Shown in pieces: positions 1 through 64,000 of a stretch of 64,000 nt of DNA; within the stretch, counting starts at the first letter, position 1; every line of letters begins with the position of its first letter. The notes below the pieces were generated by a model. That model ran no database searches, was not told the DNA's origin, and saw only the letters and a list, made by a program, of their open reading frames with translations. This DNA comes from Saccharothrix australiensis (lineage in GTDB: Bacteria > Actinomycetota > Actinomycetes > Mycobacteriales > Pseudonocardiaceae), in the NCBI RefSeq assembly GCF_003634935.1, contig NZ_RBXO01000001.1, positions 7,155,501 to 7,219,500 on the forward strand, written 5' to 3'. The position numbers were made by a program, and so were the translations under genes.

Positions 1-662
1 CGTTGGCGGAGGTGTTCCGCGAGTTCGACGAGGACGAGTCGCTGGCGGTGGCCGTGCTGCACGGCGAGGGCGGCACGTTCTGCTCCGGCGCGGACCTCAA
101 GGCGCTGGGCACCGAGCGCGGCAACGACCCGGAGTCGCCCGCCGGCCCGATGGGCCCGACGCGGCTGCGGCTGTCCAAGCCGGTCATCGCCGCGGTGTCC
201 GGGCACGCCGTCGCGGGCGGGCTGGAGCTCGCGCTGTGGTGCGACCTGCGGGTGGTGGACGAGGACGCCGTGTTCGGCGTGTTCTGCCGGCGGTGGGGCG
301 TGCCGCTGGTGGACGGCGGCACGGTGCGGCTGCCCCGGTTGATCGGGCGGTCGCGGGCGCTGGACCTCGTGCTGACCGGTCGGCCGGTGCTCGCCGACGA
401 GGCGCTCGCGATCGGGCTGGCCAACCGCGTGGTGCCCGCCGGGACGGCGCGGTCGGCGGCCGAGGCGCTGGCGCGGGAGATCGCCGCGTTCCCCCGGACG
501 TGCCTGCGCGAGGACCGGCTGTCGCTGCTGGAGCAGGACGGGATGACCGAGGCGGACGCGCTGGCCAACGAGCTGGCGCACGGCCTGGTGTCGCTGCGCG
601 AGGTGGGCGCCGGCCTCGGCCGCTTCCTCGCCGGCGAGGGGCGGCACGGCGCCTTCCCGTGA
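1..662 (+). CDS. Crotonase-fold (enoyl-CoA hydratase/isomerase family) protein, 5' end cut off
   Basis: The gene runs in from the left edge; the readable part (frame starts at base 3) gives 219 residues, so roughly 30 N-terminal residues are missing. Visible crotonase features are the oxyanion-hole segment GTFCSGADL, the second glycine-rich block AVAGGLELALWCDLR and the GGTVRLPRLIG helix. The Glu equivalent to Glu144 of rat crotonase is present in GGLEL, but the position of the second catalytic Glu (Glu164) is Cys in FGVFCRRWG. A plain hydratase is therefore doubtful; isomerase, hydrolase or another crotonase reaction is possible. It lies beside a branched-chain acyl-CoA operon but on the opposite strand, so shared function is inference. 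Confidence 0.85.
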   Translation, partial: LAEVFREFDEDESLAVAVLHGEGGTFCSGADLKALGTERGNDPESPAGPMGPTRLRLSKPVIAAVSGHAVAGGLELALWCDLRVVDEDAVFGVFCRRWGVPLVDGGTVRLPRLIGRSRALDLVLTGRPVLADEALAIGLANRVVPAGTARSAAEALAREIAAFPRTCLREDRLSLLEQDGMTEADALANELAHGLVSLREVGAGLGRFLAGEGRHGAFP

Positions 663-695
663 CCGGGCCGGCACCCGCGCGGGTACCGGCCCGGT
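662..695 (+). terminator. Hairpin terminator of the crotonase gene
   Basis: A 15-bp inverted repeat with one mismatch and a GCGC loop begins on the last base of the stop codon. There is no T-run, as is usual for high-GC actinomycete terminators. It sits between convergent genes and could act on both. Confidence 0.65.
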
Positions 696-714
696 GACGA
701 CGCCCGACGCGGTG

Positions 715-1206
715 TCAGAACGCGACGTGCACGTGGAACGAGCGGTCGGCGAGCGCGCCCGCCGAGTCGAAGGTCTGGATGAACAGGCCGTTGGCGGTGT
801 CGATCCGACCCACGACGTTGACCTCGCCGGACGGCGAGGCGCCGACGTTGCCGGGCAGGCCGAGCGTCGCCACGTACGCGCCGCGCGTGATGTCGCTGGC
901 GCCGAAGAACACCTCGTAGGTGCCGACGCCGATCCGCGCCGCACCCGAGGCGCCGAAGTTCTGGCCGGTCAACGTGCCGTTGTCGACCACGGCGTACACG
1001 AGCTGCGGCGTCACCTGGGCGGACCGGACGCCGACCAGCTTCGCCTGCTCCTGCGCCGCCGCGCTGAGCGGAGGTTGTTCGAAGGACGGCGCGCCCTGCG
1101 CGCCCACCGGGCCGGCGGACGCCATCTGGGCCGCGCCGAACACCAGCAGCGCGATCGCGGCCAAGGCCGCGAGCACGCGGTTTCTGACGGTGGATGAACG
1201 GAACAT
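715..1206 (-). CDS. Small secreted protein of unknown family
   Basis: 163 residues. The ATG at 1206 is chosen because GGGAGGG lies about 8 nt upstream; an upstream in-frame extension has no signal-peptide character. The N-terminus (MFRSSTVRNR then a hydrophobic run ending ASAGPV) is a typical Sec signal peptide, with cleavage likely near residue 31. The mature part of about 130 residues is rich in Gly, Val and Thr, has no cysteine, and its alternating pattern suggests a beta-sandwich. I do not recognise the family. It converges on the crotonase gene with a hairpin between them. Export is well supported; function is unknown. Confidence 0.75.
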   Translation of the reverse strand: MFRSSTVRNRVLAALAAIALLVFGAAQMASAGPVGAQGAPSFEQPPLSAAAQEQAKLVGVRSAQVTPQLVYAVVDNGTLTGQNFGASGAARIGVGTYEVFFGASDITRGAYVATLGLPGNVGASPSGEVNVVGRIDTANGLFIQTFDSAGALADRSFHVHVAF

Positions 1207-1440
1207 CGGGCAGATCCCTCCCCTGATCTCCTCGCCGGCCCCCGCCGGCCCACCCAGCATCCCCCGCCGCACGCGCCGCGCGCACGACGCATTCGGCCGC
1301 AACTTTCAACAGAGTACTGGCGCAACCGACCTAATCGGACCCGAGCACGCCCGAGAAGTGCGGCCGGCACCCGTCCGAAAGGACAGGCCCGGTCTCGGAA
1401 ACCGTTGCGCGGCAACGCGACGCGGTCCGTGCACGCGGCG

Positions 1441-2595
1441 CTATCGAAGGCCGAGCTCGCGGGCGATCAGCATCTTCTGCACCTCGCTGGTGCCCTCGCC
1501 GATCTCCAGGATCTTGGCGTCCCGGTAGAACCGGCCGACCGGGTACTCGTTCATGAAGCCGTAGCCGCCGAATACCTGCGTGGCCTCACGGGCGTTGTCC
1601 ATCGCCGCCTCCGACGAGACGAGCTTCGCGATCGCCGCCTCCCGCTTGAACGGCTCGCCGCGCAGCATCTTCGCCGCCGCCTGGTAGTAGGCCAGCCGCG
1701 CGGTGTGCGTGCGGGCCTCCATCTCGGCGATCTTGAACTGGATCGCCTGGTACTCCCCGATCCGACGGCCGAACGCCTCGCGCTCGCCGGCGTACCGCAG
1801 GCACTCGTCCACGCAGCCCTGCGCCAGCCCGACGCCGATCGCGGCGATCGCGACGCGGCCCTCGTCCAGCGTCTGGAGGAACTGCGCGTACCCGCGCCCG
1901 CGCTCGCCGAGCAGGTTCGCGGCGGGCACCCGGCAGTCCTGGAAGGACAGCTCGCGCGTGTCGGAGGCGTTCCAGCCGACCTTGGAGTACTTGCGGGACA
2001 CCGAGAAGCCGGGCGTGCCGGACGGCACGATGATCGCCGAGATCTCCGGCTTGCCGTTCTCCCGCCGCCCGGTCACCGCCGCGACCGTCACCAGGCCGGT
2101 GATGTCCGTGCCCGAGTTCGTGATGAACGCCTTGGTGCCGTTGAGGACCCACTCGTCGCCGTCCAGCCGCGCGGTGGTGCGCAGCGCGCCCGCGTCCGAG
2201 CCGCCGCCGGGCTCGGTCAGCCCGAACGCGCCGAGCTTCGCCGCCGAGCAGAGCGCGGGCAGCCACTCGGCCCGCTGCTCGGCGCTGCCGAATCGGTACA
2301 CCGGCATCGCGCCGAGCGACACGCCCGCCTCCAGCGTGATGGCCACGGACGAGTCGACCCGCGCCAGCTCCTCCAGCGCGAGGCACAGCGCGAAGTAGTC
2401 GCCGCCCATGCCGCCGAACTCCTCGGGGAACGGCAGGCCGAACAGGCCCATCCGGCCCATCTTCGCCACGATCCCGTACGGGAACTCCTCGCGCTCGTAG
2501 AACCCGCCGATGACCGGGGCGACCTCCTCCCGCGCGAACTCCTCGACGGTCTTGCGCAGGGCCTCGTACTCCTCGTCGAGGCGGAAGTCCAACAT
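1441..2595 (-). CDS. Acyl-CoA dehydrogenase, FadE19-like, of the AccA1/AccD1 operon
   Basis: A 384-residue FAD-dependent acyl-CoA dehydrogenase, full length for the family, which oxidises an acyl-CoA to the 2-enoyl-CoA. The FAD/substrate segment FGLTEPGGGSDAGALRT and the C-terminal EIGEGTSEVQ are clear. E367 in GEGT is the catalytic base position of short/medium-chain enzymes; classical isovaleryl-CoA dehydrogenases have a non-acidic residue there, so a methyl-branched short acyl-CoA is the safer substrate guess. It is last in the operon: TGA of accA1 and this ATG are separated by three bases. Gene order accD1-accA1-fadE19 matches mycobacteria. The role in leucine or branched-chain degradation is inferred from that context. 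Confidence 0.9.
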   Translation of the reverse strand: MLDFRLDEEYEALRKTVEEFAREEVAPVIGGFYEREEFPYGIVAKMGRMGLFGLPFPEEFGGMGGDYFALCLALEELARVDSSVAITLEAGVSLGAMPVYRFGSAEQRAEWLPALCSAAKLGAFGLTEPGGGSDAGALRTTARLDGDEWVLNGTKAFITNSGTDITGLVTVAAVTGRRENGKPEISAIIVPSGTPGFSVSRKYSKVGWNASDTRELSFQDCRVPAANLLGERGRGYAQFLQTLDEGRVAIAAIGVGLAQGCVDECLRYAGEREAFGRRIGEYQAIQFKIAEMEARTHTARLAYYQAAAKMLRGEPFKREAAIAKLVSSEAAMDNAREATQVFGGYGFMNEYPVGRFYRDAKILEIGEGTSEVQKMLIARELGLR

Positions 2596-2598
2596 CGC

Positions 2599-4521
2599 TC
2601 ACTCCTGGTGGGGCACGACGACGGCTAGGGTCTCGTCCAGCGCGACCTGTTGGCCCGCCCGGACGTTCACTTCGGCGAGCACGCCGTCGACGGGTGCGGT
2701 GACGGTGTGCTCCATCTTCATGGCCTCGACCACGAACAGCGCCTGACCAGCGGTGACGTGGTCGCCCGACGCGGCGCGCACGACCAGCACGGTGCCGGGC
2801 ATGGGGCTGGTGACCGGGCCGGCGCTGCCCTCGGCCCGGTGCGCGGACAGCTCGGACCGCTCGGTCTCGGTCAACGCCCACGTGCGGCCGTCCGCGCCGA
2901 GCCACAGGACGTTCCCGGCGCGGGCCATCGCGTACCGGCGGGCACCGACGACCAGGTCGCCGTCCACGACCGAGGCCGTGAGCCGGCGCGGTTCACCCTC
3001 GCCCACCACGACTTCCTCGCCGCGCACCCGCACGTCCACGTCGCCCACGCGCCAGGTGGTCCACGCGTGCTCGCCGATCCGCCAGCCGCCGGTCCGCTCC
3101 CACGGGTCCTCGCCGCGCAGCGAGAGCTGCCGCTCCAGCGCGGCGGCGGCGTACACCTCGTCCGGCACGTCGTCGCGCACCAGCCCGGCCAGCTTGCGCT
3201 CGACCAGGCCGGTGTCCAGCGCGCCCGCGCGGACGTCCTCGTCGGCCAGCAGCGCCCGCAGGAACGGGATGTTCGTCGTCACGCCGAGCAGCACCATCCG
3301 CCCGAGCGCGGAGTCCAGGCGCCGCAACGCCTCCTCGCGCGTGTCGCCGTGCGCGACCACCTTGGCCAGCATGGGGTCGTAGTCGCTGCCGACGGTCAGC
3401 CCCACGCGCAGCGCCGAGTCCACGCGCACGTCGTCCGGCTCGCGCAGGGCCAGCACGGTGCCGCCCGTGGGCAGGAATCCGCGCGCCGGGTCCTCGGCGT
3501 ACACGCGGGCCTCGACGGCGTGCCCGGTGAGCCGCACGTCGCCCAGCCGGAGGTGCTCGCCGGCGGCCACGCGGAGCTGCCACTCCACCAGGTCGACCCC
3601 GGTCACCAGCTCCGTCACCGGGTGCTCGACCTGGAGGCGGGTGTTCATCTCCATGAAGAAGTAGTCGCCGGTGCCGCCGTCCACGATGAACTCGACGGTG
3701 CCCGCGCCGACGTAGCCGACGGACTTCGCGGCGTCCACGGCGGCGCGGCCCATCGCCGCGCGGGCCTCCGCCGTGAGCAGCGGTGACGGCGCTTCCTCGA
3801 TGATCTTCTGGTGCCTGCGCTGGAGGCTGCACTCCCGCTCGCCGAGGTGCACGACCTCGCCGTGTGCGTCGGCCAGCACCTGGATCTCGACGTGCCGCGG
3901 GTTGGTGACGAACCGCTCGACGAGCAGGGTGTCGTCGCCGAACGAGCCGCGCGCCTCGCGGCGGGCCGACTCGATCGCGTCGCGCAGCTCCGCCGGCGCG
4001 CGCACCAGGCGCATCCCCTTCCCGCCACCGCCGGCGGACGGCTTGAGCAGCACCGGGAACCCGATCTCACCGGCCGCGGCCACCAGGTCGTCGTCGGTCA
4101 TCCCGACCTCGGTGCGGCCCGGCACCACGGGCACGCCCGCCGCCCGCACGGTCCGCTTGGCGCGGATCTTGTCGCCCATCGCGTCGATCGCGTCGGCGGG
4201 CGGCCCGATGAACACCAGCCCGGCCTTCTCGCACGCCCGCGCGAACTCGGCGTTCTCGGACAGGAAGCCGTAGCCGGGGTGGATCGCCCGCGCGCCGGTC
4301 TCCCGCGCCGCGTCGAGCACCCGCTCCACCGACAGGTAGCTCTCGCGCGCGGCGGCGGGTCCGATGCGGACGGCCACGTCCGCGAGCCGCACGTGCTGCG
4401 CGTCGGCGTCGGCGTCGCTGTACACGGCGACCGACCTGATCCCGAACCGCCGCAGCGCGCGGATCACGCGGACCGCGATCTCGCCGCGGTTGGCCACCAG
4501 GACGCAGTCGAACATGCCCAT
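2599..4521 (-). CDS. accA1: Acyl-CoA carboxylase alpha subunit (biotin carboxylase + BCCP), AccA1/MccA type
   Basis: A 640-residue biotin-dependent carboxylase subunit. The N-terminal biotin carboxylase ([18 protein letters not shown]-grasp loop [11 protein letters not shown], active-site [13 protein letters not shown]) is followed by a linker and a C-terminal biotin carrier domain with EAMKMEH, the Lys near residue 602 carrying biotin. Length and order match the methylcrotonyl-CoA carboxylase alpha family. The stop of accD1 and this ATG overlap by one base (TGATG), so translation is coupled; an in-frame ATG six bases further in is the alternative start. With accD1 it should carboxylate 3-methylcrotonyl-CoA or a related branched enoyl-CoA. 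The exact substrate is inferred from gene order. Confidence 0.92.
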
Positions 4522-6125
4522 CACATCCGGAAGACGCCGTAGCCGACAGGGTCCAGCGGCGCGTTGGCCGCCGCGGACAGCGCGAGCCCGAGCACCGTGC
4601 GGGTGTCCTTCGGGTCGATCACGCCGTCGTCCCACAGCCGCGCCGTGGAGTAGTACGGGTTGCCCTGGTCCTCGTACTGGCGGCGGATGGGCGCCTTGAA
4701 CGCCTCCTCGTCCTCCGCCGACCACGAGTCGCCGAGCTGGTCGCGCCGCACCGTCGCGAGCACCGACGCGGCCTGTTCGCCGCCCATCACGGAGATGCGG
4801 GCGTTCGGCCACATCCACAGGAACCGCGGCGAGTACGCCCGGCCGCACATCGAGTAGTTGCCCGCGCCGAACGAGCCGCCGATGACGACGGTGAACTTCG
4901 GCACCCGCGCGCACGCCACGGCGGTGACCATCTTCGCCCCGTGCTTGGCGATGCCGCCCGCCTCGTACTCGCGGCCGACCATGAACCCGCTGATGTTCTG
5001 GAGGAACACCAGCGGGACGCTGCGCCGGTCGCACAGCTGGATGAAGTGCGCGCCCTTCAGCGCCGACTCGCCGAACAGGACGCCGTTGTTCGCCACGATG
5101 CCGACGGGGTGGCCGTGGATGCGCGCGAACCCCGTGACCAGGGTCGCGCCGTACTCCTTCTTGAACTCCTGGAACCGGCTGCCGTCGACCACCCGCGCGA
5201 TCACCTCGCGCACGTCGTAGGGCGTGCGGCTGTCCGTGGGCACCACTCCGTACAGCTCGTCCGGGTCCACCGCCGGTTCGACGCTCGGCTCGACGCGCCA
5301 GGGCCGCTCGGCGCGCGGCCCGAGGGTGCCGACGATGGAGCGGACGATCCGCAGCGCGTGCGCGTCGTCGTCCGCGAGGTGGTCGGTCACGCCGGACGTG
5401 CGCGCGTGGAGGTCGCCGCCGCCCAGCTCCTCGGCCGTGACGACCTCGCCGGTCGCGGCCTTCACCAGCGGCGGGCCGCCGAGGAAGATCGTGCCCTGGC
5501 CGCGCACGATGACGGCCTCGTCGCTCATCGCCGGCACGTACGCGCCGCCCGCCGTGCACGAGCCGAGCACGGCGGCGATCTGCGGTATGCCCAGGCGGGA
5601 CATGGTGGCCTGGTTGAAGAAGATCCGCCCGAAGTGCTCGCGGTCCGGGAACACCTCGTCCTGCCGGGGCAGGAACGCGCCGCCGGAGTCGACCAGGTAG
5701 ACGCACGGCAGCCGGTTCTGCAACGCCACTTCCTGCGCGCGCAGGTGCTTCTTGACCGTCATCGGGTAGTACGTGCCGCCCTTGACGGTGGCGTCGTTGG
5801 CGACGACCACGCACTCGCGCCCCGACACCCGACCGACGCCGGTGATGATGCCCGCCGCGGGCGCTTCGCCGTCGTAGAGGCCGTCGGCGGCCAGCGGTGA
5901 CAGCTCCAGGAACGGCGAGCCGGGGTCCAGCAGCGTGTCCACCCGGTCGCGCGGCAGCAGCTTGCCGCGCTCGACGTGGCGGGCGCGGGCCTTGTCCGAC
6001 CCGCCGCGGGCCGCCGCGGCGAGCTTGGCGCGCAGGTCGTGGACGAGGGCGGTGTGCTCGTCCGCGTACCGCCGGAACGCCTCGCCCGACTTGTCGGCGG
6101 CGCTGCGGAGGACGGGCGCGTCCAT
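4521..6125 (-). CDS. accD1: Acyl-CoA carboxylase beta subunit (carboxyltransferase), AccD1/MccB type
   Basis: A 534-residue carboxyltransferase with two crotonase-like halves. Segments such as [28 protein letters not shown] and [20 protein letters not shown] are characteristic of methylcrotonyl-CoA carboxylase beta subunits. It moves carboxyl from biotin on AccA1 to the acyl-CoA. The ATG is supported by GAGGAG about 9 nt upstream. It is first in the operon, and its promoter region carries two copies of a 16-bp inverted-repeat operator also found before the nearby tetR, so TetR repression is likely. The alternative, a propionyl-CoA carboxylase, is less likely because an acyl-CoA dehydrogenase is co-transcribed. 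Confidence 0.92.
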
Positions 6126-6141
6126 GCCGGGACTCCTCGCG

Positions 6142-6183
6142 GTTAGCAGTCGTTAACCCGAGGCGATGTTAGCGCTTGTTAAC
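6142..6183 (-). promoter_or_regulatory. Tandem TetR-type operators in the accD1 promoter
   Basis: Two 16-bp near-palindromes, GTTAGCAGTCGTTAAC (6142-6157) and GTTAGCGCTTGTTAAC (6168-6183), lie 17-58 nt upstream of the accD1 start. A third copy, GTTAACGCTCGTTTAC, is in the tetR promoter at 7193-7208. The shared consensus is GTTARCGCTCGTTAAC. Placement suits a repressor blocking RNA polymerase. Confidence 0.7.
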
Positions 6184-6207
6184 GACTCCGTCCACCACCC
6201 CGGCAGC

Positions 6208-6241
6208 GGTGGAGGGGGCCGCCGGGGCGACCCCCTCCACC
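6208..6241 (-). terminator. Hairpin terminator of the lipase gene
   Basis: A perfect 11-bp stem (GGTGGAGGGGG paired with CCCCCTCCACC) with a 12-nt loop begins 14 nt beyond the lipase stop codon. It separates the lipase gene from the accD1 promoter on the same strand. Confidence 0.7.
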
Positions 6242-6254
6242 CGTCGCCGGGGTG

Positions 6255-7046
6255 TCAGCCGGTGACGGCGGCCAGGTGCGGCAGGTAGCCGAGGCGCTGG
6301 CCGTCCCGGTTCGGGTGGTAGGACTCCTCGACCGGCCAGGACAGGCTGTTCAGCCACCAGTCGGACGAGCAGATCTCGTGCCCGGAGAACGCGCCGCGCA
6401 GGTCGCGGTAGGTGAACGACTTCGCGGCGGCCCGGCCGGAGACGACCGAGTGGAGCGTGTCGGCGGCCGAGTTGATCGCCGAGCGCTTGGTGTCGCTCAG
6501 GCCGACCGAGCACGAGCCCGGCACCTTGTACAGGCGCGGGTAGCCCAGGACGACCACCTTCGCGGACGGCGCGCGGCCCCGGATCTGGGCGTAGACGTTG
6601 TCCAGCAGGCCGGGCAGCGTCTTCGTGGCGTAGGTCTTGGCCTCCTCGACCCTGGTGCGGCACGTCTGGTCGGAGCCGAACGTGCAGGTGCTGATGACGT
6701 CGGTGAAGCCGGCGTCGTTCCCACCGATCGAGATGCTGACCAGCGTGGTGGCCGCGCTCAGCGCGCCGACCTGGTTGGCGAGGACGTCGCCGGTGCGCGC
6801 GCCGGAGCACGCGACGAACTTGAAGCTCGCGGGCGCGTGCGACGCGGCCCAGAGCGCCGGGTAGGCGTACTGGCTGCGCTTGCAGGAGCCGCTGTCGCCG
6901 TAATAGGAGCCGGTGCCGGTGCCGGAGGAGTAGGAATCGCCGAGCGCGACGTAGTGCGCGCCGGCCTGGGCTTGCGCGGGTACGGCGGTGAGCAGCGCGG
7001 CGGCCGCGGCGAGGGCGGCGCCGAGCAGGGTTCGGACAGGGCGCAT
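6255..7046 (-). CDS. Secreted SGNH/GDSL-type lipase/esterase
   Basis: 263 residues with a Sec signal peptide ending near PAQAQA. The nucleophile block is VALGDSYSSG (GDSY rather than GDSL), followed by SIGGNDAGF (block III, oxyanion Asn) and SYHPNRDGQ (catalytic His, block V). Cysteine pairs around CKRSQ/CSG, CTFGSDQTC and CSVG/CSS match the three disulphides of Streptomyces extracellular SGNH lipases of similar size. The start is set by GGGAGG 8 nt before the ATG and by the signal peptide. It lies between the accD1 operon and tetR but has its own terminator and promoter, so a tie to acyl-CoA breakdown (supply of fatty acids) is only suggestive. Confidence 0.9.
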   Translation of the reverse strand: MRPVRTLLGAALAAAAALLTAVPAQAQAGAHYVALGDSYSSGTGTGSYYGDSGSCKRSQYAYPALWAASHAPASFKFVACSGARTGDVLANQVGALSAATTLVSISIGGNDAGFTDVISTCTFGSDQTCRTRVEEAKTYATKTLPGLLDNVYAQIRGRAPSAKVVVLGYPRLYKVPGSCSVGLSDTKRSAINSAADTLHSVVSGRAAAKSFTYRDLRGAFSGHEICSSDWWLNSLSWPVEESYHPNRDGQRLGYLPHLAAVTG

Positions 7047-7098
7047 CGAGGAGCCTCCCGGAGGGAAACACGCAGGGTGGTGATGCGGAGCACATCCA

Positions 7099-7114
7099 GA
7101 GTTACCAGCTGGTA
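7099..7114 (-). promoter_or_regulatory. Lipase promoter region with a 12-bp palindrome
   Basis: TACCAGCTGGTA (7103-7114) is a perfect palindrome that overlaps a -10-like TAACTC (7104 to 7099 on the minus strand) upstream of the lipase gene. A repressor site is plausible; the regulator is unknown. Confidence 0.4.
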
Positions 7115-7192
7115 CGCGCGGTAAGAAGACCTGGTCGGGAAACAACTTCGCGTTACAACCCGACCGGTCGAAGATCCGCGGCCGGCCACGCG

Positions 7193-7233
7193 GTTAACGC
7201 TCGTTTACGTTTTGCCGCCGACGCGTTTAGGAT
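7193..7233 (+). promoter_or_regulatory. tetR promoter with operator
   Basis: The operator GTTAACGCTCGTTTAC (7193-7208) overlaps the -35 position, and TAGGAT (7228-7233) is a good -10. Seven bases separate the -10 from the GTG at 7241, so the transcript probably starts on the start codon. Operator overlap with the -35 implies autorepression. Confidence 0.7.
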
Positions 7234-7240
7234 GGGTGCC

Positions 7241-7855
7241 GTGTCAGCCGAAGGTGTGAAGCAGACGCGGCGGGAGCAGATCCTGGACGCGGCGGCCGAG
7301 CTGTTCGCCCGGCACGGCTTCCACGGTGTCGGCATCGACGACATCGGCGCGGCCGTCGGCATCTCCGGGCCGGCGCTCTACCGGCACTTCCGCAGCAAGG
7401 ACGCGATGCTCGGCGAGATGCTGACGTCGATCTCCGAGCGCCTGCTCGAAGGCGGGCAGGCCAGGGTGTCGGCGTCGCCCGACGCGGCGGCGGCCCTGCA
7501 CGCCCTGGTCCGCTGGCACGTCGACTTCGCGCTGGACGACCCGGCGCTGATCACCGTCCAGATGCGCAACCTGGCGAACCTGACCGACCCGGACCGCCGC
7601 CGCGTGCGGGCGCTCCAGCGCCGGTACGTCGAGGTGTGGGTCTCGACGCTCCAGGAGAGCGTGGCGGTGGACGAGCCGACCGCCCGCGCCGCCGCGCACG
7701 CCGTGTTCGGCCTCATCAACTCGACGCCGCACAGCGCCCACCTCGACCGCGACCAGATGGCCGCCCTGCTGACCCGCATGGCGCTGGCCTCCCTGACCAC
7801 CGCGGGCGTCCTGGTGACCGCGCAGCCCGTCACCGCGCAGCCCGCCACCGGGTGA
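7241..7855 (+). CDS. TetR-family regulator, probable repressor of the accD1 operon and itself
   Basis: 204 residues from GTG 7241, preferred over ATG 7232 because that ATG lies inside the -10 box. The N-terminal helix-turn-helix is clear (REQILDAAAELFARHG, then GIDDIGAAVGISGPALYRHF, then RSKDAMLGEML), followed by an all-helical ligand-binding half. Known mycobacterial relatives next to accD1/accA1 (Rv2506/BkaR) control branched-chain keto-acid catabolism; assignment to that group rests on context. Shared 16-bp operators before this gene and before accD1 support direct control. The ligand is probably an acyl-CoA intermediate (inference). Confidence 0.85.
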   Translation: MSAEGVKQTRREQILDAAAELFARHGFHGVGIDDIGAAVGISGPALYRHFRSKDAMLGEMLTSISERLLEGGQARVSASPDAAAALHALVRWHVDFALDDPALITVQMRNLANLTDPDRRRVRALQRRYVEVWVSTLQESVAVDEPTARAAAHAVFGLINSTPHSAHLDRDQMAALLTRMALASLTTAGVLVTAQPVTAQPATG

Positions 7856-7860
7856 CCGCG

Positions 7861-7877
7861 CCGCCCGCACCGGGCGG
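7861..7877 (+). terminator. Hairpin terminator of tetR
   Basis: CCGCCCG, loop CAC, CGGGCGG begins 5 nt after the tetR stop: a perfect 7-bp stem with a short loop. Confidence 0.55.
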
Positions 7878-8061
7878 CCACCGCCGCGGCGTCGTCACCG
7901 CACGGCGCGACTCAAGCGGGTCCCTCCGCCGGTCGATGAGGTGGTCGTGATCACCCGCCGGCACCGGGGGCGCGCCGCACCCCGCCGAACCCCGCGACCC
8001 CTCCCCCCGGCCCGGACCTCTCGCACACGACTCGCCGCCGGACGGGCCGACGGTCGGCCGC

Positions 8062-8457
8062 GTGCTGTCCGCGTTCGTGCGGCACCACCGACCGATCCGC
8101 TGGGATGACGGGCGGTTCCACTGCGAGGCGGGCTTCCAGCGCGCGCTGATCGACGTGGACGCCGCGCTCACCGCCCTGGTCGGCCTGGGCCACAGCGCCT
8201 CGGTCGACCTCGCGCGGAGCTGCCCGGCGCGGAGCTGCGGTGCGCGAACCTCGCCGGCGCGGCGCTGCGGGTCGCCGACCTGCGCGGCGCGGACCTCGGC
8301 GGACCTCGGCGGCGCGCGGCTGGCCGGCGCGAAGCTGGCCGGCGAGAACATCCGGGCGGCGGCGCTGGGCGAGGCGGACCGGCAGGCCGCGCTCGCGCGC
8401 GGAGCCGTGGACCGGGAGCACACCACACCACCCGATGGGTGCACCGGGCCGCGTTGA
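8062..8457 (+). pseudogene. Frameshifted pentapeptide-repeat protein gene
   Basis: The 5' half reads in one frame with strongly GC-rich third positions (VRHHRPIRWDDGRFHCEAGF). From about 8214 the A(D/N)LXX pentapeptide pattern continues one frame over (GAELPGAELRCANLAGAALR, then VADLRGADLGG) and switches back near 8305 into GARLAGAKLAGENIRAAALG. The second switch is explained by an exact 10-bp tandem duplication (8291-8300 and 8301-8310); removing one unit restores one continuous repeat frame. The first switch, near 8205-8214, looks like a small deletion. A known relative is the MfpA/Qnr type of beta-helix, but function here is unknown. Either the gene is decaying or the assembly holds two errors. 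Confidence 0.6.
8291..8310 (+). repeat. 10-bp tandem duplication breaking the pentapeptide frame
   Basis: GGACCTCGGC occurs twice with no spacer. The +10 shift explains the return to the original reading frame downstream. Confidence 0.8.
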
Positions 8458-8529
8458 CCGAGCGCGCCGGCGACGGGCGCCGTAGCGTGCCCCCGAGCCC
8501 CGGCCCGAGCCCGTCCGCGGAGGAGCGCC

Positions 8530-8742
8530 ATGTCCGAGGACCCCGGAGCCGGACCCCCGTCCAGGCACCGCAGCGGTGACCCCATCCCGGCCGACCGGGG
8601 CCGGCGCTACTACCGGTGGACCGACCCGGACACGCACGAGGTGGGCGGGTACGAGTGCCTGGAGCCGCCCGGCACGTTCGCGACCAAGCGCGGCAAGGAG
8701 GTCACCTGGACCGACGTGGGCGCCTGCCCGAGCGAGGCGTAG
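8530..8742 (+). CDS. Small hypothetical protein
   Basis: 70 residues; the ATG is preceded by GGAGGAGCGCC, a strong ribosome-binding site with good spacing. The protein is hydrophilic, with a Gly/Pro/Arg-rich start and a compact second half containing RRYYRWTDPDTHEVGGYEC and two cysteines (CLEPP near residue 43, GACPS near the end). No signal peptide or membrane segment is visible. I do not recognise the family. It lies between a broken pentapeptide gene and a leaderless promoter for the next gene. Confidence 0.7.
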   Translation: MSEDPGAGPPSRHRSGDPIPADRGRRYYRWTDPDTHEVGGYECLEPPGTFATKRGKEVTWTDVGACPSEA

Positions 8743-8780
8743 GGGGTGGGGCCGGCCCCCGGCGCGGTGGGGGTGGCCGG

Positions 8781-8810
8781 TTGGCGCGCCGCGTTGCCGA
8801 TCCGTAACCT
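8781..8810 (+). promoter_or_regulatory. Promoter of the phospholipase-acyltransferase gene
   Basis: TTGGCG (8781-8786), 18-bp spacer, TAACCT (8805-8810), then nine bases to the ATG at 8820. No ribosome-binding site is visible, so a leaderless or near-leaderless transcript is expected. Confidence 0.55.
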
Positions 8811-8819
8811 TGGCGGTCG

Positions 8820-11003
8820 ATGAGCGGGCTCGGGGTGGACGGCGTCGGCGGCTGGTGGGGTGCTCGACTGCTGGGCCGGTTGCCCGCCTGGTCCCGCCTG
8901 CTGCTGGTCGCGCTGGCGGTGTTCTGCTGCGGCGTGGTCGCCTCCCGGCCCGCGGGCGCCGCCGACGACCGCCCGCTGACCGGTGACGTCGCCGTCGCCG
9001 CCGAGGCCGTCGAGGCGCTGACCCGACCGCTGGCAGGCGTGTCGCCGCTGGCCGGGTTCCCCGCCGACTTCACCGCCGTCACCGGGCGCTCGCCGGTCAC
9101 CGTCACCGCGCCGGACGGCACCACCCGCGCCGTCGCGCCGCACGGCGGGTGCTCCGGTCCCGCCGGCGACACCGAGTGGGACTTCGGCACCGGGTGCCGG
9201 GCCCACGACCTCGGGTACGACCTGCTGCGCTACGCCGAGCTGAAGGGACGGCCGCTGCCGCCCGAGGCGCGCAGGTCGCTCGACGCCCGCCTCGCGGCGG
9301 ACATGCACGGCCAGTGCGACCGCAACCCGCGCGACAGCGCCTCCCGCTGCCACGCCGTGGCCGGGCTCTACGCCGCCGGCCTGGAGTTCAACTCGTGGCG
9401 GCAGCGCTGGGGGCCGCCCGGCCACGAGCCCGTGCTGGCGTGGGGCTTCGGCAGCGCCGTCGTCGTGTTCCTGCTCGCGGCCCGGCTGCCCCGCAGGCGT
9501 GCGCCCGCGCCGGGTGCGCCCGCGCCCGCCGTGGGGCCGCAGGACCGGTACGCCGCGTTCCTGCGCCTGACCGGCCTCGGCCTGGTCGTGGTCGGGCAGT
9601 CGCTGCTGACCGTGCTGCACTGGGCCGGGGTCGGCGCGTCCTGGCTCTGGCTGCTCACCTGGCTGCTCCAGACGATCCCGGTGTTCTACTTCGCCGGCGG
9701 GCACGCCAACCTCACGAGCTGGCTCGCGGTGCAGGCCGACGGCGGCGGGTACGGCCGCTACCTGGTCAGCCGGATCAGCTGGCTGCTGCGGCCGGTGCTC
9801 GCGTTCGTGCTCGCCTGGCTGGTGCTGCCGCTGCCGCTGGAGCTGCTGGACGTGCCGAAGCACCGCGTGGAGACCTTCGGCCGGCTGATCGCCCACCCGC
9901 TGTGGTTCCTCGGCCTCTACCTGGTCGCGGTCGCGGCGACGCCCGTGATGGCCGCGCTGCACCGCCGCGCCCGCCTGGTCACGCCGGTCGCGCTGGTCGC
10001 CGCCCTGATCGTCGTCGACGCGCTGCGGATCGGCCTCTCCTGGCGCGCCGGCGGCTACCTCAACCTCGTGCTGGGCGCGCTGCTGCTGCAACAGCTGGGG
10101 TTCCACTACGCCGACGGCAGCCTCACCCGCCTGCCGCGCCGCGCGCGGGCGGCGCTCGTGGTCGTCGCCGTGCCCGTCCTGGCGGCGCTCGTCACGGTCG
10201 GCGGCTACCCGCGCACGATGATGTCCGTGCCCGGCGAGGCGGGCTCCAACCTCAGCCCGCCCACGGTGTGCCTGCTGGTGCTCGGCCTCGCCCAGCTCGG
10301 CGTGGTGCTGCTGGCCCGCGAGCGCGTGTCAGCGTGGCTCGCGAGGCGCACGCCGTGGCGGGTCGTCGACTACGCGCGCTCCGCGCCGATGACCGTCTAC
10401 CTCGGCTACCTGACCGCGCTGGCCGCGGTGCTCGGGCTGCTCGGCCTGCTGGACGCGCCCACCGCGTTCGACTGGGTCGTGGCCCGGCCCCGGTGGCTCT
10501 CGCTGCTGGTGCTCCTGCTGCTGCCCGTCCTGCCCGCGTTCCACCGGTTCGAGCGGACCGCCGCGCTGCTGCCCTGCCACGCCAGGGAGACCCACCGCAC
10601 CCGGCTCGCGGCCACGCTCGGCGTCGCCTTCGGCGTGCTGGGCGTCCTGGGGTTCGTCGTCACGGGCTTCGCGGGCGCGGCGGGCACCCTCGTGGTGTTC
10701 GACGTCGACCCGCTGCAGAACCTCATCCACCTGCTGCTGGGCTGGTACCTGCTGCACACCGCGCACACCGGCACCTGCCACGGCAGGCGGCCGTGGCTGC
10801 TCACCGCCCTGGCCTGCGTGCCGCCGCTGCTCGTCCTGGAGCCCACCGCCGCGATGGTCGCGCTGCACGTCGCGACCATCGCCGTGGCCCTGCTCGCGGC
10901 GATACCCAAGCAGGACCAGGGTCACGCAGGCGAACACGGGCAGCCAGGTGAGCCGTTCCAGCAGCCAGAGCGCGTCGTCGGGCACGGTGTGCAGGCCGGG
11001 TAG
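8820..11003 (+). CDS. Fusion: secreted-type phospholipase A2 + acyltransferase-3-like membrane domain + DUF4383-like domain
   Basis: 727 residues. An N-terminal hydrophobic segment (27-48) precedes a prokaryotic phospholipase A2 domain (about 105-198): GGCSGP, CRAHDLGYDLLRY with the His129-Asp130 pair, and paired cysteines C111, C126, C166, C177. After one membrane segment (206-222) comes a polytopic region like acyltransferase family 3 (LLQTIPVFYFAGGHANL, VPGEAGSNLSPPT). It ends with DPLQNLIHLLLGWYLL, a DUF4383-like pattern. The catalytic R-X10-H of acyltransferase 3 reads R249-X10-Q260, so transfer activity may be lost. The last 30 or so codons run antisense into the converging paralog. Outer-leaflet lipid deacylation is the likely role; coupling to reacylation is speculative. 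Confidence 0.75.
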   Translation: MSGLGVDGVGGWWGARLLGRLPAWSRLLLVALAVFCCGVVASRPAGAADDRPLTGDVAVAAEAVEALTRPLAGVSPLAGFPADFTAVTGRSPVTVTAPDGTTRAVAPHGGCSGPAGDTEWDFGTGCRAHDLGYDLLRYAELKGRPLPPEARRSLDARLAADMHGQCDRNPRDSASRCHAVAGLYAAGLEFNSWRQRWGPPGHEPVLAWGFGSAVVVFLLAARLPRRRAPAPGAPAPAVGPQDRYAAFLRLTGLGLVVVGQSLLTVLHWAGVGASWLWLLTWLLQTIPVFYFAGGHANLTSWLAVQADGGGYGRYLVSRISWLLRPVLAFVLAWLVLPLPLELLDVPKHRVETFGRLIAHPLWFLGLYLVAVAATPVMAALHRRARLVTPVALVAALIVVDALRIGLSWRAGGYLNLVLGALLLQQLGFHYADGSLTRLPRRARAALVVVAVPVLAALVTVGGYPRTMMSVPGEAGSNLSPPTVCLLVLGLAQLGVVLLARERVSAWLARRTPWRVVDYARSAPMTVYLGYLTALAAVLGLLGLLDAPTAFDWVVARPRWLSLLVLLLLPVLPAFHRFERTAALLPCHARETHRTRLAATLGVAFGVLGVLGFVVTGFAGAAGTLVVFDVDPLQNLIHLLLGWYLLHTAHTGTCHGRRPWLLTALACVPPLLVLEPTAAMVALHVATIAVALLAAIPKQDQGHAGEHGQPGEPFQQPERVVGHGVQAG

Positions 11004-11831
11004 CGGCCCGAACGCCGCCCCGACCAGCGTCACCACCAGCAGGGCGCTCTGGTGCGCCAGGAAGACCGGCAGCGCGCGGGCGTTGAGCCGGCGCGCCCGG
11101 AACGTCGGCCGGATGAGCAGCACCAGCCCGATCTGGGCGAACGCGAGGGCCAGCGCGGCCGGTGACGGCGGGAACAGGTTGGACTCCTCCGCGCCCGGCA
11201 CGCCCACCGCGCTCATCGGGTAGCCGTTGGCCACGAGCACCGCGAACGCGGTCGCGCCCGCGCCGAACAGCGCCGCGCCCCACGACCGCCGGTGGCCGTG
11301 CCGGGCGGCCAGGACGCCGAGCTGCCACGGCGCGCACCACACGGCCAGCACGTTCACCCACCCGACGTCGAGCGCGACCAGGGCGAGCGGGATCGCCAGG
11401 CCCCACCCGCCGAGCCGGCGCAGCAGCGGGGTCGCGCCGAGCAGCACCGCGTGGACGACCAGGAACCACAGCGGCGTCACGACCAGGTACCCCACCGTCA
11501 GCACGGTCTGCTGCGGCAGGCCGCGCAGCGACAGCCCGCACAGGACCGCCGCCCAGCAGGCCGACAGCACCGCCACCGGCACGGCCATCCGGCGCACCCG
11601 GCGGAGCCACGGCGTCGTCGAGCGCGCCGCCGCGAACCCGCCGGCGAAGAAGAACAGGCCCAGGGTCTGGAGCACCCAGCCGACCGGGGCGAACTCGGGC
11701 AGCCACCGCAGCGGGCTGTCCACGACGAGCCCCTCGTCCGCCACCACCACCGACGTCACCAGCCAGTGGCCCAGCACGACGCCGCCGATCGCGAGCGCCC
11801 GCATCGAGTCGACCACCGGGTCGCGGGTCAC
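10329..11831 (-). CDS. Acyltransferase family 3 membrane protein, open frame running on past its natural end
   Basis: The GTG at 11831 overlaps the upstream hydrolase stop (GTGA). Residues 1 to about 310 are a polytopic acyltransferase 3 with R11-X10-H22 (RALAIGGVVLGH), WVLQTLGLFFFAGGFAA, GVPGAEESNLFPPSP and nine or so membrane spans ending near LVLLGYRRE. It is paralogous to the membrane part of the converging gene and, unlike that one, keeps the catalytic His. No stop follows: the frame continues about 190 low-complexity codons antisense to the neighbour before ending at 10329. The functional part is about 10900-11831. It probably transfers an acyl group to an extracytoplasmic acceptor, as its hydrolase partner is exported. 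Confidence 0.75.
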   Translation of the reverse strand: MTRDPVVDSMRALAIGGVVLGHWLVTSVVVADEGLVVDSPLRWLPEFAPVGWVLQTLGLFFFAGGFAAARSTTPWLRRVRRMAVPVAVLSACWAAVLCGLSLRGLPQQTVLTVGYLVVTPLWFLVVHAVLLGATPLLRRLGGWGLAIPLALVALDVGWVNVLAVWCAPWQLGVLAARHGHRRSWGAALFGAGATAFAVLVANGYPMSAVGVPGAEESNLFPPSPAALALAFAQIGLVLLIRPTFRARRLNARALPVFLAHQSALLVVTLVGAAFGPLPGLHTVPDDALWLLERLTWLPVFACVTLVLLGYRREQGHGDGRDVQRDHRGGGLQDEQRRHAGQGGEQPRPPAVAGAGVRGVQQVPAQQQVDEVLQRVDVEHHEGARRAREARDDEPQDAQHAEGDAERGREPGAVGLPGVAGQQRGGPLEPVERGQDGQQQEHQQREPPGPGHDPVERGGRVQQAEQPEHRGQRGQVAEVDGHRRGARVVDDPPRRAPREPR

Positions 11832-12505
11832 GGCCGCTCACCCACCGCGATCCGGGCGAGGGCGCCCAGCGACGCCGTGCCGGGGTCGAAGTACTGGTCG
11901 TGCCGGCGCGCCTCACCGGTGTCGAACACGCCCGCGCCGAACGCCGGATCGGTCGGGTCGACGCCGTGCCCCAGGTCGCCCAGGCGGACCGACGGCACCC
12001 AGCGCGTCCAGTCGTCGGCGCCGCGCGCGGCCCACACCCGCGCCCGCAGCTCGCCCGCCGACGCGACCCGCACGCCAGGGCTGCCCAGGAACGCCATGTC
12101 GGCGACCCGCACGTCGGCCAGCGCGCACACGACCGACCCGTAGCTGTGGCACAGCAGGTGCACCTCGCCGGGCAGGCCGCGCACGAACCGCGCCAGCGCC
12201 ACCGCGCCGGCGCGGGCCAGGCGACCGCTCGCCGCGTCCACGCCGACGCCGGACGGCGTGCGGTAGCCGAGCCACGCGACCACCGCCAGGTCGTCCCGCC
12301 CGGCTCGCGCCCGCACCGCGCGGGCCATGCGGCCCACGGTGGCGTCGAACCGCGCACCGTCCACATCGGACCCCGGCACCACGACCGCCACGTGCCGCGC
12401 GCGCGCCAGGTCCCCGTACACCTCGACGCGGTCGACCGGCGTCGCGACGCCGGTCGGCGTCACCAGCACCATCAGCGCGGCCAGCGCCGCGATCAGCTTC
12501 CCCAT
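11828..12505 (-). CDS. Secreted alpha/beta hydrolase, DUF1023-like
   Basis: 225 residues with a short Sec signal (MGKLIAALAALMVLVTP). The nucleophile elbow is LLCHSYGSVVC, preceded by strands VAVVVPGSDVDG and LAVVAWLGY and followed by MAFLGSPGV; RRHDQYFDP near the C-terminus supplies the His. This layout matches the DUF1023 alpha/beta hydrolases of actinomycetes. The start has no ribosome-binding site but a TAGCTT -10 lies exactly 7 nt before the ATG, so it is probably leaderless. It is translationally coupled to the acyltransferase and shares a promoter motif with the adjacent two-component system. Substrate unknown. Confidence 0.8.
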   Translation of the reverse strand: MGKLIAALAALMVLVTPTGVATPVDRVEVYGDLARARHVAVVVPGSDVDGARFDATVGRMARAVRARAGRDDLAVVAWLGYRTPSGVGVDAASGRLARAGAVALARFVRGLPGEVHLLCHSYGSVVCALADVRVADMAFLGSPGVRVASAGELRARVWAARGADDWTRWVPSVRLGDLGHGVDPTDPAFGAGVFDTGEARRHDQYFDPGTASLGALARIAVGERP

Positions 12506-12512
12506 GCCCGGA

Positions 12513-12574
12513 AAGCTAGGAAGGCGACGACGCCCGGATCGTCACACCGGGGTGCCGGTTCCGGGGTGCTACCC
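12513..12574 (-). promoter_or_regulatory. Hydrolase-acyltransferase promoter with candidate response-regulator motif
   Basis: TAGCTT (12518 to 12513, minus strand) stands 7 nt before the ATG. Upstream are GGTGTGAC and the 14-mer CCGGGGTGCTACCC (12561-12574 on the plus strand), which recurs exactly at 14397-14410 (opposite strand) in the histidine-kinase promoter. Confidence 0.5.
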
Positions 12575-13216
12575 CGGTACCACGAGGCCCGACTCGTAGG
12601 CCGCGATCACCGCCTGCGCCCGGTCGCGCAGGCCCAGCTTCATCAGCACGCGGCTCACGTGCGTCTTCACCGTCTGCTCGGCCAGCACCAGGTGCGCGGC
12701 GATCTCGGTGTTCGACAGCCCGGTGGCGACCAGCCGCAGCACCTCGGTCTCGCGGTCCGTCAGCGCCGCCAGCCGCGCCGGTTTCACGACCCGCGTCGGC
12801 TGCGCCTTCACGAAGTCCTCGATCAGGCGCTTCGTCACCGAGGGCGCGAGCAGCGCGTCGCCCCGCGCCACGACCCGCACCGCCTCCAGCAGCTCCCGCG
12901 CGGGGGCGTGCTTGAGCAGGAAGCCGCCCGCGCCCGCGCGCAGCGCCTCGTACACGTAGTCGTCGAGGTCGAACGTCGTCAGGACCAGCACCTTCACCGG
13001 GTCGTCCGCGAGCAGCCTGGTGGCGGCCAACCCGTCCGTGCCCGGCATCCGGATGTCCATCAGCACCACGTCCGGGCGCAGCCGCCGCACCTCGGCGACC
13101 GCCGCCGCGCCGTCGCCCGCCGAGCCAACCACCGAGATGTCCGGCTGCGCGTCCAGCAACGCCGAGAAGCCCTCGCGGACCATCTCCTGGTCGTCCGCCA
13201 CCAGCACCTTGATCAA
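12569..13216 (-). CDS. NarL/DesR-type response regulator
   Basis: 215 residues: a receiver domain (VLVADDQEMVREG, phospho-acceptor Asp in VVLMDIRMPG, conserved Thr/Lys further on) and a C-terminal LuxR-type helix-turn-helix (LTDRETEVLRLVATGLSNTE, then QTVKTHVSRVLMKLGLRDR). The start is TTG at 13216: it overlaps the kinase stop (TTGA) and follows GGGGGAG by about 6 nt, which fits coupled translation. Partner of the kinase just upstream. A repeated promoter motif suggests that it controls its own operon and the hydrolase-acyltransferase pair; signal unknown. Confidence 0.92.
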   Translation of the reverse strand: MIKVLVADDQEMVREGFSALLDAQPDISVVGSAGDGAAAVAEVRRLRPDVVLMDIRMPGTDGLAATRLLADDPVKVLVLTTFDLDDYVYEALRAGAGGFLLKHAPARELLEAVRVVARGDALLAPSVTKRLIEDFVKAQPTRVVKPARLAALTDRETEVLRLVATGLSNTEIAAHLVLAEQTVKTHVSRVLMKLGLRDRAQAVIAAYESGLVVPG

Positions 13217-14337
13217 CGCTCCCCCAACGGAATCCTCGCGCGCACCGCGAACCCGCCGTCCTCGGTGGACGAGGCGTCCAGCGACCCGCCGTGCACGGCG
13301 ACGCGCTCCCTCATGCCGACCAGCCCGTGCCCGCCGCCACCGCCCGTCGACGGCCCGCCCGCGGTGTTGCGCACGAACACCTCCAGCGCCCCGTCCACCA
13401 CCGACACCACGACCGACACCGACGAGCCGGGCGCGTGCCGCCCGGCGTTGGTCAGGGCCTCCTGCACGACCCGGTACGCGGTCAGCCCCACCGCCGAGGG
13501 CACCGCCACGTCGGCCACCACCGCCCGCGGCGCGAGCGCGCGGATGTCGGCCAGGCCGGGCTGGGGCGCGCGGTCCGCCCGCTGGTCGGTCGCGCGCAAC
13601 ACGCCGAGCAGGCCCTGCATGTCGGTGATCGCGGCCCTGGCGGCGTCACCCAACTCGGCGAACTCGCGGACGCCGTCCTCGGGCAGCCCGGCGATCCGGT
13701 AGGGGGCGGTCTCGCAGCGCACGGCCACCAGGGACATGTGGTGCGCGACCACGTCGTGCATCTCGCGGGCGATGCGCGCCCGCTCGACCAGCGCGGCCTT
13801 GGCGTCGCGCTCGGCGTGGAAGCGCTGCTCGGCCCGCCCGCGCGAGCCGAACGCGTACCCCAGCGCGAGGCACAGCAGCAGGAAGCCCGCGGTCGGCGGG
13901 AACAGGTCGAGGTTTCCGGCCGCGCTGACGAGGTACACGACCCCCGTGGTCAGCGACGCGACGACGGCCACGACCCGGCCGCGGTGCAGCAGCCCGACGG
14001 TGACCAGCACGGGGAGGTACCAGCACCAGCCCCACCCCTGGAGGAGACCGGCGTCGGGCGGGCCCAGCAGCCACGCCACCACCACGCCCGCCGTGGCCAG
14101 CCGCCACGCCCCGAGCGCGGAGCGCAGCAGCAGGCCGAAGCTGCCGAGCACGAGGGCGAACAGCAGCGGCCACCAGCCGTCCGGGTCCCTGGCCTGCACG
14201 TAGCCCACGGAGATGTTGATCGCGACGACCAGGCCGTGGAGGAGCAAGGCCGCCGCGGCGTAGCGGCGGAACCGGAACCCGTCGAAGACCCGCGTGCGGT
14301 CGGAGAGCAGCACGACCTGGAGAAATGTGCGGATCAC
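13213..14337 (-). CDS. Sensor histidine kinase, HisKA_3 (NarX/DesK) type
   Basis: 374 residues from GTG 14337. The N-terminal half has four to five membrane spans with very short loops, so sensing is likely within the membrane. It is followed by the dimerisation/phosphoacceptor helix ARIAREMHDVVAHHMSL (His in MHDVVAHH), typical of HisKA_3, and a HATPase domain ending GGGGGHGLVGMRERVAVHGG. The GTG has no ribosome-binding site, but TAGCAT lies 7 nt upstream, so the mRNA is probably leaderless. It overlaps the response regulator by 4 nt. DesK-like kinases sense membrane state; neighbours with lipid-active domains make that attractive but unproven. Confidence 0.9.
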   Translation of the reverse strand: MIRTFLQVVLLSDRTRVFDGFRFRRYAAAALLLHGLVVAINISVGYVQARDPDGWWPLLFALVLGSFGLLLRSALGAWRLATAGVVVAWLLGPPDAGLLQGWGWCWYLPVLVTVGLLHRGRVVAVVASLTTGVVYLVSAAGNLDLFPPTAGFLLLCLALGYAFGSRGRAEQRFHAERDAKAALVERARIAREMHDVVAHHMSLVAVRCETAPYRIAGLPEDGVREFAELGDAARAAITDMQGLLGVLRATDQRADRAPQPGLADIRALAPRAVVADVAVPSAVGLTAYRVVQEALTNAGRHAPGSSVSVVVSVVDGALEVFVRNTAGGPSTGGGGGHGLVGMRERVAVHGGSLDASSTEDGGFAVRARIPLGER

Positions 14338-14344
14338 GCGCCGA

Positions 14345-14410
14345 ATGCTAGGCGCACCGCCCCGCGCGGCACATGACGCCGGGGTGTGTCATACCCGGGT
14401 AGCACCCCGG
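14345..14410 (-). promoter_or_regulatory. Two-component operon promoter and candidate operator
   Basis: TAGCAT (14350 to 14345) is the -10 and lies 7 nt before the GTG start. About 47 nt upstream of the -10 is CCGGGGTGCTACCC on the coding strand, together with a GGTGTGTCATACC half-palindrome. Confidence 0.5.
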
Positions 14411-14504
14411 CGGTCGGTGCGACAAGCCGTTGCGGCACCCGAACGCCACCAGGTAGGCAATAGACAGAGCTGTGCGCCCCTACTCCGTGATGGAAGATGG
14501 CTGA

Positions 14505-15005
14505 ATGCACCCGCAGCATGATCCGGATCGCTGGGCACGGCTCACGGCCGTCGCCGGTGAAGCCCTGGTCGCCGCCAAGGACGGGGAGGACGCCGTCGCG
14601 GTCGACCTGGTCACCGGCTACCTCAGCGGGTCGCCCGAGGGCAACGAGGAGATCCGGGAGCTGGTGCTGCTGCTGTTCTCGGAGTGCAGCGACATGGTCG
14701 CCGCCCTCGGGTCCGGTGGCGCGACCCCGGTCAAGATGCAGGTGTTCGACGAGGACGGCCAGGAGGTGCCGATCGACGACGCGGACCCGCCCGTCCGCAC
14801 GGCGATCCGCACCCTGCTGGCCGAGGTCCACGGCGACCAGCAGGCGGCGGCCGAGCAGATCGAGATCGCCCTGGCCAACGGCCGGCCCCAGGAGCTGGCG
14901 ACGGTGGTGCTCCAGGCGCTGCGCTGGACCGTGAAGCTCGCGCTGGAGTGCGAGGTGCGCGATCTGGCGGTGGCACCCTGGATCGAGGCGGCTTTGGACG
15001 AGTGA
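14505..15005 (+). CDS. Conserved-looking hypothetical protein
   Basis: 166 residues, mostly helical and acidic, without signal peptide or membrane segment. The ATG follows GGAAG by about 9 nt. Composition alternates hydrophobic and acidic residues (ELVLLLFSECSDMVAAL, VFDEDGQEVPIDDADPP, LATVVLQALRWTVKLALEC). It starts divergently from the two-component system and ends just before the chitinase promoter. I do not recognise the family and assign no function. Third positions are strongly GC-rich, so coding is well supported. Confidence 0.75.
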   Translation: MHPQHDPDRWARLTAVAGEALVAAKDGEDAVAVDLVTGYLSGSPEGNEEIRELVLLLFSECSDMVAALGSGGATPVKMQVFDEDGQEVPIDDADPPVRTAIRTLLAEVHGDQQAAAEQIEIALANGRPQELATVVLQALRWTVKLALECEVRDLAVAPWIEAALDE

Positions 15006-15011
15006 AGGCCA

Positions 15012-15038
15012 TTGACAAGCCCGGTGGTCTAGACCAGT
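15012..15038 (+). promoter_or_regulatory. Chitinase promoter with DasR-type (dre) operator
   Basis: A consensus -35 TTGACA (15012-15017) is followed by GGTGGTCTAGACCAGT (15023-15038). The core TGGTCTAGACCA is a perfect 12-bp palindrome, and 14 of 16 bases match the published Streptomyces DasR site ACTGGTCTAGACCAGT. It covers the spacer and probable -10, so binding would block transcription until amino-sugar phosphates release DasR. Confidence 0.85.
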
Positions 15039-15085
15039 CTCCCCGGTGGGCGCGATTACCCTGCCAATCCGCCGAGGAGTCCCGC

Positions 15086-16648
15086 ATGAAACCACGATTG
15101 GGCGCGCTGCTGGCGGCAAGCGCGCTGGCCATCGGATCACTGGCGCTGACCGGGCCGGCGGCATCCGCCGCGCCCGGCGTCACGGCCACGTTCGCCAAAC
15201 CCCAGGACTGGGGCAGCGGCTTCGAGGGCAAGTACACCATCACCAACGGCGGCCCCGGCGCCCTCACGTCCTGGAAGGTCGAGTTCGACCTGCCCGAGGG
15301 CACCTCGCTGGGGTCGTACTGGGACGCGCTGATCACCCGGACGGGCAACCACTACGTGGCGACCAACCGGGAGTACAACGGCAGCCTGTCCGCCGGCGCG
15401 ACCCGCACCTTCGGGTTCGTCGGCACCGGCACCGGCGTACCGGCGAACTGCAAGGTCAACGGCGCGTCCTGCGAGGGCGGTGGCGGCGACGACACGACCG
15501 CGCCCACCGCGCCGGCCAACCTGCGCGCCACCGACGTCACCGCGAACGCGGTGGCGCTGGCCTGGGACGCGGCGACCGACAACGTGGCCGTGACCGGCTA
15601 CGACGTCTACCGCGGCGACACCGTCGCCACCAGCGTCACGGGCACGACCGCGACGGTGTCCGGGCTCACCCCGGCCACCGCCTACCAGTTCACCGTCCGG
15701 GCGAAGGACGCGGCGGGCAACACGTCCGACGCCTCCAACCAGGTCACCGCGACCACCAAGGACGGGCCGGACCCGATCGCCGGCCGGGGCGCGCCCTACC
15801 TGTTCCTGGGTTGGGGCAACCCGCCCGCGCCGCAGACCGTCATGAAGGCGACCGGCATCAAGTGGTTCACGATGGCGTTCGTGCTGGCCCAGGGCGGCTG
15901 CAACCCCGCCTGGGACGGCAACCGGCCGCTGACCGGCGGCATCGACGCCACGGCGATCAACCAGATCCGCGCGGCGGGCGGTGACGTCGTCCCGTCGTTC
16001 GGCGGGTGGAGCGGCAACAAGCTCGGTCCGAACTGCAGCACCCCGCAAGCGCTTGCGGGCGCGTACCAGAAGGTGATCGACGCCTACCGGCTGAAGGCGA
16101 TCGACATCGACATCGAGAACACCGACGAGTTCGAGAACGCGGCCGTGCAGGACCGCATCCTGGAAGCGCTGAAGATCGTCAAGCAGGCGAACCCCGGCAT
16201 CCAGACCATCGTCACCATCCCGACGACCCGCACGGGTCCGAACTCCTGGGGCAACCGCCTCATCGAGCGGTCGCAGGCACTGGGCGCGAACATCGACGTG
16301 TACACGCTCATGCCGTTCGACTTCGGCAGCTCGAACGTCCGCGCCGACACCATCGCCGCGACGACGGCCCTGAAGAACAAGCTGAAGTCCGTCTTCGGCT
16401 GGTCCGACGCCGTGGCGTTCAACCACTCGGGCATCTCCGGCATGAACGGCCTGTCCGACCAGAAGGAGGTCACCACCACGGCCGACTGGACCGCGCTGCG
16501 CGACTGGGCGAAGTCCAACGGCCTCGGCCGGTTCGCCTTCTGGGCCGTCAACCGGGACCGCGGCGGCTGCGACGGCCAGGTGTCGTCCAACTGCTCCGGC
16601 ATCCCGCAGGCGGACTGGGAGTTCACCCGGATCACCGCGGGCTTCTGA
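15086..16648 (+). CDS. Secreted GH18 chitinase with CBM2-like and fibronectin-III domains
   Basis: 520 residues; GAGGAG about 8 nt before the ATG. Signal peptide ends near ASAAPG. Residues about 31-128 form a CBM2-type module (WGSGFEGKYTITNGG, conserved Trp and two Cys), about 143-226 an FnIII domain (TAPTAPANLRATDVTANAVA), and about 232-520 a GH18 barrel. The catalytic DxDxE motif is in AIDIDIENTDEF with acid Glu at about 344. Domain order CBM2-FnIII-GH18 is that of Streptomyces family-18 exochitinases. The dre site upstream indicates DasR control. It degrades extracellular chitin. Confidence 0.95.
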   Translation: MKPRLGALLAASALAIGSLALTGPAASAAPGVTATFAKPQDWGSGFEGKYTITNGGPGALTSWKVEFDLPEGTSLGSYWDALITRTGNHYVATNREYNGSLSAGATRTFGFVGTGTGVPANCKVNGASCEGGGGDDTTAPTAPANLRATDVTANAVALAWDAATDNVAVTGYDVYRGDTVATSVTGTTATVSGLTPATAYQFTVRAKDAAGNTSDASNQVTATTKDGPDPIAGRGAPYLFLGWGNPPAPQTVMKATGIKWFTMAFVLAQGGCNPAWDGNRPLTGGIDATAINQIRAAGGDVVPSFGGWSGNKLGPNCSTPQALAGAYQKVIDAYRLKAIDIDIENTDEFENAAVQDRILEALKIVKQANPGIQTIVTIPTTRTGPNSWGNRLIERSQALGANIDVYTLMPFDFGSSNVRADTIAATTALKNKLKSVFGWSDAVAFNHSGISGMNGLSDQKEVTTTADWTALRDWAKSNGLGRFAFWAVNRDRGGCDGQVSSNCSGIPQADWEFTRITAGF

Positions 16649-16663
16649 CCCGCGGCCGACCCA

Positions 16664-16685
16664 GCGGGCGGGACACCCCGCCCGC
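16664..16685 (+). terminator. Hairpin terminator of the chitinase gene
   Basis: GCGGGCGGG, loop ACAC, CCCGCCCGC: a perfect 9-bp stem 15 nt after the chitinase stop. Confidence 0.7.
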
Positions 16686-16716
16686 CTCCGGGTGACGCGC
16701 CACCGACCGACCGCGA

Positions 16717-16755
16717 CAGGGCCCGCGGGCACCGGCACCACGCCTGCGGGCCCTG
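16717..16755 (-). terminator. Hairpin terminator facing metX
   Basis: CAGGGCCCGC pairs perfectly with GCGGGCCCTG across a 19-nt loop. It starts 20 nt beyond the metX stop and lies between convergent genes. Confidence 0.6.
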
Positions 16756-16775
16756 CCCCGTCCTCCCCGGCCCGC

Positions 16776-17864
16776 TCAGCCGTCGTCGTCGAGGCCCTTG
16801 AGCAACTCGGCCACCAGCGCGCCGACCTGCTCCACCTCGATCAGGAACCCGTCGTGCCCGTGCGGCGAGGTCACCACCCGCAGGTCCACGCCGAGCCCCT
16901 CCGCGATCTCCGCCTGCTGGGCGAGCGGGTAGAGCCGGTCGGAGTCGACGCCGGCCACCACGGTCCGCGCGGTCACCCGGCGCAGCGCCGCCCGCACCCC
17001 GCCGCGCCCCGCGCCCACGTCGTGCCCGTTCATGGCCTCGGTGAGCACCACGTAGCTCTCCGGGTCGAACCGCCGCACGAGCTTGTCCGCGTGGTGGTCG
17101 AGGTAGGACTCCACCGCGTACCGCCCGTCCGCCTGCCGCTCCCGCCCGAACCGGGCCTCCAGCTCCGCCCGGGTCCGGTAGGCGACGTGCGCGATCCGCC
17201 GCGCCACGCCCAGTCCCGCGACCGGGTCGACCCGGATGGCGTGCAGCTGCGCCGAGGCCAGCGCGATGTGCTCCGCCGTGGACGCGGCCGGCGCGGACAG
17301 CACCAGCAACGACTTCACCCGGTCGGGCGTGGAGATCGCCCATTCGAGGGCACGCATCCCGCCCATCGACCCGCCGAGCACCGCGGCCCACGACCCGATG
17401 CCCAGCGCGTCGGCCAGCAGCACCTCCGCCGCCACCTGGTCCCGCACGGACACCCTCGGGAACCGGTCGCCCCAGGGCCGCCCGTCGGGCGCGGTCTCCC
17501 ACGGGCCGGTCGTGCCCTGGCAGCCGCCCAGCACGTTGGGCGCGACGACGAACCACCGCTCCGGGTCCAGCGGCCTGCCCGCGCCCACCAGCCCGTCCCA
17601 CCAGCCCGGCGTCGGGTGGCCCGGCGACACCCCGCCGGCCACGTGGCTGTCGCCGGTCAGCGCGTGCAGCACCAGCACCGCGTTGGACCGCGCGGCGTTC
17701 AGCGCCCCCCAGGTCTCGTAGGCGATCCGCACCGGCAGGCCGGCCGGCGCGCCCGGCAGGCCGGGCAGCGTGCCCCGGAACCACCGGCGTCGCCCGTTCG
17801 GGGCGCCCTCCCGCCACCCACCGGTGACGGGAGGGGTCTCCCCGGCAGTGGTCCCGTCGCTCAC
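16776..17864 (-). CDS. metX: Homoserine O-acetyltransferase
   Basis: 362 residues, alpha/beta-hydrolase fold. Diagnostic segments are AYETWGALN, VLVLHALTGDSHVAGG, VAPNVLGGCQGTTGP, the nucleophile elbow VLGGSMGGMRALEWA and the C-terminal DRLYPLAQQAEIAEGL plus SPHGHDGFLIE holding the Asp and His. It acetylates homoserine for methionine synthesis by direct sulfhydrylation. The GTG at 17864 overlaps the metY stop (GTGA), so the two are coupled and expression depends on the metY leader. Specificity for acetyl-CoA rather than succinyl-CoA is inferred from the family. Confidence 0.95.
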   Translation of the reverse strand: MSDGTTAGETPPVTGGWREGAPNGRRRWFRGTLPGLPGAPAGLPVRIAYETWGALNAARSNAVLVLHALTGDSHVAGGVSPGHPTPGWWDGLVGAGRPLDPERWFVVAPNVLGGCQGTTGPWETAPDGRPWGDRFPRVSVRDQVAAEVLLADALGIGSWAAVLGGSMGGMRALEWAISTPDRVKSLLVLSAPAASTAEHIALASAQLHAIRVDPVAGLGVARRIAHVAYRTRAELEARFGRERQADGRYAVESYLDHHADKLVRRFDPESYVVLTEAMNGHDVGAGRGGVRAALRRVTARTVVAGVDSDRLYPLAQQAEIAEGLGVDLRVVTSPHGHDGFLIEVEQVGALVAELLKGLDDDG

Positions 17865-19150
17865 CGCACCGACTTGGCCGCCCGGAACCCGGCCTCCAGG
17901 TCGGCCTTCAGGTCCTCGACGCCCTCGATGCCCACCGACAGCCGCACCAGCCCCGGCGTGACGCCGGTGACGAGCTGCTCCTCGGGCGTGAGCTGGCTGT
18001 GCGTGGTGCTCGCCGGGTGCGCGATGAGGCTGCGCACGTCGCCGATGTTCACCAGGTGGCTGAACAGCTCGACGCCGTCGACGAACGCCCGGCCCGCCTC
18101 CTCGCCGTCCCGCAGCTCGAACGACACCACCGCGCCCGCGCCGCCCGGCAGGTACTTCCGCGCCGCCGCGTGCCACGGCGACGACGGCAGCCCGGCGTAG
18201 TGCACCTTCGCCACCTCGTCGCGCCCCTCCAGCCACGCGGCCAGCTCCCGCGCGTTGGCCACGTGCCGCTCGATGCGCAGCGAGAGCGTCTCGATCCCCT
18301 GGAGGATCAGGAAGCTGGTCAACGGGGCGATCGCCGCGCCGGTGTCCCGCAGGCCCTGCACCCGCAGCTTCGCGGCGAACGCCCCGTGCCCCAGCGCGGG
18401 CCAGTACCGCTGCCCGTGGTAACTGGGGTCCGGCTCGTTGAAGTCGGGGAACCGCTCGGCGTCCCCGAAGTCGAACCGGCCACCGTCGACGACGACGCCC
18501 GCGATCGCGGTGCCGTGGCCGCCGAGGTACTTCGTGGCCGAGTGCACGACGATGTCCGCACCGTGCTCCAGCGGCCGGAGCAGGTAGGGCGTCGGCACGG
18601 TGTTGTCGACCACCAGCGGCACGCCGGCCGCGTGCGCGACCCCCGCCACCGCCTCGATGTCCAGCACGTTGCTCCGCGGGTTGCCCAGCGACTCGGCGAA
18701 GAACAGCTTCGTCTCCGGGCGCGCGGCGGCGCGCCACGCCTCCAGGTCGTCCGGGTCGTCCACAAAGGACACCGAGATGCCGAGCTTGGGCAGCGTGTAG
18801 TGGAACAGGTTGTAGGTGCCGCCGTAGAGCGAGGAACTCGACACGAGGTGGTCGCCCGCCCGCGCGAGGTTCAGGATCGCCGCCGTCTCGGCCGCCTGGC
18901 CGGAGGCGAACGCGACGGCGGCCACCCCGCCTTCCAGGGCGGCGACCCGTTGCTCCAGCACGTCCTGGGTGGGGTTGTTGATGCGGGTGTAGATGTTGCC
19001 CGGCTCCGCGAGGCTGAACAGCGCCGCGCCGTGCGCCGTGTCCCGGAAGACGTACGAGGTGGTCTGGTAGATCGGCGTGGCGCGGGCGCCGGTCTCCGGG
19101 CACGGCGCCGCGCCGGAGTGGACCTGCTTGGTTTCGAAGGACCAGGACAT
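17861..19150 (-). CDS. metY: O-acetylhomoserine aminocarboxypropyltransferase (sulfhydrylase)
   Basis: 429 residues, PLP-dependent Cys/Met metabolism family. FETKQVHSG at the N-terminus, the PLP lysine in [11 protein letters not shown] and [15 protein letters not shown] are typical of O-acetylhomoserine sulfhydrylases. It makes homocysteine from O-acetylhomoserine and sulfide. AGGAG lies about 9 nt before the ATG. It heads a metY-metX operon and is preceded by a 290-nt leader containing a cysteine leader peptide and GC-rich hairpins, implying control by cysteine supply. Confidence 0.95.
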
Positions 19151-19440
19151 GCCGGGGCTCCTGTCAGGGCTGGTGGGTCGTGCGAGCGCGACGAAGGAGG
19201 ACGACGCGCGGGGGTTGTGCGGGCACGTCGAGGTCGGCGCGCCGGGTGTGGTGCGGCGCGCCGGGTCGACGCGTGCGGTGCGAGCGCGCCGGAAGACGCG
19301 CGGGGTTGCGGTGCCGGTGCGACGGCGGACGACGCGCGGGTGCCGGCGAGCGCGACGAGGGCGACGCGTGCGGTGCGAGCGCGCCGGGGAGGCGCGCGGG
19401 GTGGGGTCCGGGCGCGCCGCGGGCGACGCGCGGTGGTCGG
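19151..19440 (-). promoter_or_regulatory. metYX 5' leader, GC-rich and repeat-rich (probable attenuator region)
   Basis: The 290 nt between the leader-peptide stop and metY hold no credible gene but many hairpins, for example GCGCGCC, GGGGA, GGCGCGC (19379-19397), GGCGCGCC palindromes near 19240-19265, and five GACGCGCGG-like blocks. Cys-leader attenuation would need alternative pairings here. No SAM riboswitch consensus is visible. Confidence 0.5.
19268..19387 (-). repeat. 25-bp direct repeat in the metYX leader
   Basis: The same 25 bases occur at 19268-19292 and 19363-19387, starting GACGCGTGCGG and ending GCGCGCCGG. The copies are 95 bp apart and each is followed by a CGCGC block able to pair with it. 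Confidence 0.8.
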
Positions 19441-19512
19441 TCAGCCGATGCGACAGGCCATGCTGCTGACACGCGCGTAGTCGACGTGGCGACGCGTCAC
19501 CAGGAAACTCAT
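19441..19512 (-). CDS. Cysteine-containing leader peptide of metYX
   Basis: A 23-residue open frame beginning MSFLVTRRHVD and containing RRHVDYARVSSMACR with Cys at position 20, three residues before the stop. This is the hallmark of the actinobacterial cysteine leader peptides found before sulfur-assimilation genes, where a ribosome stalled at Cys codons alters downstream structure. TAACTT lies 7 nt before the ATG, so the mRNA starts on the start codon. Length, position and motif all agree; regulation by cysteinyl-tRNA level follows from the family. Confidence 0.9.
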   Translation of the reverse strand: MSFLVTRRHVDYARVSSMACRIG

Positions 19513-19519
19513 GTGGATG

Positions 19520-19577
19520 AAGTTAGCGCCGTGCCACGGACCGCGACAGGGCGTCCACGACGTGGGAAGCCTAGGGT
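19520..19577. promoter_or_regulatory. Divergent leaderless promoters: metYX leader (-) and oxidoreductase (+)
   Basis: Minus strand: TGTCGC (19548 to 19543), 17-bp spacer, TAACTT (19525 to 19520), 7 nt, ATG. Plus strand: TAGGGT (19572-19577), 7 nt, ATG at 19585. Confidence 0.65.
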
Positions 19578-19584
19578 TCGGCCC

Positions 19585-20613
19585 ATGCGCACCGCACTCA
19601 TCGGCTATGGGCTCGGAGGAGCCGCGTTCCACGCACCGTTCATCGCCACCACCGAGGGGCTGACGCTGTCCGCCGTGGTCACCGGCAACCCGGAGCGCCG
19701 CGCCGCGGTGCTCGCGCGGTACCCCGGCACCGAGGTGATCACCGCGGTCGACGAGGTGTGGCGACGGGCGGACGAGTTCGACCTCGCGGTGGTGACCACG
19801 CCCAACCGGCACCACGCGGCGCACGCGCGCTCGGCGCTGGAGCACGGGCTGCACGCGGTGGTGGACAAGCCCTTCGCCGGTTCGCCGGCGGCGGCCCGCG
19901 CCCTCGCGTCGGTCGCGGCGGACCGCGGGCTGCGGCTCATGCCGTTCCACAACCGCCGGTGGGACGGCGACTTCCGCACCGTCGCCCGCCTGGTCCGCGA
20001 GGGCGCGCTGGGCGAGGTGCACCGCTGGGAGTCGCGGTTCGAGCGGTGGCGGCCGGAGCCGAAGGAGTCGTGGAAGGAGTCCGGCGACCCGGCGGACCTC
20101 GGCAGCATCGTGTACGACCTGGGCACGCACCTGGTCGACCAGGCGGTGGCGCTGTTCGGCCGGCCCACCGCGGTCTACGCGGAGGTGCGGACGCTGCGGC
20201 CGGGCGCCAAGGCCCACGACGACGCGTTCCTGGCGCTCACCCACGCCGGCGGCGTCGTCTCGCACCTGTGGGCGTCGGCGCTGGCCGCCGACCGGGGCCC
20301 GCGCTTCCGCGTGCTGGGCGACCGGGCGGCGTACGTGAAGCACGGGATGGACCCGCAGGAGGAGCTGCTGAAGGCGGGCGCGGTGCCGGGCGGCACCGGC
20401 TGGGGCGCGGACCCGGAGGAGGCGTGGGGCACCCTGTCGGGTCGCCCGGTCGAGACCGAGCGGGGCAGCTACCAGGACTTCTACGCCATCGTCGCGGCCG
20501 GCGGCACCCCCGTCCCGGTCGCCGACGCGATCACCGGACTGGAGGTGGTGAAGGCCGCGTTCGAGTCGGCGGAGACCAGGCGCACGGTTCCACTTGCCGA
20601 CCAAGTCTCTTAG
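19585..20613 (+). CDS. Gfo/Idh/MocA-family NAD(P)-dependent oxidoreductase
   Basis: 342 residues. The N-terminal Rossmann domain shows IGYGLGGAAFHAPF, then TTPNRHHAAHARSAL and the signature DKPF (lysine of the EKP-type motif), followed by the C-terminal alpha/beta sheet domain with NRRWDGDFRTV, DLGTHLVDQA and MDPQEELLKAG. It resembles the YdgJ-like oxidoreductases of actinomycetes; the substrate, probably a sugar or cyclitol, cannot be set. No ribosome-binding site, but TAGGGT 7 nt before the ATG argues for a leaderless mRNA. Transcribed away from metYX and just upstream of an FAD monooxygenase with its own promoter. Confidence 0.9.
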   Translation: MRTALIGYGLGGAAFHAPFIATTEGLTLSAVVTGNPERRAAVLARYPGTEVITAVDEVWRRADEFDLAVVTTPNRHHAAHARSALEHGLHAVVDKPFAGSPAAARALASVAADRGLRLMPFHNRRWDGDFRTVARLVREGALGEVHRWESRFERWRPEPKESWKESGDPADLGSIVYDLGTHLVDQAVALFGRPTAVYAEVRTLRPGAKAHDDAFLALTHAGGVVSHLWASALAADRGPRFRVLGDRAAYVKHGMDPQEELLKAGAVPGGTGWGADPEEAWGTLSGRPVETERGSYQDFYAIVAAGGTPVPVADAITGLEVVKAAFESAETRRTVPLADQVS

Positions 20614-20623
20614 TGGCTAAGAT
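20594..20623 (+). promoter_or_regulatory. Promoter of the FAD monooxygenase gene
   Basis: TTGCCG (20594-20599), 18-bp spacer, TAAGAT (20618-20623), 7 nt, ATG at 20631. It overlaps the end of the preceding gene. Leaderless start expected. Confidence 0.65.
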
Positions 20624-20630
20624 TCTATTT

Positions 20631-22178
20631 ATGGAAGAGGACAGGCGTGTACAGGTACTGGTGGTGGGCGCGGGGCTCGGCGGGCTGACGGCCACGCTGT
20701 TCCTCGCGCGACAGGGGATCTCCGTGCTGGGCGTCGCCAAGCACGCCGGGACGTCGCCGAACCCGCGCGCGACCGGGCAGACGAACCGCACGATGGAGAT
20801 CTTCCGGCGCTGCGGGGTGGCCGACGAGGTGCTGCGCGGCAGCGAGGGGGTGGCCTCCGGCATCGTCGTCAAGGTCGCCGAGAGCCTGCGGGGCCGGGTG
20901 TTCCACACCATCGTCCACGAAGAGGACGAAGTGGACGTCGGCCTGAGCCCGGAGGCGTTCGGCATGGCGGGCCAGGACTACGTGGAACCCGTGCTGCTGG
21001 CCGCGGCGCGCGGGCACGGCGCGGAGGTGCGGTTCGGCACCGAGCTGACGTCGGTGCGCCAGGACGCGTCCGGCGTGACGGCGGAGCTGCTCGACCGCGC
21101 GTCCGGCGAGGCGTTCCGGGTGCGGGCGGACTACCTGGTGGCGGCGGACGGGCACCGGTCGTTCGTGCGGGAGTCGCTCGGCATCGGGCGGCAGGGCCGC
21201 GGCGCGCTGAGCCACCACGTCGGGGTGGTGTTCGACGCGGACATGGGCGACCGGCTCGCCGCCGACAAGGGCACCCTGTTCTACCTCCAGAACCCCGAGT
21301 TCACCGGGGTGTTCATGATGACGAACACGGAACGCCGCAACGTGTTCGCGGTCGAGTACCACCCGGAGCGCGGTGAGTCGCCCGCGGACTTCCCGGCCGA
21401 GCGGTGCCGGGAGCTGCTGCGCGTCGCCACCGACGAGCCGGACCTGGAGCCGGACATCCTGGAGATCACGTCGTGGGAGATGGCGGCCTGGCTCAGCGAC
21501 CGGTTCCGCGCCGGGCGCGTGTTCCTCGTCGGCGACGCGGCGAAGGTGACGCCGCCGACCGGCGGCCTCGGCGGCAACACGGCCGTCGGTGACGGGTACG
21601 ACATCGCGTGGAAGCTCGCGGCGGTCCTGCGCGGCGAAGCGGGGCCGGGCCTGCTGGACAGCTACGAGGCCGAGCGGCGGCCCTACGCGCGGCACATCAT
21701 CGACGCGTCGTTCGCCAACTACGTGGAGCGCCTCGCGCCGCACCTGGCGGGCCCGGACGTGCCGGAGCCGGTCGACCACCTGCGCCTGATCTTCGGCTAC
21801 CGCTGCCGCTCGGGCGCGGTGCTGATCGAGGACGACGACCCGGCGGAGCTGGAGAACCCGCTGGAACCCAGCGGTCGCCCCGGTTTCCGCGCACCGCACG
21901 TGACCGTGCTGCACGACGGCGCGGCCACCTCGACCGTCGACCTGGTCCGGGACTGGACGCTGATCACCCTGAACCGCGCGGTGTGGGCGGACGCGCCGGT
22001 CGAGGTGCCCGAACTGGCCGACCCCACCGGCGAACTGGCCAAGCGCTACGGCATCGGCCCGGACGGCGCGAGCCTCATCCGCCCGGACGGCGTCATCGCT
22101 TGGCGCACAACGCAACGCCCCACCGCCCCAGCCGCCACAGTGACCTCAGTCCTGAACCGCGTAAAGGCGCATTCCTAA
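20631..22178 (+). CDS. FAD-dependent aromatic monooxygenase (PHBH/phenol hydroxylase class)
   Basis: 515 residues. FAD-binding VLVVGAGLGGLTATLFLARQG, the DG motif region VAADGHRSFVRESLG and the GD motif VFLVGDAAKVTPPTGGLGGN place it in class A flavoprotein hydroxylases. A thioredoxin-like C-terminal domain of about 110 residues is present, as in phenol hydroxylase and polyketide-tailoring relatives. It probably hydroxylates an aromatic or polyketide ring using NAD(P)H and O2. It stands alone, with its own promoter, before a converging MFS transporter; no biosynthetic genes are nearby, so detoxification is as likely as biosynthesis. Specificity unknown. Confidence 0.88.
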   Translation: MEEDRRVQVLVVGAGLGGLTATLFLARQGISVLGVAKHAGTSPNPRATGQTNRTMEIFRRCGVADEVLRGSEGVASGIVVKVAESLRGRVFHTIVHEEDEVDVGLSPEAFGMAGQDYVEPVLLAAARGHGAEVRFGTELTSVRQDASGVTAELLDRASGEAFRVRADYLVAADGHRSFVRESLGIGRQGRGALSHHVGVVFDADMGDRLAADKGTLFYLQNPEFTGVFMMTNTERRNVFAVEYHPERGESPADFPAERCRELLRVATDEPDLEPDILEITSWEMAAWLSDRFRAGRVFLVGDAAKVTPPTGGLGGNTAVGDGYDIAWKLAAVLRGEAGPGLLDSYEAERRPYARHIIDASFANYVERLAPHLAGPDVPEPVDHLRLIFGYRCRSGAVLIEDDDPAELENPLEPSGRPGFRAPHVTVLHDGAATSTVDLVRDWTLITLNRAVWADAPVEVPELADPTGELAKRYGIGPDGASLIRPDGVIAWRTTQRPTAPAATVTSVLNRVKAHS

Positions 22179-22247
22179 GCCCTCGCCCTCTCGCTCTCCG
22201 AGCCCCCTCGCCTCTTACGCTCCCACACTTCCCCTCGCACACGCGCC

Positions 22248-22376
22248 CGCGAGGCCGCGTCGGTGGTTCACGGCGCGGGTTGTGCCGATCACGCCTTTGG
22301 ATCGGCACAACCCGCCCCGTGTGCCGCCGACTCAAAGGCGGCCGAGCCGCCCGACGGCGTCGGGCAAATCCAACAC
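22248..22376 (+). repeat. Palindromic intergenic element, copy A1
   Basis: One unit of a 129-bp tandem pair, preceded by about 68 nt of pyrimidine-rich DNA. It starts CGCGAGGCCGCGTCGG, holds a 71-bp imperfect hairpin (22260-22330; inner stem GGGTTGTGCCGATC with GATCGGCACAACCC) and ends in GGCAAATCCAACAC. Its stem differs from copies B to E but loop and outline are the same. Confidence 0.85.
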
Positions 22377-22505
22377 CGCGAGGCCGCGTCGGTGGTTCAC
22401 GGCGCGGGTTGTGCCGATCACGCCTTTGGATCGGCACAACCCGCCCCGTGTGCCGCCGACTTCCCGGCGGCCGAGCCGCCCGACGGAGTCGGGCCATCAA
22501 ACACA
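22377..22505 (+). repeat. Palindromic intergenic element, copy A2
   Basis: Second unit, directly adjoining A1 with the same stem; hairpin 22389-22459. It covers the last codons and the stop of the convergent MFS gene. The tail ends CATCAAACACAG. Confidence 0.85.
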
Positions 22506-23758
22506 GTCTCTCCTAGCGCGACCAGGCACAGTGCCGTCACCACCGCGCCGGCGACCAGGTACAGCGACACCGGCCACGACGCCCGCGTGGGCGTCAACTC
22601 CAGCAACCACGCCGCGATCAGCGGCGACAGGCCGCCGCCGAGCACCGACCCGAGCTGGTAGCTCAACGACACCCCGCTGTACCGGACGCGGGTGCCGAAC
22701 AGCTCCGCGTAGTACGCGGGCATCGGGCCGAACACCGCGGCCGAGCCCGCGAATCCGATCACGACCGCCGCCACCACGAGCGCGGGCGACCGGGTCTCCA
22801 GCAACCAGAACAGCGGCAGCGCGAACACCCCGAGGAACACCGCGCCGCCGAGCATCACCGGCAGCCGGCCGACCCGGTCGGACAGGCGCGCGAACACCAG
22901 GATCGCCACCGCCTGCGCCACCGCGCCCGCCAGCCCCGCGTTCAGCAGCGTCGACCGCGGCATCCCCAACTGCTTGGTGCCGTACGAGACCACGAAGGTG
23001 GCCAGCACGAAGATGAACATGTTGAAACCGAGGTTCACGCCCGCGCCGAGCAGCACCCGCCGCCACGACCGGCGCAGCACGTGCACCACCGGCAGGCGCA
23101 GCGTGCCCGCCTCCTCCCGCGCCGCGCGGAACAGCGGGCTCTCCTCGACCGACAGCCGGACGTAGAGCCCGACGCCGACCAGCACCAGGCTGAACAGGAA
23201 CGGCAGCCGCCAGCCCCAGGACAGGAACGCGTCGCCGGACACCGCGGTCGACGCCGCCAGCGCGCCGTTCGCGAGCAGCAGCCCGAGCGGCGAGCCCAGG
23301 AACGTCCAGCTCCCGTACCACGCCGTGCGCCCCGGCGGCGCGTGCTCGACCGCCATCAGGGTCGCGCCGCCCTGCTCGCCGCCGAGGAAGAAGCCCTGCA
23401 CGACCCGCAGCAGCACCAGCAGGACCGGCGCGGCGATGCCGATCGAGTCGTACGTCGGCAGCAGGCCGATCAACGCGGTGCACAGGCCCGTCGCGGTCAG
23501 CGTCAGCACGAGCATCGACCGCCGCCCGACGCGGTCGCCGAAGTGGCCGATCACGACACCGCCGAGCGGGCGGGCGAGGAAACCCGCGCCGAACGTCGCG
23601 AACGCCAGCAGGGTGCCGACGCGGGGGTCGAACGTCGGGAAGAACAGCTTGTCGAACACCAGCGCGGAAGCCGTGCCGTAAAGGAGGAAGTCGTACAACT
23701 CGACCGCGTTGCCCGCCGAGCTGGCGAGCGCCACCCTGCGCACCCCGGAGTTCCCCAT
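22418..23758 (-). CDS. MFS transporter, metabolite:H+ symporter (MHS) type
   Basis: 446 residues with twelve membrane spans. GHFGDRVGRRSMLV (loop 2-3 motif), FFLGGEQGGATLM and RLSDRVGRLPVML (loop 8-9) are typical of the MHS group that includes shikimate, citrate and proline symporters. The ATG at 23758 follows AGGGTGG. Natural family sequence ends near ALGETVFDG; the final 29 or so codons are read from repeat element A2 and the stop is inside its hairpin, so the tail is element-derived. Substrate not predictable; an organic acid or aromatic acid would fit the neighbouring monooxygenase. Confidence 0.9.
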   Translation of the reverse strand: MGNSGVRRVALASSAGNAVELYDFLLYGTASALVFDKLFFPTFDPRVGTLLAFATFGAGFLARPLGGVVIGHFGDRVGRRSMLVLTLTATGLCTALIGLLPTYDSIGIAAPVLLVLLRVVQGFFLGGEQGGATLMAVEHAPPGRTAWYGSWTFLGSPLGLLLANGALAASTAVSGDAFLSWGWRLPFLFSLVLVGVGLYVRLSVEESPLFRAAREEAGTLRLPVVHVLRRSWRRVLLGAGVNLGFNMFIFVLATFVVSYGTKQLGMPRSTLLNAGLAGAVAQAVAILVFARLSDRVGRLPVMLGGAVFLGVFALPLFWLLETRSPALVVAAVVIGFAGSAAVFGPMPAYYAELFGTRVRYSGVSLSYQLGSVLGGGLSPLIAAWLLELTPTRASWPVSLYLVAGAVVTALCLVALGETVFDGPTPSGGSAAGKSAAHGAGCADPKA

Positions 23759-23932
23759 CGGTCCACCCTGGTCCCCGGACGGGTGAAGTGGGCTCGACAG
23801 TGACCCGGCTCACACGGGGACCCGAACGCGCCGGACGGACGACGCGCGACCCACCCGGCGGTGCTCGCGCGACACCACACGATCTGGTGACATTGCTGGA
23901 GGAGGCGGTGCGGTGCGGCCACTGTTGGGCAC

Positions 23933-24286
23933 ATGGCGACACTCCCCCTCCTCGCGGCCCTCGCCGCGTTCCTCCCCGCGGTCGGCGCGCCCGACTCCTC
24001 GTTCCTGCTGACCGCGCAACACCGTGAGAGCACCAGGACCATCACGCTGACCTGCGGACCGGCCGGCGGCACGCACCCCAGGGCGGAGCAGGCGTGCGAG
24101 GCGCTGGGCGGCGTCGACGGCGAGATCGCCGGCATGGCGCAGCAGTCGGTGGTCTGCACGCTGGAGTACGACCCGGTGACGGTCGAGGCGACCGGCCTGT
24201 GGCACGGCCGGGAACGCCGGTTCACCGCGACGTTCCCCAACCGGTGCGCGATGCGCGCGGAAACCGGCCCGGTGTTCGACTTCTGA
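23933..24286 (+). CDS. SSI-family secreted protease inhibitor
   Basis: 117 residues: a short signal-like N-terminus, then the Streptomyces subtilisin inhibitor pattern LTCGPAGGTHPRAEQACEAL, VCTLEYDPVTVEATGLWHG and FPNRCAMRAETGPVFDF with four conserved cysteines (two disulphides). Alignment with SSI (CPMVYDPV) puts the reactive site in CTLEYDPV, giving Leu77 as P1 and Glu78 as P1'. A Leu P1 would favour subtilisin- or chymotrypsin-like targets. No ribosome-binding site near the ATG (a GGAGGAGG block lies too far upstream), so the exact start is uncertain. Role: control of own or foreign extracellular proteases. Confidence 0.88.
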   Translation: MATLPLLAALAAFLPAVGAPDSSFLLTAQHRESTRTITLTCGPAGGTHPRAEQACEALGGVDGEIAGMAQQSVVCTLEYDPVTVEATGLWHGRERRFTATFPNRCAMRAETGPVFDF

Positions 24287-24561
24287 TCACCGGCCATCCC
24301 GGTCGGGTGACCGGACCCGACCGGGTCGACGTGCCGACAGCCGCGCGCACGACACCGGGACCGCGGGCACCACCCGGTCGGCCGGCTGCGCGGCACGCCC
24401 GACACCGCACCACCGCCGACCACCGCCACACCGCCGACCACCGCCACACCGCCGACCACCGCCTCGATGGTCGACCCGGATCCGCGCCGCCGCCGACCCG
24501 GTGCATCGGGGTTTTCAGGGAAGCCGATCTATCCTCCGCGCGAACTGCTTCGGGGGGACAC
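24287..24561. other. Intergenic region with an 18-bp minisatellite
   Basis: No gene seen. CCGCCGACCACCGCCACA occurs at 24413-24430 and 24431-24448, and again with a changed last three bases at 24449-24466. In one plus-strand frame it would encode TADHRH repeats, but that frame lacks other support. Confidence 0.6.
24413..24466 (+). repeat. 18-bp tandem repeat, three units
   Basis: Two perfect units and one with a TCG end, 76-149 nt upstream of the ubiB start. Unit length is a multiple of three. Confidence 0.8.
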
Positions 24562-26478
24562 ATGGGCGACTTCCTGGTTTACACGATCGGCGTGCCGCTG
24601 ACGTTCGTGGCGCTGATCCTCGGCATCGCGCTGGCCGCGCGGCGCATCCTCGGGCTGCGGGTCGGGCTCGTGCGCACGGCGCTGGCGTGCCTGATCGGCC
24701 TGTCCGCGACCGCCGGCGTGCTCAGCGGGATGCCCAGCCCGGAGACGACCGGCGCGCTGGGCACCGTCCAACTCGGTATCGCGCTGCTCGTGGTGATCGC
24801 GCTGCTGACGCTCGCCGAGATCATCGTGCCGACCGGCTCCGTGCCGCCGCCCACCGAGTGGTGGGGCGCGCTGCGCAGGCGGGTCGCCCGCGCGCGGCGG
24901 TACTCGCGGATCACCGCCATCGCGTTCCGCCACGGGCTGGGGCCGTACCTGCGCGGCCGGGAGCGCACCGACACCGGCGTCGCGCGGTCGCTGCGGCTCG
25001 CGCTGGAGGAGGGCGGTGTCACGTTCGTCAAGCTCGGCCAGGTGCTGTCCACCCGGCCGGACCTGCTGCCCGCCGACGTCGTCGCCGAGCTGACCCTGTT
25101 GCAGGACAAGGTGCCCGCCGCACCTTGGCCCGCGGTGCGGCAGGTGCTGGTGGCCGAGATCGGCGCGCCCGAGGAGGTGTTCGCGGAGTTCGACGAGACG
25201 CCGATCGCCGCCGCGTCCGTGGCGCAGGTGCACCGGGCGCGGCTGAAGTCCGGTGAGGACGTGGTGGTGAAGGTGCAGCGGCCCGGCGTGCGGCGGGTCG
25301 CGGAGGGCGATTTGGACATCGTGACCCGGATCGCGGCGTCGCTGCACGAGCGCACGCGGTGGGGCAGGGCGATCGGCGTGCGGGACCTCGCGGCGGGCTT
25401 CGCCGCCGCGCTGCGCGAGGAACTCGACTTCCGCGTGGAGGCGCGCAACCTCACGGCCGTGCGGTCGGCGTCGGCGGGCACGTCGGTCGTGCTGCCGCGG
25501 GTGCACCAGGAGCTGTGCACGGCGAGGGTCCTGGTGATGGAACGGCTCGACGGCGTGCCGGTGCGGTCGGCGGCGCTGGACTCCGTCGACCGCGACGCCC
25601 TCGCGCGGGTGCTGCTGGACGCGTTGCTGCGCCAGGTGATGCTGCACGGCGTGTTCCACGCGGACCCGCACCCCGGCAACATCATGGTGCTCGGCGACGG
25701 CCGGCTCGGGATGCTCGACTTCGGGTCCGTGGGCCGGATCGACGCGCAACTCCGCTCCGCGCTGGGGAAGCTGCTGCTGTCCGTCGACCGCGGCGACCCG
25801 GCGGGGTTGCGGGACGCGCTGCTGGAACTCGTGGCGCGGCCCGACGAGATCGACGAGCAGCAGCTGGAACGGGCGCTCGGCCAGTTCATGGCCCGGCACC
25901 TCGGCGCCGGGATGCGGCCGGACGTCGAGATGTTCGGCGACCTGTTCGCGCTCGTCTACCGGTACGGGTTGAGCATCCCGCCGGAGATCGCCGCCGTCTT
26001 CCGCGCGCTGGCCACGGCGGAGGGCACGCTGGGCGCGCTGTCGCCGGGGTTCAACATCGTGGTCGAGTCGCGGGCGTTCGCGGAGAAGCAGTTCAGCGAG
26101 CGCCTGACGCCGGAGTCGGTGCGCCGCACCCTCACCGAGGAGCTGTACTCGGTGCTGCCGATGCTCAGGCGGTTGCCGCGCCGGGCCGAGCGCATCTCCA
26201 GCGCCCTGGAGCAGGGCCGGCTGGGCCTGAACCTGAGGCTGTTCGCGGACGAGCGCGACCGCTCCTTCGTGGTCGGCATCCTGCACCAGGTCATGCTGAC
26301 CGTGCTGGGCGCGACGGCCGGCCTGATGGCCGTGCTGCTGCTCGCGGCGGACGGCGGGCCGCAGGTCGCGCCGGACATCACGCTGTACCAGGTGTTCGGC
26401 TACCACCTGCTGGTGATCAGCGTGCTGCTGGGCCTGCGGGTGGTCGTCACCGTCTTCCGGCCGCGCGCCGGCACGTAG
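24562..26478 (+). CDS. UbiB/ABC1 (ADCK-like) atypical kinase-like membrane protein
   Basis: 638 residues. Two or more N-terminal membrane segments (to about residue 95) precede the UbiB core: VTFVKLGQVLSTRPDLLP (KxGQ motif), ASVAQVHRARL, VVVKVQRPG, EELDFRVEARNL (ExD), MLHGVFHADPHPGNIMV and MLDFGSVGRI. Two C-terminal membrane segments end the protein. All landmarks are intact. Relatives support isoprenoid-quinone or other lipid pathways through ATPase activity; here the quinone would be menaquinone. The ATG follows CGGGGGGACAC. The downstream peroxidase gene's -10 overlaps this stop codon. Confidence 0.9.
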   Translation: MGDFLVYTIGVPLTFVALILGIALAARRILGLRVGLVRTALACLIGLSATAGVLSGMPSPETTGALGTVQLGIALLVVIALLTLAEIIVPTGSVPPPTEWWGALRRRVARARRYSRITAIAFRHGLGPYLRGRERTDTGVARSLRLALEEGGVTFVKLGQVLSTRPDLLPADVVAELTLLQDKVPAAPWPAVRQVLVAEIGAPEEVFAEFDETPIAAASVAQVHRARLKSGEDVVVKVQRPGVRRVAEGDLDIVTRIAASLHERTRWGRAIGVRDLAAGFAAALREELDFRVEARNLTAVRSASAGTSVVLPRVHQELCTARVLVMERLDGVPVRSAALDSVDRDALARVLLDALLRQVMLHGVFHADPHPGNIMVLGDGRLGMLDFGSVGRIDAQLRSALGKLLLSVDRGDPAGLRDALLELVARPDEIDEQQLERALGQFMARHLGAGMRPDVEMFGDLFALVYRYGLSIPPEIAAVFRALATAEGTLGALSPGFNIVVESRAFAEKQFSERLTPESVRRTLTEELYSVLPMLRRLPRRAERISSALEQGRLGLNLRLFADERDRSFVVGILHQVMLTVLGATAGLMAVLLLAADGGPQVAPDITLYQVFGYHLLVISVLLGLRVVVTVFRPRAGT

Positions 26479-26481
26479 GCT
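26476..26481 (+). promoter_or_regulatory. -10 box of the peroxidase gene, overlapping the ubiB stop
   Basis: TAGGCT includes the TAG stop and stands six bases before the ATG at 26488; leaderless start likely. Confidence 0.5.
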
Positions 26482-26487
26482 GTGCGC

Positions 26488-26966
<479 letters not shown>

Positions 26967-26973
<7 letters not shown>

Positions 26974-27116
26974 ATTTGCCGCTGTGTTGGATTGCCGCGA
27001 CTTCGTCGCGGCGGCTCGGCCGCCATTTTGTCGGGCCGTCGCGCCTGATTTCCCGCCGATCGAAGAGCGTGATCGGCGGGAAATGAGGCGCGACAACCCG
27101 ACGCGGCCTCGCGGCG
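26967..27116 (-). repeat. Palindromic intergenic element, copy B (inverted)
   Basis: Hairpin 27031-27101 (71 bp) with inner stem TTTCCCGCCGATC/GATCGGCGGGAAA and outer GTCGCGCCT/AGGCGCGAC. The tail TGTGTTGAATTTGCC abuts a second TGTGTTGGATTGCC, a partial duplication of the end. The TGA of the peroxidase gene lies in this tail. A purine-rich tract follows to about 27200. Confidence 0.85.
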
Positions 27117-27231
27117 CGGGAACAGGTAGGGGGTGAGGGCCGCGACTGGTCTTGCGGGGGGCGGAGGGCGCGGGTGGAGAGGCGGCTGGGAGGCGGTTGT
27201 GCGAGGTCCCGGAGCGCGGCAGGGTGTGGTC

Positions 27232-27630
27232 ATGCTTGAAGACTTGGAGCCGTTCCTCGGCCGGTGGGTGCTCGACCCTGCCCGTACCGCCTACTCCGGC
27301 GGGGTGCCGCCCAAGGAGGGGCACTACGAGCTGCGGCTCGACGGTGACGAGCTGGTGGCCGTGATCGACGGCGTCGGCGGCACCGACGAGCCGATCCACA
27401 TCGAGTACCGGCTGAGCCTCACCGGCGACACCGCGCTGGAGGGCACGTACGACCGCGTCCGGACGATCGTCGAGCCGAACGCGCTGTGCACCGTCCTGTT
27501 CGACGGGGAGAACGAGGCAGCCAGGGCCTGGCGCATCCTCGGCTCACCCGACGAGATGACGATCGTCCAGTCCGCACCCGACGTCGAGGGCGTGTGGCGC
27601 GACGACGTCTCGGTGTACCGCAGGGCTTAG
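27232..27630 (+). CDS. Small beta-rich protein, lipocalin-like, function unknown
   Basis: 132 residues; the ATG follows AGGG by 9 nt. The start LEPFLGRWVLDPARTAY (GxW near the N-terminus) and the string of short strands (HYELRLDGDELVAVIDGVGG, HIEYRLSLTGD) suggest a small beta-barrel of lipocalin or DUF1579-like type. No signal peptide. It is flanked by repeat elements B and C in opposite orientation, so the gene sits inside an inverted pair. No partner can be named and function is not assigned. Confidence 0.7.
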   Translation: MLEDLEPFLGRWVLDPARTAYSGGVPPKEGHYELRLDGDELVAVIDGVGGTDEPIHIEYRLSLTGDTALEGTYDRVRTIVEPNALCTVLFDGENEAARAWRILGSPDEMTIVQSAPDVEGVWRDDVSVYRRA

Positions 27631-27693
27631 CCCAACCACTCCCGCACCTCAGACCAAGTCGCCGCACTCACCCCCGACTCGCTCCCGCACCGC

Positions 27694-27829
27694 GCGAGGC
27701 CGCCGTCGGGTTGTCGCGCCTCATTTCCCGCCGATCACGCTTTTGGATCGGCGGGAAATCAGGCGCGACGGCCCGACCACAGGGCGGCCGAGCCGCCGAG
27801 GCGAAGCCGAGGCAAATCAAACACAGCTC
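27694..27829 (+). repeat. Palindromic intergenic element, copy C
   Basis: Hairpin 27707-27777 (71 bp); inner stem TTTCCCGCCGATC/GATCGGCGGGAAA with loop ACGCTTTTG, outer TCGGG/CCCGA. A smaller hairpin GGCGGCCGAGCCGCC follows, and the end is GGCAAATCAAACACAGC. Pyrimidine-rich DNA on both sides (27631-27692 and 27838-27900). Confidence 0.85.
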
Positions 27830-27901
27830 TAGTCACTGTCTCACCGCCCCCGCCTCACCCCTACTGCCTTGCCCCTCCCCCTACTCCCTCGCCACTCCCC
27901 C

Positions 27902-29266
27902 TCAGCACTCGATCACGTTCACCGCAAGACCGCCGCGTGCCGTCTCCTTGTACTTGACCTTCATGTCCTTGCCGGTCTCCCGCATGGTCTTGATGACCTT
28001 GTCCAGGGACACGAAGTGGGAGCCGTCACCGCGCAGCGCCATCCGGGCCGCGGTGATGGCCTTGATCGACGCCAGCGCGTTCCGCTCGATGCACGGGATC
28101 TGCACGAGCCCGCCGATCGGGTCGCACGTCAGCCCGAGGTTGTGCTCCATCGCGATCTCGGCGGCGTTCTCGACCTGTTCCGGCGAGCCGCCCAGCACCT
28201 CGGCCAGGCCGCCGGCCGCCATCGAGCACGCCGAACCCACCTCGCCCTGGCACCCGACCTCCGCGCCGGAGATCGACGCGTTCTCCTTGAACAGCACGCC
28301 GACCGCGCCCGCGGTCAGCAGGAACCGCACCACGCCCTCGTCCGACGCGCCCGGCACGAACCGGGTGTAGTAGTGCAGCACCGCCGGGACGATGCCGGCC
28401 GCGCCGTTCGTCGGCGCGGTCACGACCCGGCCGCCCGCGGCGTTCTCCTCGTTGACCGCCAGCGCGAACAGCGTCACCCAGTCCATGACGCGCAGCGGGT
28501 CGGTGGCGTAGTGCTCGGACGCCAGCCGCTGCCGCATCTCGGCCGCCCGCCGCCGCACCTTCAGACCGCCCGGCAGCACACCGGTCTGCGAGCAGCCGCG
28601 GTCGACGCACTCCTGCATCACCGCCCAGATGTGCAGCAGCCCGGACCGCACCTCCGCCTCGGACCGCCACGACGTCTCGTTGGCCAGCATGACCTCGCTG
28701 ATGGACAGCCCGGTCTCGCGGGTGCGCGCCAGCAGCTCGTCACCGGTCTTGAACGGGTGCGCGACCCTGGTCTCGTCCGCTTTGATCCGGTCCGCGCCGG
28801 TCGCCGTCTCGTCCACCACGAACCCGCCGCCGACCGAGTAGTACACGGCCTCGTCGACCACCTCGTCGCCCCGGTAGGCGGCGAAGCTCATGCCGTTGGG
28901 GTGCAGCGGGAGCGACTTGCGGCGGTGCATCACCAGGTCGGTGTCCTCGGTGAACGGGATCTCCCGCACGCCGCCCAGCAGCAGCCGGCTCGTCGCGCGG
29001 ATCTCGGCCACGCGCGTGTCGGCGACCGCCGGGTCGACGTCCTCCGGCCGGTGCCCCTCCAGGCCCAGCAGCACGGCCTTGGGGCTGCCGTGCCCGTGGC
29101 CCGTCGCGCCCAGCGAGCCGAACAGCTGGACGTGCACCCGGTCGACCTCCCGCACGCGATGGCCCAACCGCGCCACGAACATCGTCGCCGCGCGCATCGG
29201 GCCGACCGTGTGCGAGCTGGACGGCCCGATGCCGACGGAGAACAGGTCGAAGACGCTGATGGCCAC
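27902..29266 (-). CDS. sdaA: L-serine ammonia-lyase (iron-sulfur serine dehydratase)
   Basis: 454 residues, single-chain type with beta domain first ([20 protein letters not shown]) and catalytic alpha domain after ([36 protein letters not shown]). The three cysteines in these blocks ligate the [4Fe-4S] cluster. It converts serine to pyruvate and ammonia. The GTG start lies 5 nt past the gcvH stop with GGGGAC upstream, so it is cotranscribed with gcvH behind the glycine riboswitch. Glycine surplus would thus also switch on serine removal. Confidence 0.95.
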
Positions 29267-29271
29267 GGCGC

Positions 29272-29652
29272 TCAGTCCCCGGTCAGTTCCGCGTACTTCG
29301 CGGCGGTCAGCAGGCCGGAGGCGTCCTCCACGGCGACCTTGAACAGCCAGCCACCGCCGTACGGGTCGTTGTTGATCAGCGACGGGTCGTCGACGGCGGC
29401 CGTGTTGACCTCCACGACCTCGCCGCTGACCGGCGCGTACAGGTCGCTCACCGACTTGGTCGACTCCAGCTCGCCGCACACGTCGCCGGACTTCACGCGG
29501 TCGCCGACGGCGGGCAGCTGCACGAAGACGATGTCGCCGAGGGATTCCGCCGCGTAGGACGTGATGCCGATCGCCACGGGGTCCTGGGTACCCGGCGCCC
29601 AGTCGACCCACTCGTGCTCGGGGGTGTACAGCAGGTTGTCCGGAAGGTTCAC
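29272..29652 (-). CDS. gcvH: Glycine cleavage system H protein
   Basis: 126 residues, normal length. The lipoyl-carrying Lys66 is in [15 protein letters not shown], with [10 protein letters not shown] at the start and [13 protein letters not shown] near the end. The GTG is supported by GAGGAG about 9 nt upstream. It shuttles the aminomethyl group between P, T and L proteins; gcvP and gcvT are not in this window. A tandem glycine riboswitch immediately precedes it. Confidence 0.96.
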
Positions 29653-29679
29653 GTCGTCAGCTCCTCGGTCCACGCGGTC

Positions 29680-29876
29680 CAGGTCCCCCTCTCTGTCCTG
29701 GGACCTGAGAGCTTCGCCGGCGTCACGACGGTCGTGCCGTCGATCGGTCCGGCTTGCACCGTGGGTGCGCGCGAGCACGCTTTCCAGAGTCGCCTCGCCC
29801 GAGCGGTTCTCGTTGCCTGAGAGTGTGCGGGGTGCTTGCTCCTTCGGCGCTCCAACGACGCTGGAGGCTCTCCCGC
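29680..29876 (-). ncRNA. Tandem glycine riboswitch
   Basis: On the minus strand the leader shows two aptamer-like halves: GGGAGAGCC with GCCGAAGGAGCAA and CTCTCAGGCAA, then GACTCTGGAAAGC with GCCGGCGAAGCTCTCAGG and GGACAGAGAGGGGGACC. These are the conserved blocks of two-aptamer glycine riboswitches. It ends about 30 nt before gcvH, so control may be at translation or by early termination. Binding of glycine normally turns such operons on. Confidence 0.92.
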
Positions 29877-29935
29877 CCGGGTTCCGGTGCCGCACGGGGC
29901 ACCGCGGCCGATGTTGAGTTGGGCGAACGCGAGCA

Positions 29936-29964
29936 CGCTAAGTCCCCGGCACGACGGGTGTCAA
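29936..29964 (-). promoter_or_regulatory. Promoter of the glycine riboswitch-gcvH-sdaA transcript
   Basis: Consensus TTGACA (29964 to 29959), 17-bp spacer, TTAGCG (29941 to 29936). Transcription should begin near 29929, giving a riboswitch leader of about 275 nt. Confidence 0.7.
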
Positions 29965-29994
29965 CGCGCGCCCGGACGGTCGCCGCGGACAGGT

Positions 29995-30086
29995 CCGGTT
30001 GTCCGTTCGGGTGGGGCCCGGTTGTCCGTTCGGGCAGCACCGGTTGTGCCGGCGGCACAACCGCGCGGGTGGCGGTTCGTACCGCC
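29995..30086 (+). promoter_or_regulatory. Repeat-rich regulatory region upstream of ald
   Basis: CCGGTTGTCCGTTCGGG occurs at 29995-30011 and 30018-30034 (23-bp period, about two helical turns). A perfect palindrome CGGTTGTGCC-GGC-GGCACAACCG follows at 30041-30063, and GGCGGT-TCGT-ACCGCC at 30071-30086. Such phased sites suit an Lrp/AsnC-type octamer, the usual regulator class of actinobacterial ald; no such gene is nearby. Confidence 0.5.
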
Positions 30087-30152
30087 CGCACGATGACAGC
30101 CGGATGGCGGTACCGGACCTTTGGGCGTAACAACGGCTGAAGGAGCCCCACC

Positions 30153-31259
30153 GTGCGGATCTCAGTACCTCGCGAGATCAAGAACCACGAATACCGCGTC
30201 GCGCTGACCCCGGCGGGCGCCCACGAGCTGACCCAGCGCGGCCACGACGTGTACGTCGAGGCGGGCGCGGGTCTCGGGTCGGCCATCACCGACGACGAGT
30301 ACCTGGCCGCCGGCGCGAAGGTCCTGGCCACCGCCGAGGAGGTGTGGGGCGAGGGCGACCTGGTGCTCAAGGTCAAGGAGCCGATCGCGCGCGAGTACCC
30401 GCTGCTGCGCAAGGGCCAGACCCTGTTCACCTACCTGCACCTGGCCGCCGACCAGCCGTTGACGCAGGCGCTGCTCGACTCGGGCACCACCGCGATCGCC
30501 TACGAGACCGTGCAGGCGCCGAGCGGCGCGCTGCCGCTGCTGGCCCCGATGTCCGAGGTCGCGGGCAGGCTCGCGCCCCAGGTCGGCGCGTTCTCGCTGA
30601 TGAAGCCGTCCGGCGGCCGGGGCGTGCTGCCCGGCGGCGTGCCCGGCGTGCACCCGGCGCGGGTGGTCGTGATCGGCGGCGGCGTCGCGGGCCTGAACGC
30701 GGCCACCATCGCCGCCGGCCTGGGCGCGGACGTCGAGATCCTGGACACCAACGTCGACCGGCTGCGCCACATCGACGCCCTCTACCGGGGGCAGCTGCGC
30801 ACCGTCACGTCCAACCGCTTCTCGGTCGAGCAGGCCGTGCGCGAGGCCGACCTGGTCATCGGCGCGGTGCTGGTGCCCGGCGCGAAGGCGCCCAAGCTGG
30901 TCAGCAACGAGCTGGTGGCGCGGATGAAGCCCGGTTCGGTGCTGGTGGACATCGCGATCGACCAGGGCGGCTGCTTCGCCGACTCCCGACCGACCACGCA
31001 CGCCGACCCGACCTACCAGGTGCACGAGTCGGTCTTCTACTGCGTCGCGAACATGCCGGGCGCGGTGCCGCGCACGTCCACCTACGCGTTGACGAACGTG
31101 ACCCTGCCCTACGCCGTGGCGCTGGCCGACAAGGGCTGGGAGGCGGCGCTGCGCGCGGACAAGTCGCTCGCGCTGGGCCTGAACGTCCACGACGGCCTGC
31201 TGACCAACCAGCCGGTCGCGGAGGCGCACGGCCTCGCGCACACCCCGATCGACCTCTGA
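30153..31259 (+). CDS. ald: Alanine dehydrogenase
   Basis: 368 residues. [20 protein letters not shown] start, substrate residues in VLKVKEP (Lys) and TYLHLAADQ (His), NAD-binding [20 protein letters not shown] and [15 protein letters not shown]. It interconverts L-alanine and pyruvate plus ammonia with NAD. The GTG is set by AAGGAG 8 nt upstream. It stands next to serine dehydratase, so pyruvate/ammonia metabolism is grouped, but it is transcribed divergently from its own promoter with striking repeats. Confidence 0.96.
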
Positions 31260-31273
31260 GATCGGACCTCGGG

Positions 31274-31301
31274 AGGGGCGTCCACCACGGTGGGCGCCCC
31301 T
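31274..31301 (+). terminator. Hairpin terminator of ald
   Basis: AGGGGCG(T)CCACC pairs with GGTGG(G)CGCCCCT; a strong stem with one internal mismatch, starting 15 nt after the stop codon. Confidence 0.7.
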
Positions 31302-31394
31302 TCGCGCACGTCCGGGCCGGGCCGACGCCGGTCCGCCGGCCACTTCGGACCGGGTGGGACCGGTGCGGAGCAGGTCGGGACCAGGCCCCGGACG

Positions 31395-31457
31395 CAGAAA
31401 GGCGGCCCGCTCAACCAGCCTGGGGGTCACTGGGAGCGGGCCGCACCGCCAATCCTA
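31395..31457 (-). ncRNA. Candidate free-standing small RNA (hairpin with own promoter)
   Basis: On the minus strand TAGGAT (31457 to 31452) is followed about 7 nt later by a hairpin whose 11-bp outer stem is GCGGCCCGCTC/GAGCGGGCCGC (31444-31434 and 31412-31402), extended inward by CCAG/CTGG, and ending in CCTTTCTG, a short T-run. A promoter, one tight stem-loop and a terminator-like end within about 60 nt suggest a small RNA. No gene follows on this strand, so it is not an attenuator for a neighbour. Family unknown. Confidence 0.4.
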
Positions 31458-31692
31458 GCCGGGAACGGGGTGCCGTGCCCAGCCGCCCCGCCCATCTGAC
31501 TCACATTTCTCCACCTTGCGGACCACCGTGCGTGTCCCGCCTCAAGCAAACGAGTGAATTCGTCGCGTAACGGGTAAGTCACGACCCCCGGTCGGCCGAT
31601 GGACAAGGCGGACGGACACCACGGCGCCGCGGGTCCGCCCACACCGCGTGGCGTTGCCCACGCGCCGCCGCGACCCTCCGATCGGAGCGCAC

Positions 31693-31875
31693 ATGGCTGA
31701 ACCGCAGGGGTGGATCGACTGTCACGACCCGTTCGGGCGGGACCGGTCGATGACGGTGCTGGTCGAGGAGGACCGGGTGCTGCTGGTCTCGCCACCCGGC
31801 GAGTCGGCTGTGATGTCCGTCACGCAGACCCGCAGGCTGCACCGCCTGCTGGACCAAGCCGCCGACAGGATGTGA
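31693..31875 (+). CDS. Small hypothetical protein
   Basis: 60 residues; ATG with GGAG 6 nt upstream. The sequence contains GWIDCHDPFGRDRSMTVLV, then LLVSPPGESAVMSVTQTRRL and a helical end. No signal or membrane segment. It ends 1 nt before the next small gene, so the two probably form an operon. I do not recognise it; the size and strand pattern resemble the small conserved proteins common in actinomycetes. Confidence 0.65.
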   Translation: MAEPQGWIDCHDPFGRDRSMTVLVEEDRVLLVSPPGESAVMSVTQTRRLHRLLDQAADRM

Positions 31876-31876
31876 C

Positions 31877-32254
31877 GTGGACGAGACCCTGCGCGCCGCG
31901 GTGCTGCACCGGCTCACCCAACTGGAGGAGGTGGCCGAACGGGGCGCGGCCGAGGCGCTGGTGCCGCTGGCCCGCGCGGAGATCAACCGGCTCGCCGACG
32001 GCTGGCGGCTGCTGCTCACCGTGCACCAGCCCGACCCCGACGGCCGCTGCGGCGCCTGCCCCGGCGTGCTGCGGCACAAGAAGTGGCCCTGCCAGGTGTG
32101 GACGATGGCGCACCAGCACCTCATCGGCGAAGGGCTGCCGCACCGCGAGCGGCGGCGTCCGCTGCGCAGCCCGTTCTCCCGCGCGCGCGACGCGGAGACG
32201 ACCACCGAGCTGCCGCCGGTGGCCTCGAAACCACGGCACGCCCTACCCGACTGA
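31877..32254 (+). CDS. Hypothetical protein with a cysteine cluster
   Basis: 125 residues from GTG 31877, one base after the preceding stop. A helical N-terminal half (LTQLEEVAERGAAEALVPLA) is followed by GRCGACPGVLRHKKWPCQVW, where three Cys and a His could bind zinc, and by a basic, probably disordered tail. No close family recognised. The arrangement, helices plus a compact Cys-rich patch, would suit a small nucleic-acid- or protein-binding factor, but that is guesswork. Confidence 0.65.
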   Translation: MDETLRAAVLHRLTQLEEVAERGAAEALVPLARAEINRLADGWRLLLTVHQPDPDGRCGACPGVLRHKKWPCQVWTMAHQHLIGEGLPHRERRRPLRSPFSRARDAETTTELPPVASKPRHALPD

Positions 32255-32300
32255 CCCTCCTAAGGCAGGATGGCTCCCGAAGAACATTCGGGAGGGACGC

Positions 32301-33553
<1,253 letters not shown>

Positions 33554-33554
<1 letters not shown>

Positions 33555-34429
33555 TGTTGGGCAACCTGATCAAGTCGGAGTTCCGCAAGACGACCACCAC
33601 GGGCCTGTGGTGGGGCCTGATGATCCCGACCGTGCTGATCGCCCTCGGCTGGGCGCTGGGCACCGGGTTCATCGGCAAGAACATCATGGACGCGGTCGGC
33701 AGCGCGGACGCCGAGGAGCTGACCAGGCTCCTGGGCATCGACCCGTCGCAGTGGCAGGTCGCCGTGTTCGGGATGGCGCGCAGCATCAACATCGCGACCA
33801 TCTTCCCGATGATCTTCGGCGGGCTGGCGATCTCGAACGAGATCAGCCGCAAGACCATCACCACGACCTTCCTGACCGCGCCGAACCGCGTGTCCGCGCT
33901 GAGCGCCAAGCTGATCGTGTACGTCCTGTGGGGCGCGATCTACGGCTTGGCGATCGTGGCCGCGGTGAGCATCGGCATCGTGATCACGTCCGACTCCAGC
34001 GCGCTGCCGGACGCGACGGGTTGGCTGGCGATGGCAGGCGTCGGCGTGCTGTCGTCGATCCTGATGACGATGTTCGGCGTCGGCGTCGGCGCGCTCATGC
34101 CCAGCCCGGTCGGGACCACCGTGGTGCTGGTGCTCTACATGCTGATCCTGGAGAACGGCATCCAGCTCGTGCTCAGCACGCAGAGCCTGCCGGAGCTGAT
34201 CGGCTTCCTGCCCAACGGTTCGGTGAACGGCCTGACCGGCTCGGTGGCGTCGTCGCTGTTCCTGTCCACGGCCGGCGTGGTGCCGGACGAGCTGGAGGAC
34301 GTGCTGCGGGCGATCGCCGGCGCGCTGGGCGCGTTCGACTGGTGGCTGAGCGGCCTGATCTTCCTGACCTGGACGGCCCTGTTCTTCCTGGGCGGCTGGG
34401 CCGCGACCCAACGCAAGGACATCACCTGA
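33554..34429 (+). CDS. ABC-2 type permease
   Basis: 291 residues with six membrane spans: MLGNLIKSEFRKTTTTGLWW at the N-terminus, then MIPTVLIALGWALG, TIFPMIFGGLAIS, SAKLIVYVLWGAIYGL, VGVLSSILMTMFGVGVGAL, VVLVLYMLILENG and LIFLTWTALFFLGGW, ending in the basic QRKDIT. SNEISRKTITTTFLTAPNR is the usual coupling-helix block of this family. It pairs with the ATPase upstream (1-bp overlap) to form an exporter. Repeat element D follows 16 nt after the stop. Confidence 0.88.
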
Positions 34430-34445
34430 GAACTCCGATGTCGCA

Positions 34446-34576
34446 TCGCGAGGCCGCGTCGGCTCGTCACGCCTCATTTCCCGCGGATCACGCTGTCCGG
34501 TCGGCGGGAAATCAGGCGTGCTGAGCCGACTCCAGGCGGCCGAGCCGCCGTCTGCGGAGCAGCGGCAATCCAACAC
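34446..34576 (+). repeat. Palindromic intergenic element, copy D (carries the start of the ABC exporter)
   Basis: Hairpin 34459-34529 (71 bp): outer TCGGCTC/GAGCCGA, middle ACGCCT/AGGCGT, inner ATTTCCCGC/GCGGGAAAT, loop region GGATCACGCTGTCCGG. Outer-stem bases differ from copy C on both arms, keeping pairing. The GTG start of the next gene (34518) is in the right arm. Tail GGCAATCCAACAC. Confidence 0.85.
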
Positions 34577-37500
34577 GGGTTGGATCCGCCGGCTGTCGGC
34601 GGCGTGCTGGCGGCACCGGTCGCTGGTGGTGTGGTCGGTGCTGGCCGCCGTCGTCGGGGTCGGGCTCCAGGCGTTCTCGCCGTTGCTGATCAAGGTCGCC
34701 GTGGACGACGCGGTGGCCGGGCGCACCGATCGCCTCGCCGTGCTCGCGGTCGTCCTGGTCGGCTTGGAGCTGCTGACGTTCGGCACCGCGTTCGTGCGCC
34801 GGTACCTGGGCGGGCGGCTCGCCGTCGACGTGCAGCACGACCTGCGGCAGGCGGTGTTCGGCGCGGTGCAGCGGCTGGACGGGCCCAAGCAGGACGCGCT
34901 GCGCACCGGCCAGGTCGTGTCGCGCTCGATCACCGACCTCCAGCTCGTCCAGAGCCTGCTGTCGATGACGCCGCTGGCGTTCGGCACGGTGGTGTTCGCG
35001 CTGGCGGCGCTGGTGGCGATGTGCCTGCTGTCCCCGCTGCTGACGGTGATCGCGCTGGTCGTGCTGCCCGCCGTGGGGTTCGTGGCCGCGCGCAGCCGGT
35101 TGACGCTGTTCCCGGCCACGTGGTCGGCGCAGCAGCGGGCGGCGGACGTGGCGCAGCACGTCGAGGAGACGGTCACCGGCGTGCGGGTGGTGAAGGGGTT
35201 CGGGCAGGAGGCCCGCGAGGTCGCGCGGCTGGAGTCGCGGGCGAAGGCGTTGTTCGCGGAGCGGATGCGGGCGGCCCGCCTGGCGGCCCGGCCGACGGCG
35301 ACGCTGACCGCGCTGCCGTTCGTGGGCCAGGTGGCGGTGCTGGCGCTGGGCGGGTGGCTGGCGCTGCGCGGCGAGGTGTCGCTGGGCACGTTCCTGGCGT
35401 TCGCGGCCTACGTGGCGAACCTGGTCGGCCCCACCCGGCTGCTGTCCAGCCTGATGGTGACGGCGCAGCTGGCCCGCGCGGGCGTGGAGCGGGTGTACGA
35501 GCTGGTCGACTCGCAGCCCGACGTGGTGGACGGCGCGCGGGACGTGCCGCCCGGACCGGTGTCGGTGGAGCTGGACGGGGTGACGTTCGGGTACACGCGC
35601 AGCGAGCCGGTGCTGTCGGACGTGTCGCTGAAGGTGGCGCCCGGCGAGACGGTGGCGGTCGTGGGCACCGCCGGTTCGGGCAAGTCGACGGTGTCGCTGC
35701 TGCTGCCCCGGTTCTACGACGTGCACGCGGGCGCCATCCGGGTGGGCGGCGTCGACGTCCGCGACCTGCGGCTGGAGTCCCTGCGGCAGACCGTGGGCGT
35801 GGTGTTCGAGGAGGCGTTCCTGTTCTCGGACACGGTGCGGGCGAACATCGCCTACGGCCTGCCGGACGCGTCCGACGAGCAGGTCGAGGCCGCCGCGCGG
35901 GCCGCCGAGGCGCACGGGTTCATCGCGGACCTGCCGGACGGGTACGACACGGTGGTCGGCGAGCGCGGGCTGACGCTGTCCGGCGGTCAGCGGCAGCGGG
36001 TGGCGCTCGCGCGGGCGCTGCTGTCGGACCCGCGCGTGCTCGTGCTGGACGACGCGACGTCGGCGGTCGACGCGGCGACGGAGGCGGCGATCCACCGGAC
36101 GCTGGCGGCGGTGACCGCGACCAGGACGACGATCCTGATCGCGCACCGGCGCTCGTCGTTGGCGCTGGCGGACCGGATCGCGGTGCTGGACGCGGGCGCG
36201 GTGGTCGACGTGGGCACGCACGCCGAGCTGGTGGAGCGCTGCCCGCTGTACCGGGAGCTGCTGGCGGGGCCGGGCGAGGCGATCGAGCAGGTCGACCCGC
36301 GCGCGGACGCCGCGCTGGAACCGGGGCCCGACGGCGTCACCCCGGAGCTGTGGCCCGAGCCAGTTGAGGACGAGGTGGCGGTCCGCGCGACGAACCGGGC
36401 GGTGGGTGCCGCGCGGGTCGCGAAGGGCGCGCGGGGCGGTGGCGGCACGTCGGCGCTGGTCGGGGGCACCCCGCCCACGCCCGACCTGCTGGCGCGGGTG
36501 CGCGCGCTGCCGCCCGCCGACGAGGAGCCCGACCTGCACGGGGAGGACCCGCGCGCGCCCGATCCGGGGTTCCGCCTGCGCACGCTGCTCCGGCCGGTGC
36601 GGTGGGCGATGCTCGGCGTGGGCGGCCTGCTGCTGGTCGACTCCGCGCTGGCGATCCTGCTGCCGAACCTGGTGCGGCTGGGCGTCGACCGGGGCGTGGT
36701 GGGCGGCGAGCCGGGCCTGCTGTGGCTGGCGTCCGCCGTCGGGCTGGCCCTGGTCGGCCTGGGCTGGGTGTCGACGGCGGCGGGCGCGGTGGTGACGTCG
36801 CGGGTGGGCGAGCGCCTGCTGTACCTGCTGCGCGTGCGCAGCTACGCCCACCTGCAACGGCTCGGGCTGGACTACTACGAGCGCGAGTTGGCCGGCCGGA
36901 TCATGACCAGGATGACCACGGACGTCGACGCGCTGTCGAGCTTCCTCCAGACCGGGCTGACGACGTTCGTGATCAGCGTGCTGACCGTGGTCGGCATCGC
37001 CGTGGCGCTCGTGGTCACCGACCCGTCGCTGGCGCTGGTGGCGCTCGCGGTGCTGCCGGTGCTGCTGGTCGCGACGGTGATCTTCCAGCGGCTGTCGTCC
37101 AAGGCGTACGCCGAGGCGCGGGAACGGGTCAGCGCCGTGAACGCCGACCTCCAGGAGAACGTGTCGGGCCTGCGCGTGGCGCAGGCGTACACGCGGGAGG
37201 GGCGGTCGGCGAAGGCGTTCGCGGAGCGCAGCGACGCCTACCGGCGGTCCCGGATCCGGGCGCAGCGGTACATCGCGACGTACTTCCCGTTCCTTGCGCT
37301 GCTGTCCGGGGTGGCGCAGGCGGCGATCCTGGTGGTGGGCGCGTACCGGGTGGCGGCGGGCGCCCTGTCGCCGGGCGTGCTGCTGGCGTTCGTGCTGTAC
37401 CTGGGCCTGTTCTTCGCGCCGCTCTACCAGTTGTCCGGCGTGTTCGACGGCTACCAGCAGGCCCGCGTCGGCCTGGTCCGGATCGGCGACCTGCTGCGCA

Positions 37501-38306
37501 CGCCGACCAGCGTGCCGCCCGCCGCCGACCCGGTGCCGGTGACGCGGCTGCGCGGCGAGGTGGAGCTGCGGGACGTGACGTTCCGCTACCCCGGCACGTC
37601 CCGCGCGGCGCTGGAGGGCGTGTCGCTGCGGGTCGCGCCCGGCGAGACGGTGGCGCTCGTCGGCGAGACGGGCGCGGGCAAGTCGACGCTGGTCAAGCTG
37701 GTGGCCCGGTTCTACGACGCCACCGGCGGCGCGGTGCTGGTGGACGGCGTGGACGTGCGGTCCTACGACCTGTCGGCGTTCCGCGGGCGGCTCGGGGTGG
37801 TGCCGCAGGAGGCGCACCTGTTCGGCGGCGACGTCGCGGAGAACGTGGCCTACGGCCGTCCGTCGGCCGGTCCCGGCGAGGTCGAGCGGGCCGTGCGGGC
37901 GGTGGGCGCGCTGCCCGTGGTCGCGGCGCTGCCCGCCGCGTTCCGCCAGCAGGTGGGCGAGCGCGGGCAGGGCCTGTCCGCCGGTCAGCGGCAGCTCGTG
38001 GCACTGGCGAGGGCCGAGCTGGTGCAGCCCGACCTGCTGCTGCTGGACGAGGCGACGGCGGCGCTCGACCCGGCGACGGAGTCGGCGGTGCTGGCGGCGG
38101 GCGACCACCTGGCGGGTGCGCGGACGACGTTCGTCGTCGCGCACCGGCTGGCGACGGCGGCGCGGGCGGACCGGATCGTCGTGCTGGACCAGGGACGGGT
38201 CGTGGAGCAGGGCACCCACGCCGACCTGCTGGCGGCGGGCGGCCACTACGCCCGCCTGTGGGCGCACAGCACCGGCGAGCCCCTGCCCGACGACCCGAGG
38301 ACCTGA
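34518..38306 (+). CDS. Fused two-module ABC exporter (TMD-NBD-TMD-NBD)
   Basis: 1262 residues, two exporter half-units in one chain, like mycobacterial Rv0194. Module 1: membrane domain to about 330, Walker A VGTAGSGKST (near 383), signature LTLSGGQRQR, Walker B VLVLDDATSAVD. Module 2: membrane domain about 690-960, Walker A VGETGAGKST (near 1049), signature LSAGQRQL, Walker B LLLLDEATAALD. In NBD1 the catalytic Glu is Asp and the Q-loop reads VFEEAF, so that site is probably weak, as in heterodimeric exporters. The GTG start and first 19 or so residues come from repeat element D; no better start precedes the first membrane helix. Likely exports drugs or lipids. Confidence 0.88.
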   Translation: MLSRLQAAEPPSAEQRQSNTGWIRRLSAACWRHRSLVVWSVLAAVVGVGLQAFSPLLIKVAVDDAVAGRTDRLAVLAVVLVGLELLTFGTAFVRRYLGGRLAVDVQHDLRQAVFGAVQRLDGPKQDALRTGQVVSRSITDLQLVQSLLSMTPLAFGTVVFALAALVAMCLLSPLLTVIALVVLPAVGFVAARSRLTLFPATWSAQQRAADVAQHVEETVTGVRVVKGFGQEAREVARLESRAKALFAERMRAARLAARPTATLTALPFVGQVAVLALGGWLALRGEVSLGTFLAFAAYVANLVGPTRLLSSLMVTAQLARAGVERVYELVDSQPDVVDGARDVPPGPVSVELDGVTFGYTRSEPVLSDVSLKVAPGETVAVVGTAGSGKSTVSLLLPRFYDVHAGAIRVGGVDVRDLRLESLRQTVGVVFEEAFLFSDTVRANIAYGLPDASDEQVEAAARAAEAHGFIADLPDGYDTVVGERGLTLSGGQRQRVALARALLSDPRVLVLDDATSAVDAATEAAIHRTLAAVTATRTTILIAHRRSSLALADRIAVLDAGAVVDVGTHAELVERCPLYRELLAGPGEAIEQVDPRADAALEPGPDGVTPELWPEPVEDEVAVRATNRAVGAARVAKGARGGGGTSALVGGTPPTPDLLARVRALPPADEEPDLHGEDPRAPDPGFRLRTLLRPVRWAMLGVGGLLLVDSALAILLPNLVRLGVDRGVVGGEPGLLWLASAVGLALVGLGWVSTAAGAVVTSRVGERLLYLLRVRSYAHLQRLGLDYYERELAGRIMTRMTTDVDALSSFLQTGLTTFVISVLTVVGIAVALVVTDPSLALVALAVLPVLLVATVIFQRLSSKAYAEARERVSAVNADLQENVSGLRVAQAYTREGRSAKAFAERSDAYRRSRIRAQRYIATYFPFLALLSGVAQAAILVVGAYRVAAGALSPGVLLAFVLYLGLFFAPLYQLSGVFDGYQQARVGLVRIGDLLRTPTSVPPAADPVPVTRLRGEVELRDVTFRYPGTSRAALEGVSLRVAPGETVALVGETGAGKSTLVKLVARFYDATGGAVLVDGVDVRSYDLSAFRGRLGVVPQEAHLFGGDVAENVAYGRPSAGPGEVERAVRAVGALPVVAALPAAFRQQVGERGQGLSAGQRQLVALARAELVQPDLLLLDEATAALDPATESAVLAAGDHLAGARTTFVVAHRLATAARADRIVVLDQGRVVEQGTHADLLAAGGHYARLWAHSTGEPLPDDPRT

Positions 38307-38342
38307 GCGACCCGAGGACCTGAGCGACCCGAGGACCTGAGC
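38292..38342 (+). repeat. 17-bp tandem repeat spanning the exporter stop codon
   Basis: GACCCGAGGACCTGAGC three times (38292-38308, 38309-38325, 38326-38342) with a decayed fourth start. Each unit contains a TGA; the first is the stop codon of the exporter. The repeat is therefore mostly 3' untranslated. Confidence 0.85.
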
Positions 38343-38391
38343 GACCCGAGCCACCCGGCGACCCGAACGGCCCGAGCGATCCCCGGGGGCA

Positions 38392-38430
38392 GGTCGGTCC
38401 ACCCCGCCCCCGGTGCGGGGTGGACCGACC
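38392..38430. terminator. Bidirectional hairpin terminator
   Basis: A perfect 15-bp stem (GGTCGGTCCACCCCG and its complement) with a 9-nt loop, between the exporter and the convergent AHSA1-family gene. Confidence 0.8.
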
Positions 38431-38449
38431 ACGACCGGTTCCGGGCGGG

Positions 38450-38950
38450 CTACCGCGCGTCGTCGCCCTGCTCGGCCAGCAGCTCGTCCAACTGCTCGTA
38501 GCCCTCGACGACGCCGACCTCCATGCCGCTGGACAGGATCAGGTCGCGCAGCTCCTTCGTGTCGAACGTGCTGGTGGTGCGCAGGCGCGTCCGACCGCCG
38601 CCCAGGTCCTCGAACGTCAGCGTCTCCAGGCAGACCCCGTCGGGGTAGCCCTCGAACGTGAACGTCTGCACGATCCGCTCACCGGGCCGGATCTCGTGGA
38701 ACGAGCCGTAGAACGCGTACTCACCGTTCTCGTCCCGGTGCAGGTAGCGGTAGGCGCCGCCGGTCCTCGCCTCCCAGCGGGTCAGCTCCAGGGTGACCCC
38801 GCGCGGGCCCAGCCACCTCCTCACCAGCTCCGGCTCGACGTGCGCGCGGAACACGGCCGCCGGCGACGCCTCGAACTCGCGCTCGATGCGGATCGCGGGC
38901 AGCTCGGGGTCGACCACGATGGTGGCCTCGTTGCGCGAGGTGACGCTCAT
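38450..38950 (-). CDS. SRPBCC (AHSA1-like) family protein
   Basis: 166 residues. EREFEASPAAVFRAHVEPELVRRWLGPRG is followed by GGAYRYLHRDENGEYAFYGS, EIRPGERIVQTF and a C-terminal helix (RDLILSSGMEVGVVEGYEQL), the standard START/AHSA1 hydrophobic-cavity fold. The ATG overlaps the ArsR stop (ATGA), the usual ArsR-AHSA1 pair of actinomycetes. Ligand unknown; such proteins often act in stress or small-molecule binding. It converges on the ABC exporter with a strong terminator between. Confidence 0.88.
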   Translation of the reverse strand: MSVTSRNEATIVVDPELPAIRIEREFEASPAAVFRAHVEPELVRRWLGPRGVTLELTRWEARTGGAYRYLHRDENGEYAFYGSFHEIRPGERIVQTFTFEGYPDGVCLETLTFEDLGGGRTRLRTTSTFDTKELRDLILSSGMEVGVVEGYEQLDELLAEQGDDAR

Positions 38951-39303
38951 GACGCCTCTCCTTCCCGGGCGTGCGGGTGCTCTTCGTCGTCCAACTCGGC
39001 GAGCACGGCGTCCAGTCGCCGGTAGCGCTGCTCCGCCTGCCGCCGGTACCGCTCGATCCACTTGGTCATCAGGTCGAACACCTCCGCTTCCAGGTGCACC
39101 GGCCGCCGCTGGGCCTGTCGACCCCGGCTGACCAGCCCGGCGTCCTCCAGCACCTTGAGGTGCTTCGACACCGCCTGCACGGTCACGGCGTAGGGCTCGG
39201 CCAGCTCGGTCACGGTCGCGTCCGCGACCGTGAGGCGGGCCACCATGTCCCGGCGGATGGGGTCCGCCAGCGCCGCGAACACCCGCGAGAGCCGATCTTC
39301 CAC
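38947..39303 (-). CDS. ArsR-family winged-helix regulator
   Basis: 118 residues from GTG 39303, preferred to GTG 39309 because AAGGGGGG needs that spacing. FAALADPIRRDMVARL, VTELAEPYAVTVQAVSKHLK (recognition helix) and LVSRGRQAQRRPVHLE (wing) define the fold. No ArsR-type cysteine pair, so a non-metal signal is likely. Two GTTGAAC-type palindromes upstream (39317-39336 and 39363-39381) are probable autoregulatory operators. Confidence 0.9.
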   Translation of the reverse strand: MEDRLSRVFAALADPIRRDMVARLTVADATVTELAEPYAVTVQAVSKHLKVLEDAGLVSRGRQAQRRPVHLEAEVFDLMTKWIERYRRQAEQRYRRLDAVLAELDDEEHPHAREGEAS

Positions 39304-39316
39304 CGCCACCCCCCTT

Positions 39317-39381
39317 GTTCAACCGTCCGGTTGAACAACCGTAGATCTCAACCCGGAGGTTTGTCAACCACGCGGTTGAAC
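39317..39381 (-). promoter_or_regulatory. arsR promoter with two operators
   Basis: GTTCAACCGTCCGGTTGAAC (39317-39336) is a perfect 20-bp palindrome. GTCAACCACGCGGTTGAAC (39363-39381) is an imperfect second copy. TTGACA (39367 to 39362), 17-bp spacer, CTACGG (39344 to 39339) is the promoter; the operators flank it. Confidence 0.75.
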
Positions 39382-39551
39382 ACCTCCGGAGCAGCTCCGG
39401 CGCCGCGCACGGGAACGATGTCCGGATCGATCCTGTGAGCGAGCACTCCTTGCCCACCCCCTCCTGTGTGTGAAGTGCGCCGGACGGGGGACTAGCCTGA
39501 CCATGAGTGAGTCACCACCAAGAGCGAGATGGATAGAGGCGAGCGCCAGCC

Positions 39552-42500
39552 GTGTCCAGCAGCAGTCCTGCTTCACAGTTCGGCCCCAATGAGTGGCTGG
39601 TCGAGGAGATGTACGAGCAGTTCCTCGCCGACCCGTCGTCCGTCGACCCGGCCTGGCACGACTTCTTCGCCGACTACAAGTCGACGCAGCGGTCCGGGAA
39701 CGGTGCGACCGCGGCGGCCGCGGAGAAGAGCACCTCGTCGACGTCCGCGCCGACCGCCACCGCGAGGACCGCCACCGCGCCGACCGCCACCGCGACCAAG
39801 CAGCCACCGGCGCCCAAGCCGCCGACGACGCTGCCGCCGACCACGGGCAAGCCGGCTCCCGCGCAGGCCGCCAAGGCCGCGCCGGTGAAGCCGGCCGCGG
39901 GCGAGGAGCAGAAGCAGCTCCGCGGCGCCTCCGCCGCGATCGCGAAGAACATGGAGCTGTCGCTCACGGTCCCGACCGCGACGAGCGTGCGCGCCGTGCC
40001 CGCCAAGCTGCTGGCCGACAACCGCATCGTGATCAACAACCACCTCAAGCGCACGCGGGGTGGCAAGGTCTCGTTCACGCACCTCATCGGCTACGCCGTG
40101 GTCCGGGCGCTCCAGGCGTACCCGAACATGAACCGGCACTTCGCCGAGGTCGACGGCAAGCCGTTCGTCGTCACGCCGGAGCACGTGAACTTCGGCCTCG
40201 CGATCGACCTGCCCGGCAAGGACGGCTCGCGCTCGCTCGTCGTCGCGTCCATCAAGGGCTGCGAGAACATGACGTTCACGCAGTTCTGGCAGGCGTACGA
40301 GGACCTGATCCGCAAGGCCCGCGCCGGCTCGCTGACCGCCGACGACTTCGCGGGCACCACCATCTCGCTGACCAACCCCGGCACCATCGGCACCAACCAC
40401 TCGGTGCCGCGCCTCCAGGCCGGGCAGGGCGCGATCATCGGCGTCGGCGCGATGGAGTACCCCGCGCACTTCCAGGGCACCAGCGAGCAGGCCCTGGTGG
40501 AGATGGGCGTCAGCAAGATCATCACGCTCACCTCCACCTACGACCACCGCATCATCCAGGGCGCGGAGTCCGGCGAGTTCCTCAAGCGCATCCACCAGCT
40601 GCTGCTGGGCGAGGACGGCTTCTACGACGACGTCTTCACGTCGCTGCGCCTGCCGTACGAGCCGATCCGCTGGGTCGCCGACATCCCCGAGGGCGCGGTC
40701 GACAAGACGGCCCGCGTGATCGAGCTGATCGACGCGTTCCGCACGCGCGGCCACCTGATGGCCGACACCGACCCGCTGAACTACCGCCAGCGCAGCCACC
40801 GCGACCTGGACGTCCTGTCGCACGGCCTGACGCTGTGGGACCTGGACCGGGAGTTCCCGGTCGGCGGGTTCGCGGGCCGCGAGCGGATGAAGCTGCGCGA
40901 CATCCTGGGCGTGCTGCGCAACTCGTACTGCCGCACGGTCGGCGTCGAGTACATGCACATCCTGGACCCGGAGGAGCGCCTCTGGATCCAGGAGCGGGTC
41001 GAGGTGCCGCACGAGAAGCCGCCGGCCACCGTGCAGAAGTACATCCTCTCCAAGCTGAACGCGGCCGAGGCGTTCGAGACGTTCCTCCAGACCAAGTACG
41101 TCGGCCAGAAGCGGTTCTCGCTGGAGGGCGGCGAGACCGTCATCCCGCTGCTGGACGCGGTGCTGGACAAGGCCGCCGAGCACGAGCTGGACGAGGTCGT
41201 CATCGGCATGCCGCACCGCGGCAGGCTGAACGTGCTGGCGAACATCGTCGGCAAGCCGATCTCGCAGATCTTCCGCGAGTTCGAGGGCAACCTCGACCCC
41301 GGCCAGGCGCACGGCTCGGGTGACGTGAAGTACCACCTGGGCGCCGAGGGCAAGTACTTCCGGATGTTCGGCGACGGCGAGACCAAGGTGTCGCTGACCG
41401 CGAACCCGTCGCACCTGGAGGCCGTGGACCCGGTGCTGGAGGGCATCGTCCGGGCCAAGCAGGACGCCCTGGACAAGGGCGGCGAGGGCTTCACCGTCCT
41501 GCCGGTCGCGCTGCACGGCGACGCCGCGTTCGCGGGCCAGGGCGTGGTCGCCGAGACGCTGAACCTGGCGCTGGTGCGGGGCTACCGCACGGGCGGCACG
41601 GTGCACGTGGTCGTGAACAACCAGGTCGGCTTCACCACCGCGCCGGAGAACTCGCGCTCGTCCAAGTACTCGACGGACGTCGCGAAGATGATCGGCGCGC
41701 CGGTCTTCCACGTCAACGGCGACGACCCGGAGGCGTGCTACTGGGTGGCCAAGCTGGCGGTGGACTACCGGCAGGCGTTCAACAAGGACGTCGTGATCGA
41801 CATGGTCTGCTACCGCCGCCGGGGCCACAACGAGGGCGACGACCCGTCGATGACGCAGCCCGCGATGTACGACGTGATCGACACCAAGCGCTCGGTGCGC
41901 AAGACCTACACCGAGTCGCTGATCGGTCGCGGCGACATCTCGGTGGAGGAGGCCGAGAAGGCGCTCCAGGACTTCTCGTCGCAGCTCGAACACGTCTTCA
42001 ACGAGGTGCGCGAGCTGGAGAAGCACCCGATCAAGACGTCGCCGTCGATCGAGCAGGAGCAGCAGGTCCCGGCCAAGCTGCCCACCGGCATCGACCGGTC
42101 CGTGATCGAGCGGATCGCCGACGCGCACGTCAACCTGCCCGAGGGCTTCACGCCGCACCCGCGCGTGAAGCCGGTGCTGGAGCGGCGCGCCAAGATGGCC
42201 CGCGAGGGCGGCATCGACTGGGCGTTCGCCGAGCTGCTGGCGTTCGGGTCGCTGGTGCTGGAGGGCCGCACGGTCCGGCTGGCCGGCCAGGACTCGCGGC
42301 GCGGCACGTTCGTCCAGCGGCACGCGACGCTGGTGGACCGCAAGAAGTCGGCCGAGTACACGCCGCTGCAGAACCTGTCCGACGACCAGGGCAAGTTCAT
42401 GGTCTACGACTCGGTGCTGTCGGAGTTCGCGGCGCTCGGGTTCGAGTACGGCTACTCGGTGGCGAACCCGGACGCGCTGGTGCTGTGGGAGGCGCAGTTC

Positions 42501-43238
42501 GGCGACTTCGTCAACGGCGCGCAGCCCATCATCGACGAGTTCATCTCGTCCGGTGAGGCGAAGTGGGGCCAGGTCTCCGACGTCGTGCTGCTGCTGCCGC
42601 ACGGGCACGAGGGCCAGGGCCCGGACCACACGTCGGGCCGCATCGAGCGCTTCCTCCAGCTGTGCGCGGAGGGCTCGATGACCATCGCGGTCCCCTCGAC
42701 GCCGGCGAACTACTTCCACCTGCTGCGCCGCCACGCCCTCGACGGCGTGAACCGGCCGCTGGTGGTGTTCACCCCGAAGTCGATGCTGCGGCTGAAGACG
42801 GCGACGTCGCCGGTCGAGCCGTTCATCGAGGAGCGGTTCCACTCGGTGATCGACGACCCGACCAAGCCCGACCCGCAGGGCGTCGAGCGGGTGCTGCTGT
42901 GCAGCGGCAAGGTGTACTACGAGCTGGCCGCCGAGCAGGAGAAGCAGGGCGTCAAGGACACGGCGATCGTGCGCGTGGAGCAGCTGTACCCGGTGCCCGC
43001 CCGGAAGCTGACGGAGGCGCTGGAGCGCTACCCGAACGCGACCGAGGTCCGCTGGGTGCAGGAGGAGCCGGCGAACCAGGGCGCGTGGCCGTTCTTCGGC
43101 CTGGCGCTGCCGGAGCTGCTGCCGTCGCGGTTCGCGATCAAGCGCGTGTCGCGCCGCCCGATGGCCGCGCCGTCGGCCGGTTCGTCCAAGGTGCACGAGG
43201 TCGAGCAGCGCGAGCTGATCGCCAAGGCGTTCGAGTAG
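39552..43238 (+). CDS. kgd: Multifunctional 2-oxoglutarate metabolism enzyme (KGD; E2o-like + E1o)
   Basis: 1228 residues, nearly the length of the mycobacterial enzyme. The short N-terminal helix ([15 protein letters not shown]) is followed by a Pro/Ala/Thr-rich linker, an E2 acyltransferase-like domain (about 120-340) with [11 protein letters not shown], and the E1o thiamine-dependent part with [22 protein letters not shown] and [15 protein letters not shown]. It decarboxylates 2-oxoglutarate and works in the hybrid PDH/ODH complex of actinobacteria. The GTG has only a weak ribosome-binding site; no alternative in-frame start keeps the N-terminal helix. The FHA regulator and E3 are not in the window. 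Confidence 0.96.
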
Positions 43239-43244
43239 GTCGCG

Positions 43245-43427
43245 ATGTACTTCACCGATCGCGGCATCGAGGAGCTGGAGGCCCGCCGGGGCGAGGAGGA
43301 AGTGAGCCTCGCCTGGCTGGCCGACAAGCTCCGCTCGTTCGTCGACGCGAACCCGGAGTTCGAGACGGCCGTCGAGCGCCTGGCCACGTACCTGGCGCGG
43401 GACGACGAGGACGATCCCGAGGACTGA
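43245..43427 (+). CDS. Small conserved protein, DUF6104-like
   Basis: 60 residues, beginning MYFTDRGIEELEARRGEEEV and then SLAWLADKLRSFVDANPEFE; acidic, helical, with a disordered DDEDDPED end. Small proteins with this start are commonly encoded right after kgd in actinomycetes. It begins 6 nt after the kgd stop and shares its transcript. Function unknown; proximity hints at a role with the oxoglutarate complex, without proof. Confidence 0.8.
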   Translation: MYFTDRGIEELEARRGEEEVSLAWLADKLRSFVDANPEFETAVERLATYLARDDEDDPED

Positions 43428-43439
43428 CCACCTCGGACC

Positions 43440-43475
43440 GGAAGGGGGCGGGCCCGCGCGGGCCCGCCCCCTTCC
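43440..43475. terminator. Perfect 36-bp palindromic terminator
   Basis: Two 18-bp arms (GGAAGGGGGCGGGCCCGC and its complement) meet with no spacer, between the kgd operon and the convergent kinase gene. Works in either direction. Confidence 0.8.
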
Positions 43476-43482
43476 GCGTTGC

Positions 43483-44022
43483 TCACCCGAGCCGGCAGGC
43501 GCCCTCGTCGAGCAGCCGGCGCACGGCCGACACCGTCTCGGCGGGTTCCTGCCCGCCCGAGTCGAGGGCGTGGTGCTCCAACGGGCCGAGGTCGGCGAAC
43601 TGGCGGTGCATCACGCGCACGGGTTCCGGGTGGGTCAGGGCGTCCGCGCCGCGCGCCGTGGCCCGCCCGAGGGTCGTGTCCTCGTCCGGCCGCAGCACGA
43701 CGTAGTGCAGGGCGAGGCCGGTGCGCACGGCCGCCGCGCGGAACGGGTCGAGGAACCATGGCCCCACGACGCCGTCGCACACCACCTGGTAGCCGCCCGC
43801 GGCGTAGCCGAACGCGGCCTGCGCCACGACGTCGATCACGACCTCGTTCTGGCGGTGGGCTTCCGGCAGGTAGGGCGCGAGCCAGCCCTGCTTGATGTAC
43901 CGGTAGAAGTCGTCCGTGTGCAGGTGGACGCTCGGGGAGAGCGCGTCGGTGAGCAGCCGGGCGACCGTGCTCTTGCCCGCGCCGGGAGGGCCGCTGAGCA
44001 CGACGACTTGTCCTTGGTTCAC
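43483..44022 (-). CDS. P-loop small-molecule kinase/ATPase (AAA_33/zeta-like)
   Basis: 179 residues. Walker A VVLSGPPGAGKSTVARLL, then HTDDFYRYIKQGWL (Asp/substrate region) and a C-terminal lid (DEDTTLGRATARG) give the fold of gluconate-kinase-like and zeta-type phosphotransferases. It begins at GTG 44022: TAGGAT (44035 to 44030) lies 7 nt upstream, so the mRNA is leaderless. No antitoxin gene is adjacent, so a toxin role is unlikely. Substrate unknown. Confidence 0.85.
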   Translation of the reverse strand: MNQGQVVVLSGPPGAGKSTVARLLTDALSPSVHLHTDDFYRYIKQGWLAPYLPEAHRQNEVVIDVVAQAAFGYAAGGYQVVCDGVVGPWFLDPFRAAAVRTGLALHYVVLRPDEDTTLGRATARGADALTHPEPVRVMHRQFADLGPLEHHALDSGGQEPAETVSAVRRLLDEGACRLG

Positions 44023-44029
44023 AGAACCG

Positions 44030-44035
44030 ATCCTA
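44030..44035 (-). promoter_or_regulatory. -10 box of the kinase gene
   Basis: TAGGAT on the minus strand, 7 nt before GTG 44022. The 220 nt beyond it, up to hutI, holds nothing else recognisable. Confidence 0.6.
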
Positions 44036-44256
44036 GGGAGCACAGGGACGCCGGGTGCCGAGCACGAGCGCCACCACACGTTGATGTGGTCGCGTTGCCT
44101 GATGTTCCCGGCTTGGTCCAGGACCTGCGTGCTTCGGGGCGCGTCGAGTCCGTGGTCGCCCTTCTGCCGTCCGGTTGCGTAGAACCCGCGCGACCGTTGT
44201 GCCGGGGTTGGGTGGCCTTGGCGGCGCGCGTCACGGGGCCCCCGGTCACCGTTGGG

Positions 44257-45402
44257 CTACCGGACCCGTTCTCCCTTGCGCCACACCGCGTGCGTCAACG
44301 GCACACCGGGCCGGTACGCCAGGTGGGTGGTGCTCGGCGCGTCGAGCACGTGCACGTCCGCCCGCGCGCCCACGGCCAGGTGGCCGATGTCGTCGCGGTC
44401 CAGGGCGATCCCGCCCGCGCGCGTCGCCGCGTAGACGGCTTCCTCGACCGTCATGCGCATCTGGAGCACCGCCGTCGTGACGCAGTAGGCCATCGACGTC
44501 GTGTACGAGCTGCCCGGATTGCAGTTGCTGGCCAGCGCGACCGTCGCGCCTGCGTCCAGCAGCGCCCGCGCGGGCGCCAGGGACTGGCGCGTCGACAGGT
44601 CGCACGCGGGCAGCAGGGTCGCGACGGTGTTCGAGCCGGCCAGCGCCTCGACGTCCGCCGCCGACAGGTACGTGCAGTGGTCGACGCTGGCCGCGCCCAG
44701 CTCCACCGCCAGCCGCACGCCGGGGCCCTCGCCGAGCTGGTTGCCGTGCACCCGCAGCCCCAACCCCCTGGCGGCGGCGGCCTCCAGCACCGCGCGGGAC
44801 TGGTCCGCGTCGAACGCGCCCCGCTCGCAGAACACGTCGGCCCACCGGACGTGGGGCGCCACCGCGTCCAGCATCTCGCCGCACACCAGCGCGACGTAGT
44901 CGTCCGCGGCGGAACCCGGCGGGACGAGGTGCGCGCCGAGGAACGTGGTCTCGTCGGCGTACCGCGCCGCGATGCGGGCCGACCGCAGCTCGTCGGCCGT
45001 CGTGAGGCCGTAGCCGGTCTTCGTCTCGACGTGGGTCGTGCCCTGCGCGACGGCCTCCGCGACGTGGCGGCGGACGGTGGCCGCCAGTTCGTCGTCGGTG
45101 GCGGCGCGGGTGGCGTCGACGGTCGTCGCGATACCTCCCGCGGTGTAGGCGCGGCCCGCCATGCGCGCCTCGAACTCGGCGGTCCGGTCGCCCGCGAACA
45201 CCAGGTGGGTGTGGCTGTCGACCCAGCCGGGCAGGACGGCGCGGCCACCCGCGTCGAACCGCTCGTCGGCGGCGGGCGCGGACGCGGCCGGGCCCGTCCA
45301 CACCACGCGGTCGCCGTCGAGCACCAGTGCCGCGCCGGCGCGGCGGCCCTCGCCGGGCTCGTTGGTGGTCAGCTCGCCGATGTTCGTGATCAGGGTGCTC
45401 AC
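44257..45402 (-). CDS. hutI: Imidazolonepropionase
   Basis: 381 residues, amidohydrolase superfamily. [16 protein letters not shown] holds the first metal-ligand pair, [11 protein letters not shown] the substrate region, [11 protein letters not shown] and SVDHCTYLS further His ligands, and [12 protein letters not shown] the Asn/Asp block typical of HutI. It opens imidazolone-propionate to formimidoyl-glutamate. The GTG overlaps the hutF stop (GTGA). Last gene of the histidine-degradation operon. Confidence 0.95.
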
Positions 45403-46664
45403 AGGACCGCCTCCAGCAACCGGCCGACGTCTCCGAGGGTTTCGTGCACGCCGTCGCGCGCCACGACCCTGCCACCGGACACGACGGTCGTCACGTCGGA
45501 CGCCGTCGCGGCCAGCACGACCTGGTCGGGGGCGCACCCCGCGGTGCGCGCCGAGCCGAGGCCGATCGCCACCAGGTCGGCGGGCGCGCCCGGCTCGATG
45601 CGCCCCGCCGCGGGCCAGCCCAGCGCGGCGTGGTTGGTCAGCGCCGCCACCAGCTCCGCCGGCGCGAACCGGCCGCGCCGGCCGGAGCGCAGGCGTTCGC
45701 CGTGCTCCAGGCCGCGCGCCTCCAGCAGCGGGTCGACCACGGCGTGCTGGTCGCTGCCCAGCGACAGCGGGCTGCCCGCGTCGCTCAGCTCGCGCGCCGG
45801 CCCGATGCCGTCGGCCAGGTCCGCCTCCGTGGTGGGGCAGAAGCACGCGCCGGTCGACGTCGAGCCGAGCAGCCCGACGTCCGCGGCGGTCAGGTGGGTG
45901 GCGTGCACGGCCGTCGTGCGCGGCGTCAGCGCGCCGGCCTCGTGCAGCAGCCCGGTGGGCGTCAGGCCGTACGCCTCCAGGCACGCCTCGTTCTCCGCCG
46001 GCTGCTCCGACAGGTGCACGTGCAGCGGCCGGTCCGGGAACGCGCCGGCCACCAGCGACAACGCCGAGCGCGGCACGGCGCGGACCGAGTGGATGGCCGC
46101 GCCGACCCGCGTGTTGCCGTCCTCGGGCAGGTCGGCGACCCGAGCGGCCCACCGCTCGGCGGTGCCGTCGGAGAACAGCTCCTGCACGCCGGTGACGGGC
46201 TGCCCGATGCCGCCCGCCAGGTAGCAGGCGTCGAGCAGGGTGATCCTGATCCCGGCGTCGGCGGCGGCCTGGCGCAGCGCCTCCCCCATCTCGTTGCCGC
46301 CGTGGTGGAGGTAGTGGAACTCGCCCACCGCCGTCACGCCGGCCACCGCCATCTCGGCGTAGACGGCCCGTGCCAGCCGCAGGTAGCCGTCCGGGGTCAG
46401 GCCCTCCGCCAGCGCGTACATGCGGTCGCGCCACGTCCAGAACGTGCCGCCGTCGGCGTGCGTCCGGCCGCGCAGCGCCCGGTGGAACGCGTGCGAGTGG
46501 GCGTTGGCGAACCCCGGGAGCACCATGCCGTACAGGCGTTCGCACCCGAGCGGAATGGTGTCCACAGTGGACACGTCGACGATCGTGCCGCGTTCCGCGC
46601 GCACCAGGACGCGGGAGGCGACGCCGTCCGGCAGCCAGGCCCGTTCACACCAGAAGCTCTTCAT
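45399..46664 (-). CDS. hutF: Formimidoylglutamate deiminase
   Basis: 421 residues, amidohydrolase. [16 protein letters not shown] gives the first His pair, [15 protein letters not shown] the His/Glu block, [11 protein letters not shown] and [20 protein letters not shown] the remaining ligands. HutF releases ammonia from formimidoyl-glutamate, giving N-formyl-glutamate, the route also used by Pseudomonas. The ATG overlaps the M20 stop (ATGA). It implies that a deformylase must act next. Confidence 0.95.
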
Positions 46665-47836
46665 CGGGCCAGGTGCTCCAAGGTCGTCGCGAGCGCGGCC
46701 ACGCCCGCCGCGCAGTCGTCGGCTTCGGCGAACTCCTCGGGGGCGTGGCTGATCCCGGTCGGGTTGCGCACGAACAGCATCGCGGTCGGCACGTGCGCCG
46801 CCAGGATGCCCGCGTCGTGGCCGGCGCCCGTGGGCAGCGCCGGGACGTCGCCCAGGACCGAGGACAGCTCGGCCGCGAGGCCGCGGTCGAAGTGCACGGT
46901 GTCGCCGTACGACTCCTCGGTGACCCGCACCTCGCAGCCCTCCTCGGCCGCCGCCGCCCGCGCCTCCTCGGTGATCAGCGCGACCACCTCGCGGGTGCGG
47001 TGGTCGTCCGCCGCCCGCGCGTCCAGCCAGACGTCCACCGATGAGGCGATCACGTTGGTGCCGCCGGGGTTGGGCACGAGCCGGCCCACGGTGGCCCGCG
47101 CGCCGCCGGTCGCGGCCCGGCGGGCGGCCAGCACCAGCCGGGACGCGGGCAGCATCGGGTCGCGCCGGTCCTCGATCAGGGTCGCGCCGGCGTGGTTGCC
47201 CTCGCCGGTGAACGTGAAGCGCCACCGCCCGTGCGCGAGGATGGAACTCGCCAGCCCCACCGGCACGGTGAGGCCCCTGCCCTGCTCGACGTGCAGCTCC
47301 ACGAACCGCCCGACGGACGCCAGCGCGGCGTCGTCCCGGCCCATCCGCAGCGGGTCGAACCCCGCACGGTGCGCCGCCTCGCCGAACGAGACGCCGTCCG
47401 GGTCGGTCAGCGCGCACGCCGCCTCCGGTGGGATCGCGCCCGTCATCAGCCGCGAGCCCAGGCAGGCCACGCCGAACCGCCCGCCCTCCTCCTCGACGAA
47501 CACCACGACCGCCAGGGGCCGGGACGGGCGGAAGCCCTTGGCGCGCAGCACGTCCACCGCTTGCAACGCCGACACGACGCCCAGCGGCCCGTCGAACGCG
47601 CCACCACCGGGCACCGAGTCCAGGTGGCTGCCGGTGACCACGGCGTCCGGGCCGGGCCCACCCCACCACGCCCACAGGTTGCCGTTGCGGTCCGGGTGCA
47701 CGTCGAGCCCGCGCCGGGTCGCTTCCTCCGTGAACCAGGCGCGCAGCTCCAGCTCCACCCGGTCGAACCCGTGCCGGGAGTACCCGCCGCGCCGGGCGTC
47801 GCGGCCGACGTCGGCGATGTCCGCGAGGTCAGCCAT
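46661..47836 (-). CDS. M20-family amidohydrolase (allantoate amidohydrolase-like) in the hut operon
   Basis: 391 residues. Zinc ligands of the M20 amidohydrolase group are visible: [20 protein letters not shown] (His, Asp), [12 protein letters not shown] (Glu pair), VELHVEQG (His). Closest to allantoate amidohydrolase and N-carbamoyl-amino-acid hydrolases. No ureide genes are near; it sits between hutU and hutF with overlaps at both ends (8 and 4 nt). The pathway here needs N-formylglutamate deformylase and no HutG is visible, so this enzyme is the best candidate. That role is inference. Confidence 0.85.
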
Positions 47837-49481
47837 GCTGCGCCATCGGGATGTGGACGCCCTGCTCGGCGGCCACGCGCGCCGCCTCCGGGTACCCGGC
47901 GTCGACGTGCCGCAGGACGCCCATGCCGGGGTCGTTGGTCAGCACCCGCTCGAGCTTGCGCGCGGCCAGCTCGGTGCCGTCCGCGACGGTGACCTGCCCG
48001 GCGTGGATGGACCGCCCGATGCCGACGCCGCCGCCGTGGTGCAGGGACACCCAGGTCGCGCCGGACGCCGTGTTCACCAGGGCGTTGAGCAGCGGCCAGT
48101 CCGCGATCGCGTCCGAGCCGTCCGCCATCGCCTCGGTCTCCCGGTGCGGGGAGGCGACCGAACCGCAGTCCAGGTGGTCGCGGCCGATCACGATCGGCGC
48201 GGACAGCTCGCCGCTCGCCACCATCTCGTTGAACCTCAGGCCCGCGCGGTGCCGCTCGCCGTAGCCCAGCCAGCAGATCCGGGCGGGCAGGCCCTGGAAC
48301 TCCACCCGCTCGCCCACCATCCGGATCCACCGGGCGAGCTGCTCGTTCTCCGGGAACAGCTCCAGGATCGCCCGGTCGGTCTTGGCGATGTCGGCCGGGT
48401 CGCCGGACAGCGCCGCCCAGCGGAACGGGCCCTTGCCCTCGCAGAACAGCGGCCGGATGTAGGCGGGCACGAAACCGGGGAAGTCGAACGCCCGCTCGCA
48501 GCCGCCGAGCTTCGCCTCGCCGCGGATGGAGTTGCCGTAGTCGAACACCTCCGCGCCGCGGTCCTGGAACCCGACCATCGCCTCGACGTGGTCGGCCATC
48601 GACTCGCGGGACCGGTCGGTGAACTCGTCGGGGCTCTTCGCCGCGTAGTCCGCCCAGTCGTCCAGGTCGACGCCCTTCGGCAGGTACGCCAGCGGGTCGT
48701 GCGCCGAGGTCTGGTCGGTGACGACGTCGACCGGCACGTCGCGGCGCAGCAGCTCCGGCAGCACCTCGGCGGCGTTGCCGATCAGGCCCACCGACAGCGG
48801 GCGGCCCTCGGCCTTGGCCCGGAGCACGCGGTCGACGGCGTCGTCGAGGTCGTCCGCGATCTCGTCCAGGTACCGGGTCTCCACGCGGCGGCGCGCCCGC
48901 TGCGGGTCCACCTCGACGCACAGCGCGACGCCCTCGTTCATGGTCACGGCCAGCGGCTGCGCGCCGCCCATGCCGCCGAGCCCGGCGGTGACCGTGAGCG
49001 TGCCCTTCAGGGTGCCGCCGAACCGCTTGCGCGCCACGGCCGCGAACGTCTCGTAGGTGCCCTGGAGGATGCCCTGGGTGCCGATGTAGATCCAGGAGCC
49101 CGCGGTCATGTTGCCGTACATGGTCAGCCCGAGCCGCTCCAGCCTGCGGAACTCCGGCCAGTCCGCCCAGTCCGGCACCAGGTTGGCGTTGGCGATCAGC
49201 ACCCGCGGCGCCCACTCGTGCGTGCGCAGCACCCCGACCGGCTTGCCCGACTGCACCAGCAGGGTCTCGTCGTCGCCCAGCAGGGTCAGCTCGCGGGAGA
49301 TGGCGTGGAAGCAGTCCCAGTCACGCGCCGCCTTCGCGGTGCCGCCGTAGACCACCAGGTCTTCAGGGCGCTCGGCGACCTCCGGGTCGAGGTTGTTCTG
49401 CAGCATCCGCAGTGCTGCCTCGGTCCCCCAACTCCTGGCGGCGAGCTCGGTTCCCCGCCGCGCACGGATGTTCGCGTTCAT
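47829..49481 (-). CDS. hutU: Urocanate hydratase
   Basis: 550 residues, full length. [43 protein letters not shown] (NAD-binding glycines), [20 protein letters not shown] and [19 protein letters not shown], including the near-active-site Cys, are hallmarks. It hydrates urocanate to imidazolone-propionate using tightly bound NAD+. The ATG follows GGGAGAG, spaced somewhat long. Downstream genes overlap it; upstream the halogenase gene ends with its own terminator, so hutU may have a separate promoter. Confidence 0.97.
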
Positions 49482-49540
49482 GGCATCTGCTCATCTCTCC
49501 CGCGGTCGCGGGTTGTCCAACTTCGGTGGCTCTTGATGAC

Positions 49541-49572
49541 GGGGGCGTGGACACGACAGTGCCCACGCCCCC
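49541..49572 (-). terminator. Hairpin terminator of the halogenase gene
   Basis: GGGGGCGTGG(A)CAC, loop GACA, GTG(C)CCACGCCCCC: a 13-bp stem with one mismatch, 55 nt after the halogenase stop and 60 nt before hutU. Confidence 0.7.
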
Positions 49573-49626
49573 AGTCGGTTCGGCACAGCGTCTACATCGG
49601 ACCCTTCCCCTTCGCGGTCGGCTCGG

Positions 49627-51069
49627 TCAGGCGGGCTGCCTGACCAGGCCCACCCTCGGCTCGGTGACGACCTGGATGTCCTTCATCTTCGCGTCGACGC
49701 CCGCGGGGTCCCGGTAGATGTTCCACAGCACCGAGACCTCCAGACCGGGGAAGTGCTCCCGGTCCGGCCCCTGCGGAGCGGTCACCTGGGCCTCGTCCGC
49801 GTCCGCGAGGAGCAGTTGCGTCAGCGCACGGGTGTCCGAGGTCTCCGCCTCCCGCAGGTCGGTCATGCCCGCGATGATCTCGGTGAAGTTGCGCACCGGC
49901 TGGTCGTACCGGACCTGCTCGTGCACCAGGCGCTGCGACTGCCAGAAGAAGTCGTCCGCGCCCCGGTACCGCTCGTACATCCGGGACACGAGCACCAGCA
50001 GCCGCGTGTACGCCCGCCGGTAGGCGTACTCGAAGAACGCCAGCGACTCCTCCTCGGACAGGTCGCCGTTGAAGATCGACGACACCGACGCGGCCCCGAG
50101 CAGCGCGCTGAACTGGGCCAGGTGCACCCCGGTGGACAGCAGCGGGTCCAGGAAGCAGGCCGAGTCCCCGATCATGAGGTAGCCGGGGCCGCAGAACCGC
50201 TCGGCGACGTAGGAGAAGTCCTGCTCGGCGCGGATCGGGTCGCCCGAGTCCCCGTCGAGCAGCGTGGCGTCGTCGAGCAGCCCGTGCAGCGGCGGGCAGG
50301 CCCGGATCCGGTCGAGGTAGAAGTCCTTCAGCGAGTCGAAGCCCTTGCGCCGCTCGGCGAAGGTGTTCTTGTGCGTGACGAACCCGATGCTGAACCGGTC
50401 CTCGGTCAGCGGGATGTGCCAGTACCAGCCGTTCGGCGAGGACAGGCCGTTGAACCCGCCCTCCGGCGTGCCCGGCAGCAGCTTCGCACCGCGCCAGTAG
50501 CCCCAGATCGCGATGTTCTGGAACACCTCGTGGGACTGCCGGATCTTGAAGTGCTGGTTGGCCAGCACACCCGCCCGGCCCGAGGCGTCGATGAGGTAGT
50601 CGAACCGCTCGGTGTGGACGGTGTCGCTGTCGCGACCCACCCACTCGACCGCCGTCGGCCTGCCGTCGTCGTCGAACACCACCCGCTTCACCGTGGCGCC
50701 CTCGACCACCTCTGCACCCTGGTCGGCGGCGTTCCGTAACAGGATCTCGTCGTACTTGTCGCGCTCGACCTCCCAGGTCCACGCCTGGGCGTCGACGAGC
50801 TTCGCCCAGTCCAGCACCCACTCGTCGCTGCCCCAGCGGAACAACGAGCCGCGCTTGATGACGAAACCGTGCTCCTCGACCTTGTCCAGGGCCCCGGACA
50901 GCTTCAGCAGCGACTTGCACGAGGGCAGCAGGGACTCCCCGATGTGGTAGCGCGGGAACACCTCCCGCTCCAGCAGCCGCACTTTTATCCCGGACTTGGC
51001 CAGCAGGGCCGCTGCCGTTGACCCGGCCGGTCCCCCGCCGATGATGAGCACTTGCTTCCCAGATGACAT
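49627..51069 (-). CDS. Flavin-dependent halogenase-like enzyme located between hutH and hutU
   Basis: 480 residues. FAD-binding VLIIGGGPAGSTAAALLAKSG, the halogenase signature GWYWHIPL (WxWxIP), FLDPLLSTGVHLA (FxPxxSxG) and K72 in GFVIKRGSLFRWG, the position of the chloramine-forming Lys. It belongs with the phenol/pyrrole-type halogenases (PltA, CndH group) rather than free-tryptophan enzymes. GGGAGG precedes the ATG. It starts 71 nt after the hutH stop with no terminator between, but has one after it. No biosynthetic genes adjoin. Substrate unknown; an imidazole or a carrier-bound acyl group are both open. Confidence 0.85.
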   Translation of the reverse strand: MSSGKQVLIIGGGPAGSTAAALLAKSGIKVRLLEREVFPRYHIGESLLPSCKSLLKLSGALDKVEEHGFVIKRGSLFRWGSDEWVLDWAKLVDAQAWTWEVERDKYDEILLRNAADQGAEVVEGATVKRVVFDDDGRPTAVEWVGRDSDTVHTERFDYLIDASGRAGVLANQHFKIRQSHEVFQNIAIWGYWRGAKLLPGTPEGGFNGLSSPNGWYWHIPLTEDRFSIGFVTHKNTFAERRKGFDSLKDFYLDRIRACPPLHGLLDDATLLDGDSGDPIRAEQDFSYVAERFCGPGYLMIGDSACFLDPLLSTGVHLAQFSALLGAASVSSIFNGDLSEEESLAFFEYAYRRAYTRLLVLVSRMYERYRGADDFFWQSQRLVHEQVRYDQPVRNFTEIIAGMTDLREAETSDTRALTQLLLADADEAQVTAPQGPDREHFPGLEVSVLWNIYRDPAGVDAKMKDIQVVTEPRVGLVRQPA

Positions 51070-51140
51070 GACGTATGCCTCCCAGTCGTCAACGCGTTCC
51101 CGTGCGGCGGCTCTTCATCGGTGGGTGTCGCCTTCGTCGT

Positions 51141-52676
51141 TCAGACCTCCGAGTGGTTCGCGACGGCGTCGAGCAGCGCACCCGACCGGATGAAGTCTTC
51201 GGCGGCGGCGATCTCCGGGGCCAGGTGGCGGTCCGGGCCGGGACCCGGCACGCGTTCGCGCAGGGCGGTGACCGCCGCCGCGGTGGCGGGGGCGGGTCGA
51301 AGGGGCGCGCGCAGGTCCAGCGCGCGGGCGGCGGTGAGGAGCTCGATGGCGAGCACCGTGCGCAGGCCGTCCACGGCCTTGCGCAGCTTGCGCGCGGCGG
51401 ACCAGCCCATCGAGACGTGGTCCTCCTGCATCGCGCTGCTCGGGATGGAGTCGACGGACGCGGGCACCGCGAGCCGCTTCAGCTCGCTGACGATCGCCGC
51501 CTGCGTGTACTGGGCGATCATGTGGCCGGAGTCCACGCCGGGGTCGTCGGCGAGGAAGGGCGGCAGGCCGTGCGAGCGGCTGACGTCCAGCATGCGGTCG
51601 GTGCGGCGCTCGGCGATGCTCGCGACGTCCGCCACCGGGATGGCGAGGAAGTCCAGCACGTAGGCGATCGGCGCGCCGTGGAAGTTGCCGTTGGACTCGA
51701 CGCGGCCGTCGGCCAGCACCACCGGGTTGTCGACGGCGGCGGCCAGTTCGCGGTCGGCCACCGCCTCGGCGTGGGCGACGGTGTCGCGGGCCGCGCCGTG
51801 CACCTGGGGCGAGCAGCGCAGCGAGTACGCGTCCTGGACGCGCGTGCAGTCGGGGCCGCGGTGGCTCGCCACGATCCCGGAGCCGGCGAGCAGGTCGGCC
51901 ATCCGGCGTGCGCTGCGGGCCTGGCCGGGGTGCGGGCGCAGGGCGTGCAGGTCGGCGGCGAAGACGCGGTCGGTGCCCAGCAGCGCCTCCACGCTCATCG
52001 CGGCGGTCAGGTCGGCCACGTCCAGCAGCACGTGCAGGTCGCGCAGCGCGAGCACCAGCATCCCGAGCATCCCGTCGGTGCCGTTGATCAGCGCCAGGCC
52101 CTCCTTCTCGGCCAGCCGGACGGGCTCGATGCCCGCGCGCTCCAGCGCCTCGCGCGCGGGCACGAGGACGCCGTCGGCGTCCCGGACGTCGCCCTCGCCG
52201 GTCAGCGCGAGCGCGGCGGCCGACAGCGGCGCCAGGTCGCCCGAGCAGCCGAGCGAGCCGAACTCGCGCACGACCGGCGTGATGCCCGCGTTGAGCATCG
52301 CGGCCATCGCCTCGGCGGTCTCCAGGCGCACCCCGGTGTGCCCGCTCGCCAGCGTCTTCAGCCGGAGCAGCACGAGGGCGCGGACGACCTCCCGCTCCAC
52401 CTCGGGCCCCGCGCCCGCGGCGTGCGAGCGGACGAGGGACTGCTGGAGGGCGGCCCGGCGGTCCGGCGGGATGTGCCGCACGGCCAGCGCGCCGAACCCG
52501 GTCGACACGCCGTAGGTCGGGCGTTCGGCCGTGGCCAGGCGTTCGATGTGCGCGCGGGCGGTCCGGACCGCCTCGCGCGCCGCCTCCGTGATCTCCACCC
52601 GCGCGTCGCCGCGGGCGACGGCGTGGACATCCTCGCGGGTCAGAGGTGCCGGACCCAGCTGAACGGGTTGTTGCAT
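51141..52676 (-). CDS. hutH: Histidine ammonia-lyase
   Basis: 511 residues. The MIO prosthetic group forms in GSLGCSGDLAPLS; residues 144-146 are Cys-Ser-Gly instead of the usual Ala-Ser-Gly, with the key Ser present. Other hallmarks are YGVSTGFGALA, EKEGLALINGTDGMLG, RVQDAYSLRCSPQVHGA, ESNGNFHGAPIAY and SSAMQEDHVSMGWSAARK. It releases ammonia from histidine to give urocanate. The ATG has no clear ribosome-binding site. An IclR-type gene is divergent, with a 16-bp palindrome between. Confidence 0.96.
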   Translation of the reverse strand: MQQPVQLGPAPLTREDVHAVARGDARVEITEAAREAVRTARAHIERLATAERPTYGVSTGFGALAVRHIPPDRRAALQQSLVRSHAAGAGPEVEREVVRALVLLRLKTLASGHTGVRLETAEAMAAMLNAGITPVVREFGSLGCSGDLAPLSAAALALTGEGDVRDADGVLVPAREALERAGIEPVRLAEKEGLALINGTDGMLGMLVLALRDLHVLLDVADLTAAMSVEALLGTDRVFAADLHALRPHPGQARSARRMADLLAGSGIVASHRGPDCTRVQDAYSLRCSPQVHGAARDTVAHAEAVADRELAAAVDNPVVLADGRVESNGNFHGAPIAYVLDFLAIPVADVASIAERRTDRMLDVSRSHGLPPFLADDPGVDSGHMIAQYTQAAIVSELKRLAVPASVDSIPSSAMQEDHVSMGWSAARKLRKAVDGLRTVLAIELLTAARALDLRAPLRPAPATAAAVTALRERVPGPGPDRHLAPEIAAAEDFIRSGALLDAVANHSEV

Positions 52677-52730
52677 GTAGCCATCACAACGCGGCGGCGC
52701 GGTCCGCACGACCCGGCACCACCGGAGATC

Positions 52731-52746
52731 GTCTGGTATCCCAGAC
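52731..52746. promoter_or_regulatory. Palindromic operator between hutH and the IclR regulator
   Basis: GTCTGG-TATC-CCAGAC, a perfect inverted repeat 55 nt upstream of hutH. Its centre, TGGTATCCCA, resembles IclR-family sites. It is the only clear operator in the 160-nt divergent gap. Confidence 0.65.
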
Positions 52747-52838
52747 ATCGGCGGGTTGCCCGCTGTCAGGGGTGCCGCCACGCCGGCCGCGGACCGCCCG
52801 GCGACCCCCTCTCGCGCAGCCGCGCAGGCTTGCCGAGA

Positions 52839-53615
52839 ATGGTCGGCGTGGGCTCCAGCAGCGACGTACCGGCGTTGCGCCGCGGGCTGGCGGTGCTGCG
52901 CCTGCTGGCCAGCCGCCCCGGTCCCCTGTCGGCGGCGGCGGTGGCCCGCGAGCTGTCCCTGCCCCGCTCGACGACGTACCACCTGCTGGCGGAGCTCGCC
53001 GCCGCCGGGTTCGCCACCCACTTCCCCGAGGAGCGGCGCTACGGCCTCGGCGTGGCGGCGTTCGAACTCGGCTCGGCCTACCTGCGCCACGACCCGCTGG
53101 AACGCCTGGCCAGACCCCTGCTGCGGCGGCTGGTGGACGCCGCCGGCCACCCCGCGCACCTCGGCGTGCTGCACGGCGCGGAAGCGCTCTACCTGGCGCG
53201 GGAGCAGCCCCGCCAGCCCGCGACCATCGTGTCCGACGTGGGCGTCCGACTGCCCGCGCACCTGACCGCGTCCGGTCGGGCGATGCTCGCCCACCTGCCG
53301 GACGCCCAGGTCAGGGCCGTGTTCCCCGGTGTGGCGAGCTTCGTGGACCGCACCGGGCGCGGACCGCGGAACCTGCCCGCGCTGCGGCGGCTGCTCACGG
53401 CGGAGCGGCGGCGCGGCTGGGCCGTGGAGGACGGCTACGTGACCGCCGGCTTCGCGTCGGTCGCCGCGCCGGTCTTCGACCACGGCGAACGGCCGATCGC
53501 CGCGATCACCGTCACCTTCCGGCACGTGTGCGACCAGGAGTGCGGCGGGACGTGGCCGGAACTGGCCCTGGAGACGCGGAAGGCCGCCGACGCGCTGACG
53601 GGGAGACTGCGTTGA
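52839..53615 (+). CDS. IclR-family regulator, probable histidine-utilisation regulator
   Basis: 258 residues. An N-terminal winged helix (ALRRGLAVLRLLAS, LSAAAVARELSLPRSTTYHL, GFATHFPEERRYGLG) is followed by the IclR effector domain (HLGVLHGAEALYLAREQP, LPAHLTASGRAMLAHL, GYVTAGFASVAAPVFD). Divergent from hutH, sharing the 52731 palindrome. The ATG at 52839 has no ribosome-binding site; CAGGCT 8 nt before suggests a near-leaderless start, and GTG 52848 is the alternative. The TGA is within the end of repeat element E. Effector probably urocanate or histidine (inference). Confidence 0.88.
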   Translation: MVGVGSSSDVPALRRGLAVLRLLASRPGPLSAAAVARELSLPRSTTYHLLAELAAAGFATHFPEERRYGLGVAAFELGSAYLRHDPLERLARPLLRRLVDAAGHPAHLGVLHGAEALYLAREQPRQPATIVSDVGVRLPAHLTASGRAMLAHLPDAQVRAVFPGVASFVDRTGRGPRNLPALRRLLTAERRRGWAVEDGYVTAGFASVAAPVFDHGERPIAAITVTFRHVCDQECGGTWPELALETRKAADALTGRLR

Positions 53616-53740
53616 ATTGCCGCTGCTCCGCAGGCGGCGGGCTCGGCCGCCTGAAAGTCGGGCCATCGCGCCCGATTTCCCGCCGATCGAAAAGCGTGAT
53701 CGGCGGGAAATGAGGCGCGACAGCCCGACGCGGCCGAGCC
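53610..53740 (-). repeat. Palindromic intergenic element, copy E (inverted)
   Basis: Hairpin 53658-53728 (71 bp); inner TTTCCCGCCGATC/GATCGGCGGGAAA, loop GAAAAGCGT, outer TCGGGC/GCCCGA. A side hairpin from GGCGGGCTCGGCCGCC lies next to it. The tail CGTTGAATTGCC includes the IclR stop. It lies between convergent genes. Confidence 0.85.
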
Positions 53741-53772
53741 GTGGGTGAGCCGGGGCCTGGCTGCCCAGGGGG

Positions 53773-54657
53773 CTAGAGCTGGACGGTTTTGAGGAAGTCG
53801 GCTGCCACGTTGGCGATGGTTTCCTTGTCCACGTCCACGCGCTTCACGAGGGTTGCCAGGTTTTCCGTCGTCAGCGCCTGGGAGACCTTGTTCAGCGCGG
53901 CCTTGCCCTTCGCGTCGACCGCGTCCGAGCGCAGCAGCGGCACGATGTTCTGCGCCGGGTACATGTTCTTCGGGTCGGCGAGCTGGACGAAGTCGTTGAC
54001 CGCGATGTCGGCCGACGTCGTGTAGAGGTTGACCACCTGCGCGGAGCCGTCCTTCAGGGCGTCCACGGTGACCGGGCCGCCCGCGTCGGTGGTCTTGATC
54101 TCCTTGAACGTCACGCCGTACAGGTTCTTCACCTTGTCCTGCCACCGCTGGGCCCACTCGCCCGCCGCGCCCAGCACGTACTTCCCGTCGCCGAGGTCGG
54201 CGATGGACTTCACCCCCGAGTCGGCCGTGGCCTTGGTGACCACCAGCACGTCCTTGTCCTCGGCCGCCGCCTTCTCCAGGACCTCCAGACCGGCCGGGAG
54301 CTTCGCCTTCAGGGCCGTGTAGACGGCCTCGTCGGCGGTCTCGGCGTTGTCCTTGGCGAAGTAGTTGAGCAGGTTGCCGGTGTACTCCGGCACCACCCCG
54401 AGCGACTTGTCCTGCAACGCCCGCACGACCAGCTCCCGCGCGCCGATGCCCGACTTGACGGTCACCTTCGCCCCGGTGGTCTTCAACGCGCCGGCGTAGA
54501 CCTCGGCCAGGACCTTGTTCTCGGTGAAGTCGGCCGAACCGACCACCACCTCGCCCGCCGCGGCCTCCTGGCCGCTCCCGCCCAGGTCGTCCTTCGACCC
54601 GCACGCGGAGACGACCAGGGCGGCCGCCGCGACGATGACGGCCAACGTGCGCTTCAT
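53773..54657 (-). CDS. Osmoprotectant ABC transporter substrate-binding lipoprotein (ProX/OsmF type)
   Basis: 294 residues. Lipoprotein signal with lipobox VVSACGS, then a type II periplasmic-type fold: VVVGSADFTENKVLAEVYA, GVVPEYTGNLLNYFAKDN, KDVLVVTKATADSG, QVVNLYTTSADIAV. This matches glycine-betaine/choline/carnitine-binding proteins of the OpuC/Osm class. The ATG overlaps the permease stop (ATGA). Last gene of a four-gene operon with ATPase, permease, permease, binding protein. Imports compatible solutes; exact ligand unknown. Confidence 0.92.
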   Translation of the reverse strand: MKRTLAVIVAAAALVVSACGSKDDLGGSGQEAAAGEVVVGSADFTENKVLAEVYAGALKTTGAKVTVKSGIGARELVVRALQDKSLGVVPEYTGNLLNYFAKDNAETADEAVYTALKAKLPAGLEVLEKAAAEDKDVLVVTKATADSGVKSIADLGDGKYVLGAAGEWAQRWQDKVKNLYGVTFKEIKTTDAGGPVTVDALKDGSAQVVNLYTTSADIAVNDFVQLADPKNMYPAQNIVPLLRSDAVDAKGKAALNKVSQALTTENLATLVKRVDVDKETIANVAADFLKTVQL

Positions 54658-55376
54658 GCCGTACTTCCTCCCACTTCGAGCACCTCGGCCGGCCCGGAGC
54701 GCCGCCGAGGCGGCGCGGACAGCCGCAAACCCTTCGGTACGACGAACTTCCCCGCGATCGCGAGGAGCGCGTCCAGCAGCACCGCCAGCAGCGCGATGAG
54801 CACCGCGCCGCCGACGAACTGCCCGTAGTCGAGCACCCGCAGGCCGTCCAGCAGCGGGCGGCCCAGCGTCTCGATGCCGACGTACGCCGCGACCGACGCC
54901 GTCGCCACGACCTGTAGCGTCGCGTTGCGCACGCCGCCGACCAGCAGCGGCAGCGCGTTCGGCAGCTCAACGCGCCACAGCCGCTGCGCGCCGGTCATCC
55001 CCATGCCGCGCGCGGCGTCCACCACGCCCCGGTCCACGTCCTGGACGCCGGCGTACGCGCCGGCCAGGATCGGCGGCACGGCCAGCACGACCAGGCCGAT
55101 CAGCACGCCGACCTGCCCGCCGCCCGCCACCAGGTAGAGGAACGTGACCAGCCCGAGGGTGGGCAGCGCGCGCACCGCGTTGCCGCCGCCGACCAGCAGC
55201 AGGCCGCCGCGCCCGGTGTGCCCGACGTACAGGCCGAGCGGCACGGCGATCGCGCTCGCCCCGACCACCGCGCCCAGGCAGTACAGCAGGTGGACGCCGA
55301 TCCGCGCGGGGATCGACTTGGGGCCGCTCCAGTTCGCCGCGTCGAACAGCCAGGCGAACGCGTCCAGGAAGATCAC
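54654..55376 (-). CDS. Osmoprotectant ABC transporter permease (second)
   Basis: 240 residues, five to six membrane spans, from GTG 55376 overlapping the preceding stop (GTGA). The coupling block GMGMTGAQRLWRVELPNALPLLVGG and VVATASVAAYVGIETLGRPL are typical of the OpuCB/OpuCD class. A basic C-terminal tail (PPRRRSGPAEV) is cytoplasmic. Works with the other permease, ATPase and binding lipoprotein. Confidence 0.9.
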   Translation of the reverse strand: MIFLDAFAWLFDAANWSGPKSIPARIGVHLLYCLGAVVGASAIAVPLGLYVGHTGRGGLLLVGGGNAVRALPTLGLVTFLYLVAGGGQVGVLIGLVVLAVPPILAGAYAGVQDVDRGVVDAARGMGMTGAQRLWRVELPNALPLLVGGVRNATLQVVATASVAAYVGIETLGRPLLDGLRVLDYGQFVGGAVLIALLAVLLDALLAIAGKFVVPKGLRLSAPPRRRSGPAEVLEVGGSTA

Positions 55377-56032
55377 GACCGGCCCGCCTTCGCCCACGGG
55401 GTCAGCACGTCGCGCAGCGCGACCAGCACGAGGTCCACCACCAGCGCGAGGGCCAGGGTGAGCGCGATGCCGACGATGATCGGCGCGAGGTAGCGCTGCC
55501 GGAAGCCGTCGGTGAACAGCGCGCCCAGGCCGCCCGTGCCGATCAGCGCGCCGACGCTGACGAGGCTGATGTTGCTGACCGAGCCGACCCGCACGCCCGC
55601 CGCGAGCACCGGCACGGCCAGCGGCAGCTCCACCGCCAGGAACCGCCGCCACGGCCGGAAGCCCATCGCGGTGGCCGCGGCCGTCACGTGCGCGGGCACG
55701 GCGTCCAGCGCGTCCACCACCGGCCGCACCAGCAGGGCCGTGGTGTAGGCGGTCAGCGCGACGACCACGTTCAGCGGGTCGAGCACCCTGGTCCCGATGA
55801 GCGCCGGGATGATCGCGAACAACGCCAGCGACGGGATGGTGTACAGCGCGTTGGCCGCGTTCACCAGGACCCGGTTGACCCACCGGAACCGGTGGCACAC
55901 CAGGCCGAGCACGACGGCGAGCACGATCGACAGCACCAGCGGCAGCAGCGACAGGTAGACGTGCTCCAGCAGCATCGACAGCAACGCCGAGCGGGTGCCC
56001 GCGTCGCCGAGGTACCCGACGAGGTCACCCAC
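55373..56032 (-). CDS. Osmoprotectant ABC transporter permease (first)
   Basis: 219 residues from GTG 56032, which lies 8 nt inside the ATPase gene. MLLEHVYLSLLPLVLSIVLA, NALYTIPSLALFAIIP and the coupling block AMGFRPWRRFLAVELPLAVP, then SVGALIGTGGLGALFTDG, define the betaine/choline permease family. Heterodimer partner of the second permease, with overlapping genes implying coupled synthesis. Confidence 0.9.
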   Translation of the reverse strand: MGDLVGYLGDAGTRSALLSMLLEHVYLSLLPLVLSIVLAVVLGLVCHRFRWVNRVLVNAANALYTIPSLALFAIIPALIGTRVLDPLNVVVALTAYTTALLVRPVVDALDAVPAHVTAAATAMGFRPWRRFLAVELPLAVPVLAAGVRVGSVSNISLVSVGALIGTGGLGALFTDGFRQRYLAPIIVGIALTLALALVVDLVLVALRDVLTPWAKAGRS

Positions 56033-57065
56033 GGCTGCTCGCGATCGCGTCCAGCACCTGGTGCGCCTCCACGACGCCGACGAGCCGGCCGTCCGCGTCG
56101 ACCACCACGCCCAGCCCGGACGGCGACGACAGCGCGGCGTCCAGCGCGCCGCGGACCGGGCCGCCCCGCTCGTAGAGCGAGCCGCCGGGCACCACCGCGC
56201 CGTCCGGCGAGACCCAGCCGCGCGGCCGCCCGTCGGCGTCGGCGAGCACCTGCCACGCCCCGGACGCGACGGCCTCGCCGACCACGCGCGCGGCGGCGAC
56301 CTCCACTCCGGACGCGTCCACAAAGGACAGGCTGCGGTAGCCGCGGTCCTTGCCGACGAACGAGGCCACGAAGTCGTCGGCGGGGTGCGCCAGCAGCTCG
56401 GCGGGCGGCGCGTACTGGGCCAGGACCCCGCCCTCCCGGAACACCGCCACCTTCTCGCCGATGCGCACGGCCTCGTCGATGTCGTGCGTGACGAAGACGA
56501 TGGTCTTGTCCAGCTCGGCCTGCAACCGCAGCAGCTCGTCCTGGAGCCCTTCCCGGACCACCGGGTCGACGGCGCTGAACGGCTCGTCCATCAGCAGCAC
56601 GGGCGGGTCGGCGGCGAGCGCGCGGGCCACGCCGACGCGCTGCTGCTGGCCGCCGGACAGCTGTGCCGGGTAGCGCTTGCCCAGGTCGGCGGGCAGCCCC
56701 ACCCGCTCCAGCAGCTCGGCCGCGCGCGAGCGGGCGGCGGCCCTCTTCCAGCCGGACAGCAGCGGCACGGTGGCCACGTTGTCCAGCACGGTGCGGTGCG
56801 GGAACAGGCCGGCCTGCTGGATCACGTACCCGATGCCGCGCCGCAGCCGGGGCGGGTCGACGGTCGAGACGTCCTCACCCGCCACCAGGACCGTGCCCGA
56901 GGTCGGGTCGACCATCCGGTTCACCATGCGCAGCGACGTCGTCTTGCCGCAGCCGGACGGGCCGACGAAGACCGTGATCGTGCCCGCCTCGACCACGAGG
57001 TCCAGGCCGTTCACCGCGATCGTCCCGTCGTCGAACCGCTTGGTCACGCCGCGGAACTCGATCAC
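56025..57065 (-). CDS. Osmoprotectant ABC transporter ATPase with CBS domain
   Basis: 346 residues from GTG 57065; GGGGAGGG about 8 nt upstream. Walker A FVGPSGCGKTTSLRMVNR, signature QLSGGQQQRVGVARAL, Walker B VLLMDEPFSAVDPVV, H-loop FVTHDIDEAVRIGEK. The C-terminal 90 or so residues hold a CBS-type region (GALDAALSSPSGLGVVVDAD, GRLVGVVEAHQVLDAI), the part that senses ionic strength in OpuA-like importers or c-di-AMP in others. First gene of the operon; TACTGT (57109 to 57104) may be its -10. Confidence 0.92.
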   Translation of the reverse strand: MIEFRGVTKRFDDGTIAVNGLDLVVEAGTITVFVGPSGCGKTTSLRMVNRMVDPTSGTVLVAGEDVSTVDPPRLRRGIGYVIQQAGLFPHRTVLDNVATVPLLSGWKRAAARSRAAELLERVGLPADLGKRYPAQLSGGQQQRVGVARALAADPPVLLMDEPFSAVDPVVREGLQDELLRLQAELDKTIVFVTHDIDEAVRIGEKVAVFREGGVLAQYAPPAELLAHPADDFVASFVGKDRGYRSLSFVDASGVEVAAARVVGEAVASGAWQVLADADGRPRGWVSPDGAVVPGGSLYERGGPVRGALDAALSSPSGLGVVVDADGRLVGVVEAHQVLDAIASSRG

Positions 57066-57103
57066 CCGTGGTCCCTCCCCGTCGGTGGCATCGGCGACGA
57101 ACG

Positions 57104-57159
57104 ACAGTAGCCCGTTCGCCGGACCGCGGCACGGCGTTCCAGGATTCGGTCAGTAGGCT
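57104..57159. promoter_or_regulatory. Divergent promoters between the importer and the BpsA-like gene
   Basis: Minus strand: TACTGT (57109 to 57104), about 38 nt before the ATPase GTG. Plus strand: TAGGCT (57154-57159), 9 nt before GTG 57169. Confidence 0.45.
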
Positions 57160-57168
57160 GCACCGGTT

Positions 57169-58707
57169 GTGGCCACCGAACCAGTCCGCGCGCTGTTGGC
57201 ATCGCACGGCGTGCACGCCCGCAAACTCCGCCGCGTGCTGGCGCTGCTCGGCGCCGACTGGCACCCGCTGGCGGAGCTGGTCCGCCTGCCCGCGGTGCCC
57301 CGCCGCACCGTGCAGGACCTGCTGAAGGCGCTGGACGAGGACCTCGAAACCAGCGGCGACCGGTACCGCATCGCGCCGGCGCGGGTGGCGGCCTACGCCG
57401 AGTTCACGGAGGGCCGCGGGTTCGCCGCGGACACCGACCCGCTCGACGCCCTCGTGTCGAGGAACACGTCCCACCTCCGGGCGATCCTCGCCGACGTCGC
57501 CGCCGTGCCGCCCCCGCTGGCCTCCCTGGACCACGTCCAGGCGACCGCCGAGACGGTGCTGAAGCGGGCGCTGTGGCTGGACTCGCGGTACGACCTGGAC
57601 GGTCGCGTGCTGCTGTGCCTCGGCGACCACGACCTCACGTCGCTCGCGGTGGCCGCGGTCAACCCGGCCGCCTCGGTGGTCGTGGTCGACGTGGACGACC
57701 GCCTGCTGGAGTACGTCGAGGAACGCTCCGGCGGCCGGGTGCGCACGTTCCACGCCGACTTCCGGTTCGGCCTGCCGCCCGCGCTGCTGGAGTCGGCGGA
57801 CCTCGTGTTCAGCGACCCGCCCTACACGCCGGAGGGCGTGGGCCTGTTCGCCGGCCGCGCCGTCGAGTGCCTGGCCGACCCGGGGCGGGGGCGGGTGCTG
57901 CTCGCCTACGGGTTCAGCGACCGCACGCCCGCGCTCGGCCTGAAGGTGCAGCAGGAGCTCCAGCGCCTTGGCCTGGTGTTCGAGGCGATCCTGCCCGCGT
58001 TCCACCGGTTCGACGGCGCGCAGGCCATCGGCAGCGCCGCCGACCTGTACGTGTGCCGCCCCACGACGCGCCGCTCCGTCACGCCGGGCCGGACCGCCAT
58101 CTACACGCACGGGCCGCAGTCGGTGGAGGCGACCGGTCCGGGCGCGGAGGCGTTGCGCGCGCTGGTGGACCTGGCGCCGCGGCCCGAGTCGTCACCGCCG
58201 CCCAAGCCACGCGCGCCCGGCTGGGCGGACCCGATCGGCAAGGGGGCGGCGTCGCTGGCCGTCGACCTGTCGGGCGATCCGGGTCCGTGGCTGCTGCGGA
58301 CGCTCCTGGCGTGCTCGCCGGGCCGGATGGCGGCCCTGGTGCCCAACAACCACCCGGACGTGTCGTCGGCCGCCGGCCAGCACGCGCTCACGGCGCTGGT
58401 GGACACGCGGTTCGCGCTGCGGTTCCTGCGGTCCACCCCGGACGGCAGGCACTGCGTCGTGGTGGCGGACCAGGTGCTCGCGGGCACCCTGGACCCCGGT
58501 GGGCTGGCGGTGCGGGAGGTGCTGATGCGGGCGCACGGGAAGCTCGGCAACGTGTGGCGGGAGGCGCTCACCACCGCGCTGCGCGTCACCAAGCGCGAGG
58601 CGCGCGACCGCATCGGCGAGCACGACGACCTGGAGCACCGGCTGATCGACCTGCCCCGGCACCGGATCGCGGCGCTGCTGCCGCTGATCCGGGCGTCGGC
58701 GAGTTGA
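57169..58707 (+). CDS. BpsA-like (bis-aminopropyl spermidine synthase family) protein with C-terminal extension
   Basis: 512 residues. An N-terminal winged-helix part (HARKLRRVLALLGADW, PRRTVQDLLKALDEDLE) is followed by a class I methyltransferase-type fold with LLCLGDHDLTSLAVAAV, VVVVDVDDRLLEYVEE and LVFSDPPYTPEGVGLF. GDHDL and DPPYT are landmarks of the branched-polyamine aminopropyltransferases. Thermophile enzymes have about 350 residues, so the last 180 or so (from about 330, IGKGAASLAVDLSGDPGPWL onward) are extra and look like a second alpha/beta domain. A mesophile making branched polyamines is not expected; the real reaction may differ. Start GTG, probably leaderless. Confidence 0.8.
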   Translation: MATEPVRALLASHGVHARKLRRVLALLGADWHPLAELVRLPAVPRRTVQDLLKALDEDLETSGDRYRIAPARVAAYAEFTEGRGFAADTDPLDALVSRNTSHLRAILADVAAVPPPLASLDHVQATAETVLKRALWLDSRYDLDGRVLLCLGDHDLTSLAVAAVNPAASVVVVDVDDRLLEYVEERSGGRVRTFHADFRFGLPPALLESADLVFSDPPYTPEGVGLFAGRAVECLADPGRGRVLLAYGFSDRTPALGLKVQQELQRLGLVFEAILPAFHRFDGAQAIGSAADLYVCRPTTRRSVTPGRTAIYTHGPQSVEATGPGAEALRALVDLAPRPESSPPPKPRAPGWADPIGKGAASLAVDLSGDPGPWLLRTLLACSPGRMAALVPNNHPDVSSAAGQHALTALVDTRFALRFLRSTPDGRHCVVVADQVLAGTLDPGGLAVREVLMRAHGKLGNVWREALTTALRVTKREARDRIGEHDDLEHRLIDLPRHRIAALLPLIRASAS

Positions 58708-58733
58708 CCGGAACCGGCTCGCCGGGCCGGTCA
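58705..58733. terminator. Convergent terminator whose arms contain both stop codons
   Basis: TGACCGG at 58705-58711 pairs with CCGGTCA at 58727-58733, with an inner CCGG/CCGG pair. The left arm starts with the TGA of the BpsA-like gene and the right arm ends with the (reverse) TGA of the GGDEF-EAL gene. Confidence 0.65.
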
Positions 58734-61700
58734 GCCCGCGCGGGGCACGTGCAGCGGGCCCAGCGCCAGCACGGACCGGAACTCCTTGGGCGGCACGGGG
58801 CGGGAGAACAGCCAGCCCTGGTAGGCGTCGACCCCGACGCCGCGCAGCACGTGGAACTGGGTGGCGGTCTCCACGCCCTCGGCCACGCACTTGCGGCCCA
58901 TCGCGCGGGCCATGTCCACCACCGCCCGCGCCACCGCGAAGTCCGACGAGTCGTTGCCCACACCGGAGACGAACCGGCGGTCCACCTTGATGATCTGCGC
59001 CGGCAGGTCCTTCAACCGCGCCAACGACGAATACCCCGTGCCGAAGTCGTCCACCGCGAACCGGATACCCCGCGCCACCAACTCGTCCATCGACTGCCGC
59101 ACCCGCGAGGGCAGGTCCACCAGCGCCGTCTCCACCAACTCCAGCACCACCCGGTCCCACGGCACACCCGCCTCGGCGATCGCGTCCGCCACCACGTCCA
59201 CGAACTCCGGATCACCCGGCACCAACCCCGCCAGGTTCACCGCCACCGACACCGGCCGGCCGTTCGGCGCCGGCCACGCCGCCGCCTCCCGCAACGCCGA
59301 ACGCAACACCCACCGGTCCAACTCCCGCAACAGGTCACCCTGCTCGGCCACCGGCAGGAACACATCCGGCGGCAACAGACCCCGATCCGGGTGCGGCCAC
59401 CGCACCAACGCCTCGGCCGTCTCCACCACCCCGTCCACCCCCACCACCGGCTGGAAGTGCAACGCCAACCCGTCGTGCGCCAACGCCTCCCGCAACTGGC
59501 CCTCCAGGTGCACCTGCCGATCCGCCGAAGCGATCAACGCCGCACTGGCCAACGCCACCCGCCCCGCACCCGACCGCTTCGCCTCGAACATCGCCGCGTC
59601 CGCGAACCGCAACAGGTCGTTCCCCGTCGCCCGCGCCCCGTTGGGCACCGCCGCCCCGATCGACGCCGACACCCGCACCAACTGCCCGTGCACCGGCACC
59701 GCCGTCCGCAACAACCCCGCCACCCGCGTCGCCAACGCGTCCACACCACCGACCCGGTCGATGTCCTCGCAGATGATCACGTACTCGTCACCGGACAACC
59801 GCGCCGCCGTGCACCCCTCCGGCAGACCACCCTCCAACCGCCGCGCCAACGCCACCAACAACTCGTCACCCGCGTCGTGCCCCAACGAATCGTTGACCCG
59901 CTTGAAGTTGTCGATGTCGCAGAACAACACCGCCACCCGCGACCGGTCCTCCGACGCCAACAACCGCGCCAGCATCTCCTTCACCAGCGCCCGGTTCGGC
60001 AGACCCGTCAACTCGTCGTGCGTCGCCTGATGACGCAACGCCTCCGACGCACGACGACGCTCCGTGATGTCCTGGAACACCGTCAACCAGAACCGACGAC
60101 CGTCATCCTGCACCGACAACGCGATGTGCAACTCGCAGTACACCCGCTCACCGTCGGGGCGGACCATGATGCGCTGCGGGATGCGGTGCACGCCCAGCTC
60201 GACCATGCGGCTCACCGAGTCCAGCCGGCTCCCCACGTCGTCGGGGTGCGTCAGCTGCTCGGCGGTCTTGCCGCGCAGCTGCTCCAGGTCCATGCCGAGC
60301 AGGTCGCACAGGGCGTCGTTGGCGTCCACCAACCGCTCGGCCTCGTCGAACAGGCCGATGCCGACCGGCGTCAGCGACACCAGGTCGGCGAACCGCTGGC
60401 CGGCCCGCCGCATCCGGGTCTCGGCGGCCCGCTGCTCGGTGACGTCCTGCGCGGTGCCCACGGCGAGCGGCCTGCCGTCCTGGCCCCGCACCACCACGCC
60501 GTGGCTGCGGAACACGCGGACCTTGCCGTCGCGGCGCAGGATGCGGTGCTCGCACTGCACCGGCACCCCGTCGGCCGCGAGCTGCTGCCACAGGTCCTCG
60601 ACCCACGCGCGGTCCTCGGGGTGCACCAGGTCCAGGTAGGTCTGGAAGCGGGTGGGCTCGTCGCGCGGCACGCCGAACAGGTCGGCCAGCATGTCCGACC
60701 ACACCGCGTCGCCGGTCTGGAGGTTCCACTCCCACACGCCCAGCCGCGCCGCCCGCTGCGCGTCGGCGAGCCGCCGCCGGTCGTCGCCCAGCTGCCGCTC
60801 CAGCGCACGCGCCTCGGTGACGTCCTGGACGGTGCCGTGGAAGCGGCGCAGCCGGCCGCCCTCGAACTCGGGCCGCGCGCGGCAGATGTAGGCGCGGTCG
60901 CCGGACCTGCTGCGCACCTCCGCCTCGAAGGTCTCCTCGTCCTCGGCGCGCAGCAGCTTCCGGCGCAACGCCTCCACCGCCGCCCGGTCCTCCGGGTGCA
61001 CGCCGCTGAGCAGGTCGTCGCCGGGCACGATGCCGACGTCGGCGTACATCTCCAGCAACACCTCGCTGCGGTGCACGGCCCTGGTCGCCACCTCGTAGCT
61101 CCAGCTGCCGATGCGCGCGATGCGCTGCGCCTCCAGCAGCCGGGCGCGCTCGGTCTCCAGGGCGCGGTCGGCGCGCCACTGCGCCGTGATGTCGCGGATG
61201 TACCCGGTGATGAACTGGGTCCGGCCGTCGGCTCTCAGCTTGGCCTCGGCGACGCCGCGCAGCCAGCGCACCTCGCCGTCCGGCCGGACGATCCGGTAGA
61301 CGATGTCGATCGGGTGGCCGTCGAGCGCGCGGTTGGCCCAGTAGCCGGCCACCATGTCGTGGTCGTCGGGGTGGACCACGTCCAGCACGGCCTGCGCGCC
61401 CGGCACGACCTCGCCCGGCCGCCTGCCGATCATCTCGTAGTGCGACTCGGACCAGACCGTGACGCCGGTCGTCGGGTCGTACTCCCACGAGCCGATCTGG
61501 GCCACCCGCTGCACGGTCCGCAGCCTGCGCTGCTCGTCGCGCAGGTCCTCGGCGGCCTTGGCCAGGTCGGACACGTCCACCAGCAGCACGGCGTGCAGGC
61601 CCTTCCCGGCTACCGGGTGGCGCACCGCGCGGACCGGCAGCAGGCCGCCGTCGACCTGCCGGAGCCGCAGGTCGGCGGGTTCGCCCGCGAGCAGCTCGCC

Positions 61701-61901
61701 GAGCCTGCGGCCGACCAGGTCCTCGGGGCAGCGCGCGTTCGCGAGCGCCGCGACGGCGGCGTTGGCGCGCCTGACGACGCCCTCGGTGTCGCACAGCAGC
61801 GTGGGCGCCTCGGGGAGCGGGATGCCGTCGAGCGCGGTCGGCTCCCCCGCGGGGCGCGCAGGGCCGAGCACCACCGGAGCGCGTCCAACCCGCTTGGGCA
61901 C
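58731..61901 (-). CDS. Cytoplasmic PAS(x5)-GGDEF-EAL cyclic-di-GMP enzyme
   Basis: 1056 residues, no membrane segment. About five PAS/PAC units (30-110, 135-240, 260-370, 385-500, 505-620; for example IGSWEYDPTTGVTVWSES, VVHPDDHDMVAGYW) precede a GGDEF domain (ATHDELTGLPNRALVKEML, active site RLSGDEYVI, that is SGDEY) and an EAL domain (AEALVRWPHPDRG, VDDFGTGYSSLARLKDLP, IKVDRRFV, CVAEGVETA). Both catalytic sites look usable. Start GTG, with GGAAGGTGGG upstream. Residues about 587-972 have a different codon style from the rest (TTG Leu, GGG/GGT Gly), suggesting a recombined module. A long hairpin lies 60 nt upstream. Confidence 0.93.
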   Translation of the reverse strand: MPKRVGRAPVVLGPARPAGEPTALDGIPLPEAPTLLCDTEGVVRRANAAVAALANARCPEDLVGRRLGELLAGEPADLRLRQVDGGLLPVRAVRHPVAGKGLHAVLLVDVSDLAKAAEDLRDEQRRLRTVQRVAQIGSWEYDPTTGVTVWSESHYEMIGRRPGEVVPGAQAVLDVVHPDDHDMVAGYWANRALDGHPIDIVYRIVRPDGEVRWLRGVAEAKLRADGRTQFITGYIRDITAQWRADRALETERARLLEAQRIARIGSWSYEVATRAVHRSEVLLEMYADVGIVPGDDLLSGVHPEDRAAVEALRRKLLRAEDEETFEAEVRSRSGDRAYICRARPEFEGGRLRRFHGTVQDVTEARALERQLGDDRRRLADAQRAARLGVWEWNLQTGDAVWSDMLADLFGVPRDEPTRFQTYLDLVHPEDRAWVEDLWQQLAADGVPVQCEHRILRRDGKVRVFRSHGVVVRGQDGRPLAVGTAQDVTEQRAAETRMRRAGQRFADLVSLTPVGIGLFDEAERLVDANDALCDLLGMDLEQLRGKTAEQLTHPDDVGSRLDSVSRMVELGVHRIPQRIMVRPDGERVYCELHIALSVQDDGRRFWLTVFQDITERRRASEALRHQATHDELTGLPNRALVKEMLARLLASEDRSRVAVLFCDIDNFKRVNDSLGHDAGDELLVALARRLEGGLPEGCTAARLSGDEYVIICEDIDRVGGVDALATRVAGLLRTAVPVHGQLVRVSASIGAAVPNGARATGNDLLRFADAAMFEAKRSGAGRVALASAALIASADRQVHLEGQLREALAHDGLALHFQPVVGVDGVVETAEALVRWPHPDRGLLPPDVFLPVAEQGDLLRELDRWVLRSALREAAAWPAPNGRPVSVAVNLAGLVPGDPEFVDVVADAIAEAGVPWDRVVLELVETALVDLPSRVRQSMDELVARGIRFAVDDFGTGYSSLARLKDLPAQIIKVDRRFVSGVGNDSSDFAVARAVVDMARAMGRKCVAEGVETATQFHVLRGVGVDAYQGWLFSRPVPPKEFRSVLALGPLHVPRAG

Positions 61902-61960
61902 GGTCCCACCTTCCCGTGTCTACGGCAGGGATGAACCGGCCCGACCGCACCCGAATACGG

Positions 61961-62001
61961 CGTCCCTCTCCACGGGCAATATTCACCCGAGGAGAGGGAC
62001 G
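61961..62001 (-). terminator. Strong hairpin between malic enzyme and the GGDEF-EAL gene
   Basis: CGTCCCTCTCC pairs perfectly with GGAGAGGGACG; an inner CGGG/CCCG pair closes a CAATATTCA loop. It is about 125 nt after the malic enzyme stop and 60 nt before the GGDEF-EAL start, so it is either a late terminator or a leader structure. The rest of 61902-62126 shows nothing clear. Confidence 0.5.
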
Positions 62002-62126
62002 GTAGCGCTTCGGAGCGTCATCGCCCATACCCTCTTCGGGCTAACGAAGCCGCGCAGCGGTGGTTACGTCGTCCCGATGAGCCGAATGGACGGATGCGGC
62101 CGGAGCTCTCCCACTCCGACTGGACG

Positions 62127-63326
62127 TCAGGCTACTCCGTCCTGTCGAGCTGCCAAGGCCACGGCGTTGGCGACTTCGGGCGCGACCCGCGGGTCGAGCG
62201 CGCTGGGCACGATGCGGTCCGCGGCCAGGTCCTCCGAGGCCACGGCGGCGATCGCGGCGGAGGCCGCCAGCTTCATGTTCTCGGTGATCCGCCGGGCGCC
62301 CGCGTCCAGCGCGCCGCGGAAGATGCCGGGGAACGCGAGGACGTTGTTGATCTGGTTGGGGAAGTCGCTGCGCCCGGTCGCGACGACGGCCGCGTGCCTG
62401 CCCGCGACCTCCGGGTGCACCTCCGGGTCCGGGTTGGACAGCGCGAACACGACCGAGTCGGCCGCCATGCTCGCGATCAGCTCCTCCTCCACCCGCGCGG
62501 AGGACACCCCGACGAACACGTCCGCGCCGCGCAGCGCCTCGGCGAGGCCGCCGCGCAGGCCGCTCGCGTTGGTCACCTCGGCCAGCTCGACCTTCACCGG
62601 GTTCAACCCGTCCCGCCCGGCGTGCACGATGCCGCGCGAGTCGACCACGGTCACCTCGCCGACGCCGGCCGCGACCAGGATCTTCGCGCACGCCACCCCG
62701 GCCGCGCCCGCGCCGGAGACGACCACGCGCTGGTGCGCGATGTCCTTGCCCAGCACGGTGTTCGCACCGCGCAGGGCGGCCAGCAGCACCACGGCGGTGC
62801 CGTGCTGGTCGTCGTGCATCACGGGCACGTCCAGGGCCTCGACCAGCCGCCGCTCCAGCTCGAAGCAGCGGGGCGCGGCCACGTCCTCCAGGTTCACCGC
62901 GCCGAACGACGGCCGCAGGCGGACCAGGGTCTCCACGATCTCGTCGACGTCGGTGGTGTCGAGGACGAGCGGGATCGAGTCCAGGCCGCCGAAGGTCTTG
63001 AACAGCGCCGCCTTGCCCTCCATGACGGGCAGCGACGCGCGGGGGCCGATGTCGCCGAGGCCGAGCACGGCGGTCCCGTCGCTGACCACGGCCACCAAGC
63101 GGTGGGCCCAGGTGTACTTGGCGGCCAGCGCGGCGTCCTCGGCGATCGCGCGGCTCACGCGGGCGACGCCCGGCGTGTAGGCGATGGACAGCGCCCTGGG
63201 GTCGGCGAGCGAGGCCGTCGCGCCCACCTCCAGCTTGCCGCCCTCGTGGGCGCGGAAGATTTCCTCGTCGGTCAGGTCGGTGTCGGGCGTGCGGTGGTCT
63301 CGGGGGCGTTCGTTCACTGCGGTCAC
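62127..63326 (-). CDS. NAD(P)-dependent malic enzyme
   Basis: 399 residues, the short bacterial type. LSIAYTPGVARVSRAIAED, the catalytic Lys in MEGKAALFKTFG, metal ligands in FGAVNLEDVAAPRCFELE and MHDDQHGTAVV, NAD-binding VVVSGAGAAGVACAKIL and FALSNPDPEVHPE are all in place. It decarboxylates malate to pyruvate. The GTG at 63326 follows AGGAGG with good spacing. No ACT or phosphotransacetylase extension. Monocistronic as far as visible. Confidence 0.95.
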   Translation of the reverse strand: MTAVNERPRDHRTPDTDLTDEEIFRAHEGGKLEVGATASLADPRALSIAYTPGVARVSRAIAEDAALAAKYTWAHRLVAVVSDGTAVLGLGDIGPRASLPVMEGKAALFKTFGGLDSIPLVLDTTDVDEIVETLVRLRPSFGAVNLEDVAAPRCFELERRLVEALDVPVMHDDQHGTAVVLLAALRGANTVLGKDIAHQRVVVSGAGAAGVACAKILVAAGVGEVTVVDSRGIVHAGRDGLNPVKVELAEVTNASGLRGGLAEALRGADVFVGVSSARVEEELIASMAADSVVFALSNPDPEVHPEVAGRHAAVVATGRSDFPNQINNVLAFPGIFRGALDAGARRITENMKLAASAAIAAVASEDLAADRIVPSALDPRVAPEVANAVALAARQDGVA

Positions 63327-63550
63327 TCGGAGTCCTCCTGCGGTGCGCGAATGCGACGCACCGGGACCGGCGTTGTCACGCGGGTCGACGGGGCCTGTCG
63401 GCGGGGGCGGTCCCGCGCGGTCGGCGCGGCGGCCCTGGGGCGGCGGTGCGGGCAAGCATGACAGCGTTCGGGACGGCTGTCTGCGGCGGGGATCACACAC
63501 TTTTCCGCAGGTCAGGGCCGGTTTCGCAGAACGTACGTCCGGTTTTCTGC

Positions 63551-63606
63551 ACTGACTGGTCAGTTTCCGCAGGCAGGATCGGTCAAGAGCAGGCGCGCTC
63601 TAGAGT
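63551..63606 (+). promoter_or_regulatory. Epimerase promoter and a 14-bp palindrome
   Basis: ACTGAC-TG-GTCAGT (63551-63564) is a perfect palindrome of TetR-operator style. TAGAGT (63601-63606) is 7 nt before the ATG at 63614, so the mRNA is probably leaderless. The remaining intergenic DNA from 63327 shows TTCCGCAGG twice (63505 and 63566) and no gene. Confidence 0.55.
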
Positions 63607-63613
63607 GGGCGCC

Positions 63614-64000
63614 ATGCAGGCACGCGAGCTGAAAATCCCCGGCGCTTTCGAATTCACCCCTTCGGTGTTCCCGGACGACCGGGGGATGTTCGTGTCCCCG
63701 TTCCAGGAGCGGGCCTTCACCGAGGCCGTCGGGCACGGCCTGCGCCTCGGCCAGACCAACCACAGCCGGTCGCGGCGAGGGGTGGTCCGTGGCGTCCACT
63801 ACGCGGACGTGCCGCCCGGCCAGTCGAAGTACGTGCACTGCCCGCACGGGCGGCTGCTCGACGTGCTGGTCGACATCCGGGTGGGCTCGCCGACGTTCGG
63901 CTCGTGGGACGCGGTGGAGCTGTCGTCGGAGGCGTTCAACGCGGTGTACGTGCCCGAGGGCATCGGGCACGCGCTGATGGCGCTGGAGGACGGCAGCGTC
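63614..64000 (+). CDS. dTDP-4-dehydrorhamnose 3,5-epimerase family protein, 3' end cut off
   Basis: 129 residues are visible; the full enzyme would be about 180-200. VFPDDRGMFVSPFQE, GQTNHSRSRRGVVRGVHYAD (catalytic His in RGVHY), SKYVHCPHGRLLDVLVDIRVG and VYVPEGIGHALMAL match RmlC-type cupins. It acts on dTDP-4-keto-6-deoxy sugars, either for cell-wall rhamnose or for antibiotic deoxysugars. RmlC proper and the sugar-tailoring homologs (3- or 5-epimerases) cannot be told apart here. The start is set by the leaderless -10. Confidence 0.93.
   Translation, partial: MQARELKIPGAFEFTPSVFPDDRGMFVSPFQERAFTEAVGHGLRLGQTNHSRSRRGVVRGVHYADVPPGQSKYVHCPHGRLLDVLVDIRVGSPTFGSWDAVELSSEAFNAVYVPEGIGHALMALEDGSV

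Follow-up and report, generated by a model that had tools for sequence, protein, structure and literature searches.

A phospholipase A2-like domain fused to an acyltransferase-3-derived membrane domain in Saccharothrix and other Pseudonocardiaceae

In a 64,000-nucleotide stretch of the genome of the soil actinomycete Saccharothrix australiensis (hereafter, the window), one gene encodes a phospholipase A2 (PLA2)-like domain joined to a membrane domain related to the acyltransferase-3 (AT3) or TmAT proteins, and this fusion is widespread in Pseudonocardiaceae and under selection. From the features described below we lean towards viewing it as a membrane-anchored phospholipase of the outer face with a non-catalytic or non-canonical, TmAT-derived platform, akin to a PLA2-plus-acyltransferase gene pair found in relatives.

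Architecture and distribution of the fusion

That an exported PLA2 and an AT3-like region lie in one chain, as the first-pass annotation had it, is borne out by the open reading frame, the Pfam matches and the conserved domain order (Table 1). The membrane region matches Acyl_transf_3 (PF01757) at residues 248-568 (E 3e-9; 36.8 bits, cut-off 31). The PLA2 region matches Phospholip_A2_3 (PF09056) at residues 111-186, scoring 28.3 bits (E 2.8e-6) as a single protein and 32.3 bits in the whole-genome scan, respectively below and above the cut-off of 29.4, and the same family was matched in 23/23 fused orthologs (E up to 1). The DUF4383-like end that had also been proposed does resemble PF14325, weakly and below the cut-off: the isolated C-terminal end gives E 2.4e-4 and 21.8 bits (cut-off 27), and among the orthologs the match appeared in 2/23 (best E 3e-6). 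A lost stop codon was considered as the source of the C-terminal tail and rejected; in most relatives the stop lies merely ~11 residues earlier.

The same domain order was found, as the full fusion, in 25/25 Saccharothrix genomes (68-86% identity to the window protein) and, as a single alignment that starts at about residue 28 or before and extends to 580 or beyond, in 96 of 200 sampled Pseudonocardiaceae genomes; six further genomes of the 200 have it as split or partial alignments. It spans 23 genera, many with single-contig assemblies (96/200 and 23 are manual counts over the listed alignment rows). Residue conservation was assessed in 64 fused orthologs, 32 of them non-redundant at 75%.

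Hydropathy and charge suggest how the chain crosses the membrane. The N-terminal helix is preceded by four Lys/Arg versus one Asp/Glu, with R43 invariant; the helix after the PLA2 domain, also seen in stand-alone PLA2-TM proteins, leads to a linker with 7.9 Lys/Arg versus 1.9 Asp/Glu (32 orthologs); and between residues 250 and 570 there are ten hydrophobic peaks with alternating loop charge (mean over 32 orthologs). We infer a topology with the N-terminus in, PLA2 out and the Arg-rich linker in, after which come the ten AT3 helices and, towards the C-terminus, additional ones.

Table 1. Features of the fusion gene and its neighbours (window coordinates).
Feature	Position	Strand	Basis
TetR regulator, upstream of fusion gene	7232..7855	+	Syntenic in Saccharothrix and near genera
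PLA2-TM-AT3-like fusion gene, 727 aa	8820..11003	+	ORF; fusion conserved
Predicted N-terminal signal/anchor helix, residues ~24-44	8889..8951	+	Hydropathy over 32 orthologs
Predicted extracytoplasmic PLA2 domain, residues 81-200	9060..9419	+	PF09056; AF2 model and structural matches
G109-G110-C111, calcium-loop position	9144..9152	+	Alignment to canonical PLA2 and 1faz
H129 (putative catalytic) and D130 (putative calcium ligand)	9204..9209	+	Invariant in 32 non-redundant fused orthologs
D155, equivalent of dyad Asp85	9282..9284	+	Invariant; aligns with RID motif of 1faz
Predicted TM helix after PLA2 (~205-222), then Arg-rich cytoplasmic linker	9432..9485	+	Hydropathy
Ten-helix AT3/TmAT-like domain, residues 246-580	9555..10559	+	PF01757; ten hydrophobic peaks, alternating charge
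R249, TMH1 Arg of R-X10-H	9564..9566	+	In 50/64 fused orthologs, 18/32 non-redundant
Q260 replacing AT3 catalytic His	9597..9599	+	His in 0/64 fused orthologs, 17/17 stand-alone paralogs
R318-x-x-W321, first RxxR Arg kept, second lost	9771..9782	+	R318 in 32/32; Arg at 321 in 1/32
Y530 replacing His of AT3 YLWH motif	10407..10409	+	His in 2/32 fused, 17/17 stand-alone
DUF4383-like C-terminal helices	10605..10904	+	PF14325, below cut-off
Convergent neighbour AT3 gene, intact DxxRx10H and RxxR	10329..11831	-	PF01757 E 5e-17; motifs
Alpha/beta hydrolase (Abhydrolase_8), upstream of neighbour AT3, same strand	11828..12505	-	PF06259 E 8e-35
Response regulator (12569-13216) and HisKA_3 histidine kinase (13213-14337)	12569..14337	-	Resembles pair beside PLA2 in other families

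Residues retained and lost in the two halves

When aligned with canonical PLA2s, H129 corresponds to His64, D130 to Asp65 and D155 to Asp85. His64 and Asp85 form the catalytic dyad of prokaryotic PLA2s, and the Asp right after the catalytic His is a calcium ligand; the H129-D130 pair singled out in the first-pass annotation is present but slightly imprecise as a motif, the predicted dyad partner being D155 and D130 a predicted calcium ligand. None of these three residues varies among the 32 non-redundant fused orthologs, nor do D161 and the cysteines C111, C126, C166 and C177, four being the number expected for the two predicted disulfides. The calcium ligand Asp43 of SvPLA2, by alignment probably one of the three Asp in the 1FAZ site, is replaced by Gly109, invariant throughout the PLA2 subclass. 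For 1FAZ an active site of D, D, D, H and L with Ca2+ is given (PMC11796326), so that with only Asp43 replaced three of the four side-chain positions are retained. Since Gly takes the place of Asp43 in the whole subclass, calcium-dependent activity is not assured, and because this one calcium ligand fails we label the half "PLA2-like".

The AF2 model of the PLA2 domain alone (pLDDT 72) has a predicted PLA2 fold: its best structural matches were the solved PLA2s 8k1w, 7ygk, 4aup and 1faz (VIA Z 7.5, 7.2, 7.0 and 6.8), middling scores for four PLA2s that cover the domain, with the next match at Z 5.0, and the five best Foldseek matches were likewise PLA2s, none with E below 0.001. With secreted prokaryotic PLA2s (PF09056; S. 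violaceoruber 1faz, Saccharothrix espanaensis 8k1w) the domain shares the HD motif, the dyad Asp, two Cys pairs and the modelled fold, but it has Gly for Asp43, reads HDLGYDLLRY where they have HDFGYRNYK, gives a borderline sequence match and appears to be membrane-anchored besides being fused. Most Pseudonocardiaceae genomes additionally encode a separate canonical secreted PLA2. Present in nearly all other genomes of the genus, this protein is absent from the window genome, of which the fusion is therefore the only PF09056 protein.

In the membrane half, residues defining AT3 proteins were taken from PMC9833829 and PMC12423673. Common to it and to AT3/TmAT acyltransferases (PF01757; OafB, OatA) are the ten-helix region, the PF01757 match, FxxxxG in TMH2 (F289 in 30/32, G294 in 32/32), the first RxxR Arg and the TMH9 Tyr (Y527 in 31/32); E578 is also conserved (32/32). 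In contrast to them, it lacks the DxxR Asp, the catalytic His, the second RxxR Arg and the YLWH His, so that neither DxxRx10H nor RxxR is intact. The former reads A246, R249, Q260. The R249-X10-Q260 spacing and the lost His had been correctly described in the first-pass annotation, and a survey of the site extends the loss to the whole fused family: position 260 is Q in 30 of the 64 orthologs, E in another 30, and M, L, T and D in one each, compared with an intact R-X10-H in all 17 stand-alone AT3 paralogs. Further catalytic motif residues are gone too, the TMH1 Asp in 31/32 non-redundant orthologs, the second RxxR Arg (TMH3) in 31/32 and the YLWH His in 30/32. Judged by these motifs the membrane part is AT3-derived and is not classed as an AT3 acyltransferase. 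It is nonetheless constrained rather than decaying, as indicated by its dN/dS of 0.28-0.35 against two Saccharothrix orthologs (0.12-0.15 for PLA2 and 0.13-0.26 for the C-terminal part), and the acyl-CoA-site elements R318, FxxxxG and Y527 persist under purifying selection. The AF2 model of the full-length protein, built with seven close orthologs, was unusable in the AT3 part (pLDDT ~35), and structural matches to that part were set aside.

A TmAT body and an extracytoplasmic domain also share one chain in AT3-SGNH fusions (OafA, OafB) and in HGSNAT; here, by contrast, the outer domain is an N-terminal phospholipase-like one and the catalytic residues of the TmAT part are gone. A review of AT3 proteins (PMC9558356) describes fusions to SGNH and alanine racemase domains and nowhere mentions the word phospholipase, and our literature search, thin on subscription journals, found no PLA2-AT3 fusion.

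Loss of the His is no proof of inactivity, because GWT1/PIGW, in the same TmAT superfamily, is likewise missing both the DxxR Asp and the catalytic His, yet is an active acyltransferase (PMC12423673), although it is eukaryotic, acylates the inositol of GPI, belongs to another Pfam family and carries no PLA2 fusion. On this precedent the fusion could be a bifunctional remodelling enzyme whose PLA2 part deacylates an outer-leaflet lipid that the TmAT part, working without the His as in GWT1, re-acylates from cytosolic acyl-CoA. The conservation of R318, FxxxxG, Y527 and E578, that of R249 in 50/64 orthologs, the polar Q or E at the His position in 60/64, the HGSNAT link between an extracytosolic domain and a TmAT core (PMC12423673) and the homologs in which PLA2 and intact-motif AT3 are adjacent genes (see below) would all suit such an enzyme. 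It nevertheless seems rather doubtful to us: 14/32 non-redundant orthologs have lost the TMH1 Arg, a residue that HGSNAT, OafB and OacB cannot do without; nearly all lack the Asp, the second RxxR Arg and the YLWH His; and in Saccharothrix an intact-motif AT3 adjoins the fusion. Most likely the protein works as a membrane-anchored lipase with a non-catalytic or non-canonical TmAT platform; since R318, FxxxxG and Y527 are retained, as is R249 in this clade, it is conceivable that the platform binds acyl-CoA or carries out a non-canonical transfer.

Gene neighbourhoods and relatives outside Pseudonocardiaceae

Outside Pseudonocardiaceae the same PLA2 subclass occurs as a stand-alone signal-PLA2-TM protein of 200-360 residues (relatives were retrieved with a PLA2-only query and neighbouring genes with a GC3-based gene caller). 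In 13/16 PLA2 loci of one family of the same class (f34), the next gene downstream is a co-oriented AT3 whose DxxRx10H is intact, and in 16/16 a histidine kinase gene flanks the PLA2 on the opposite strand; in family f8, Abhydrolase_9 adjoins it in 7/7 loci (L136-L142). The first-pass annotation had weighed lipid remodelling, an idea that gains unexpected support because these relatives pair the putative PLA2 with an adjacent, co-directional AT3 of intact motif. Two loci, likewise from outside Pseudonocardiaceae, show different arrangements, the PLA2 subclass being fused to Abhydrolase_9 in one 746-aa ORF (L147:3257-5494) and an open frame of >2,000 aa ending C-terminally in a PLA2-like stretch (L152:4778-10999). 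The fused AT3 domains form one tree group (support 100/97), compatible with a single origin of the fusion; the PLA2 tree alone is compatible with one or more.

The gene on which the fusion gene converges in Saccharothrix and near genera encodes an AT3 whose DxxRx10H is intact; beyond it lie Abhydrolase_8 and, in Saccharothrix, the regulator and kinase. This AT3 gene is absent in S. algeriensis (L038), and among the more distant genera examined none showed it next to the fusion; in distant Pseudonocardiaceae (L088-L107) the fusion gene usually lies between genes for a GGDEF protein and a LytR-CpsA-Psr protein. The window AT3 has no in-frame stop past its domain, and its frame enters the fusion gene for ~670 bp (10332-11003); such read-in, of 190-1400 bp, occurs in 29/30 pair-bearing loci of Saccharothrix and near genera. 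A candidate ortholog of the PLA2-linked kinases, the window kinase ranks second of 21 matches in its genome and groups with them in the tree (98/96), alongside one further kinase from that genome.

In 27/31 loci (L133-L142, L147-L151, L154-L165), which come from four families (f8, f13, f34, f54), the stand-alone PLA2 adjoins a HisKA_3 kinase, in most cases accompanied by a NarL-type regulator. This association would also fit a membrane protein, non-catalytic in both halves, that senses lipids or has a structural role and is coupled to envelope signalling, as would the absence of an Asp43 equivalent from the whole PLA2 subclass and the AT3 motif loss. We consider this unlikely, since H129, D130, D155 and the Cys pairs are invariant and lie under the strongest constraint in the protein, which is unusual for a dead enzyme. 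As for an error of assembly (the case that the first-pass annotation had named as undoing it), sequencing or annotation that joined two genes, separate-gene homologs do exist in another family, but the identical join in every Saccharothrix genome, in 96/200 genomes of the family and across genera with many single-contig assemblies is due neither to chance nor to misassembly, and this explanation is refuted.

Proposed function and significance

On the reading we prefer, that of a lipase with a built-in platform, the N-terminal helix would export the PLA2 domain to the external face of the cytoplasmic membrane, and the second helix would return the chain inward and lead into a domain of ten helices that goes back to an AT3/TmAT acyl-CoA:acceptor acyltransferase. 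With its H129/D155 dyad and D130, the PLA2 part would deacylate an outer-leaflet acyl lipid; the TmAT part, devoid of the DxxRx10H transfer residues, may serve the lipase as a lipid- or acyl-handling platform. By descent or in parallel, the fusion would belong with the PLA2-plus-acyltransferase gene pair, probably in envelope-lipid remodelling, and in Saccharothrix the intact AT3 of the convergent kinase-regulator-hydrolase-AT3 row may supply the transferase activity.

More tentatively, these proteins might be parts of an uncharacterised actinomycete system of envelope-lipid remodelling, in which a PLA2 on the outer face and a membrane acyl enzyme cooperate, with a NarL-type two-component system alongside. 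The acyl enzyme, within the same tentative proposal, could be an intact AT3 encoded by the next gene, an adjacent or fused Abhydrolase_9, or a fused, catalytically altered TmAT, the acyltransferase having become in Pseudonocardiaceae a built-in lipid conduit for the phospholipase, either non-catalytic or re-purposed. The occurrence of a fusion in Pseudonocardiaceae versus adjacent, seemingly intact genes in another family hints at such a system.

To our knowledge, deacylation and reacylation in the outer leaflet of Gram-positive membranes are poorly understood. With a PLA2/acyltransferase pair that is conserved, as a fusion in one family and as neighbouring genes next to a two-component system in another, a deacylation-reacylation cycle becomes directly testable, and the gradation found in nature, from intact to degenerate TmAT domains, may show which roles other than transfer the TmAT fold can take on.

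Follow-up and report, generated by a model that had tools for sequence, protein, structure and literature searches.

The window analysed here, a 64,000-nt stretch of the genome of Saccharothrix australiensis, a member of a genus of soil bacteria, carries on its minus strand a gene for an MFS transporter that does not end in sequence of its own. The features at this gene end, in window coordinates, are as follows.

22418..23758, minus strand: MFS transporter gene, with its end inside copy A2 (Pfam, ortholog alignment)
22377..22505, minus strand: copy A2 of a palindromic repeat, in canonical orientation relative to the reading of the MFS gene (repeat comparison, fold)
22418..22504, minus strand: 28 codons read from the element (VFDGPTPSGGSAAGKSAAHGAGCADPKA), followed by the TGA of the loop (ORF, ortholog alignment)
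22248..22376, minus strand: copy A1, the tandem partner of A2 (repeat comparison)
22179..22247, minus strand: tract that is G-rich and C-poor on this strand, between A1 and the monooxygenase stop
20661..22178, plus strand: FAD-dependent monooxygenase gene, the convergent neighbour, with its own end outside the element

The open reading frame at 22418-23758 (minus) encodes 446 amino acids and was matched to Pfam MFS_1 at 4.6e-37. A2 is the second unit of a tandem pair whose members are 94-96% alike, and its predicted fold lies 6.1 SD (minus strand) and 8.4 SD (plus strand) below that of shuffled sequences. The initial annotation had proposed that A2 encodes the end of the transporter, and this held: the frame enters A2 and stops at a TGA (22418-22420) in its apical loop, and the homology to orthologs stops at the edge of the element. 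It had also let the homology run to about ALGETVFDG and assigned some 29 codons and the stop to the element. The break does fall inside that stretch, but it sits at T418 of the G-E-T motif, because V-F-D-G is already element sequence; the stop stands, and the codon count is corrected to 28 whole codons spanning 22421-22504. Base 22505 is both the first base of the element and the last base of the T418 codon, so that the boundary of the homology and that of the element coincide.

The protein alignment that places the break had 16 rows, the window's MFS protein and 15 orthologs from Saccharothrix and Umezawaea, and G416, E417 and T418 were invariant across it. Past G-E-T, the tails of the 15 orthologs are variable, 5-19 residues long and have nothing in common, the next residues being L-R-R in nine, S-R-R or M-R-R in two and something else in four; at the same point the window's protein reads VFDGPTPSGGSAAGKSAAHGAGCADPKA instead of a native tail. 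At the DNA level, the alignments of the MFS gene end exactly at 22506 in 9 of the 15 named relatives and 12-94 nt before it in the remaining 6, and none of the 15 extends into the element. The MFS and FAD monooxygenase genes are neighbours, as in the window, in nine relatives; in the aligned stretch of the other six, no monooxygenase gene was found beside the MFS gene. The window's element was behind the MFS gene in none of the 15, as read by eye.

That the tail might be native to the MFS gene, its likeness to the repeat being due to chance or to a repeat derived from the gene, is an explanation that the unbroken open frame through the element would allow. The comparison with element-free orthologs that had been proposed at the outset speaks to this directly: the tail is absent from all 15 aligned orthologs, and its motifs are absent from all 35 C-terminal GET...* stretches drawn from the loci of 57 relatives, a set that includes some genomes twice. 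In addition, the DNA is 94% identical to the adjacent A1 and about 90% identical to many copies elsewhere in the genome, and a native origin is thus extremely improbable. On the sequence evidence, the replacement of the end of the MFS transporter gene by repeat copy A2 was confirmed. The predicted structure of the protein places its last helix at residues 395-420 and renders residues 421-446 as coil with pLDDT <50; as the model is poor (mean pLDDT 51, residues 1-210 <50), its reading was restricted to the unstructured tail. Together, the variable ortholog tails and the structure model suggest, without proving it, that the C-terminal end of this transporter is dispensable.

A2 belongs to a family of long-stem palindromic repeats with a unit of about 130 nt, frequently arranged in tandem and dispersed over the genome. 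The canonical order is a CTGTGTTGGATT edge, a small hairpin, GGCTCGGCCGCC, a long stem whose conserved loop ends in GCG-TGA-TC, and a foot, CCGACGCGGCCTCGCG. A scan for the loop pattern that tolerated at most one mismatch found it at 127 places genome-wide, against 0 for the reversed-pattern control. With two profile models, 129 copies or fragments were located at 88 sites in 803.9 kb of the S. australiensis genome, 17 of these sites coming from an unselected 400 kb and 71 from stretches picked for good matches. Queries of the A type and the B type gave 77 and 88 hits to the genome among the matches listed, which contain reverse-strand self matches of the palindrome, and the best 40 candidates were scored. 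A and B are one design with differing arms, and the arms change together: stem pairing is kept in 97.5-98% of cells, with compensatory change in 12/35 and 17/38 pairs. Among 39 relatives searched with A2, a match was present in 16 of the 23 of the same genus and, at E 1e-3, in 1 of the 16 others, and the exact loop was present in 8 of 13 genus members scanned. Over 400 kb of syntenic DNA, queries from the S. australiensis genome found 17 sites there versus 4 in S. algeriensis.

Some irregular units were also seen. Truncated units occur at genome sites 60048, 1112220, 5198209, 5360893, 7239222 and 7236410, and the cuts in family B recur near model positions 56 and 70, as if copying had halted at the long stem. 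A G-rich stretch (GGGAGCGGT..GTAGAGC) is shared upstream of several family B copies, such as those at 7183192, 1116385 and 1068373, so the spreading unit may exceed the hairpin in length.

As to what moves the family, a RAYT or a reverse transcriptase was rejected. The RAYT/Y1-type transposase family (PF01797) had 0 matches in the S. australiensis genome, with the control positive in 5 of 14 genomes, and a reverse transcriptase search of the genome likewise returned no match. The lack of both among the families searched is in keeping with a process in which recombination or gene conversion, and not a transposase, writes copies over older ones, as are the fragments shorter than 80 nt, all 17 of which are canonical 5' parts of the element; in family B they precede the full copy, and in the arrays of family A most of them follow it (five arrays). 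Such overwriting would account for the tandem arrays and the truncated units, yet a first arrival at the MFS gene would have had no copy to convert and the transposase search covered the Y1 family only, and this route is put forward tentatively, as a rather unlikely one.

Four further copies lie in the window.

26987..27116, plus strand: copy B; a short 5' fragment before the copy carries the TGA (26971-26973) of gene 26482-26973
27692..27820, minus strand: copy C, between two convergent genes with both ends intact
34444..34573, minus strand: copy D, with the predicted GTG start (34518) and N-terminus of gene 34518-38306
53612..53737, plus strand: copy E, with the TGA (53613-53615) of gene 52839-53615, whose tail is replaced

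Copies B and E had been credited with placing a TGA exactly at a gene end, and copy D with rewriting a second gene end in the manner of A2. For copy E the TGA is indeed within the element, and the protein tail is altered too, reading TGRLR* versus TERIGGHRDRPAGR* in S. algeriensis. The TGA at copy B is also of element origin, but it lies in the short 5' fragment, 13 nt ahead of the full copy, and the gene ends in VLC* versus VLP* in the comparison. The claim for copy D had to be dropped, as the gene preceding it ends in TQRKDIT*, identically in S. algeriensis. What copy D contributes, going by the predicted start, is about 20 N-terminal codons of gene 34518-38306, and unrelated sequence stands ahead of W-I-R-R-L in the S. 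algeriensis counterpart. A glycine riboswitch (RF00504) was found at 29794-29885 on the minus strand with 61.4 bits; it was the window's sole Rfam match above the gathering score, and a known RNA family at the element was rejected, there being no such match.

Across the 88 sites, with gene positions taken from a simple gene caller, the arrangement of the flanking genes is convergent at 42, tandem at 39 and divergent at 7. The convergent share (42/88, and 7/17 in the unselected 400 kb) compares with 66 of 350 gene gaps, and at least one gene 3' end adjoins 81 of the 88 sites, which shows a preference of the family, in this genome, for gene 3' ends and for the gaps between convergent genes. The two edges of the element differ in this respect. 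Where the 5' edge faces a gene 3' end, it overlaps called coding sequence at 26 of 64 sites, versus 1 of 59 for the 3' edge (p 3e-8); the edge is <13 nt from the gene end at 39/64 versus 3/59; and of the 41 informative sites in convergent gaps, 33 have the 5' edge as the closer of the two. Tandem gene pairs gave no orientation preference (co-oriented 22/39, p 0.5), and at the 32 usable sites of relatives the element came within 13 nt of gene ends at 7/17 for the 5' edge versus 7/22 for the 3' edge. Polarity as a family-wide rule was rejected on this result from the relatives, and the equal edges there, with the lack of an orientation preference in tandem pairs, mean that the polarity seen in S. 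australiensis may reflect selection or the G-rich spacer tract.

In 24 of these 26 overlaps the gene has its stop within the repeat or array; in the other two the called gene spans the whole element, which may be a gene-calling error. At 11 of the 26 read-in sites the stop comes within the element's first nine bases, in the form GTGTTTGA, GTGTTGA or a variant of these, against about 7.5% expected from the frequencies of the variants elsewhere if frames are taken as equal (p 1e-6). The later stops are a TAG or TGA before GTCGG, a stop in the family B stem or, for the MFS gene, the one in the loop. Edge variants capable of making a stop were found at 12/20 read-in sites, 13/52 other sites and 7/37 inner units, after unclassifiable units (6, 10 and 4, respectively) had been dropped, and such 5'-edge variants occur in excess at the sites that genes read into. 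When the 400 kb was compared with S. algeriensis, 6 of the 11 genes facing a 5' edge ended in element sequence. Native tails were lost from the MFS gene, the gene of copy E and a gene at 7347587, and the last residues and stop alone were changed in the gene of copy B and in genes at 6977667 and 7131822, three cases in which the stop sits in a short 5' fragment recognised by eye. Ten of the 11 genes facing a 3' edge were matched in S. algeriensis, and none of these ten ends in the element.

The same gene end is occupied differently in relatives. In S. algeriensis a different hairpin family of its own lies 24 nt behind the MFS stop (locus L072, after position 5300), with units of about 200 nt that are often inverted pairs; it was found at 26 places in 400 kb (L151-L170), 16 of them between convergent genes, and its loop, read by eye, resembles that of the window's family. 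A third kind, a nested repeat directly after the MFS stop, was recognised by eye in S. luteola, S. carnea, strain S26 and NRRL B-16348; in loci L074, L076, L077 and L110 this nested repeat after the MFS stop shows GTGTCCTACGTTC and GAGTTCAACGCTCAG hairpins, and in L076 and L110 the end of the neighbour gene is also strikingly G-rich on the same strand. The MFS gene end seems to offer a niche to repeats of more than one kind, a pattern compatible both with tolerance and with use as a terminator.

These observations bear on whether the element may be a portable gene ending, in which the stop and the long hairpin would act together as a bidirectional terminator or as a stabiliser of the mRNA 3' end, its location being selected and not tolerated. 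The preference for convergent gene pairs, the compensatory changes in the stem and the other hairpins behind the MFS gene in S. algeriensis and four further relatives would suit such a function. A classical terminator was nevertheless rejected, with no T run after the hairpin (0 found in 22100-22700); relatives without the element manage without it; and a location at gene ends is predicted equally by tolerance alone. A selected function of this type is the less probable reading.

A further property of the sites is a G-rich, C-poor 3' flank. On the element strand the mean skew is about 0.46 over the first 50 nt, about 0.2 at 100-150 nt and about zero past 200 nt, and 84 of the 88 sites have a positive value for the first 100 nt. 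The flank is low-complexity DNA that partly enters coding DNA, where the skew is weaker; its purine content is 0.65-0.71, versus a balanced 0.49-0.53 in element-free intergenic DNA. In the last 60 nt of 49 neighbour genes the skew on the element strand is 0.23 versus -0.07 in 243 control genes (p 7e-18). Compared with S. algeriensis, the 16 alignable sites had 73 C to T and 23 G to A changes within 250 nt, the C to T excess being favoured by 11 sites, opposed by 3 and equal at 2; at the ten sites with a facing gene 3' end the counts were 55 and 12, versus 249 and 156 in control genes (p 9e-4). This excess was not seen on the 5' side of the element (9 vs 17 and 16 vs 23), nor was strand-biased change seen at the MFS locus itself, where the near-invariant columns, 40 in the neighbour gene's first 100 nt, held one C to T and two G to A. 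Transcription of the upstream gene was rejected as the cause, the skew being alike in all four gene arrangements, and so was a pre-existing skewed target, since the alignable S. algeriensis DNA lacks it (GC skew -0.01 vs 0.09 within 100 nt, counting alignable positions alone). A scan of 42 sites in seven relatives, with one to sixteen sites each, found the flank G-rich in G006, G009 and G011 and not in G010, G013, G016 and G021; it is thus present in four Saccharothrix genomes, S. australiensis included, and absent in four others, and is not a fixed property of the repeat. One could imagine that the family arrives at gene stops in a fixed polarity, bringing its own stop and hairpin, and that a copying or mutagenic process acting on one side lays bare a single strand over about 200 nt, leaving G-rich, C-poor DNA (through C to T change on the element strand) that reaches into the neighbour gene, in some Saccharothrix lineages only; this is a speculative and unlikely scenario. 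If upheld, the strand-biased 3' flank would be a footprint of the copying or the tolerance of a repeat in a genome without RAYT.

Repeats that give stops and tails to genes are of a known kind, seen in REPs and MITEs, and no report of such a family in Saccharothrix was found in the open-licence PMC literature. REP/BIME and the GTAG- and CGTC-tagged repeats are described in PMC3733652 and PMC2817692 as high-copy hairpins located chiefly downstream of coding regions, in gaps between genes that converge or point the same way, and the former has GTAG REPs often providing a TAG stop to flanking ORFs and some repeats at the ends of coding regions. The Saccharothrix family is likewise an extragenic, high-copy hairpin repeat 3' of genes (127 loop matches, 81/88 sites) that supplies stops, although its unit is about 130 nt with a long stem and not the 20-40 bp given there, and its stops, at the 5' edge or in the loop, are for the most part TGA instead of TAG. 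On the reverse strand of the ~130-nt unit, CGTC occurs where the long stem has its foot. ERIC, Correia/NEMIS and the Rickettsia palindromic elements are covered in PMC2229807 as MITEs whose frames are fused to host genes. In common with these elements of ~100-200 bp, the Saccharothrix family has a long stem-loop, has no coding capacity of its own and is read in frame by host genes, but its fusions are at gene ends and those of the MITEs, on that text, are spread through genes. Terminal inverted repeats were not found, the consensus ends TGTGTTGGATT and CCTCGCG not being mutually inverted as read by eye, and the intergenic DNA at the sites was not alignable with the nearest relative compared. 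With no RAYT and no terminal inverted repeats, the family was filed with neither class, although by analogy it resembles both in its behaviour at gene ends. For E. coli, REPs that lie no more than 15 nt from a stop codon are reported to lower translation (PMC12306157); the hairpin right behind the stop codon is shared with the Saccharothrix family, so an effect on the translation of the host gene is possible, with the difference, as far as that text goes, that the stop is the upstream gene's in E. coli and often the element's own here.

The reading that the evidence favours, and which is very probably correct, is that of a non-autonomous palindromic family, one copy of which took the place of the variable native tail and stop of the MFS gene by insertion or recombination, followed by tolerance and by selection for early stops. 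Through insertion or recombination, copies would come to lie in intergenic DNA and within the final codons of genes, and those that damage a protein would be lost, with survival of copies that swap merely a dispensable tail. Among the variants of the 5' edge, mutation and selection would then favour those that bring a stop into frame at once, GTGTTTGA in one frame and GTGTTGA in another. A gene without such a stop in frame, as is the case for the MFS gene, ends at a later stop of the element. The MFS frame enters at the 5' edge, passes over 28 codons, first through the small hairpin and then along one arm of the long stem, and stops at the TGA of the loop; we infer that this tail would be translated and that the hairpin may affect the mRNA.

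As judged against element-free orthologs, a high-copy hairpin repeat has repeatedly rewritten the C-termini and stops of proteins in one genome, and some annotated gene ends in this genome are accordingly repeat sequence. In the two stop-making edge variants, selection for a stop following capture takes a form that can be counted.
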